Positions 1 to 32,162 of a stretch of 32,162 nucleotides of DNA are shown one piece after another; position 1 is the first letter of the stretch; every line of letters begins with the position of its first letter. The notes under the pieces were generated by a model that saw only the letters and a list, made by a program, of their open reading frames with translations, searched no databases and was not told the origin of the DNA. The translations under genes were made by a program, and so were the position numbers. This DNA comes from Clostridium sp. Marseille-P2415 (lineage in GTDB: Bacteria > Bacillota > Clostridia > Lachnospirales > Lachnospiraceae), in assembly GCF_900155545.1 (NCBI RefSeq), contig NZ_LT732526.1, forward strand, positions 2,064,128 to 2,096,289, written 5' to 3'.

Positions 1-29
1 TCCCTCTCAGACTGCAACTTAAGATTTTC

Positions 30-60
30 GGCCGGAATCCCAGACTCCGGCCAGTTTTTA
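30..60 (+). terminator. Intrinsic terminator for a plus-strand gene left of the window
   Basis: A 7-bp perfect stem (GGCCGGA at 30-36, TCCGGCC at 46-52) is followed by a run of five T at 55-59. The T-run is on the plus strand, so it ends a transcript entering from the left. It also lies just past the stop of the minus-strand HAD gene, but in that direction no T-run follows. Confidence 0.6.
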
Positions 61-65
61 CGGCA

Positions 66-413
66 TTATTTATTCCATGGCTTAAATGACCGTATCTTCG
101 CCAGCAAGGATGAAGCATCTCCATCAAAACAAATGGCACGGTCGTCAATGTAACAGATGGCCGGAAGCTTAACAGAAGATACCAGATCTACTTGAATGCC
201 ATACTTATCAAGATACTTCCGGATCGCCTCCGCTCCTTCTGCCTGTGCCGCCCTGGAAGATACGACCGTCACATAATATCCTGCTTTTCGTATTTCTCTT
301 ATGGCCTCTTTGATTCCTTCCACCGGCTCGTCCGGTATGACCTCAACTCCCTTCCAGCCGCTGACATAGCTGTGGATCACTCCGTCAAAATCAAATACCA
401 CTGTTCTTTTCAC
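66..413 (-). CDS. Small HAD-like hydrolase
   Basis: This 115-residue protein carries HAD-superfamily motif I near its N-terminus (VFDFDGVI, both aspartates present), a VVSSR segment resembling motif II, and a late YIDDRA segment resembling motif IV. It is much shorter than typical HAD phosphatases and lacks a full cap domain, like small HAD proteins found in phages and mobile elements. The start is GTG at 413, preceded by a good ribosome binding site (GAGGAGG, 7 nt away). It lies inside the proposed element that interrupts cotJC, so a phage-like cargo role is inferred. The substrate is unknown. The family call is fairly safe; the function is not. Confidence 0.7.
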   Translation of the reverse strand: MKRTVVFDFDGVIHSYVSGWKGVEVIPDEPVEGIKEAIREIRKAGYYVTVVSSRAAQAEGAEAIRKYLDKYGIQVDLVSSVKLPAICYIDDRAICFDGDASSLLAKIRSFKPWNK

Positions 414-466
414 GTTTTTCCCTCCTCGTATCAGTCTGTGCGGTAAAAGCTTCTGCCTGCCCTTTA

Positions 467-643
467 TTATGTCAATTCCTCCTCCCCATATTCTGAGGAT
501 ACCCGTTTAAATCCAATCGATTCCATCATCCTGTCCTGAATGATAACCGAGATTTCCCTGCGTTTTTCCTCAGGCAGAGAATCCATAAGAACATCTTTGC
601 CGTTAATTTCAATGTAATTTTCAATAATTGGCTTTTTGTTCAT
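467..643 (-). CDS. Small conserved protein of phage or mobile-element type
   Basis: This is a 58-residue protein starting at ATG 643, chosen because GGAGGAG lies 8 nt upstream; an in-frame start 36 nt earlier has no such site. The sequence contains YIEINGKDV and a charged helix (LPEEKRREISVIIQDR), a pattern I associate with small proteins found beside serine recombinases in clostridial phages and elements. It is divergent from the recombinase gene, about 90 bp away. No catalytic motif is seen and no function can be assigned. It is probably part of the same element as the recombinase. Confidence 0.55.
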   Translation of the reverse strand: MNKKPIIENYIEINGKDVLMDSLPEEKRREISVIIQDRMMESIGFKRVSSEYGEEELT

Positions 644-736
644 ATTTCCATCTCCTCCCCTGTAAAATGTATGTGACACAGATTGTACTTGTTTCCTGAT
701 ATTTCCTACCTAAAGCCCGGAAAGAAGTGATGTGAT

Positions 737-2191
737 ATGATAAAAAACAGCACACTGGAGATCGGAGCCGCATACATCCGCGTAAGCACAAACGACCAGA
801 CCGAGTTATCACCGGACGCCCAGCTTAGAGAAATCAAAAAGGCAGCCATGGCCGACGGCATTTTTATTCCCGAACAGTTTATTTTCATTGAAGAAAAAGG
901 CGTCAGCGGCCGCCGTGCGGACAATCGAAAGCAGTTTCAAAAGATGATATCCGTCGCAAAGTCCCAGCCCTCTCCCTTTCAGTACCTCTATCTCTGGAAA
1001 TTCTCCCGCTTCGCCCGCAATCAGGAAGAGAGCATGTTCTACAAAGGCATACTTCGGAAAAAGTGCGGAGTCACCATCAAAAGCGTTTCAGAGCCTATAA
1101 TGGAAGGCATGTTCGGCCGTCTTATTGAAAGCATTATCGAGTGGTTCGATGAATATTATTCCATCAACTTATCCGGGGAGGTCACCCGGGGCATGACGGA
1201 AAAGGCCCTGCGTGAAGGTTATCAGGCCCCCCCCTGCCTGGGTTACAATGCAGTCGGGGAAGGAAAGCCGTATCTGATCAACGAAGAAGAATATAAAATA
1301 GTGGAATACATACATAAATCCTATCATGACGGCATGGATGTATCCTCCATCGCAAGAAGCGCCAATGAACTGGGATTTCTCACCAGGAGAGGAAATCCCT
1401 TTGACCGCCGGGCCATCGAGCGCATATTAAAGAACCGGTTCTACAACGGGATCGTGACCTGGAAAGACATATCCTTTCAGGGCTCCCATGAGATCCGGGA
1501 TTCTGTAGCCTCAATCTTTGATGAAAACCAGAACCGTCTTAAGAGAGAATACAGGCCCCGAAACCGGCGGGAGGCATCCAGCTGCATGCACTGGGCCTCC
1601 GGCCTCTTAAAATGCGGATACTGCGGCGCAAGCCTGAGCTTTAATAAAACTGCGGACACAGACCGCCGCCCCTGCTATTTCCAGTGTTGGCGGTACACCA
1701 AAGGATTTCATGATGAATCCTGCAGCATCACGGTTAAACGGGTGGAAGAGCTTATCCTGGAATCACTTTACAAAGCGCTTGCTACCGAAGAAATCAGATA
1801 TGAATATGTGCGAAATTCCACTGACAGCCAGGCCGAAGAAGAAAATATCCAAAATGCCATAACAAAACTTATGGCTAAGAAACAGCGTGTAAGGGCTGCG
1901 TATGAAAATGGGATCGATACCCTGGAAGAATACCGGACTAACAGGGAACGACTTAAAAGCGAGCAAAACAGTCTGGAAAACCGGTTACAAAATCTTCTGG
2001 AGGGCAGGACCCGCGACAAAGCTCTTGATAAAACCGAGCTGATGACCAGGATAAAAAATGCCTATGACATCATTTCCGATCCGGGTATGAGCTGCGAAGC
2101 CAAGGGAAACGCCCTAAGGAGCATTGTGAAAAAAATTGTCTATGACAAACAGGAAAACAAGCTCAAATTCTTCTACTATATCCCAATATAA
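737..2191 (+). CDS. Large serine recombinase (site-specific integrase/excisionase)
   Basis: This 484-residue protein has the layout of large serine recombinases. The N-terminal resolvase domain (about 9-150) holds the YIRVSTNDQ motif with nucleophile Ser17, and KFSRFAR at about 88-94 matches the usual DRxSR segment. A recombinase domain follows (about 165-275), then a zinc ribbon (Cys293, Cys296, Cys313/317, Cys329) and a charged coiled coil (about 368-420). All parts appear intact, so it should be active. AAGAAGTG lies shortly upstream of ATG 737. The gene ends about 50 bp from the point where cotJC is cut, and recombinase genes normally lie beside their attachment site. By analogy with SpoIVCA (skin) and SprA (SPbeta) it may excise the element in the sporulating mother cell. 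That role is inference; no clear sigma-E or sigma-K promoter was recognised. Confidence 0.9.
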   Translation: MIKNSTLEIGAAYIRVSTNDQTELSPDAQLREIKKAAMADGIFIPEQFIFIEEKGVSGRRADNRKQFQKMISVAKSQPSPFQYLYLWKFSRFARNQEESMFYKGILRKKCGVTIKSVSEPIMEGMFGRLIESIIEWFDEYYSINLSGEVTRGMTEKALREGYQAPPCLGYNAVGEGKPYLINEEEYKIVEYIHKSYHDGMDVSSIARSANELGFLTRRGNPFDRRAIERILKNRFYNGIVTWKDISFQGSHEIRDSVASIFDENQNRLKREYRPRNRREASSCMHWASGLLKCGYCGASLSFNKTADTDRRPCYFQCWRYTKGFHDESCSITVKRVEELILESLYKALATEEIRYEYVRNSTDSQAEEENIQNAITKLMAKKQRVRAAYENGIDTLEEYRTNRERLKSEQNSLENRLQNLLEGRTRDKALDKTELMTRIKNAYDIISDPGMSCEAKGNALRSIVKKIVYDKQENKLKFFYYIPI

Positions 2192-2226
2192 TCAAACGGA
2201 AGGGCGTTTACCGACCTCCCATCCGG

Positions 2227-2340
2227 TTATCTGTTTTTGCAGTAAGGCCCACCATACTGACTCATAATAAATGAAGCAGCCTTGGGATTTGGAGTGGTAA
2301 TATTGACCGGATACTGTAATCTCTTTTCATATCTCCACAT
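2227..2340 (-). pseudogene. cotJC: 5' fragment of cotJC (spore coat manganese-catalase-like protein), interrupted
   Basis: This frame starts with the ATG of a TAATG overlap with the cotJB stop and encodes 37 residues. The first 32 match the CotJC N-terminus closely (MWRYEKRLQYPVNI, later SQYGGP). The last five (YCKNR) do not, and a stop follows where CotJC should continue with DGEL and a further 150 or so residues. All metal-binding residues of the catalase-like fold are missing. The break falls about 50 bp from the end of the convergent recombinase gene, so insertion of the element, not random decay, is the simplest cause. The retained part looks undamaged, which fits a gene that can be restored by excision. 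Confidence 0.85.
2236..2256. other. Predicted attachment-site junction between cotJC and the recombinase element
   Basis: Similarity to CotJC ends after the codons for Gly-Gly-Pro (2250-2245 on the minus strand); from 2244 leftwards the frame encodes unrelated residues and stops. The core of the recombination site should therefore lie around 2241-2250 (plus strand AGTAAGGCCC). The exact crossover bases cannot be fixed without the other end of the element, which lies outside the window. Confidence 0.6.
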
Positions 2341-2606
2341 TAGCCGCACACTCCTTCCCATGGCCATGGATCATTGATCCAGGTCCAGTAATTTTCATCC
2401 ATTACACCTTCAACCATCAGAGGACCGCACTGTTCCTCATAGGCCTCCATCGCCTGCTCCCGCAGATCTGATACGTAAAAGAAATAGTCCAGGGCTTCCC
2501 GATTATCCGGATGGGTATCAAGAAACAAAGCCACATCATCCATGGCAAAGCTGTATACATACACCTGCTGCAGCAAAACATCACAATTAATATTCGAATC
2601 TTTCAT
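2340..2606 (-). CDS. cotJB: Spore coat protein CotJB
   Basis: This 88-residue protein has the features of CotJB: a LYLDTHPDD-like segment (LFLDTHPDN), a conserved GPL, and the C-terminal WTWINDPWPWE. CotJB belongs to the CotJ coat complex made in the mother cell. The start is the ATG at 2606 within TGATG, where it overlaps the cotJA stop; a GGAGGGG site lies 8 nt upstream. Its own stop overlaps the cotJC start (TAATG). These overlaps imply translational coupling of the three genes. The gene is intact although the following cotJC is interrupted. Confidence 0.92.
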   Translation of the reverse strand: MKDSNINCDVLLQQVYVYSFAMDDVALFLDTHPDNREALDYFFYVSDLREQAMEAYEEQCGPLMVEGVMDENYWTWINDPWPWEGVCG

Positions 2607-3436
2607 CACCGGCACCCCTCCATAATAAATGGTTTATCCAGATCAGGGAAAATGGTTCCCCTGCCTAAGGCAGTTTCAACAGGATAGACCTGCTGCCATC
2701 GCTGCCATGGCACATAGGCCATTGCAACCGGAAATTTGTCAATATTTTCATAAGAGGCAGACGGTGCAGTCCTGGGGCATTTGGCTGGTGCAAAGCCCAT
2801 GGGCATTTCCGGCCGTTTCATCCGGCCTGGCCTCATTGACATATCCGGACGCCTCATAGGAACTTCTTCCTTCTTTCTTTCCGGACACTTCTCAGGCATT
2901 GATTTCTTTGCCCTTGCGGGGCATTTCATTGGAAATGATTCTATTGGCATTGTGGGGCATTTCATCGGAAATGACTCTGTTGGCATTGTGGGGCATTTCA
3001 TTGGGAATGATTCTGATGGCATTGTGGGGCATCTCATTGGAAATGATTCTTTTGGCATTGCGGGGCGTCTCATAGACATGGGAGCGGATTCCCTGGGCAT
3101 CGCAGGACACCTCATGGGTTTTGGAAATGTTGTCATATCTCTATCACTGTCAGGTAATGTCCCCATACGCTTTTCCGGACACTCCTTTGTATCTGAACCC
3201 GCCGTCTTTTTAGGCGGCATCCAGGGGCAGGGGCCCATTGGCATCTCCGGGTATTTCATGGACATAGGTTCAACTGACATACCCTCATTCTTAGCCGGAC
3301 CGGAACCAAGCGGCATATCGGGACGAATCACCGTACCGGGGCTCGCAGACATATCCAGCCCCATGGCAGGTTCCCAGCCGGATGTACCGGTACCGGCCAG
3401 GTACTCAGGACACCTTTGTTTTGTATAACACTCCAT
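2606..3436 (-). CDS. cotJA: CotJA-domain spore coat protein with a long Met/Pro/Cys repeat extension
   Basis: The last 46 or so residues (about 231-276) are a CotJA domain: MAYVPWQRW, then ALGRGTIFPDLDKPF. CotJA is normally only about 80 residues, whereas this protein has 276. The additional N-terminal part is low in complexity, rich in Met, Pro, Lys and Cys, and contains 12-residue tandem repeats of the type MKCPTMPxESFP (about residues 100-225, best at 122-175). No signal peptide or membrane segment is seen. The ATG at 3436 is chosen because AAAGGAGT lies just upstream; the in-frame ATG 21 nt earlier has no ribosome binding site. It is first in the cotJ gene set and 40 bp after the FAD/Rieske gene. 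Regular Cys and Lys spacing could allow cross-linking in the coat; that is inference. Confidence 0.85.
   Translation of the reverse strand: MECYTKQRCPEYLAGTGTSGWEPAMGLDMSASPGTVIRPDMPLGSGPAKNEGMSVEPMSMKYPEMPMGPCPWMPPKKTAGSDTKECPEKRMGTLPDSDRDMTTFPKPMRCPAMPRESAPMSMRRPAMPKESFPMRCPTMPSESFPMKCPTMPTESFPMKCPTMPIESFPMKCPARAKKSMPEKCPERKKEEVPMRRPDMSMRPGRMKRPEMPMGFAPAKCPRTAPSASYENIDKFPVAMAYVPWQRWQQVYPVETALGRGTIFPDLDKPFIMEGCR
2912..3070 (-). repeat. 36-nt in-frame tandem repeats within cotJA
   Basis: More than four copies of a 36-nt unit (plus strand starts CATTGTGGGGCATTTCATTG) lie head to tail, each encoding 12 residues. Several units contain the small palindrome CATTTC-attg-GAAATG. More diverged copies extend on both sides. 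Third-base and codon-level differences between copies show they are not all recent. Confidence 0.85.
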
Positions 3437-3476
3437 AGGATGTATGACTCCTTTCATTTTTGGGAAGTTTCTAATA

Positions 3477-4811
3477 TCAATCTATGAAAGGAATGCTTTG
3501 TTGTGCAGGGCCAGCTGATATTTTTCCATCAATCTCATAAGAAGAACCATGGCAGGGACATTCCCAGCGTTTATCATACCGGTTCCAGGTCAAACGGCAG
3601 CCCATGTGGGGACAATTCACTGCTCCAGGCATTGCGCCGGACGAAAGCCCCTTTACGGATTCCAGGCCATGGGAAACCAGTCTTCCGGCAGATGCCCGGA
3701 GATGATGTCTTTGTGGGGAAAATACCCCATCATACGGCGTCTTTTTTCCTGTAATCTGAGTGCTTAACATTTTTGCTGCCACCATGGATGAGCTCATGCC
3801 CCATTTTCCAAAGCCGGTAGCAACGTACCAATCCGGCCTGATGGAGGAAAAGGTCCCTATATAAGGAATCCCGTCCAAAGTCATGCAGTCCTGTGCAGTC
3901 CATCTTCCCAATTCCCTGGCCTCTGGGAACAGGTGCTCCCCTGCCCGCTTCATAGCAGTAAAAGGATTCTCACCGGGCGCCTTTCCGGTCCTGTGGCTTC
4001 CATATCCCAAAAGCAGCTTATCACCGGCTTTTCGGAACGAATAAGCCCTGGAATCAATTCCGAGATACATACCGTGCAGGGACGCTACCGGCTCAAGCTC
4101 CAGAACATAACTCTTTTCCTGATACATTTTTGCAAAATAAAATCCCGGAATATTAACGAAAGGATAATGGGAGGCAAATACCACCTTTTCCGCCTTTACC
4201 ACTCCTCTGTCCGTCACCACCTCATGCCCCTGTACCTTTGTGACCCTTGTCCGTTCATAGACCGTAAGGCCTGCCGATATATCCCTTATAAATTCCAAAG
4301 GGTGGAACTGTGCCTGCCTGGTAAAACGCACCGCTCCGTGAACCGGAAAAGGAAGGCCGGTCTCCCTGACAAAGGATGCGGGCAGCCCGAGCCTGGCAGC
4401 ACACTCTGCCTCTTTTAACAGCACTTCTGACTCCTGCACGGAATACAGATACGCATCCATTGTCTCATAATGGCACTGGATCGAATGGCGTTTGATCAGT
4501 TTTCCATACTCCTCTACTGCCAGCTGGTTTGCCTTTCCGTACAGCCTTGCAGTCTCTTCTCCTATCGTCCGCTCCAGCTTCTGGTAAATCAGATTGTGCT
4601 GGGACGTGATCTTTGCCGTTGTAAATCCGGTCTGTCCGCTTCCGATCCGGTTGGCTTCCAGGACGACCACATGGAGTCCATGCCTTTGCAGATAATAAGC
4701 CGTCAGTATCCCTGCCAATCCTGCCCCTATGACCACAACCTCAGTCCTCTTATTTCCGGCCAGCGGATTACGCCGGGGAATGACAGTTGTTTCTGTCCAA
4801 ATCGATTTCAT
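3477..4811 (-). CDS. FAD-dependent oxidoreductase with C-terminal Rieske 2Fe-2S domain (YhfW-like)
   Basis: This 444-residue protein begins with an FAD-binding fold (VVVIGAGLAGILTAYYLQ, the GxGxxG dinucleotide site) of the D-amino-acid oxidase/glycine oxidase type. It ends with a Rieske cluster motif: Cys400-x-His402, 15 residues, Cys418-x-x-His421 (CPHMGC, CPCHGSS). The same architecture occurs in B. subtilis YhfW, whose substrate is not known. The start is ATG 4811, because AAGAGGTG sits 6 nt upstream; an earlier in-frame GTG lies inside that site. It precedes cotJA by 40 bp on the same strand, so it may be co-transcribed with coat genes. The substrate cannot be told from sequence. Confidence 0.88.
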   Translation of the reverse strand: MKSIWTETTVIPRRNPLAGNKRTEVVVIGAGLAGILTAYYLQRHGLHVVVLEANRIGSGQTGFTTAKITSQHNLIYQKLERTIGEETARLYGKANQLAVEEYGKLIKRHSIQCHYETMDAYLYSVQESEVLLKEAECAARLGLPASFVRETGLPFPVHGAVRFTRQAQFHPLEFIRDISAGLTVYERTRVTKVQGHEVVTDRGVVKAEKVVFASHYPFVNIPGFYFAKMYQEKSYVLELEPVASLHGMYLGIDSRAYSFRKAGDKLLLGYGSHRTGKAPGENPFTAMKRAGEHLFPEARELGRWTAQDCMTLDGIPYIGTFSSIRPDWYVATGFGKWGMSSSMVAAKMLSTQITGKKTPYDGVFSPQRHHLRASAGRLVSHGLESVKGLSSGAMPGAVNCPHMGCRLTWNRYDKRWECPCHGSSYEIDGKISAGPAQQSIPFID

Positions 4812-4883
4812 TCTTTTCACCTCTTATTTTTTCTTAAAACGTTCTTTATCACTTGCATTAATCATATTATTCTCTCTATTTTC

Positions 4884-4903
4884 AGAATAATGCCTCTTAT
4901 TCT
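4884..4903. promoter_or_regulatory. Perfect inverted repeat between divergent genes, possible operator
   Basis: AGAATAA, a 6-bp spacer, and TTATTCT form a 20-bp dyad in the space between the FAD/Rieske gene and the GGDEF-EAL gene. The size and symmetry suit a dimeric regulator. No known regulator consensus was recognised. Confidence 0.35.
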
Positions 4904-4936
4904 CCTTCCAATTATTTCTTGATTTCACCCTGCTTT

Positions 4937-4942
4937 TATAAT
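4937..4942 (+). promoter_or_regulatory. -10 box (TATAAT) for the GGDEF-EAL gene
   Basis: A perfect TATAAT lies 41 nt before the TTG start codon. No good -35 is found at 16-18 bp, so the promoter may be weak or activator-dependent. Confidence 0.45.
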
Positions 4943-4982
4943 ACAATGAAATCAGAGAGCCAATGAACAGGAGGTAATCCAT

Positions 4983-6356
4983 TTGAGTTGGTTTCATAAA
5001 AAAACAGATCCGGTTCCCCCAGTCAAACCGGATATACAAAAGACTGAGGAGACAGCTTTAAAAAACAAGCTGGAACGGGATGCCTTTTATAAACATTTAA
5101 GCTCGGACTTAAACTCGGACGGCCGCGGAACCGTGTTAAAGCTATACATCGAAAATTTCAAACGGCTGAATCAGGTATTCGGTTATGATTACTGTGAAAA
5201 CCTTCTGGATCAGATCCTTACCTATTTAAAAGTACTGACCGGTAAAAATGTGTATCACTATATCGGAGTGGAATTTTTCATCATTCTGGATCAATATACG
5301 CAGGGGCAGGCCCTGGAGCTTGCCGAGGAGATCGCAGGAAAATTTGACCGTGCCTGGAAGGTCAATGGGACTGACTGTCTGTGTTCCGTTCAGATGGGCA
5401 TCTGCTCCTATCCCGGTCACGCAGCTGATCCGGACCAGATGTTAAAATGTTTAGACTTAGCCGTATTAAAAGCAGAGGATATCGGACCCAATCAGGCGGT
5501 TGTATTTGACAGCACCCTGCAGAAGCAGCTAAAACGCCGGCAGACCATTGCCCTGTACTTAAAGACCGCTCTGGAAAAAGAAGAAGTGGAAGTCCGATAC
5601 CGGCCTACGTTTCATACGGATAGCGGAACCTTTCCCAGAGCAGAACTCTATATGCGGATTTTCATCAAGGGACTTGGTTTGATCGGTGCAGGTGAGTTCC
5701 TGCCTGTGGCAGAGGATTCCGGACAGATCCGCGCCATTTTATACTATGCACTGGAAAAGGTGGCCCAATGCATCTCAGAATTGCTTGAAATGGGCAGGGA
5801 ATTTGATTCCATCGCCCTTCCCGTTTCCCCGGTTCTCTTTCTGCAGGAGGATTTTCCTGATGAAATGAAGAGAATCATGGCGTCCTATGGGATTCCAAAA
5901 GGCAAACTGGCCCTGGAATTCCAGGAAAGCGCACTGACCATGGCGTATTTAAATATCAATGTCATGCTTCAGCAACTGCAGGAAATGGGAGTGGAACTGA
6001 TTCTCAATGAATTCGGTTCCGGTTATTCCGGAATTTCCACCATCCTGGAACTTCCGGTGAATTCCTTAAAGCTTGAGCGCCTGTTCGTCTGGCAGCTTGA
6101 AACAAACCCGAAGTCCCGTTACGTCATGGAAGGTCTGGTCCGCATGGCAAAAGACTTAAATTTAAATATCATAGCAGAAGGTGTGGAGACGGAAAACCAG
6201 GTCCGGACCTTAACGGCCGCCGGCTGCAATTACCAGCAGGGATTTTACTATTCCCCCACTTTGGAAAAAGACACGCTTCTTAAAGTTATTGGCGCTTCCT
6301 TAACCGAATCCCTTCCGCTCCTGGCAGAAGAAAAAGAAAAAATGAGACGTACATAA
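4983..6356 (+). CDS. Degenerate GGDEF-EAL protein, probably a c-di-GMP receptor or regulator
   Basis: This soluble 457-residue protein has a GGDEF-like domain (about 45-175) followed by an EAL-like domain (about 185-435). The GGDEF motif is replaced by IGVEF (94-98), so cyclase activity is very unlikely. The EAL motif is ELYMR (221-225). The Asn that normally binds metal is Pro280, and the DD pair is Asn342-Glu343. Glu312, Lys363, Glu399 (AEGVE) and the QGF motif (419-421) remain. Loss of several metal ligands suggests no or weak phosphodiesterase activity. The start is TTG 4983, preceded by AGGAGG at 8 nt. No membrane or sensor domain is seen. Confidence 0.85.
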   Translation: MSWFHKKTDPVPPVKPDIQKTEETALKNKLERDAFYKHLSSDLNSDGRGTVLKLYIENFKRLNQVFGYDYCENLLDQILTYLKVLTGKNVYHYIGVEFFIILDQYTQGQALELAEEIAGKFDRAWKVNGTDCLCSVQMGICSYPGHAADPDQMLKCLDLAVLKAEDIGPNQAVVFDSTLQKQLKRRQTIALYLKTALEKEEVEVRYRPTFHTDSGTFPRAELYMRIFIKGLGLIGAGEFLPVAEDSGQIRAILYYALEKVAQCISELLEMGREFDSIALPVSPVLFLQEDFPDEMKRIMASYGIPKGKLALEFQESALTMAYLNINVMLQQLQEMGVELILNEFGSGYSGISTILELPVNSLKLERLFVWQLETNPKSRYVMEGLVRMAKDLNLNIIAEGVETENQVRTLTAAGCNYQQGFYYSPTLEKDTLLKVIGASLTESLPLLAEEKEKMRRT

Positions 6357-6399
6357 ACCGGAAGAAACACGCCCGGCTCGCTGCCCGCGTAAATGAAGT

Positions 6400-6446
6400 A
6401 AAAAAGCGCTTCCCGCCAGGTAATGGGCAGGAAACGCTTTTTTATT
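6400..6446. terminator. Bidirectional intrinsic terminator
   Basis: A long hairpin (AAAAAGCG and TTCCCGCC pairing with GGGCAGGAA and CGCTTTTTT) lies between the stop codons of two convergent genes. It has A-runs on one side and T-runs on the other, so it can serve both the plus-strand GGDEF-EAL gene and the minus-strand CBS gene. Confidence 0.85.
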
Positions 6447-6453
6447 TCAAATC

Positions 6454-6900
6454 TCAGTTACCGGCAACAGCCTGGCAGTTCACCACTTGCTGCTGCACCT
6501 CCTGGGACTTATTGTAGAAATACCGAATGATATCTTTACGGGTGATAATTCCAATAAAATTCTTCTGGTCATCCACCACCGGTACAAAATTCTGGTTTAA
6601 TGCCTTGTCAATCAAGTCCTCCATATTGGAATCCGCATATACGGGTCGGTTGTCTGACCTTCTGTCGATTGCCGCTGCCGTCACATGCTCCGCTTCCTTT
6701 AAGCTTAGGTTAAATTTGTTCTTGATCCCCCAAAGCATGTCCCCTTCGGTGATGGTTCCTACATATTTGCCCCGTCTGTTAATAACAGGTACTGCGGAGT
6801 ATTTATGATACTCCATCTTCTCAAGCGCCTGGCGCAGAGATTCATCCTCATAAATATAAGCCACCTCATTCTTAGGTGTTAAAAAAAACAATATGTTCAT
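6454..6900 (-). CDS. CBS-domain-pair protein
   Basis: This 148-residue protein consists of two CBS domains. The first contains SAVPVINRRGKYVGTITEGDML (in pieces: VPVIN, GTITEGD) and the second VPVVDDQ and GIITRKDIIRYF. CBS pairs bind adenosine nucleotides and act as sensors. No catalytic domain is attached, so it probably works through a partner. ATG 6900 is chosen because GGGGAG lies 7 nt upstream; the GTG two codons earlier is too close to that site. It appears to be transcribed alone, with a TATACT-like -10 upstream but no convincing -35. Confidence 0.85.
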   Translation of the reverse strand: MNILFFLTPKNEVAYIYEDESLRQALEKMEYHKYSAVPVINRRGKYVGTITEGDMLWGIKNKFNLSLKEAEHVTAAAIDRRSDNRPVYADSNMEDLIDKALNQNFVPVVDDQKNFIGIITRKDIIRYFYNKSQEVQQQVVNCQAVAGN

Positions 6901-7011
6901 AGCCACACTCCCCGTAGATTTTTCGGTTTTAGTATAGCAGATGACTCTTAATCACGTATGAACAATTTATTATTTTTTTATAACTTTTTTCCTGAGGTTT
7001 CCTGTTTTGGC

Positions 7012-7773
7012 TTACTGCATATGATCGAGCGGATCAATGGCTTTGTCTTCGTGCTTTAATTCAAAGAATACATTGGCACCTTCGACGGAATAATACTTGG
7101 TAGGCTCAGCCACATAGCCCAGAACCTGACCCTCTTTGACATACTCATTTTCCACGACCTGCAGTTCTTTTAACTGACCGCAGACGGCCGTATAATTGTT
7201 GCCCATATTTAAGACAACATAGCTTCCAATTTCTTCATTGGAACCGACTTCCTGCACTTTGGCATTGGCAGGCGCTACAACCGGAGTGCTTACATCTCCC
7301 TGAATGACTAAACCTGGATTGCATTTATACTGATCCAGAGTCGGGAAGTAAATCGTGGACTCCATGCTGTAGTCTAAAATAACATTTCCTTGTACTGGCC
7401 AGGCCATTCTGGTCGCATCGTTAAAATTAAGTACCAGAGACTTAGCCGAGCTCTTGTCTGTTCCGGCCTTCACCGCCGGCGCTTCTGTTTCCTGCTGTGC
7501 AGTGGCCTTCGGGGAATCTGCCTCCTGCATTTCCTCTTCCATATTCTGCGCTGCATTGGAATCCCCTGCAACGGCTACCTGTGTTTCCTGGGGGACGGTT
7601 TCTTCAGCAATCATATCGCCCTGATCCGGCACTTCCAGATAAGGACTCTCTCCTCCACCATTTCCTCTTTGAACGGTAATGACTCCTGCTGCAGCTACTA
7701 TAGTCAGCAGGCCTAGAACCAACAGGACAAGGAATACTTTATCCTTGAACAATTGACTTATTTTCTCCTTCAC
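7012..7773 (-). CDS. spoIIQ: SpoIIQ-like membrane-anchored M23 (LytM) family protein
   Basis: This protein of about 253 residues has one N-terminal membrane segment (hydrophobic stretch VFLVLLVLGLLTIVAAAGVI). A Glu/Ala-rich linker follows, then a C-terminal LytM/M23 domain (from about residue 130). The zinc ligands of active M23 peptidases are missing: the HxGxD position reads NPGLVI and the HLH position is FELKH, so it is probably not an enzyme. Its place directly after spoIID is typical of Clostridia and supports a SpoIIQ role, the forespore half of the zipper linking forespore to mother cell in engulfment. GTG 7773 is preferred because GAGGTG lies 6 nt upstream; the GTG at 7782 is part of that site. 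Confidence 0.75.
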   Translation of the reverse strand: MKEKISQLFKDKVFLVLLVLGLLTIVAAAGVITVQRGNGGGESPYLEVPDQGDMIAEETVPQETQVAVAGDSNAAQNMEEEMQEADSPKATAQQETEAPAVKAGTDKSSAKSLVLNFNDATRMAWPVQGNVILDYSMESTIYFPTLDQYKCNPGLVIQGDVSTPVVAPANAKVQEVGSNEEIGSYVVLNMGNNYTAVCGQLKELQVVENEYVKEGQVLGYVAEPTKYYSVEGANVFFELKHEDKAIDPLDHMQ

Positions 7774-7813
7774 GTTTATCACCTCGATAATATTCTTACC
7801 AAGAGTGAAAGAG

Positions 7814-8734
7814 TTATTCAGAAATCAAAACAATATTTTTATAAAAATAAGGGAGAATTTTTTCCGCCGTCCATCCCTCCTCTGCTTTGCATCTGGCCCC
7901 ATACTGGCTCATCCCGTATCCATGGCCGATTCCCTGGCAGACCGCACGGACTCCCCCTTCGTATTCCTCAAACCCATAGGACGGGGATGGAAGACCCAGT
8001 GCATACTGGATTTCTTCGCCTGTGTAAACCTTGGTTCCAATCTGGACCTGCCCCACATATCCGCCTTCATCCCGAAGAATGATCTGGCAGCTTTCCGGTA
8101 TCTGTTCTGCCGTTACCGGAACAGCCCCTGAAATCTGATTGATTTTACCGGCAAAATCTTCCCGGCTAAAGGCTGCCACCGTCAAGAATCCTTCGGCTTC
8201 CACATCTCTACTGCAGTCTGCGGACTGCAGGTAGGGATGGTTCTCATCACCGGCCCTTGTTTTCCCTGTGCTGGCTCTATGGAACAAGGGATCGATCAGC
8301 TTCCCGTCATACATCATGACTGTCCCAGCCGTAGAGCGGACCGCATCCTCCACCGCCTGGTAGCTGGCTATAAAAGACTCGCTTCCCCACAGCTTTTCCA
8401 TCTGTTTTTCCTCTAAATATTCCATGTGGAGCCCGGATTCCTTTATCTCATTCTGACCGTTCATTTTCCCGTATATGTATGTCCGGGCAATGATTGCCTG
8501 GGCTCTCAGTGCTTCCTTTCCGTAATCGGCCGGCATCTGCTTTGCCACCACTCCCGGCAGATATTCCTCCACATCCATATAAGACTGCCCGCCCTTCCGG
8601 TCCAGAATAATTTTCTTTCCGCTGGTCATGATAGGAACCTTTTTCTGCTCCTCAATTTTTCCGGTCCAGGCCAGGGTAATAATATATGGAAATAACAGCG
8701 CCAGAATGCACATCATAACTGCTTTTTTTACCAT
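7814..8734 (-). CDS. spoIID: Stage II sporulation protein D (peptidoglycan lytic transglycosylase)
   Basis: This 306-residue protein has an N-terminal membrane segment (about 5-25). The SpoIID core contains EYLPGVVAKQMP, the following KEALRAQAIIARTY, HRASTGKTR, and the C-terminal GIGHGYGMSQYGA. SpoIID cleaves glycan strands for engulfment together with SpoIIM and SpoIIP. The segment usually reading EMP is QMP here. Whether that Glu is the catalytic one cannot be decided from memory, and the downstream KEALRAQ Glu is kept. The start ATG 8734 has GGGGGTG 10 nt upstream. The spoIIQ-like gene follows after 40 bp and is probably co-transcribed. Confidence 0.9.
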   Translation of the reverse strand: MVKKAVMMCILALLFPYIITLAWTGKIEEQKKVPIMTSGKKIILDRKGGQSYMDVEEYLPGVVAKQMPADYGKEALRAQAIIARTYIYGKMNGQNEIKESGLHMEYLEEKQMEKLWGSESFIASYQAVEDAVRSTAGTVMMYDGKLIDPLFHRASTGKTRAGDENHPYLQSADCSRDVEAEGFLTVAAFSREDFAGKINQISGAVPVTAEQIPESCQIILRDEGGYVGQVQIGTKVYTGEEIQYALGLPSPSYGFEEYEGGVRAVCQGIGHGYGMSQYGARCKAEEGWTAEKILPYFYKNIVLISE

Positions 8735-8766
8735 TGCAAACCATCACCCCCTTGTTCAATATATGC

Positions 8767-8800
8767 AAAAAAACGCCCCGGAATCACTTCCGGAGCGTTT
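8767..8800 (-). terminator. Intrinsic terminator of glgP, overlapping its stop codon
   Basis: On the minus strand AACGCTCCGGAA, a four-base loop and TTCCGGGGCGTT form a strong hairpin followed by a run of T. The glgP stop codon (TGA) lies in the loop, so the last codons are part of the stem. Confidence 0.9.
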
Positions 8801-11246
8801 CCACCTTTACTTTTTCCAGGTGCCAGATATCCCTTACATATTCTAAAACGGTGCGGTCTGAAGTAAACTTGCCGCTGCACGCCACATTTAAAATGGCCGC
8901 CTTTGCCCACCCCGCTTCATCCCGGTACGCCTGACCGATCCGGCGCTGGGCCTCCGCATAGGAAGGAAAGTCCTTTAAAATAAAATAAGCATCCGCGCGG
9001 CCGCTGCTCTGGGTATTTAATAAGGAATTATAAATATCACGGAACAATTCCGGATCCTGTGGGGAATAGTAGCCGTTTATGAGCTGCATCAGTACCCTGC
9101 GGATCTCATCGCTGCTGTTGAAAATTTCCATGGGATTATAACCGCCTTCGTTCTCGTAACGGATCACCTCATCGGAAGACATGCCAAAAATAAAGGCATT
9201 TTCTTCTCCCACTTCCTCTACGATTTCCACATTGGCCCCATCCATGGTTCCAAGGGTCAGGGCACCGTTTAACATAAATTTCATATTTCCGGTCCCTGAG
9301 GCCTCCTTGCCGGCCGTGGAGATCTGTTCACTGACATCAGCCGCAGCAAAAATGATCTCCGCATTGGATACCTTGTAATCTTCTATGAAAACCACCCGGA
9401 TCTTACCGCCGATGCTTTTATCGTTATTAATGACATCAGCCACTGCATTGATCAGTTTGATGGTCAGCTTTGCACGCCTGTAGCCTGCTGCTGCCTTTGC
9501 TCCGAACAGAAAGGTCCGGGGAACCATATCAAGATTCGGATCATCCTTCAGCTGATTGTATAAATACATCACATGCAGGATATTCATCAGCTGCCGTTTA
9601 TATTCGTGAAGACGTTTGACCTGCACATCGAACATGGATCCGGGGTCTGTCTCAATGCCGTTATGCTCCTTAATATAGTCTGCAAGGCGCACCTTATTCC
9701 GGTATTTGATATCCATGAACTCCTGTTGGCACTTAGGGTCTTCTGCATAATCGGCCAGGCGGTGGATATGAGGCAGATCGGTAATCCAGCCATTGCCGAT
9801 TTTTTTCGTAACCCAGTCAGCTAACAGCGGATTTCCGTGAAGCAGGAACCGTCTCTGGGTGATGCCGTTGGTCTTGTTGTTGAATTTTTCCGGCATCATC
9901 TGGTAGAAGTCCTTTAATTCCTGGTTCTTCAAAATCCCGGTGTGGAGCCTGGCAACGCCGTTTACCGAAAAACCTCCCACAATTGCCAGGCAGGCCATTC
10001 GGACCTGCCCGTCATAAATGATGGACATCCTGCGGATTTTCTCCTGGTCTCCCGGATACATCTGCTGGATCTGCTGCTGGAACCGGCGGTTGATTTCCTC
10101 CACGATCTGATAGATTCTCGGAAGCAGCCTGGAGAAGAGCTCTACGGGCCATTTTTCCAAAGCTTCCGACATGATGGTGTGGTTGGTATAGGCACAGGTC
10201 CTGGTGGTTATTTCCCATGCTTCCTCCCAGCTCAAGCCGTAATCATCCAAAAGAATTCTCATAAGCTCCGGGACCGCTACCGTTGGATGGGTATCGTTTA
10301 ACTGGAAAACGGCCTTTTCGCAGAACTTATGTATATCGTCGTGTTTTTCCATGTACTTCATAACCGCTCTCTGCACGCTGGCGGAGATAAAGAAGTACTG
10401 CTGTTTTAAGCGGAGTTCTTTTCCTGCATCGTGGTTATCGTTGGGATAGAGGACTTCTACGATGGTCTTGGCCAGATTTTCCTGTTCCATGGCCTTCTGA
10501 TAGTCGCCCCGGTCAAAGGAATCAAGGTTTAAGGTATGAATGGCTTCCGCATCCCAGATGCGCAGGGTATTCACCACATTGTTCCCGTACCCCACGACCG
10601 GCATATCATAGGGAACGGCGCGGACGGACTGATAGCCCTCCTGTACAAACCGCTGTCTTCCATTTTCCCATACGGTGTTTACATAGCCGCCGAATTTTAC
10701 CTCGGTTGCATATTCCGCACGGCGGATTTCAAATGGATAACCATTCTGCAGCCAGTTATCCGGGATTTCGGTCTGGTAACCATTCTCAATTTTCTGCTTG
10801 AACATGCCATAACGGTAACGGATGCCGCAGCCATAGGCCGGATATCCCAACGTGGCCAGGGAGTCCAGGAAGCAGGCCGCCAGGCGGCCCAGCCCCCCGT
10901 TACCGAGAGCCGGGTCCGGCTCCTGGTCCTCAATGGCATTTAAGTCAAAGCCCAGCTCATCGAGAACTTCCCTTACCTCCTGCTGCGCCATAATGCTTAT
11001 GATGTTGTTGCCAAGGGCACGGCCCATCAGGAATTCCATGGATAAGTAGTACAGGGTTTTCACGTCCTGCTTCTCATACTCCTTATGGGTCGCGATCCAT
11101 TGGTCAATGATGACATCCTTTACCGCATACGCAACCGCCTGATACATCTGCTCCGGAGCCGCTTCCTCAACCGTCTTGCGGAACACGTTCTTCATATTGA
11201 ACAGAACGCTTTTCTTAAAGGTTTCCTTGTCAAATCCCATACTCAT
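8784..11246 (-). CDS. glgP: Glycogen/starch/alpha-glucan phosphorylase
   Basis: This 820-residue protein is of normal length for GT35 phosphorylases, which release glucose 1-phosphate from glycogen or maltodextrin. Landmarks are YYLSMEFLMGRAL near residue 70, ALGNGGLGRLAACFLDS near 115, and the PLP-binding SGTGNMKFMLNG with Lys656. The start ATG 11246 follows GGAGG by about 10 nt. It begins 21 nt after the ileS stop on the same strand, with no room for a terminator and no promoter seen, so it is probably read from the ileS T-box promoter. A strong terminator ends it. Confidence 0.95.
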   Translation of the reverse strand: MSMGFDKETFKKSVLFNMKNVFRKTVEEAAPEQMYQAVAYAVKDVIIDQWIATHKEYEKQDVKTLYYLSMEFLMGRALGNNIISIMAQQEVREVLDELGFDLNAIEDQEPDPALGNGGLGRLAACFLDSLATLGYPAYGCGIRYRYGMFKQKIENGYQTEIPDNWLQNGYPFEIRRAEYATEVKFGGYVNTVWENGRQRFVQEGYQSVRAVPYDMPVVGYGNNVVNTLRIWDAEAIHTLNLDSFDRGDYQKAMEQENLAKTIVEVLYPNDNHDAGKELRLKQQYFFISASVQRAVMKYMEKHDDIHKFCEKAVFQLNDTHPTVAVPELMRILLDDYGLSWEEAWEITTRTCAYTNHTIMSEALEKWPVELFSRLLPRIYQIVEEINRRFQQQIQQMYPGDQEKIRRMSIIYDGQVRMACLAIVGGFSVNGVARLHTGILKNQELKDFYQMMPEKFNNKTNGITQRRFLLHGNPLLADWVTKKIGNGWITDLPHIHRLADYAEDPKCQQEFMDIKYRNKVRLADYIKEHNGIETDPGSMFDVQVKRLHEYKRQLMNILHVMYLYNQLKDDPNLDMVPRTFLFGAKAAAGYRRAKLTIKLINAVADVINNDKSIGGKIRVVFIEDYKVSNAEIIFAAADVSEQISTAGKEASGTGNMKFMLNGALTLGTMDGANVEIVEEVGEENAFIFGMSSDEVIRYENEGGYNPMEIFNSSDEIRRVLMQLINGYYSPQDPELFRDIYNSLLNTQSSGRADAYFILKDFPSYAEAQRRIGQAYRDEAGWAKAAILNVACSGKFTSDRTVLEYVRDIWHLEKVKVETLRK

Positions 11247-11267
11247 TCCACTTAAGCCTCCTAACCG

Positions 11268-14200
11268 TTACTGAAACTTCTCCACGCCTAAGGTCACATT
11301 TTCGCCGTTGATGTTCCATTCTTTCACATATCCGGCCGTTCTTTCAAATGCAATGCTCTCCGCAAGTACTTCCCCTTTCACGTCTTCCTCGTGAGCCTTT
11401 AATATATCGGTTATTTTTTCATTGTCCCTGCAGGATACCAGAATGTGGTCTGTTACCTCAAAGCCCGCTTCCTTGCGCATGGTCTGAATCTTGCTGATCA
11501 GCTCCCGGACAAAGCCTTCTTCCACAAGCTCTGTTGTCAGATTGGTATCCAGCACAACGGTAATCGTATTGTCTCCCTCGGATACATAGCCCTCTATCTG
11601 TGCGGTATCGATCAGTAAGTCTTCCCTGGTGAGCACAACTTCTGTTCCGTCAAATAAAAAGGTAAGGGCGCCTTTTTCATTCAGGGTGTCCATCGCCTCG
11701 TTGCCGTTAATCTCTCCCAGGGCTTTTTTGATGCTGCCTAACTGCTTGCCGTATTTCGGTCCCACGGTCTTTAACTGGGGTTTGAAGCTGTAGGATGTGA
11801 AATCTCTCACATCATCGGTAAATACCACCTTTTTCACGTTTAACTCTTCCTCAATGATCTCCTGATAGAACACAGGAAGGGCATGAGGAGCCTTTACGAA
11901 CATCTGGCCGATCGGCTGGCGGTTCTTTAAATTGGCCGTATTTCTGGCTGCACGGCCCATGACTACGATTTTTAAAACCTCATCCATATCGCTTTCCAGC
12001 TGCTTATCAATATGGGCCTCATTTGCAGCCGGATAATCGCATAAATGGATGCTCTCCGGTGCGGTCTTATCCACGCTGCATACCATGTTTTGATAAATCT
12101 GCTCGGTCATGAACGGAATAAACGGAGCAGCCGCCTTGCTTACCGTAACGAGAGCGGTATACAAAGTCATATAAGCGTTAATCTTATCCTGCTCCATGCC
12201 CTTTGCCCAGAAACGCTCTCTGCTTCTGCGGACATACCAGTTACTCATATCGTCAACAAATTCCTGAAGCGACCGTGCTGCTTCCGGAATCTGGTATCCG
12301 TCCAGGCAGGCATCCACGTCTTTGACTAAGGTATTTAACTTGGATAGAAGCCATTTATCCATAACCGGAAGCTTCCCGTATTCCAATGTATATTTCGTCG
12401 GGTCAAATTCATCAATATTCGCATAAAGCACAAAGAATGCATAGGTATTCCAAAGCGTGCCCATAAATTTACGCTGGCCTTCCATTACAGCTTTCCCGTG
12501 AAAGCGGTTCGGCAGCCAGGGCGCACTGTTGACATAGAAATACCAGCGGATCGCATCTGCTCCGTAGGTTTCCAGCGCTTCAAACGGGTCTACCGCATTT
12601 CCCTTGGATTTGCTCATCTTCTGCCCGTTCTCATCCTGGACATGTCCTAAAACAATTACGTTCTTATAAGGCGCCTTGTTGAAAATAAGGGTTGAAATGG
12701 CTAGGAGGGAGTAAAACCATCCTCTCGTCTGGTCCACAGCCTCGGAAATAAAGTTTGCCGGGAACTGCTGCTCGAACAGTTCTTTGTTTTCGAATGGATA
12801 GTGGTGCTGCGCAAATGGCATGGAACCGGAATCAAACCAGCAGTCGATCACCTCCGGAACCCGCTTCATCTGCTTACCGCACTCCGGACAGGTAATGGTC
12901 ACCGCATCGATATAGGGACGGTGGAGCTCAATATCGTCCGGGCAATTGCGGGACATGCTCTTTAATTCCTCTATGCTTCCGATGGGGTGCTGGTGTCCGC
13001 ATTCACATTCCCACACGTTAAGAGGAGTACCCCAGTAACGGTTTCTGCTGATTCCCCAGTCCTGAATATTCTCCAGCCAGTCACCGAAGCGGCCTTTTCC
13101 GATGCTTTCCGGAATCCAGTTGATGGTGTTGTTGTTACGGATCATATCTTCTTTAACTGCTGTCATCTTGATGAACCAGGATTCTCTTGCATAGTAGATC
13201 AGAGGAGTATCACATCTCCAGCAGTGTGGATAGCTGTGCTCAAACACAGGTGCGGAGAATAAAAGTCCTCTCTCTTCCAGATCCTTTAATATCATTGGGT
13301 CGGCCTTCTTACAGGAAATTCCTGCCCACTTGGTTTCTTTGGTCATCTCTCCGGCTGCATTTACCAGCTGTATAAATGGGAGACCGTATTTATTGCATAC
13401 CCTCAAGTCATCCTCACCAAAGGCCGGAGCGTTATGAACCACACCGGTACCGTCGGTGAGCGTAACATAATGGTCACAGATTACATAATGGGCTTTCTTT
13501 TTCGGTTCTACAAAATCAAATAACGGCTCATATTCCTTATATTCCAGGTCCTTACCGACGTATTTCTCTAATACGGTATAGTCTCCTTCCAGAACCTTTT
13601 CACACAGAGCTTCTGCAAGATAATAGGTATAGTCTCCGTTTTGTACCTTCACATACGTCTCATCCGGATTTACGCAGAGAGCTACATTGGAAGGCAGGGT
13701 CCATGGCGTTGTTGTCCATGCCAGAATATAGGCATCTTCTCCTTTTACCTTGAACCGTACAATGGCAGAACGTTCTTTTACATCCTTGTATCCCTGAGCC
13801 ACCTCATGACTGGATAACGGGGTACCGCAGCGCGGACAGTAGGGAACGATCTTAAAGCCCTTATACAAAAGGCTCTTTTCCCATATCTGCTTTAAAGCCC
13901 ACCATTCGGATTCAATAAAATCATTCTCATAAGTTACATATGGGTCATCCATGTCGGCCCAGAAGCCTACGGTCTTTGAAAAGTCCTCCCACATGCCCTT
14001 GTATTTCCAGACGCTTTCCTTACAATACTTGATAAATGGCTCCAGACCGTACTGCTCAATCTGTTCCTTGCCGTCAAGGCCCAGCATCTTTTCTACTTCC
14101 AGCTCGACCGGAAGTCCGTGGGTATCCCAGCCGGCCTTACGGGGAACGTCATATCCTTTCATTGTGCGGTATCTTGGAATCATATCCTTGATGACGCGGG

Positions 14201-14381
14201 TCAGCACATGCCCGATATGGGGTTTTCCATTGGCAGTCGGCGGACCGTCATAGAACGTATACGTTTCCGCTTCCTTCCGGTTTTCCATGCTCTTTTTAAA
14301 AATGTCACGGTCCTCCCAGAATTTTTCAACCTCTTTTTCTCTCGCTACAAAATTCAAGTCTGCAGGGACTTTCCTGTACAT
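11268..14381 (-). CDS. ileS: Isoleucyl-tRNA synthetase
   Basis: This 1037-residue class I synthetase of the longer type (about 1,040 residues) charges tRNA-Ile. The HIGH signature is PHIGH (about 54-58) and KMSKS is at about 588-592 (GQKMSKSKGNAVDP). The editing domain segment WTTTPWTLPSN is present. The start is ATG 14381 (MYRKVPADLNF), because GGAGGT lies 8 nt upstream; the frame is open 75 nt further up but without similarity or a ribosome binding site. Expression is controlled by an Ile-specific T-box leader. glgP follows after 21 nt. Confidence 0.97.
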   Translation of the reverse strand: MYRKVPADLNFVAREKEVEKFWEDRDIFKKSMENRKEAETYTFYDGPPTANGKPHIGHVLTRVIKDMIPRYRTMKGYDVPRKAGWDTHGLPVELEVEKMLGLDGKEQIEQYGLEPFIKYCKESVWKYKGMWEDFSKTVGFWADMDDPYVTYENDFIESEWWALKQIWEKSLLYKGFKIVPYCPRCGTPLSSHEVAQGYKDVKERSAIVRFKVKGEDAYILAWTTTPWTLPSNVALCVNPDETYVKVQNGDYTYYLAEALCEKVLEGDYTVLEKYVGKDLEYKEYEPLFDFVEPKKKAHYVICDHYVTLTDGTGVVHNAPAFGEDDLRVCNKYGLPFIQLVNAAGEMTKETKWAGISCKKADPMILKDLEERGLLFSAPVFEHSYPHCWRCDTPLIYYARESWFIKMTAVKEDMIRNNNTINWIPESIGKGRFGDWLENIQDWGISRNRYWGTPLNVWECECGHQHPIGSIEELKSMSRNCPDDIELHRPYIDAVTITCPECGKQMKRVPEVIDCWFDSGSMPFAQHHYPFENKELFEQQFPANFISEAVDQTRGWFYSLLAISTLIFNKAPYKNVIVLGHVQDENGQKMSKSKGNAVDPFEALETYGADAIRWYFYVNSAPWLPNRFHGKAVMEGQRKFMGTLWNTYAFFVLYANIDEFDPTKYTLEYGKLPVMDKWLLSKLNTLVKDVDACLDGYQIPEAARSLQEFVDDMSNWYVRRSRERFWAKGMEQDKINAYMTLYTALVTVSKAAAPFIPFMTEQIYQNMVCSVDKTAPESIHLCDYPAANEAHIDKQLESDMDEVLKIVVMGRAARNTANLKNRQPIGQMFVKAPHALPVFYQEIIEEELNVKKVVFTDDVRDFTSYSFKPQLKTVGPKYGKQLGSIKKALGEINGNEAMDTLNEKGALTFLFDGTEVVLTREDLLIDTAQIEGYVSEGDNTITVVLDTNLTTELVEEGFVRELISKIQTMRKEAGFEVTDHILVSCRDNEKITDILKAHEEDVKGEVLAESIAFERTAGYVKEWNINGENVTLGVEKFQ

Positions 14382-14415
14382 CTTTAGCGACCTCCATTTC
14401 TTTTTCATATAATAA

Positions 14416-14551
14416 AGAGTCTGACTTATCAGACTCTGGCGCTGACGCGCTGTCACGTCAGTGACACCTTCCTCTTAAGCGTCATGTGCATCCTGCACAG
14501 AGTGCTTTTTATTTTACAGGGGAGTTCGGAGAACTTTCCTGTAAAATAAAA
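14416..14551 (-). promoter_or_regulatory. Hairpin-dense leader between the T-box terminator and ileS
   Basis: Four hairpins follow one another in the mRNA after the T-box terminator. First is a 14-bp perfect stem (14507-14520 with 14538-14551) that reuses the terminator's U-tract as one arm. Next are TGTGCA-gga-TGCACA (14485-14499) and alternative pairings CTGACG/CGTCAG or TGTCAC/GTGACA (14442-14466). Last is a 9-bp stem AGAGTCTGA/TCAGACTCT (14416-14437), followed by TTTATTAT. The last could act as a second, weak terminator. The pairings are direct; a regulatory role is inferred. Confidence 0.5.
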
Positions 14552-14820
14552 AAGCTTCCATCCCGTAATCAGGACGAAAGCTGCACTTATCTTCGTTACA
14601 CCACCTATTACCGCATACCAACATATGCTTTCCCTTAACGCAGAAAATACGTCCTGACCTATTGCCAACGCCTTCAGCCGGAAACTCCGGAGTGATATTC
14701 GAATCCATGCTACTCTTACCAGGCTTCCACCCTCCCCGGCTCTCTTGAAATTTCGCACAGACCTACTGTCTCCATCAAAGTTTTTCTTCCTATTAAATAT
14801 GGTTATTGTATTCGTATATG
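14543..14820 (-). promoter_or_regulatory. T-box riboswitch, isoleucine-specific, controlling ileS
   Basis: The minus-strand leader has the order of T-box elements. There is a GACAGTAGGT start of stem I, then an AGAGAGCCGGGGAGGGTGG apical segment, and a specifier region GAATATCACTCC whose ATC codon (plus 14694-14696) is isoleucine. A T-box-like sequence AATAGGTGGTGTAACG follows (14594-14609). The terminator is AGCTTTCGTCC/GGATGGAAGCT followed by TTTTTTATTTT (14543-14582). Uncharged tRNA-Ile should stabilise the antiterminator and raise ileS expression. The T-box core is slightly off consensus. Confidence 0.9.
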
Positions 14821-14827
14821 TCTTCTA

Positions 14828-14856
14828 ATTATAGGGATTAAGAAATGAAATGTCAA
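14828..14856 (-). promoter_or_regulatory. Sigma-A promoter of the ileS T-box transcript
   Basis: On the minus strand TTGACA (14851-14856), a 17-bp spacer and TATAAT (14828-14833) form a perfect consensus promoter just before the T-box leader. Confidence 0.93.
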
Positions 14857-14889
14857 GGTTATTTTTATTTTCCCGGTCAGGTATGACCA

Positions 14890-15405
14890 GTAAGAACGGG
14901 TACCGACATATTTTCATGAAATTCGGTACCCGTTCTACACGTTTTCATCCATTGGTTTCGAAATACCTCTCTTAATTGTATTTTACTGCGGCATTCTTTG
15001 GATGCTCTATATGAATTTTTTCCGTTTCCTCTGGCTTAAACCGTCCTCTACAATCTGGTGCTCTGCGTCGTCGCTTTCATTCTTCTATCATGTTAACAGC
15101 TACCGAATGAAAATCCAATCCGGATGAATCAAATGACTCATACGATGAATATTCCTCTGAAGTTATAACAAACTATAGGCATATAAGAGATTGTTAGACT
15201 TTTTATCCCGGCTTCATCCATGCTTTCGCATTTATCCATCGCCTGATATGGTTGGCTGCTAAAGTTTAACGGCCGGATCTGTTGCCTGAACTTACTTTTT
15301 CGGTAAATCAGGCGGAATTTATGGTTTTGGTGGAATCGACCTCCTTTTTTCTGCCATCTTCCGACACAATCTGAAAATGGTTTTGATTTTGTTTTCTTTT
15401 GTTGA
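14890..15405 (-). ncRNA. Candidate long non-coding transcript (unidentified)
   Basis: This stretch has no credible gene on either strand. A consensus promoter (15413-15441) fires into it on the minus strand. Within it are hairpins such as GCCTGATTTAC with GTAAGTTCAGGC (about 15285-15313) and ATGC-GAAA-GCAT, a GNRA-capped stem (about 15219-15230). A 14-bp perfect inverted repeat ends it at 14893-14936. I could not match it to tmRNA, RNase P, SRP or 6S RNA. It may be a structured RNA, or the leader or remains of a lost gene. The 3' end is a guess. Confidence 0.35.
14893..14936. repeat. 14-bp perfect inverted repeat
   Basis: AGAACGGGTACCGA (14893-14906) pairs exactly with TCGGTACCCGTTCT (14923-14936) around a 16-nt loop. 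No T-run follows on either strand, so it is not a standard terminator. It could end the upstream candidate RNA or be a protein-binding site. Confidence 0.7.
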
Positions 15406-15412
15406 TGGCTTT

Positions 15413-15441
15413 ATTATATATCATCCGGCTTTATTTTGCAA
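15413..15441 (-). promoter_or_regulatory. Strong sigma-A promoter facing the gene-free region
   Basis: On the minus strand TTGCAA (15436-15441), 17 bp and TATAAT (15413-15418). It points away from pncB into a stretch without genes and is the main support for a non-coding transcript there. Confidence 0.75.
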
Positions 15442-15577
15442 GACTTTTTTATTAATAAACAATAAATTATTTATTAATTATCTAATTGTATTAGTTTATT
15501 TTGATTATTTAATTATTTAGCAAAATTTGTATGTCACAAATATTTCAATTCTGATCGTTATTTTTTTATCAATCCCA

Positions 15578-15605
15578 TTGTGTTTTTGTAAAATTATGGT
15601 ATAAT
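15578..15605 (+). promoter_or_regulatory. Promoter of pncB
   Basis: TTGTGT (15578-15583), a 16-bp spacer and TATAAT (15600-15605), 32 nt before the pncB start. The preceding 150 bp are very AT-rich. Confidence 0.75.
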
Positions 15606-15637
15606 GTGCGAAAAGGACTAGTAAAAGGAGAGAAATT

Positions 15638-17098
15638 ATGAGCCAGCGCAATTTAACTTTATTAACTGACCTCTATGAGTTAACCATGATGCAGGGGTAT
15701 TTCAAAGAGAAAGATGCCAACGAGACCGTAATATTCGATGCCTTCTACCGCAATAATCCAGGCGGTAACGGGTATGCGATCTGCGCAGGCTTGGAACAGG
15801 TTATTGAATACATCAAAGATCTCCATTTTGACCGGGACGATGTGGATTACCTTAGATCCACCGGCCTGTTTGAAGAGGATTTTCTGGAATATCTGCATCA
15901 TTTTAAATTTTCCGGCGACATCTACGCCATCCCGGAGGGAACAGTCGTATTCCCGCGTGAACCCCTGGTAAAAGTCATCGCCCCTATTATGGAAGCCCAG
16001 TTAATTGAAACAGCCTTATTAAACATCATCAATCACCAGAGCCTGATAGCAACCAAAACAGCACGGGTGGTATACGCGGCAGCCGGTGACGGTGTTATGG
16101 AATTCGGCCTTCGCCGTGCCCAGGGACCGGATGCCGGAATTTACGGTGCCCGCGCTGCCATGATCGCCGGTTGTATCGGTACCTCCAACGTTCTGGCAGG
16201 CAAGATGTTTCGTGTTCCCATAAAAGGAACCCACGCACACAGCTGGATCATGAGCTTTCCGGATGAACTGACCGCATTCCGGAACTATGCAAAGCTCTAC
16301 CCTGCCGCATGCATTCTGCTGGTAGACACTTACGATACATTAAAGTCCGGCGTCCCCAACGCCATTAAAGTATTTAAGGAGATGCGGGATGCCGGCATTC
16401 CTCTTTCCACTTACGGCATCCGTCTAGACAGCGGAGACTTGGCTTACCTTTCCAAAAAAGCTAAGAAGATGCTTGATGCGGCCGGATTCCCGGATGCAGT
16501 CATCTCCGCTTCCAATGATCTTGATGAAACCCTGATTAACAGCCTTAAAATCCAGGGAGCTGCCATAAACTCCTGGGGGGTCGGAACCAATTTGATCACC
16601 TCCAAGGACTGTCCTTCCTTTGGCGGCGTCTATAAGCTGGCAGCTGTCATGGATAAAAAGACCGGCCAATTTGCCCCTAAAATCAAGCTTTCCGAAAATG
16701 CCGAGAAGATCACCAACCCGGGCAACAAGGCAATCAAGAGGATTTACAGCCGGGAAACCGGCAAGATTATTGCAGATTTAATTTGTCTGGAAGGGGAAAT
16801 CTTCAAAGAAAATCATTCCATGCTCCTCTTTGACCCCATTGAGACATGGAAGAAAACCCATCTGGCGCCCAACACCTATACCATCCGGGATCTCCTGGTC
16901 CAGGTATTCAAAGGCGGGGAGTGTGTTTATCCATCTCCTTCGGTAATGAACATCCAGTCTTACTGCAGAAAGGAGCTGGCTACACTCTGGGATGAATCCC
17001 GCCGCCTCGTAAATCCCCACGAGGTTCATGTGGATCTGTCCAATGAGCTTTGGCATATGAAGAATCAGCTGTTGGACAGCTACCATTTCAGGGATTAA
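15638..17098 (+). CDS. pncB: Nicotinate phosphoribosyltransferase
   Basis: This 486-residue enzyme makes nicotinate mononucleotide from nicotinate and PRPP in the NAD salvage pathway. The N-terminal LLTDLYELTMMQGYF is typical of the family, as are GTHAHSWIMSFPDE (active-site His region, about 200) and RLDSGDLAYLSKKAKKML (about 262-280, phosphate-binding part). The length is normal for the longer bacterial type. AAAGGAG lies 8 nt before the ATG. It is transcribed alone from its own promoter. Confidence 0.95.
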   Translation: MSQRNLTLLTDLYELTMMQGYFKEKDANETVIFDAFYRNNPGGNGYAICAGLEQVIEYIKDLHFDRDDVDYLRSTGLFEEDFLEYLHHFKFSGDIYAIPEGTVVFPREPLVKVIAPIMEAQLIETALLNIINHQSLIATKTARVVYAAAGDGVMEFGLRRAQGPDAGIYGARAAMIAGCIGTSNVLAGKMFRVPIKGTHAHSWIMSFPDELTAFRNYAKLYPAACILLVDTYDTLKSGVPNAIKVFKEMRDAGIPLSTYGIRLDSGDLAYLSKKAKKMLDAAGFPDAVISASNDLDETLINSLKIQGAAINSWGVGTNLITSKDCPSFGGVYKLAAVMDKKTGQFAPKIKLSENAEKITNPGNKAIKRIYSRETGKIIADLICLEGEIFKENHSMLLFDPIETWKKTHLAPNTYTIRDLLVQVFKGGECVYPSPSVMNIQSYCRKELATLWDESRRLVNPHEVHVDLSNELWHMKNQLLDSYHFRD

Positions 17099-17145
17099 TA
17101 AATCTATCCGGATATCGGTTTCCCTGTCCATTGTTCACAATCTGG

Positions 17146-17200
17146 TCATAATATTTTTACAACCTGGCCAAATATTCTTCATATTTAACCGATATACTAA
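17146..17200 (+). promoter_or_regulatory. Shared promoter-like element, copy A
   Basis: This 55-bp stretch is closely similar, without gaps, to 20153-20207. It contains TCATAAT, then AACCTGGCCAAA, then TTCATATTT, and TATACT at 17193-17198. The part CAAA-N15-ACCGATAT closely fits the flagellar sigma-D (sigma-28) pattern TAAA-N15-GCCGATAT. A good sigma-A -35 is absent. It lies upstream of a short gene-free stretch ending in a terminator. Confidence 0.6.
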
Positions 17201-17204
17201 AACC

Positions 17205-17297
17205 ATCAGAAAAAGATGTTGCCAACATACTTTGAGATAAAATTTTTTTCATAATTGCCGGTATTTCTCGAGGGAATACCGGCTCCTCCCTTTTTTA
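17205..17297 (+). ncRNA. Candidate small RNA downstream of element A
   Basis: A transcript starting from element A would be about 90 nt, contain no reading frame with a ribosome binding site, and end at the terminator at 17257-17296. That terminator could instead simply end pncB. Support is the promoter element only. Confidence 0.35.
17257..17296 (+). terminator. Intrinsic terminator after pncB or the candidate small RNA
   Basis: GCCGGTATT and AATACCGGC form a 9-bp stem around a short loop, followed a few bases later by TTTTTT (17291-17296). Confidence 0.85.
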
Positions 17298-17321
17298 GGG
17301 GTCCAAATGGATCTTTCCCCT

Positions 17322-17504
17322 CTATATCTGTTTTTTTACGATCGTATATTCATCCCCAAACCGAAAATGAGGACATCCGTGATAAGAATTACTTAAGAAC
17401 TGCATCATCTCATCCTCGTCCAGATTGATCTCACACTCATAGCATTCATATTCTTCATTATAATGATAATACATGCAATATTCACAGCTATTTCTCTGAG
17501 CCAT
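17322..17504 (-). CDS. Cys-rich small protein (DUF6472-like)
   Basis: This 60-residue acidic protein has five cysteines in CEYC, CYEC and a late CPHF, plus NLDEDEMMQFL. It matches a conserved clostridial small protein family that I recall as DUF6472; the function is unknown, and the cysteines suggest a metal site. ATG 17504 is chosen because GGGGG lies 7 nt upstream; the GTG two codons before is too close. It starts 15 bp after the acyltransferase gene and is probably in the same transcript. Confidence 0.75.
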   Translation of the reverse strand: MAQRNSCEYCMYYHYNEEYECYECEINLDEDEMMQFLSNSYHGCPHFRFGDEYTIVKKQI

Positions 17505-17519
17505 ATCCACGCCCCCTTC

Positions 17520-18578
17520 TTATCCGTTTTTCCTATTATAATAACCTGCGCCAACTGCCTTTTTGAGAAGCTTTACGATCGTTTCATCAAGAATCCAGGC
17601 AGCAATCAGGGAAACCAGAAACGTAAGGGCTGTCTCACAAAGGATTCTTGGCACATAATAATGCCTTATGGAAGTCCTCTCCACCAGCCCCCTCACAAAC
17701 TGTCCCAAAACCAGATAATGGATCAGATAAATGGAATAGCTGTACCGGCTTACAAAGCCGGCGGCCTTTACGAGGACAGGTATCCTGACATTCCCGAAAG
17801 ATTCAAAAAACAGAAAGATGGCCAATGCCATGGCAATCATAGCCGGGGCCAGGTCATGGATGCCTGGGGTAAAGTCCGGCATAAAGCATTTCTGGAACAT
17901 GGTTATACCAAAACCTGCAATACCCAGGATCGCAAAAGGCAAATAATGTCCGCTGTGATACAGTCTCCTGCATGCATAGCCAAGGATGAAATAAATAACC
18001 CAGCCCTTGAATACCATGTATTGCAGACTCTCTCCCACTTCCAGGCCCAAAGCCGGCAGATAAGTGCAAAGGCCCTGAACCACCAGCATAAGGCCCAGAA
18101 AAATCTTTAATTCCCTGTCGCTCATGGCCTTCAGCATGCGGGCCAGGAAAGGGGCGCAAAGGTATAATGCCAGAATAACATACATAAACCACATATGGGA
18201 GGCCATGGGGATGGTCCCCGTCAGAAGTCCCTTCATATAAGCCGCCAGGTGCTCCTGCCACGAAAGGCTCTCTTCTCCCAGATATAACTTATAATACCAG
18301 TAATAGATTCCGCTGTAACATGCAAAGGGAACAAAAATAGTCTGGAACCGGTTCCGGTAAAACTTCGGAATATCCTCTGTTCCGGATTTCAGAATGAACA
18401 TGCCGCTGAGCATAAAATAAATGCCGACAAAAGCCAGGAGCACAGGCATAAGGGCTGCCGATAACAGCCATTGCCTGGAATTAAGCGTTTCAGCCGGAAT
18501 GGCATGAACCATAATGATGGCAAAGACCGCCAGAGCTCTTAAGTAATCGTATTGAATTTCACGTTTTTTAAGTTCCAC
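17520..18578 (-). CDS. Membrane acyltransferase 3 family protein
   Basis: This 352-residue integral membrane protein has about ten hydrophobic segments. It has the acyltransferase 3 (OafA/YrhL type) signature at the start: YDYLRALAVFAIIMVHA, with the conserved Arg and His in the first helix. YFMLSGMFI and a C-terminal YSYSIYLIHYLVL segment are also typical. Such enzymes acetylate or succinylate surface sugars. The acceptor cannot be inferred from the neighbours. The start is GTG 18578 with GGGAGGG 7 nt upstream. Confidence 0.88.
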   Translation of the reverse strand: MELKKREIQYDYLRALAVFAIIMVHAIPAETLNSRQWLLSAALMPVLLAFVGIYFMLSGMFILKSGTEDIPKFYRNRFQTIFVPFACYSGIYYWYYKLYLGEESLSWQEHLAAYMKGLLTGTIPMASHMWFMYVILALYLCAPFLARMLKAMSDRELKIFLGLMLVVQGLCTYLPALGLEVGESLQYMVFKGWVIYFILGYACRRLYHSGHYLPFAILGIAGFGITMFQKCFMPDFTPGIHDLAPAMIAMALAIFLFFESFGNVRIPVLVKAAGFVSRYSYSIYLIHYLVLGQFVRGLVERTSIRHYYVPRILCETALTFLVSLIAAWILDETIVKLLKKAVGAGYYNRKNG

Positions 18579-18615
18579 TTTAATGCCCTCCCTGCTTCCT
18601 TCCTGCTTATGAAGA

Positions 18616-18645
18616 AGTATAGCATATAAATTCCGGTTTTGACAA
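18616..18645 (-). promoter_or_regulatory. Promoter of the acyltransferase gene
   Basis: On the minus strand TTGTCA (18640-18645), 18 bp and TATACT (18616-18621), 38 nt before the GTG start. Confidence 0.75.
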
Positions 18646-18670
18646 ATTTTTTATTTTATAAAAAAAGGTG

Positions 18671-18702
18671 TAGACAAATGGAATTTCCTATGGTATTATA
18701 AT
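18671..18702 (+). promoter_or_regulatory. Promoter of tRNA-Glu
   Basis: TAGACA (18671-18676), 17 bp and TATTAT (18694-18699); the overlapping TATAAT at 18697-18702 is an alternative -10. It lies about 30 nt before the tRNA. Confidence 0.65.
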
Positions 18703-18730
18703 GAGGCTGTCAGAAATGGCACAGAAAAAC

Positions 18731-18802
18731 GGCCTATTGGTCAAGCGGTCAAGACGCCGCCCTCTCACGGCGGAAACCCGGGTTCGATTCCCGGATAGGT
18801 CA
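18731..18802 (+). tRNA. tRNA-Glu (anticodon CTC)
   Basis: A full cloverleaf can be drawn. The acceptor stem is GGCCTAT/ATAGGTC, the anticodon stem CCGCC/GGCGG has CTC in its loop, and the T arm contains GGTTCGATTCC. The 3' CCA is not encoded. It stands alone with its own promoter and a downstream hairpin. Confidence 0.95.
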
Positions 18803-18843
18803 TAGAATGCGTTTTGAAACCTGATTTTTATAACAGAAAAATA

Positions 18844-18898
18844 AAGAAACATGGGTGAAGCGCCGGAAATCCGGTTTACACCCATGTTTCTTTTATTT
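18844..18898. terminator. Bidirectional terminator between tRNA-Glu and flavodoxin
   Basis: GAAACATGGGTG and CACCCATGTTTC form a long stem around an inner hairpin (CCGGAAATCCGG), with T-rich sequence on the plus side and A-rich sequence on the other. It serves the tRNA and the convergent flavodoxin gene. Confidence 0.85.
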
Positions 18899-18913
18899 CT
18901 TATTTTTTTGATA

Positions 18914-19336
18914 TTAAACCAATGCTTTTCCAAGATCCCTGCATTCGGCCTCTCCGTCTCCATCGGGGGCATTATTGCAGATCACGCTGTCATGAACCAA
19001 TGCTGCACCATCTCCTTTGCAGGTTTCCTCCCAATTTCGCATCCATTCTCCGTCTCCCCAGCCGTAAGAGCCAAATAATGCGATTTTCTTTCCCTGAAGC
19101 TTAGATTCGCAGCTCTGAAACAGGGGCTCGAACTCGCTGTCTTCCAATTCCTCGCTGCCCATGGAAGGGCAGCCGAATGCCACACTGTCATATTCATCCA
19201 TCATATCTGCGCCAAATTCCGCTGCCGTAAATAAAGAAGCTTCTGCTCCTGCTTCTTTTGCACCTTCTAAAACCTTTTGGGCCATTGCCTCTGTATTTCC
19301 GGTACCACTCCAATAAACAACTGCAACTTTACTCAT
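18914..19336 (-). CDS. Flavodoxin
   Basis: This 140-residue protein has the FMN phosphate loop WSGTGNTEAMA at residues 9-19, followed by the flavin-contact segments GCPSMGSEELE and FGSYGWGDGEWM. It is a short-chain flavodoxin, an electron carrier that can replace ferredoxin when iron is short. ATG 19336 has AGAGGTAGG upstream. It follows DUF3793 by 32 bp and appears co-transcribed from the promoter with the DtxR-like operator, which suggests control by iron or another metal. Confidence 0.93.
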   Translation of the reverse strand: MSKVAVVYWSGTGNTEAMAQKVLEGAKEAGAEASLFTAAEFGADMMDEYDSVAFGCPSMGSEELEDSEFEPLFQSCESKLQGKKIALFGSYGWGDGEWMRNWEETCKGDGAALVHDSVICNNAPDGDGEAECRDLGKALV

Positions 19337-19368
19337 CTTATCCTACCTCTTTCTTTTTATTTATTTGT

Positions 19369-19923
19369 TCAGGCAGCTACGGTAAGCTGCCAGACAGTTC
19401 TTCCATTTTGCCAAAGGCGTGCATAAACAGCCCTGCATTTTTGATACCTGGCAAATGTTTTAACAGCCTCGCACTCATTGCAATATACCTTCCAGCAGCC
19501 GATGCATTTACAGTTTTTTCCTGCATTCCGGATAAATCCGATCACATCGCCAAGCGGATAACCAAGGAAAATCCCGATCTCATGGGGAAATGCCCCTTCC
19601 TGCTTCAGCCGCTCAATAAGCCTGCCGAGTACATATTCTATTTCCATGTGCTCATAACCGTATTTCCGAAGAAACTTACTTACCCCCGGCCGATTCAAAT
19701 CAGCCTCAAGATGGGATTTCCGATAGACATAGATAAGCGCTTTGTTTCTGCGCCTGGATAACGACAACAGCGCGATCCCTTTCTCTCCCAGCTGGCTGTT
19801 TAAGACGGCCAGCTGCTTTTCCAGTTCTTCTTCTGATGAAAAGGAATGATTGAACAGGCCTGCTGTCTTGATTGATGCTAATGTTGGGGAACAATATTCA
19901 ATTAGTTGCCTTTCAAGTAACAT
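19369..19923 (-). CDS. DUF3793 family protein
   Basis: This 184-residue soluble protein resembles the clostridial DUF3793 family. It begins with a LIEYCSPTLASIKTAGLF segment, has a central HEIGIFLGYPLGDVIGFI, and a Cys cluster near the C-terminus (CKCIGCWKVYCNEC). The function is unknown; members often sit next to flavodoxin or ferrous-iron genes, as here. The Cys cluster could bind a metal. The start ATG 19923 follows GGAGGT by 6 nt. It is the first gene of the transcript with flavodoxin. Confidence 0.82.
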   Translation of the reverse strand: MLLERQLIEYCSPTLASIKTAGLFNHSFSSEEELEKQLAVLNSQLGEKGIALLSLSRRRNKALIYVYRKSHLEADLNRPGVSKFLRKYGYEHMEIEYVLGRLIERLKQEGAFPHEIGIFLGYPLGDVIGFIRNAGKNCKCIGCWKVYCNECEAVKTFARYQKCRAVYARLWQNGRTVWQLTVAA

Positions 19924-19999
19924 ATCCGTACCTCCACAGTCTTAATTTGTTTCCCATTGTCCCTTCGGAACGGCTGCAGTACTTTCGGTATGGCCGCTT

Positions 20000-20019
20000 T
20001 AGTTAGTTTTAGCTAACTA
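20000..20019. promoter_or_regulatory. DtxR-like operator of the DUF3793-flavodoxin operon
   Basis: TAGTTAG, a 6-bp spacer and CTAACTA form a perfect dyad that resembles DtxR/IdeR-family sites (TTAG...CTAA). It lies 5 bp downstream of the -10 on the minus strand, so a bound repressor would block initiation. The regulator is not in the window. Confidence 0.55.
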
Positions 20020-20024
20020 CTATA

Positions 20025-20053
20025 TAAATACCATACTTTGTTTTATCATTCAA
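20025..20053 (-). promoter_or_regulatory. Promoter of the DUF3793-flavodoxin operon
   Basis: On the minus strand TTGAAT (20048-20053), 17 bp and TATTTA (20025-20030), directly followed by the dyad at 20000-20019. Confidence 0.6.
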
Positions 20054-20132
20054 TACTGATTTTGCTTAATGGGAAATTTTCTACTATAGGATAGTATCTG
20101 CAGCGGCGTCATGTATACTTTTCCAATTTCTG

Positions 20133-20207
20133 TCATAATTTCTTCATTCATTTCATAATTTCTTTAGAACCTGGTCAAAATTCCTTCACATTTTTCCTGT
20201 ATGATAA
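20133..20207 (+). promoter_or_regulatory. Shared promoter-like element, copy B, with a tandem upstream box
   Basis: Positions 20153-20207 match element A (17146-17200) without gaps, with TCATAAT, AACCTGGTCAAA, TTCACATTT and TATGAT at the same offset (47 nt). Upstream, the 12-mer TCATAATTTCTT occurs twice exactly, at 20133 and 20153, that is 20 bp or about two helix turns apart. No consensus sigma-A -35 is seen. Confidence 0.6.
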
Positions 20208-20211
20208 TTTC

Positions 20212-20416
20212 ATAAACATAGAAAAAAACACAAAGCGGTCAGAGAGCTTCCATACATATGTTTTAACTAAGTCGGCGGAGTTGCACTGAATGGCTTCTTT
20301 GCCGGCTCAACCTAAAAAAAAGGCCGGAGTACAGCAATGGGCTTCCGGAATTTACATAGATTAAATGGACCGCTGCCCGGCTGACAAACAACATCAGCAG
20401 GGCAGCGGTCTTTTTA
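20212..20416 (+). ncRNA. Candidate structured small RNA of about 200 nt
   Basis: A transcript from element B would end at the strong terminator 20368-20415 and holds no credible reading frame. AGCGGTC near its 5' end (20234-20240) is exactly complementary to GACCGCT (20368-20374), which is also the 5' arm of the terminator, so the two pairings exclude each other as in riboswitches. Inner GCCGGC/GGCCGG segments (around 20297-20327) can form another stem. It does not match the c-di-GMP, glycine or TPP classes I know. No gene follows on the plus strand, so it would be a stand-alone RNA. Confidence 0.5.
20368..20415 (+). terminator. Strong intrinsic terminator of the candidate small RNA
   Basis: GACCGCTGCCC pairs with GGGCAGCGGTC (11 bp), with an inner GCTGA/TCAGC, followed by TTTTT. 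No plus-strand gene is upstream within 3 kb, so it points to a non-coding transcript. Confidence 0.88.
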
Positions 20417-20420
20417 TGGT

Positions 20421-20473
20421 ATTTTAAAAATAAACAAAGGACTTTTGACTGTACCCTAGTCAAAAGACCTTTG
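20421..20473 (-). terminator. Intrinsic terminator of the chemoreceptor gene
   Basis: On the minus strand CAAAGGTCTTTTGACT pairs with AGTCAAAAGTCCTTTG, with one mismatch in 16, and is followed by TTTATTTTT. Confidence 0.88.
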
Positions 20474-20488
20474 TCGCTAACTCGCTTT

Positions 20489-22162
20489 TTAATTCCTTAA
20501 CTGGAACTGGTCGGTCAGGGCCTTTAAGGTCTGAGCCTGACCTGTCAGTTCTTCACTGGCAGCTGAATTTTCTTCAGCTGTAGCCGCATTTGTATCAACT
20601 ACCTGTGCGATCTGGCTGATTCCGCTGTCGATCTGTATGATGGATTCAGCCTGCTCACTTGATGCAGAAGCAATGCTGCCGATCTTCTTCTTAATAGAAT
20701 CTGTTCCTTCTACCACGATTCCAAGTTCTTTTGCAGCGGCATCTGCCACTACGGTTCCCTGTTCCACTGCCTTTAAGGAAGCCTCTATCAGCTGGGAGGA
20801 ACTGTTTGCCGCTTCTGTACTCTGCCCGGCAAGCAGGCTGACCTGATTGGCAACCACAGAGAATCCCTTTCCGGCTTCTCCTGCTCTTGCCGCTTCAATG
20901 GAAGCATTTAAGGCAAGAAGATTGGTCTGAGATGCAATTTCATTAATGGTCTGAATGATCTTGCTGATTTCCTGAGAAGTCTTTCTGATGGAATCCATGG
21001 CACCAACCATCTCCTGCATCTTTTCATTCCCATAAGAAATCTTTCTGGTAACTTCTTCCACTTCATCGTTGATTTCTACAGCATTCTGAGCATTTTCTGA
21101 AATATGTCTGGTGATATCCGTTACGGTCTCAGACAGTTCTCTTATGATGCCTGCCTGATTGGCAGAGCCATCTGCAAGTGACTGTGCAGACTCTGCAATC
21201 TGTGCGGACCCTCCTGAAACCTGACTTACAGAAACGGCAATCTCTTCAAAGCTTCTGGAAATCTTAAGGGTAAAACGTTCAAGGGAGTTTTCGATATTCT
21301 TAAAATCTCCAATAAATTCATTGGTAAAACCAACATTGAAATTCCCGTTTGCCATGCTTTCCATTACATTGTCAATATCCTCGATGTAACCTGCGATTTT
21401 GTTGATAGAGGTTCTTAATCCCTGGGCCATCTGACCAATCTCATCCCCGGATTCATAGGTGATGACTGTATGCAGATTTCCTTCTGCGATATCTTTGGTA
21501 GCCATCTCGATTTCCTGTAATGGAACTACGATGCTCTTTGTCAGGCGCTTAGCAAGGAATATGGCAAGAACCAGAGAAATAATGGAAAAAACAGCCAGTA
21601 ATGCCGTTGCCAGATTCTCTACAACTACGCTGGTTTCATATTTCGCCAATGCATCCTTATCCGATGCAGTTCCGATTAAATCAAGAGAATCTGCCAGCGC
21701 TTCGGAAGCGGAATTAAATGTGGCGCTGTAATAATTCATGGCTTCCTTATTTTTGCCGCTTTCCAACAGCTCAAGCATACTGTAAGCATCTTCTTTGAAT
21801 TGCTCAAATGCCGTTACAAAGCTCTGGTCGCTTCCTTTTCCTAAATTGGTATTGATCACAGATATGTAGCTGCTGATCTTTTCAAAACGTTCATCAAGAT
21901 CTTTTTTCTGCTCCTGGGTCACTGAAGCATCATTGCTGATTATGACCCAAAGAAGCCTTTTATTAATGGTCTGTACGTCTTTACGGATTTCCATCTGTTT
22001 CTTTGTGGTTTCATACTGGACATAAAAAAAAGTTTTCATATTGCTTCCAATTGTACGAAAACTAATGAGTGAAAATGTAGATGAAATAAAGATGATTAAA
22101 ACCAACACGATAAAAACTCTGTTTAATCGCGTGGATATTTTTAAATTATTTAGCCTTTTCAT
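20489..22162 (-). CDS. Methyl-accepting chemotaxis protein
   Basis: This 557-residue transmembrane chemoreceptor has TM1 at about 14-34, an extracellular four-helix-bundle sensor (about 35-183), TM2 at about 184-204 and HAMP at about 205-258. A second HAMP-like stretch (about 259-300) precedes the cytoplasmic signalling domain, whose conserved tip [20 protein letters not shown] begins at 408. No C-terminal CheR-binding pentapeptide is visible. The ligand is unknown. AGAGGGG lies 6 nt before ATG 22162. It is transcribed alone, with its own promoter and terminator. Confidence 0.95.
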
Positions 22163-22215
22163 GGTTATCCCCTCTTTGTTCAGACTTTATAAGTAAAAAA
22201 CTTGTCGACATTTTC

Positions 22216-22243
22216 ATTATAGCAACAAATCATTATAATTCAA
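22216..22243 (-). promoter_or_regulatory. Promoter of the chemoreceptor gene
   Basis: On the minus strand TTGAAT (22238-22243), 16 bp and TATAAT (22216-22221), 53 nt before the start codon. It looks like a sigma-A promoter, unlike the sigma-D type often seen for chemoreceptors. Confidence 0.7.
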
Positions 22244-22391
22244 CTTAATTTTTATTAATATTTGGATTTTGTCAGCCAAATTTTTAATTGGAAATATATG
22301 GTATTTTGGTCAAATTACCTATTAAGTACTGCGGGTAAAATGACGAGCCACCTATAAAGAGAGGGGGTATTTGTATATGATACTAACATTA

Positions 22392-22421
22392 ACAGGAAGC
22401 GGTTCTCATACCGCTTCCTGT
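22392..22421 (-). terminator. 12-bp hairpin ending the sugar-acid operon
   Basis: ACAGGAAGCGGT and ACCGCTTCCTGT form a perfect stem with a 6-nt loop, 14 nt after the SDR stop codon. On the minus strand only TTAATGTT follows, so termination may be imperfect. Confidence 0.6.
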
Positions 22422-22434
22422 AAGAAATCTTCTT

Positions 22435-23199
22435 TTATTTTACAAGATAACCGCCGTCTACGGGAATTGTGGTTCCATTTAGGTAGTCGGATGCGGAGGA
22501 AGCCAGGAACAGTACCGGTCCCTTCAAATCTTCCGGTGTTCCCCATCTCCCGGCCGGAATCCTTACGGTACATTCGTCTTTTCTTGCCTGAGTCATATTG
22601 GCACACATTTCGGTGTCCATATAGCCAGGACAGATACAGTTGATGTTGATATTGCGCCCTGCACAATCCACGGCCAGGCTCTTGGTCAGCTGGGATACGG
22701 CACCTTTGGTGGCTGTATAAGCCGGAACCATAGTCCCTCCGAACCAGGTAACCATGGAACCGATGGTAATGATCTTTCCCCCTTCAGGCTGTGTAAGCAT
22801 AACCTTCAGGGCTTTTTGAATCATAAGGAACACATGATTTAAATTGATGTCCACAACCAGATCCCACTCATCCATGGGGAATTCCTCCGGCAGATGCCTT
22901 CTCTGGATTCCCGCTGCAGGGATGAGTACATCCAGCCTCCCTCCAAGAATTTCCATTGATTCATTGAAAATGCGTTTTAAATCTTCCCGGTCTGCCAGGT
23001 TACCTTCTACCCCGTACGCTTCATAACCCTTTGCCTGATACTCAGCCACCACCTGCTTTAGTTTTTCTTCCTGCACATCCACGAGTACCACTTTGCAGCC
23101 TGCTTCTAAAAGACCTTCTGCCATTCCGCGGGACAGCCCCTGGGCCCCTCCTGTTACGATGCAGTGTTTTCCTGTCACATCAAATTTACTGGAAATCAT
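22435..23199 (-). CDS. SDR-family oxidoreductase, KduD/gluconate dehydrogenase-like
   Basis: This 254-residue classical short-chain dehydrogenase has the cofactor motif VTGGAQGLSRGMA (TGxxxGxG variant), the NAG position reading AAG, a catalytic Ser in IGSMVTWFGG, and YTATK (Tyr/Lys). The C-terminal RIPAGRWGTPEDLKGPVLFL is very like 2-deoxy-D-gluconate 3-dehydrogenase (KduD) and related sugar-acid SDRs. It is the last gene of the operon with RspA- and RspB-like enzymes, so a keto-sugar-acid reductase role is likely. The second of two ATGs (23199) is 7 nt from GGGAGG and is preferred over 23202. Confidence 0.88.
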   Translation of the reverse strand: MISSKFDVTGKHCIVTGGAQGLSRGMAEGLLEAGCKVVLVDVQEEKLKQVVAEYQAKGYEAYGVEGNLADREDLKRIFNESMEILGGRLDVLIPAAGIQRRHLPEEFPMDEWDLVVDINLNHVFLMIQKALKVMLTQPEGGKIITIGSMVTWFGGTMVPAYTATKGAVSQLTKSLAVDCAGRNININCICPGYMDTEMCANMTQARKDECTVRIPAGRWGTPEDLKGPVLFLASSASDYLNGTTIPVDGGYLVK

Positions 23200-23212
23200 C
23201 ATTTATCCTCCC

Positions 23213-24235
23213 TTAATCAAATAAAATTACGGTTTTCTTAACAGCCGGATCCGGGTTCTCCATGTTCTGGAAGACCTTCTCAATCTCGCTGAATTTAACA
23301 AATGTAGTGGCCAGGCCTTCCAGCCGGTATTTGCCTTCGGCCATATTTCCCGCCACAGGCTTAAACTGGTAAGCGCTCATGCGGCTTCCGATGATATCCA
23401 GCTCCCGCTTATTGATGTCCGCCTGACTGAAGCTTTCCGGCTTATCTGAAAATCCCATGGGAATCACTCTCCCTGCATTGCAGACAATGCCAGGCTGCAT
23501 CAGCATGGTTAAGCTTCCGGGAAAACAGGCGGAATCAAATGCTGCGGTACAGCCATGCCCGCCTGTGATTTCCCCAATCCGCTCTATGAGGTTCTCAGTC
23601 CTGCTGTTGATGATATGATCTGCTCCGAAATCTTTTGCCCGTTCCAGGGAATCCTGATCATTGTCACAGCAGATCACGTTTGCACCGATGACCTTGCACG
23701 CCTGAAGGATAATGGTTCCAATGGTTCCGGTCCCAAGGATAAACACCGTATCGTCGGCCTGTATCCGGCCCCGCCTGGTGCAGTGGGCGCCAATGGCAAC
23801 CGGCTCAATCAGGGCAGCGTCCTTCCATGGGATGCTCTCATCAATTTTATAGACGTCATCCTCCGGCGCTGTAAAATACTCCCTCCAGCCGCCATCTGTT
23901 CCGCTTCCCCTTACAAGAACATGCTCGCACACTTCTTCTCTTCCGTGGGTGCACTGATAGCACCGGCCGCAGGTAATAATCAAGTCCACGACCACATGAT
24001 CTCCTTCTTTGACACTGGTAACATTTTTTCCTGCTTTTGCCACAATTCCTGCATTCTCATGTCCAGGGACCAGAGGATAGCTGGAACAGGGATTTTCTCC
24101 CCTGTAAATATGTAAATCGCTTCCGCACACACCGGCGGACTTCATCTGAATCAACACTTCATTGTCCCCCGGCTCCGGAACAGGTACTTCCCGGATCTCA
24201 TAATGAAATGGGCTGGTAATCACACAAGACTTCAT
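23213..24235 (-). CDS. rspB: Zinc-dependent sugar-acid dehydrogenase, RspB-like
   Basis: This 340-residue medium-chain dehydrogenase has the catalytic zinc ligands GVCGSD and GHE, the structural zinc cysteines CGRCYQC and a following Cys, and the NAD motif GTGTIG. The whole chain resembles RspB, including GRVIPMGFSDKPE near the C-terminus. RspB relatives oxidise L-gulonate at C5 to D-fructuronate. Next to an RspA-type dehydratase this suggests uronate or aldonate catabolism. The start ATG 24235 follows AAGGAGGAG by 6 nt; the frame extends 17 codons further upstream without support. The exact substrate is uncertain. Confidence 0.8.
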   Translation of the reverse strand: MKSCVITSPFHYEIREVPVPEPGDNEVLIQMKSAGVCGSDLHIYRGENPCSSYPLVPGHENAGIVAKAGKNVTSVKEGDHVVVDLIITCGRCYQCTHGREEVCEHVLVRGSGTDGGWREYFTAPEDDVYKIDESIPWKDAALIEPVAIGAHCTRRGRIQADDTVFILGTGTIGTIILQACKVIGANVICCDNDQDSLERAKDFGADHIINSRTENLIERIGEITGGHGCTAAFDSACFPGSLTMLMQPGIVCNAGRVIPMGFSDKPESFSQADINKRELDIIGSRMSAYQFKPVAGNMAEGKYRLEGLATTFVKFSEIEKVFQNMENPDPAVKKTVILFD

Positions 24236-24263
24236 GTTTGTCTCCTCCTTATTTCTTCTATTA

Positions 24264-25511
24264 TTAAGGTGTCTGCAATGCTCCATCCCGGCGCCTGGTC
24301 TGGGTCCAGGTAACTACCGTGTTTTCACAGGGATATTTCGCAGCTTCTTTTTCATTGATGTCCACGCCCAGGCCTGGCTTATCGTTGGCGTACACATATC
24401 CATCTTTAAATTCCGGCAGCCCCGGAAACACTTCTAACAGTGCTCCGTAAGGTCCCTTTAAATTCTGAATCACAAAATTGGGCGGTTCGATCCCAGACCA
24501 TTCCTGCACGCCAAAGTTGGGTGCCGCTAAGTCAATGTGAATATTGGCGGCGTGTGCCACCGGTGACATATCCCCCGGCCCGTGCCAGGCGGTTCTCACA
24601 CCAAACTGCTCCGCAAAGATCTGCAGCTTTCTGGCCGGCGTGATCCCTCCGATCTGGCTTACATGTACCCGGATAAAATCAATGAGACGCTCTGCAATGA
24701 TCTGCTTCCATTCCACTCCGTTGTTAAACAATTCCCCTTCTGCAATGGGAATGCTGGTTTGACGGCGCAGGTTTTTAAGCCAGGGGAGCTGCTCAATCGG
24801 AACCGGGTCCTCCAGGAAGAACAAATCAAAGGGTTCCAGAGCTTTTGCCAGCTTGATCGCCTCCACCGGTGCGATCCGTTCATGGACATCATGAACCAGA
24901 TTCATATCATAGCCGATTCTTTCGCGGATTCCTTCAAACAGCTTCACAGTACTCCGGATATATTCTCCTGAATCCAGATAAACTCCGTCCAATGCACCTG
25001 CCGGAGCTGTCTTCGGAACGGTTCCATAACTGTCCCCGCCGTATCCGCCGCACTGGCAGCGGATATTGGTAATTCCCATTTCCTTGAACCGCAGAATATT
25101 GTCACATACCTCTTCCACATCTTTTCCATCCGCATGGCGGTATACAGGAATTCCTTCCCGGCATTTTCCGCCAAACAGCTGGTACACCGGCATTCCTGCC
25201 ATCTTACCTTTAATGTCCCACAGGGCCATATCCACGCCGGATATGGCGTTATTTTCTATTGGTCCGTTCCGCCAATAGCCGTTCTGGTGCATGAGCTGCC
25301 AGATGTCTTCAATCCGATCCACATCCCTGCCCATAAGAAGAGGTTTTAAATACTCTTCCACCACAACCTTTACAGCCAAATGGCGGTAAGCAAAGGTAGC
25401 GCAGCCAAGCCCATATAGTCCCGGCTGATTGGTTATTACTTTTACAACCACCAGGTTAATTCCCTCGGGGGCTGTTAAGATCACCTGAATATCACTGATT
25501 TTCGTATCCAT
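24264..25511 (-). CDS. rspA: Enolase-superfamily sugar-acid dehydratase, ManD/RspA type
   Basis: This 415-residue protein of the mannonate dehydratase subgroup has the N-terminal cap segment GLGCATFAYR and RIEDIWQLMHQNGYWR. The metal and catalytic motifs are VHDVHER (Asp, His), FFLEDP (Glu) and IAEGE (Glu), with the WHGP segment near 330. It would dehydrate D-mannonate or D-gluconate to 2-keto-3-deoxygluconate; low-activity RspA-type members are also known. ATG 25511 is taken as the start, since homology begins there and AAGAGG lies 5 nt upstream. The open frame continues upstream through the 51-nt repeats, which most likely are untranslated. rspB follows after 28 bp. Confidence 0.85.
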   Translation of the reverse strand: MDTKISDIQVILTAPEGINLVVVKVITNQPGLYGLGCATFAYRHLAVKVVVEEYLKPLLMGRDVDRIEDIWQLMHQNGYWRNGPIENNAISGVDMALWDIKGKMAGMPVYQLFGGKCREGIPVYRHADGKDVEEVCDNILRFKEMGITNIRCQCGGYGGDSYGTVPKTAPAGALDGVYLDSGEYIRSTVKLFEGIRERIGYDMNLVHDVHERIAPVEAIKLAKALEPFDLFFLEDPVPIEQLPWLKNLRRQTSIPIAEGELFNNGVEWKQIIAERLIDFIRVHVSQIGGITPARKLQIFAEQFGVRTAWHGPGDMSPVAHAANIHIDLAAPNFGVQEWSGIEPPNFVIQNLKGPYGALLEVFPGLPEFKDGYVYANDKPGLGVDINEKEAAKYPCENTVVTWTQTRRRDGALQTP

Positions 25512-25514
25512 AGT

Positions 25515-25699
25515 TTCCTCTTTCCTGCCCATGTTTTTTGGGCATAAAGGTATGCCCGTAGGGCGTTCCTCTTTCCTGCCCATGTTTTTTGGGCATAAAG
25601 GTATGCCCGTAGGGCGTTCCTCTTTCCTGCCCATGTTTTTTGGGCATAAAGGTATGCCCGCAGGGCGTTCCTCTTTCCTGCCCATGCTTTTTGGGCATA
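25515..25699 (-). repeat. 51-nt tandem repeats between the transporter and rspA genes
   Basis: There are three full copies (25515-25565, 25566-25616, 25617-25667) and a fourth partial one to 25699. Copies 1 and 2 are identical; copy 3 has one change. Each copy gives two stems in the mRNA: GGGCATA-CCTT-TATGCCC and GCCC-TAC-GGGC. It also carries an AAGAGG like the rspA ribosome binding site. The unit is a multiple of three (17 codons) and open in frame with rspA. The array fills almost the whole 198-bp gap. Confidence 0.93.
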
Positions 25700-25709
25700 A
25701 GATATGTGT

Positions 25710-26717
25710 TTATTCTACCATGCCGGCTTCCACATTCCTGGCCTTTTCCCTGGCTTCCTCATAGAAATGACAGGCAACACAGTGTGCCGGCTCTACCTCA
25801 ATAAGCTCCGGCTTCTGAGTCCTGCAGATATCCCGGCATAGAAAACACCTTGGTGCAAAGCGGCAGCCTTCCCCAGGATTAATGGGGCTTGGAACATCTC
25901 CCTTTAACACAATCCGGCTGGTTTTCTGCTGAAATTCAATCTTAGGAACTGCAGATAACAGGGCAATGGTATAAGGATGAAGGGCATTTGCGAAGATATC
26001 GTCCGTATCTGCAATCTCTATGATCTGACCCAAGTACATAACTGCCACTCTCTGGGAAATATGCCTTACCACGCTTAAATCATGGGAAATAAACAGGAAG
26101 GACAAATTCATCTTCTTCTGCAGATCCATGAGAAGGTTAATGATCGTGGCCTGAATGGACACATCCAGCGAGGATACGGGCTCGTCGCAGACAATAAATT
26201 CCGGCCCTAATGACAGGGCTCTTGCAATCCCTACCAGCTGGCGTTTTCCGCCGTCCAGCTCGTGAGGATATTTTTCCAGCACGTATTTTTCCAGGCCGCA
26301 AAGCTCAATGATCTCTTCTATTTTATCCCGGCGCTCCTTCCCGGAGCAAAGACCGTGGATGCGGTAAGCCTCCTCCATAATGTTTTGAATGGTCTTTTTG
26401 GGATTCAAAGAGGAATAGGGGTCCTGGAAGATAATCTGAATTTTCTTCCTAAGTTCCATACTCTCACTGCCTTTGGAATCAAGAACGCTGCTTCCTTTAA
26501 ACAGAACCTGTCCTTCCGTTGCCTTGTGGAGCCTCATGATTACATTTCCGACCGTGGATTTTCCACAGCCTGATTCCCCTACCAGTCCCAGTGTCTCTCC
26601 AGGCTTTACGGAAAAGCTGATACCGTCCACCGCATGAAGAATCCCTTTGTTTTTGACTTTAAAATGTTTTTTTAGATTCCGGACCTCAATGACCGGAAGA
26701 TTCCGATTCTCCATCAT
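25710..26717 (-). CDS. Oligopeptide/dipeptide-type ABC transporter ATP-binding protein (DppF/OppF-like)
   Basis: This 335-residue ATPase has Walker A GESGCGKST (about 49-57), a Q-loop in FQDPYSSLNP, and Walker B IVCDEPVSSLDVS. The C-terminal Cys-rich oligopeptide-transporter tail is present (CRFAPRCFLCRDIC, later CVACHF). The ABC signature reads LDGGKRQ instead of LSGGQ. The start overlaps the dppD-like stop by ATGA. It is the fifth gene of the transport unit, followed by the repeat array. The context with RspA and RspB points to import of sugar acids or their glycosides rather than peptides, which is inferred. Confidence 0.9.
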   Translation of the reverse strand: MMENRNLPVIEVRNLKKHFKVKNKGILHAVDGISFSVKPGETLGLVGESGCGKSTVGNVIMRLHKATEGQVLFKGSSVLDSKGSESMELRKKIQIIFQDPYSSLNPKKTIQNIMEEAYRIHGLCSGKERRDKIEEIIELCGLEKYVLEKYPHELDGGKRQLVGIARALSLGPEFIVCDEPVSSLDVSIQATIINLLMDLQKKMNLSFLFISHDLSVVRHISQRVAVMYLGQIIEIADTDDIFANALHPYTIALLSAVPKIEFQQKTSRIVLKGDVPSPINPGEGCRFAPRCFLCRDICRTQKPELIEVEPAHCVACHFYEEAREKARNVEAGMVE

Positions 26718-27682
26718 TTTCCTTCCCCTCTTTCCCAGCAGGCAACCAGATGGCCTCTGTCATAATCATGTAAAGGCGGCATTTCCTTCTTGCACTGGTC
26801 CACGCAGGATCCACAACGGGGATGGAACTTACAGCCGGAAGGCAGGGAACAGGCATTTGCCACATTTCCCGTAATAAATGCCAGACGGTTTCTGGGGCCG
26901 CTCAAATTCGGAATCGCTCCCAAAAGTCCCTTGGTGTACCAGTGCTGAGGGTTTGTAAAAACCTCCTCTACGCTGCCGTATTCAATTATGGTTCCGGCAT
27001 AAATAACCGCTACCTTCTGACAGAGTTCTGCAATGATTCCCAGATTGTGGGTAATCATTAAGAGGGAGCTGGAACGCTTTCTCTGCAGTTCCTTCATAAG
27101 TTCCAAAATCTGAGCCTGAATGGTCACATCAAGAGCAGTGGTTGGCTCATCCGCAATCAACAGTTCCGGGTTGCAGGCAAGGGCTGCCGCAATTCCTACC
27201 CTCTGCCTCATTCCTCCGGAAAACTGGTGAGGGAAATCATCCAGGCGGTACTTGGCGATTCCCACCAGCTCTAACAGTTCTTCGGCCCGTTTCGCCGCCT
27301 CTTTTTTGCTTAGGTTCTCATGCTTTCTTAACACCATGGAAATCTGCTCCCCCACCGTAAACAGAGGATTTAAAGAGCTTAATGGATTCTGGAATATCAT
27401 GGAGATTTTATTTCCCCGCATTTCTTCCAGGCTCTTTTTGTTCATGTCCAGGACGGATTTTCCATCAAAAGTAATGGAACCACCGGTCACTTTTCCCACG
27501 TCATGGGGAAGCAGCTTTAGTGCGGATAAGGCAATGGTGGTCTTTCCGGCCCCTGTCTCTCCAACCAGTCCCAGAGCTTCCCCTTTTTCAATGGTTAAAT
27601 TGATCCCGTTCAGTGCATGGGCAGTTGCACGGCCTGTTTTGTATTCTACATGTAAATCTTTAATTTCTAACAATGGTGCCAT
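26714..27682 (-). CDS. Oligopeptide/dipeptide-type ABC transporter ATP-binding protein (DppD/OppD-like)
   Basis: This 322-residue ATPase has Walker [10 protein letters not shown] (about 39-47), Q-loop [10 protein letters not shown], a normal signature FSGGMRQRV, and Walker [15 protein letters not shown]. The C-terminal [14 protein letters not shown] is the oligopeptide-family extension. It works as a heterodimer with the DppF-like protein at the inner face of the membrane. ATG 27682 follows GGAGG by 6-7 nt. It starts 15 bp after the second permease gene. Confidence 0.93.
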
Positions 27683-27697
27683 TTTTCGCCTCCATAC

Positions 27698-28552
27698 TTA
27701 ATCTTTGTTCTTGGGATCCAGAATGTCGCGGACTCCGTCACCAAGGAAGTTAAAAGCCAGTACGATAATCATTAACGTCACGCCAGGAACTACTACGGTC
27801 CAGGGAGCAGTCGCTATGTATTCTCTGCCGTCCGCGATCATGGACCCCAGAGATGGATTCGGAAGGGGAACTCCCATTCCCAAAAAGCTTAAATTGGCCT
27901 CAGTTAAAATTACAAATCCAATCTGCTGGCTCATTAAAATAATGAGCGGAGTTAATATGCAAGGCAGAATCTGGGTGACCAGTATTCTTGCATTAGAGGC
28001 CCCGAGCACCCTTGCTGCCTGAATAAATTCGGAGTTCCGGATTCCCATAACACTTCCCCTCACCACTCTTGTGTAGGATGTCCAGCCTACGATAGCCAGT
28101 ACCAGCAGAAGATTCGGCACGCTGTTTCCGAAAATTGCCATGACGGTTATGGCCAGTACCATAGTCGGGATGGACAGCTGGATGTCGCAGATGCGCATGA
28201 TTACATTATCAATGGTTCCGCCAAAATAACCGGCTACCGCCCCCAGCGCCGTTCCGATGACCGCGGGTATCAATACTCCTGCTGCCGCAATCAGCAGGGA
28301 AATCCGGCAGCCGATGACCAGTCTTGTAAAAATATCCTGTCCCAGCGCATCGGTACCCAGGATATAACCATTTATTCCATTTGCGAAAAATTCCGGTGAA
28401 ATCAGGCGTTTCCTTAAATCCGACTGTATGGGATCATGAACCACAAACAACGGAGAGGTAAAAGCTGCAATGATAACAAAAACAGCTATGATCATTCCAA
28501 TTACGAAGAACTTTGATTTTCTCATCCTCCGCAGCAATTCACTTTTTTTCAT
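27698..28552 (-). CDS. ABC transporter permease (DppC/OppC-like)
   Basis: This 284-residue membrane protein has about six segments, an N-terminal cytoplasmic stretch before the first helix, and a BPD permease domain. The EAA motif for contact with the ATPase is EFIQAARVLGASNARILVTQ (about 182-201). The start ATG 28552 has GGGAGGG upstream. It lies 12 bp after the DppB-like gene in the same operon. Confidence 0.92.
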   Translation of the reverse strand: MKKSELLRRMRKSKFFVIGMIIAVFVIIAAFTSPLFVVHDPIQSDLRKRLISPEFFANGINGYILGTDALGQDIFTRLVIGCRISLLIAAAGVLIPAVIGTALGAVAGYFGGTIDNVIMRICDIQLSIPTMVLAITVMAIFGNSVPNLLLVLAIVGWTSYTRVVRGSVMGIRNSEFIQAARVLGASNARILVTQILPCILTPLIILMSQQIGFVILTEANLSFLGMGVPLPNPSLGSMIADGREYIATAPWTVVVPGVTLMIIVLAFNFLGDGVRDILDPKNKD

Positions 28553-28564
28553 GTCAGTCCCTCC

Positions 28565-29494
28565 CTAATTTAAGCTCATGCGCGGGTCAACCGCCACATA
28601 GATAATATCAACCAGAATATTGATGATTACGAACAGGGAAGCCGTTACAAGCAGGATTGACTGGATCAGCGGAAAGTCCCTCATGTTAATAGCTTTTACC
28701 GTCAGACTTCCAAGACCCGGCCAGCCGAATACCTGTTCCACTATGATGGCACCGGCCAGCAGCTGACCGATCTGCATACCGATGATGGTAATGGTGGGAA
28801 GGAGTGCATTTTTTAACGCATACCGGGTATAAATTTTTAAATTACCGATACCTCTTGCTTTAGTAGCAGTTATGTAATCCTCCTGAAGTACTTCGTACAT
28901 TCCGGAGCGGAGCATTCTGGTTACCAGGGCTGCCAAAGGAAGGCCCAGGGTGAGTGCCGGAAGAATCAGATTCTGAAAAGAACCGTACCCCTGGGTGGGA
29001 AGCACTCCCATAAAAACCCCGAAAAACAAAATAAACAAAAGCCCAAGCCATACCTGGGACATGGACATGCCCAGAAGTGCAAATACCATGGAGATAAAAT
29101 CGATAACCGAGCCCTTTTTTATACCCGAAATTATGCCCATTGGAAAACTGACTAAAATTGAAACAGCTACCGCTGCAAAGGTCAAAAGCCCGGTTGCCGG
29201 AAGGCGTCCGAAGATGAGTTCTCCGCAAGAACGGTTAAAAAAAATAGATGTACCCAAATTTCCATGCAGGACATCAACGACATAGATCAAATATTGCTGG
29301 ATCAGCGGCTTATCAAGCCCCATTTTGGCTTCCACAGCAGCGATCTGCTCTGCCGTGGCATTATCCGGCAGCATGAGAGCTGCCGGATTGCCCGGGGCCA
29401 GGCGCATAAGGCCAAAGGCTACAATTGATACGCCAAAAAGCACGATCATTGCTGAAAGTAGCCTTTTTACCATGAATTGCATAAAATTCTGCAT
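28565..29494 (-). CDS. ABC transporter permease (DppB/OppB-like)
   Basis: This 309-residue membrane protein has about six segments. The N-terminal helix VKRLLSAMIVLFGVSIVAFG and the following APGNPAA are typical of DppB-type permeases. The EAA-like loop is DYITATKARGIGNLKIYTRY, and EQVFGWPGLG near the C-terminus is a family hallmark. AGGGGGT lies 6 nt before ATG 29494. It is 23 bp after the solute-binding protein gene and forms the channel with the DppC-like protein. Confidence 0.93.
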   Translation of the reverse strand: MQNFMQFMVKRLLSAMIVLFGVSIVAFGLMRLAPGNPAALMLPDNATAEQIAAVEAKMGLDKPLIQQYLIYVVDVLHGNLGTSIFFNRSCGELIFGRLPATGLLTFAAVAVSILVSFPMGIISGIKKGSVIDFISMVFALLGMSMSQVWLGLLFILFFGVFMGVLPTQGYGSFQNLILPALTLGLPLAALVTRMLRSGMYEVLQEDYITATKARGIGNLKIYTRYALKNALLPTITIIGMQIGQLLAGAIIVEQVFGWPGLGSLTVKAINMRDFPLIQSILLVTASLFVIINILVDIIYVAVDPRMSLN

Positions 29495-29517
29495 GTTTAT
29501 ACCCCCTGTTTTCTGTC

Positions 29518-31089
29518 TTAATTTTTCATTACTCTTGAAAGGTCAACAATGGTGTCATTATAAAGCTTGATTCCGCTTAATTTATCGGAATAGGCGTTGA
29601 TGGTGTCAAGATTGATAAAGTAGCACATGCGTCCGCCGTCATCCATCATCAGAGTAAATGCCTGTTTTAACAGTTCATCCTGCTTCTTTAAATCAATGGT
29701 CTGTTTGGCCTGTGTCAATAAGGCGGTAATCTCCGGATTCTCAAGCTGGGTATTGCAGGAATCAGACAGCCAGTGTGTAATCATATGTCTCCATGGGGAT
29801 CCATTGTTATAGAATACGTTGGAGAATGCGATGTCATAGTCCCCGGCAGAGCGTTTTGTTACAAAGGTTGCTCCTTCCATGATTTCCAGTTTTACATTAA
29901 ATCCGGCTTCCGTCATCATGGACATTACTGCCTGAAGAACTTCTTTTGTACGCGGTACCTTTCCGTCAATTGCCATAAAGTAGATTTCTTCCCCATTATA
30001 GCTGCTTTCCGCCAGAAGCTTCTTTGCAAGCTCCGGATCGTACTGGTTATATTTGCTTTCCAAGTCCTTATCGTATCCTGTCACGCCTTCCATAACCGGC
30101 CAATAGGCAGGGGAACCGGAACCAAGGATGCTTTCTACGATCAGTTTCCGGTCAATGGCATGGGTTAGTGCCAGGCGTACATTCTTATCTGCAAACGGTT
30201 TTCCTTCTCCGCACTGCAGCGCCATCCAGCTGATGGTCGTACCAGGTTTGGAATCCACCACTACGTCTTCGTTTCCAGACAATACATCGACCTGATCCGG
30301 CGGAATGTTGGAAATCATATCAAACTCACCGGTTCTCATACTGGATACACGTGTGGTATCCTCAGAAATCGGTTTATATATGATCTTATCTACGTTGGAC
30401 TTCTGATCACCCCAATCCCAGTAATCGTCATTTCTAACGAAAACAGCCTCGTTGCCCGGATCCCAGCTGACGAACTTCCATGGACCGGTGCCCGGATTTG
30501 TTTTAAATAAATCCTCCCCCTGCTCAGCCAAAGCCTTTGCCGGAAGCATAGGCATATAAGTAAGCTGGTTTAACATATCACCAATAGGCTTTTTACAATG
30601 AACGACAGCGGTATAATTATCCGCCACTTCTACGGATTCAATATCCGACCAGAGGAAGTTCATATTTAAGGTATTGTTAAACGCTCCTCTCTCCAGCGTT
30701 GCTTTGACGCACTCTGCGTTAAAGTCTTCCCCGTTGTGGAATTTCACACCTTCTCTTAGTTTGAAGGTCCAGTCAAGTCCGTCATCGGATACACTCCATT
30801 CCGTAGCCAGGCCAGGTTCATAATTCCCTGCGTGGTCGGTACGCACCAGCATATCGTAAATAAGAAGCTGGATGCTATAGAAGGGAACCACCGGTTGTCC
30901 CATGGTATCCCAGGTGTACACATCCTCTGACATGGAGAATGTTACCACATTTTCTCCGTTTTCTTTATTAGCAGAGGATGTCTCTGTTCCGGTTCCTGTT
31001 CCCGCAGAATCCCTTCCGCCTCCGCAGCCTGCGAGCGTCCCCATCCCCAGGACTGCTGCCAGTAAACATGAAATAATTCTTTTTCTCAT
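29518..31089 (-). CDS. Family 5 extracellular solute-binding lipoprotein
   Basis: This 523-residue binding protein of the oligopeptide/nickel type (SBP family 5) starts with MRKRIISCLLAAVLGMG, a signal peptide with lipobox LAGC (Cys22), followed by a Gly/Ser/Thr-rich linker. The family segment YDMLVRTDHAGNYEPGLATEW and the KLREGVKFHNGEDFNAE motif are clear. ATG 31089 is used because the lipoprotein signal begins there; the open frame runs 65 codons further upstream but has no signal or site. Family 5 proteins also bind oligosaccharides and sugar acids; given the operon, a sugar-acid ligand is inferred. Confidence 0.94.
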   Translation of the reverse strand: MRKRIISCLLAAVLGMGTLAGCGGGRDSAGTGTGTETSSANKENGENVVTFSMSEDVYTWDTMGQPVVPFYSIQLLIYDMLVRTDHAGNYEPGLATEWSVSDDGLDWTFKLREGVKFHNGEDFNAECVKATLERGAFNNTLNMNFLWSDIESVEVADNYTAVVHCKKPIGDMLNQLTYMPMLPAKALAEQGEDLFKTNPGTGPWKFVSWDPGNEAVFVRNDDYWDWGDQKSNVDKIIYKPISEDTTRVSSMRTGEFDMISNIPPDQVDVLSGNEDVVVDSKPGTTISWMALQCGEGKPFADKNVRLALTHAIDRKLIVESILGSGSPAYWPVMEGVTGYDKDLESKYNQYDPELAKKLLAESSYNGEEIYFMAIDGKVPRTKEVLQAVMSMMTEAGFNVKLEIMEGATFVTKRSAGDYDIAFSNVFYNNGSPWRHMITHWLSDSCNTQLENPEITALLTQAKQTIDLKKQDELLKQAFTLMMDDGGRMCYFINLDTINAYSDKLSGIKLYNDTIVDLSRVMKN

Positions 31090-31149
31090 AATTTCGTTTC
31101 CCTTTCTCAATACATATTCACACCAAACTGAGCTCGTTGTTGTAACATG

Positions 31150-31179
31150 AGTATAGACGAATGCCGCCCTCACTGTAAA
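31150..31179 (-). promoter_or_regulatory. Promoter of the transport/catabolic operon
   Basis: On the minus strand TTTACA (31174-31179), 18 bp and TATACT (31150-31155), about 60 nt before the lipoprotein start. Confidence 0.65.
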
Positions 31180-31274
31180 TATCCCATTCTTCATCTGGTT
31201 TCCATTATTTATCCAGGAAAGATAAAATATGTTAACAGAACAAAATTTATCAAAAGAATAATTTATTTCAGCAC

Positions 31275-31303
31275 TTGTTATCAAAGTTTAAATCTTATAT
31301 ACT
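31275..31303 (+). promoter_or_regulatory. Promoter of the membrane sensor gene
   Basis: TTGTTA (31275-31280), 17 bp and TATACT (31298-31303), divergent from the operon promoter. Confidence 0.65.
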
Positions 31304-31326
31304 TATTTTTGTAACTTTTGTATATA

Positions 31327-31342
31327 TTTTTTTTTGGGGGGG
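31327..31342 (+). repeat. Homopolymer tract T9-G7 in the 5' leader
   Basis: Nine T are followed directly by seven G, 14 nt before the start of the sensor gene. The G-run and following GAAG also supply the only Shine-Dalgarno-like sequence. Such tracts can change length by slippage. Confidence 0.8.
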
Positions 31343-31356
31343 AAGTGTAATTATCG

Positions 31357-32162
31357 ATGAATCAAAACTTAAAAGATCTGCTGAAAAATTTCAAAAACAA
31401 AAAACTCCTGACGCAGCTGTTCACGGTTATGGTGGCTTTCAGCGTTATTCTCATGGCGGTTGTATCCATGGTAGTAACCCATCAGACAACAACCACCTTT
31501 ATCAATAATAACAACCTTATTTATTCCAATACCTTAAATGTATCCCTCCAGACTTTGGACACCCTATTCTCCGGATTCCACAACTCCCTGACTCACATTA
31601 CATACGATGCAGGCATTGTTGATTCCGTGGTTACACCTAAGCCTCTGGATTCAGCCGCCAATTACCAGGTCTGGTCTGTCCTTAATGGATATTGCCAGGA
31701 AACAGAAGCGATTGAAGAAGTTTATCTTTATGTGAAGGAAACCAGCCAGATTCTTACTTCTACTTATGAAAAATGTTCCTTGGACTCATTCCGGGAAAAA
31801 GACCTTGTAGCAAATCACTTTGCCAGCCGTCCCGCCACTACCCTGTTAAAAAGCGGCCGTACTACTTCCATTGAAATGTATAAAGGCAATATTTATATGG
31901 TCCGGGATTTCCCGCTGAATGGAGAAAAAGGGCTTGGAACATTATTTATGAAAATGAAGCCTTCCATCCTATACGATTCCCTGGAAGGTGCACAGACATC
32001 TTTCAGCTATCTGCTGGCTTATGACAATACCTGGAATCCTCTGTTTCCAGATATGCTTGATTACAGCGTTCTGCCGGATGAAGTCATCAGGGAAATACCT
32101 TCTTTCATGGAACAGGGCAGGAATACCCGGTATTTCGGGAACCGGCATTATTTCTTCTGTAA
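31357..32162 (+). CDS. Membrane sensor/regulator, N-terminal part (runs off the window)
   Basis: The open frame starts at ATG 31357 and continues to the window end (268 codons). A short cytoplasmic N-terminus is followed by a membrane segment (about residues 22-44, VMVAFSVILMAVVSMVV). A large extracellular domain follows with no second membrane segment yet. This is the layout of membrane-bound AraC-type regulators (YesS type) or of sensor histidine kinases; the deciding C-terminus is missing. Its position, divergent from the transporter operon, suggests it senses that operon's substrate outside the cell and controls its expression. Confidence 0.7.
   Translation, partial: MNQNLKDLLKNFKNKKLLTQLFTVMVAFSVILMAVVSMVVTHQTTTTFINNNNLIYSNTLNVSLQTLDTLFSGFHNSLTHITYDAGIVDSVVTPKPLDSAANYQVWSVLNGYCQETEAIEEVYLYVKETSQILTSTYEKCSLDSFREKDLVANHFASRPATTLLKSGRTTSIEMYKGNIYMVRDFPLNGEKGLGTLFMKMKPSILYDSLEGAQTSFSYLLAYDNTWNPLFPDMLDYSVLPDEVIREIPSFMEQGRNTRYFGNRHYFFC

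Follow-up and report, generated by a model that had tools for sequence, protein, structure and literature searches.

The window analysed here, a stretch of 32,162 nucleotides from Clostridium sp. Marseille-P2415 (contig NZ_LT732526.1, positions 2,064,128 to 2,096,289), opens inside an element encoding a large serine recombinase, which abuts an incomplete cotJC gene lying behind cotJA and cotJB (Table 1). The cotJB stop adjoins the cotJC start, and the minus-strand frame running from window position 2339 reads MWRYEKRLQYPVNITTPNPKAASFIMSQYGGP before passing into YCKNR and a stop, scoring 24.4 bits against PF05067 positions 1-32, which is below the curated cut-off, as it is a short piece. An earlier, sequence-only reading of this DNA had described this arrangement, a CotJC match of 32 residues followed by a break and a stop and adjoined by an apparently intact large serine recombinase gene; the recombinase frame is indeed uninterrupted over 484 aa, and its stop lies about 55 bp from the core at 2246-2250.

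Table 1. Features of the split cotJC locus; positions are those of the window unless a C9 coordinate is given (G000 is the genome under study).
Feature	Position	Strand	Evidence or remark
Right part of intervening element	1..2245	.	Rest outside window
HAD-like hydrolase, 115 aa, accessory cargo	66..413	-	Pfam and NCBIfam scores below curated cut-offs
Acidic protein of 58 aa, its gene divergent from that of the recombinase; putative recombination directionality factor	467..643	-	
Promoter-like block GAAACARGTACAATCYRTGTCACATACATTTTA before 58-aa gene	662..695	-	SpoIIID-box-like part and sigma-E-like -10 CATACATT
Large serine recombinase, 484 aa	737..2191	+	PF00239 1.1e-23, PF07508 2.6e-11, PF13408 3.1e-07
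cotJC 5' half (codons 1-32), running through 5 other codons to a stop	2226..2339	-	PF05067 positions 1-32
attR core region GGxGGxCC (Gly-Gly-Pro codons)	2244..2255	-	Crossover predicted within codon 31, at its GG, on the palindrome axis of the reconstructed attP
cotJB	2340..2615	-	Pfam CotJB PF12652 9.7e-29
cotJA with long repetitive N-terminal extension	2606..3457	-	PF11007, residues 243-277, 4.3e-19
cotJC 3' half, codons 30-202	C9:2056582-2057100	-	Outside window, left of it
Tandem pair of 3,249-bp element copies	G000:C9:2057093-2063590		Outside window

Structure and content of the element

The missing cotJC codons had been expected on the minus strand to the left of the window, and they were found there, on the same strand as the 5' half and beginning at a GGxCC core followed by DGE; the absence of any nearby 3' fragment, which the earlier reading had named as a sign against itself, thus does not apply (C9:2056582-2057100). 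The GGxCC core is common to both halves at the breakpoint, and joining them there yields an intact CotJC of 202 codons without a stop (...SFIMSQYGGPDGEMGASMRYLSQRY...). A PF05067 search of the whole genome returned seven matches at E up to 10, three of which had E of 0.5 or more and were not counted. The four counted comprise a full-length cotJC at C9:1927274, which belongs to a second cotJ operon, the 3' fragment (profile 30-198) at C9:2056636 and a 5' fragment (profile 1-32) that occurs twice, at C9:2063590 and C9:2066372.

The window begins directly after an N in the scaffold, and the 2,781 bases left of that N are identical to window positions 1-2781. Because similar duplicates of 2.6-2.7 kb are present at three other N-joins of this assembly (L269, L271), we regard the repeat as an assembly artefact, and with this exact overlap the apparent third copy of the element is also accounted for. 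In the assembly, two identical 3,249-bp copies stand in tandem between the 3' and 5' halves, inside one contig. The junctions read ...ccatctGGCCCtccttag at attL, ...gcagtaaGGCCCtccttag at the middle attP and ...gcagtaaGGCCCaccatac at attR. Across the 15 elements found in the genus (see below), the axis of the reconstructed attP palindrome always falls directly after the first base of codon 31 (Gly); its symmetry was reached by fewer than 25 of 500 sets of shuffled arms in 12 elements and was weak in the other three (40, 69 and 99 of 500 as high). In one genome, G012, the codon directly beyond this axis on the 5' side specifies Leu rather than Pro, as would be expected if bases past that point leave with the element.

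Each copy encodes the recombinase and a PdaC/DUF3298 protein of 229 aa on the plus strand, the HAD-like and 58-aa acidic proteins on the minus strand, and a further small acidic protein adjoining the cotJC 3' half. The recombinase has Resolvase, Recombinase and Zn-ribbon domains by Pfam and falls in the PHROGs integrase family phrog_95 (4.5e-85); Ser17 of its RVST motif, which we take to be the catalytic serine, is invariant among the 10 recombinases aligned. Its relation to the SpsM/SPbeta-type enzyme SprA is at the level of the large serine recombinase superfamily only, with a profile match to YokA/SprA structures at E 1.6e-08. Among the recurring ORF clusters of the 15 genus elements were the recombinase, a protein of the 58-aa type, PdaC/DUF3298 (14/15), the small acidic protein and, in four elements, the HAD-like gene. 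As the own-element HAD protein belongs to PHROGs families of accessory or unknown category (phrog_23773, 2.4e-17; phrog_1238 of the moron category, 3.5e-16), some of the cargo is likely to be of phage origin. A prophage or defective prophage was considered and set aside on structural genes: none was recognised among the recurring ORF clusters of the 15 elements, and when the five proteins of our own element were searched in PHROGs, no structural family scored above chance, the one tail match (E 0.26) being to the recombinase. Features of sporulation gene-intervening elements are present, namely insertion within a coding region with both gene parts retained, a core common to the att sites at which precise joining restores the frame, and an encoded large serine recombinase (15/15).

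Conservation and constraint in Lacrimispora

Comparison was made across 25 genomes of the genus, including our own. The window is placed in or beside Lacrimispora by the named recombinase matches, among them Lacrimispora xylanisolvens, L. amygdalina and L. celerecrescens; the cultured L. xylanisolvens DSM 3808 has a split cotJC (locus L085). In 15 genomes the 5' half, recombinase and 3' part were found at the same codon on one contig, with elements of 2,470-5,058 bp and an uninterrupted recombinase ORF of 484-508 aa in all 15. Two more (G001, G016) carry a 3' half behind an element-type junction with no 5' half found, the recombinase being on another contig in G001 and not found in G016. The comparison with relatives that the sequence-only reading proposed also yielded precise uninterrupted sites in five genomes (G002, G005, G010, G019 and G020); of the remainder, G007 has a joined cotJC that contains a single additional base, at a contig end rich in errors, and G014 and G017 have a single cotJC each. 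Recombinase matches were obtained in 18/25 genomes, with identities of 61-100% in 16. Distances among the recombinases correlate with those of the full-length cotJC paralogue, which is unlinked (Spearman 0.445, 14 genomes; 31 of 5000 permutations as high), more closely when G006 is left out (0.625; 0 of 5000), and the groups G012+G022+G023 and G003+G013+G021+G024 are common to the recombinase and cotJC trees. The placement of G000 differs between the two, with weak support in the recombinase tree. Inheritance has not been purely vertical, since G006 holds a differing element of 5.1 kb at the cotJC site, with a recombinase 61% identical.

These genomes bear on whether cotJC here is just a broken, dispensable paralogue into which a degenerate prophage or an ordinary mobile element has inserted, any excision being incidental. 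In favour of such a view, recombinase relatives reside in prophage-sized cotJC inserts (e.g. 36-41 kb and 87 kb), and a second, full-length cotJC was found in 24/25 genomes. The earlier reading had itself listed a full-length copy combined with decay of the split one in all relatives as evidence against reconstitution; the copy exists, but the decay does not. With G004, G006 and G015 left out on account of a second split, 12 elements have an otherwise undivided 3' half; in these the joined frame is open at 202-203 aa in 12/12, all DNA sequences being distinct, and pairwise pN/pS at pS ~0.6 is 0.063 for the 5' half and 0.076 for the 3' half, as against 0.280 (n = 15) for the recombinase and 0.300 (n = 13) for PdaC/DUF3298. 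Decay of the halves would be visible: next to the intact cotJC of G002 lies a stray 3' half with four stops. The short elements with their uninterrupted recombinases, and G011, where the split copy is the only one found, likewise speak against a broken gene, which we consider improbable. Since related species keep both halves in good condition, the element very probably leaves the DNA so that cotJC is rebuilt. The split gene may be partly redundant, as a full-length paralogue exists.

Constraint on the 3' half, together with an ATG-started ORF of 167 aa within our own copy, would also suit translation of that half alone from an internal start, working without excision. This is hard to reconcile with a 5' half that is equally constrained and with a frame across the join kept in 12/12 genomes; moreover, the AGGAGG preceding the internal ATG in G000 is retained in G018 only, among the relatives compared. 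We judge independent translation to be highly improbable and retain rebuilding of cotJC by excision as the better account.

Possible control of excision and other split genes

The 58-aa protein, a candidate directionality factor, has a relative in 15/15 genus elements and in 44/160 recombinase loci (tblastn). The window copy gave no match in Pfam, NCBIfam or PHROGs searches; its predicted model (pLDDT 85.5) is a strand pair and one helix, and no relation to known recombination directionality factors (RDFs) was detectable by sequence, nor by predicted fold against PDB chains. The block GAAACARGTACAATCYRTGTCACATACATTTTA upstream of its gene was read against the sigma-E/SpoIIID consensus and is kept in 14/15 genus elements, having diverged in G006, which retains only both ends. 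Of 32 upstream regions of homologues from the wider set of loci, all dissimilar to one another, 19 have the shorter pattern AACARGTAC-N9-13-CATA and 13 lack it; 200 shuffle sets gave none. A longer related pattern gave 8 matches in our own genome against 0 for the reversed control; once N-join and tandem duplicates are removed these are 4 distinct sites, belonging to the elements in cotJC, feoB and a PRC-barrel gene and to one polysaccharide-type cluster. Phage contigs in which no piece of cotJC was found also contain homologues with a similar block. Judged by eye against the consensus, the block fits neither a classical sigma-E nor a classical sigma-K promoter fully; its resemblance to mother-cell promoters, through a SpoIIID box and a CATA-type -10, is suggestive only. 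For comparison, the RDF of the C. difficile skin element, CD1234, is reported as a protein of 72 aa and pI 5.5 under sigma-E and SpoIIID, with the box KRTAACARK (PMC5025042).

The explanation we favour, with a probability of about 0.83, is that a minimal serine-recombinase element splits cotJC at codon 31/32 and is kept as an intervening sequence. The recombinase would recombine attL with attR at the Gly-Gly-Pro codons, releasing the element as a circle, or as circles from the tandem pair, and rebuilding a continuous 202-codon cotJC behind cotJA and cotJB. The 58-aa divergent protein would be the directionality factor that triggers excision, its gene being turned on through the promoter-like block by mother-cell regulators (sigma-E with SpoIIID, or sigma-K), so that excision would take place in the terminal mother cell. 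Sporulation is the most likely time of excision, as judged from the target gene, the promoter-like block and the analogy with skin.

Other split genes in the same genome bear on this timing. The genome encodes spoIIID and a split sigK-like gene, in two pieces (each scoring below the model's whole-length cut-off) about 11.5 kb apart, with an insert that includes a NiFe hydrogenase and HypF. A feoB gene is split within its G domain, the halves reading ...TGMNQHTG and GNWPGKTV...; its recombinase was found in 13/25 genus genomes (two as partial matches), adjoined by the feoB 5' half in 12/13, and the parts of feoB that were compared show constraint (pN/pS 0.128, n = 12, and 0.095, n = 6). A PRC-barrel gene, presumably of the ylmC/ymxH type and preceding what we take to be nrdR, is split after MRISE by an element whose recombinase has a single close relative, at 85% in G008, across the 25 genomes. 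In our own genome a promoter-like pattern precedes a small ORF in both the feoB and the PRC-barrel elements; among 13 feoB loci it was found in G002 only and was absent in 8 covering both feoB parts.

FeoB is not known as a sporulation protein, and the occurrence of the same promoter-like pattern in elements that split feoB and the PRC-barrel gene fits excision that is stochastic or answers to another stress, as in a phase-variation-like switch; yin of C. botulinum is also described as excised at all time points (PMC10747680). Such a switch, to which we allow a small chance, is countered by cotJC being a spore-coat gene, by the sigK-like gene of this genome also being split, and by the likeness of the block to a SpoIIID box with a CATA-type -10. 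Sporulation-linked excision remains our preferred reading of the cotJC element. As a speculative extension, Lacrimispora might use 'DNA introns' of ~2-5 kb, each with one recombinase, a small switch protein and a mother-cell-type promoter, to keep cotJC, feoB, PRC-barrel and, with a larger element, sigK-like genes split in the germ line, all being rebuilt together in the terminal mother cell, a scheme that other Clostridia would have extended to cotJC in three or four pieces.

Relatives beyond the genus and known systems

A profile of ten recombinases searched against genome_contigs gave 112 relatives, of which 80 loci were kept. The recombinase 3' end adjoins a cotJC half at the same codon in 62/80 loci (37 with the 5' half, 25 with the 3' half), and for two of the 18 without an adjoining half the contig ends no more than 100 bases away. 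From viral_contigs, 80 loci were kept of 154 recombinase relatives, and 18/80 contain a cotJC piece, as counted from the listing. The distance between the cotJC halves is ~3 kb in G030 and G051, 36-41 kb in G036, G037, G046 and the virus record G058, and 87 kb in G025 (Hungatella hathewayi DSM 13479). Because inserts range from ~3 kb to prophage size, the Lacrimispora element looks like the reduced end of this range. A second cotJC split site lies near codon 65/66 (G004, G005, G006, G015, G027, G045 and G060) and a third near codon 135 (G042, G043, G045 and probably G031 and G033); cotJC is in three pieces on one contig in G027 (Clostridium sp. MCC353) and in four pieces on three contigs in G045 (Anaerovorax odorimutans DSM 5092), whose record set gave no further cotJC match at E up to 0.01. 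From these sequence comparisons cotJC emerges as a common integration target for a wide group of Clostridia serine recombinases, which use three distinct, conserved positions in the gene.

Reports of programmed gene reconstitution in spore formers cover sigK, spsM, spoVFB, gerE and yabG, and include a sigK insert of 22 kb. Other such elements measure tens of kb. As far as the literature was searched, cotJC is a new target gene for gene-intervening elements, and the element is unusual in its small size and genus-wide conservation. The best reading is that it works like skin, gin or yin. In skin, which interrupts sigK in C. difficile and B. subtilis, an element with a large serine recombinase likewise splits a mother-cell gene that precise excision rebuilds, a step that for cotJC we infer. 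Unlike skin, the present element targets cotJC rather than sigK, is ~3 kb, and has no recognised phage structural genes, and this genome has a separate split sigK-like gene as well. SPbeta in spsM and vfbin in spoVFB resemble it in that a sporulation gene is rebuilt by serine recombinase excision; SPbeta differs in being a prophage and in its target and integrase, vfbin in its target. The skinCd element in sigK of C. difficile is described as encoding the large serine recombinase CD1231 and the RDF CD1234, the small RDF being needed and under sigma-E and SpoIIID (PMC5025042), so that its small acidic RDF gene parallels the 58-aa gene here.

The gin element in gerE of Bacillus cereus ATCC10987 is similarly reported as a non-phage element in a late sporulation gene with a large serine recombinase and a small factor, GirX, but at 28.6 kb and with three recombinases (PMC5595907), as against ~3 kb, one recombinase and conservation across the genus for the cotJC element. 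The yin element in yabG of Clostridium botulinum V73 shares a clostridial host, a sporulation gene as target and a similarly oriented recombinase that adjoins the 5' half, whereas it is described as single-strain and prophage-like (PMC10747680), the cotJC element being genus-wide and minimal. The prophage phi027 of C. difficile R20291 also adjoins a Mn-catalase/CotJC homologue, yet in the part of that report available to us the CotJC-like gene is presented as an adjacent bacterial gene, with neither a split nor a sporulation switch described (PMC11222575).

Compact elements of this kind, and recombinases with defined att sites, are possible tools. In Lacrimispora, programmed reconstitution would here be stripped to ~3 kb and kept across most of the genus, with host gene halves more constrained than the recombinase that would join them. 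Through this small size, genus-wide retention and constraint on the host halves, the element lends itself well to testing how mobile DNA may become a developmental switch.

Split genes elsewhere in the genome

A sigK-like gene of Clostridium sp. Marseille-P2415 lies in two parts, with profile matches at positions 24-115 and 109-226, and the ~11.5 kb between them carries its own serine recombinase as well as genes for NiFe hydrogenase large and small subunits, HypF and other maturation-like proteins. A small serine-recombinase element interrupts feoB within the G domain; the two halves continue in frame across it, and of the 13 genus genomes carrying the element's recombinase, 12 have it next to the feoB 5' half. 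A PRC-barrel gene of ylmC/ymxH-like type is interrupted after codon five by an element whose recombinase shares 51-52% identity with those at the second cotJC site (near codon 65/66) in other species.

Locations of the split genes and the extended cotJA (G000, this genome; C8 and C9, its contigs)
Feature	Locus	Location	Within locus
Split sigK-like gene and intervening stretch	L260	G000:C9:831000-845500	
feoB-splitting element	L269	G000:C8:570000-584000	about 8600-12370
PRC-barrel gene element	L270	G000:C9:670000-684000	about 5208-10060
cotJA with N-terminal extension		window 2606-3457	

Fragmented cotJC and extended CotJA

Four cotJC pieces were detected in Anaerovorax odorimutans (loci L247, L248, L249) and three in Clostridium sp. 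MCC353 (L250), with breaks at recurrent positions near conserved motifs that are probably metal-binding. In CotJA of the window, only residues 243-277 constitute the CotJA domain; they are preceded by an N-terminal extension of ~240 residues that contains 12-residue repeats rich in Met and Pro, encoded by 36-bp units.

Promoter-like pattern and 58-aa homologues away from cotJC

Matches to the promoter-like pattern at G000:C9:1599932 and 1602558 (L271), which represent a single site doubled by an N-join of the scaffold, also fall within a cluster of polysaccharide-type genes; no recombinase was seen nearby. Homologues of the 58-aa protein were found on IMG/VR contigs with a serine integrase (L195-L207); the stretches covered contained no cotJC piece, and several of these homologues have a similar AACAAGTAC...CATA block.
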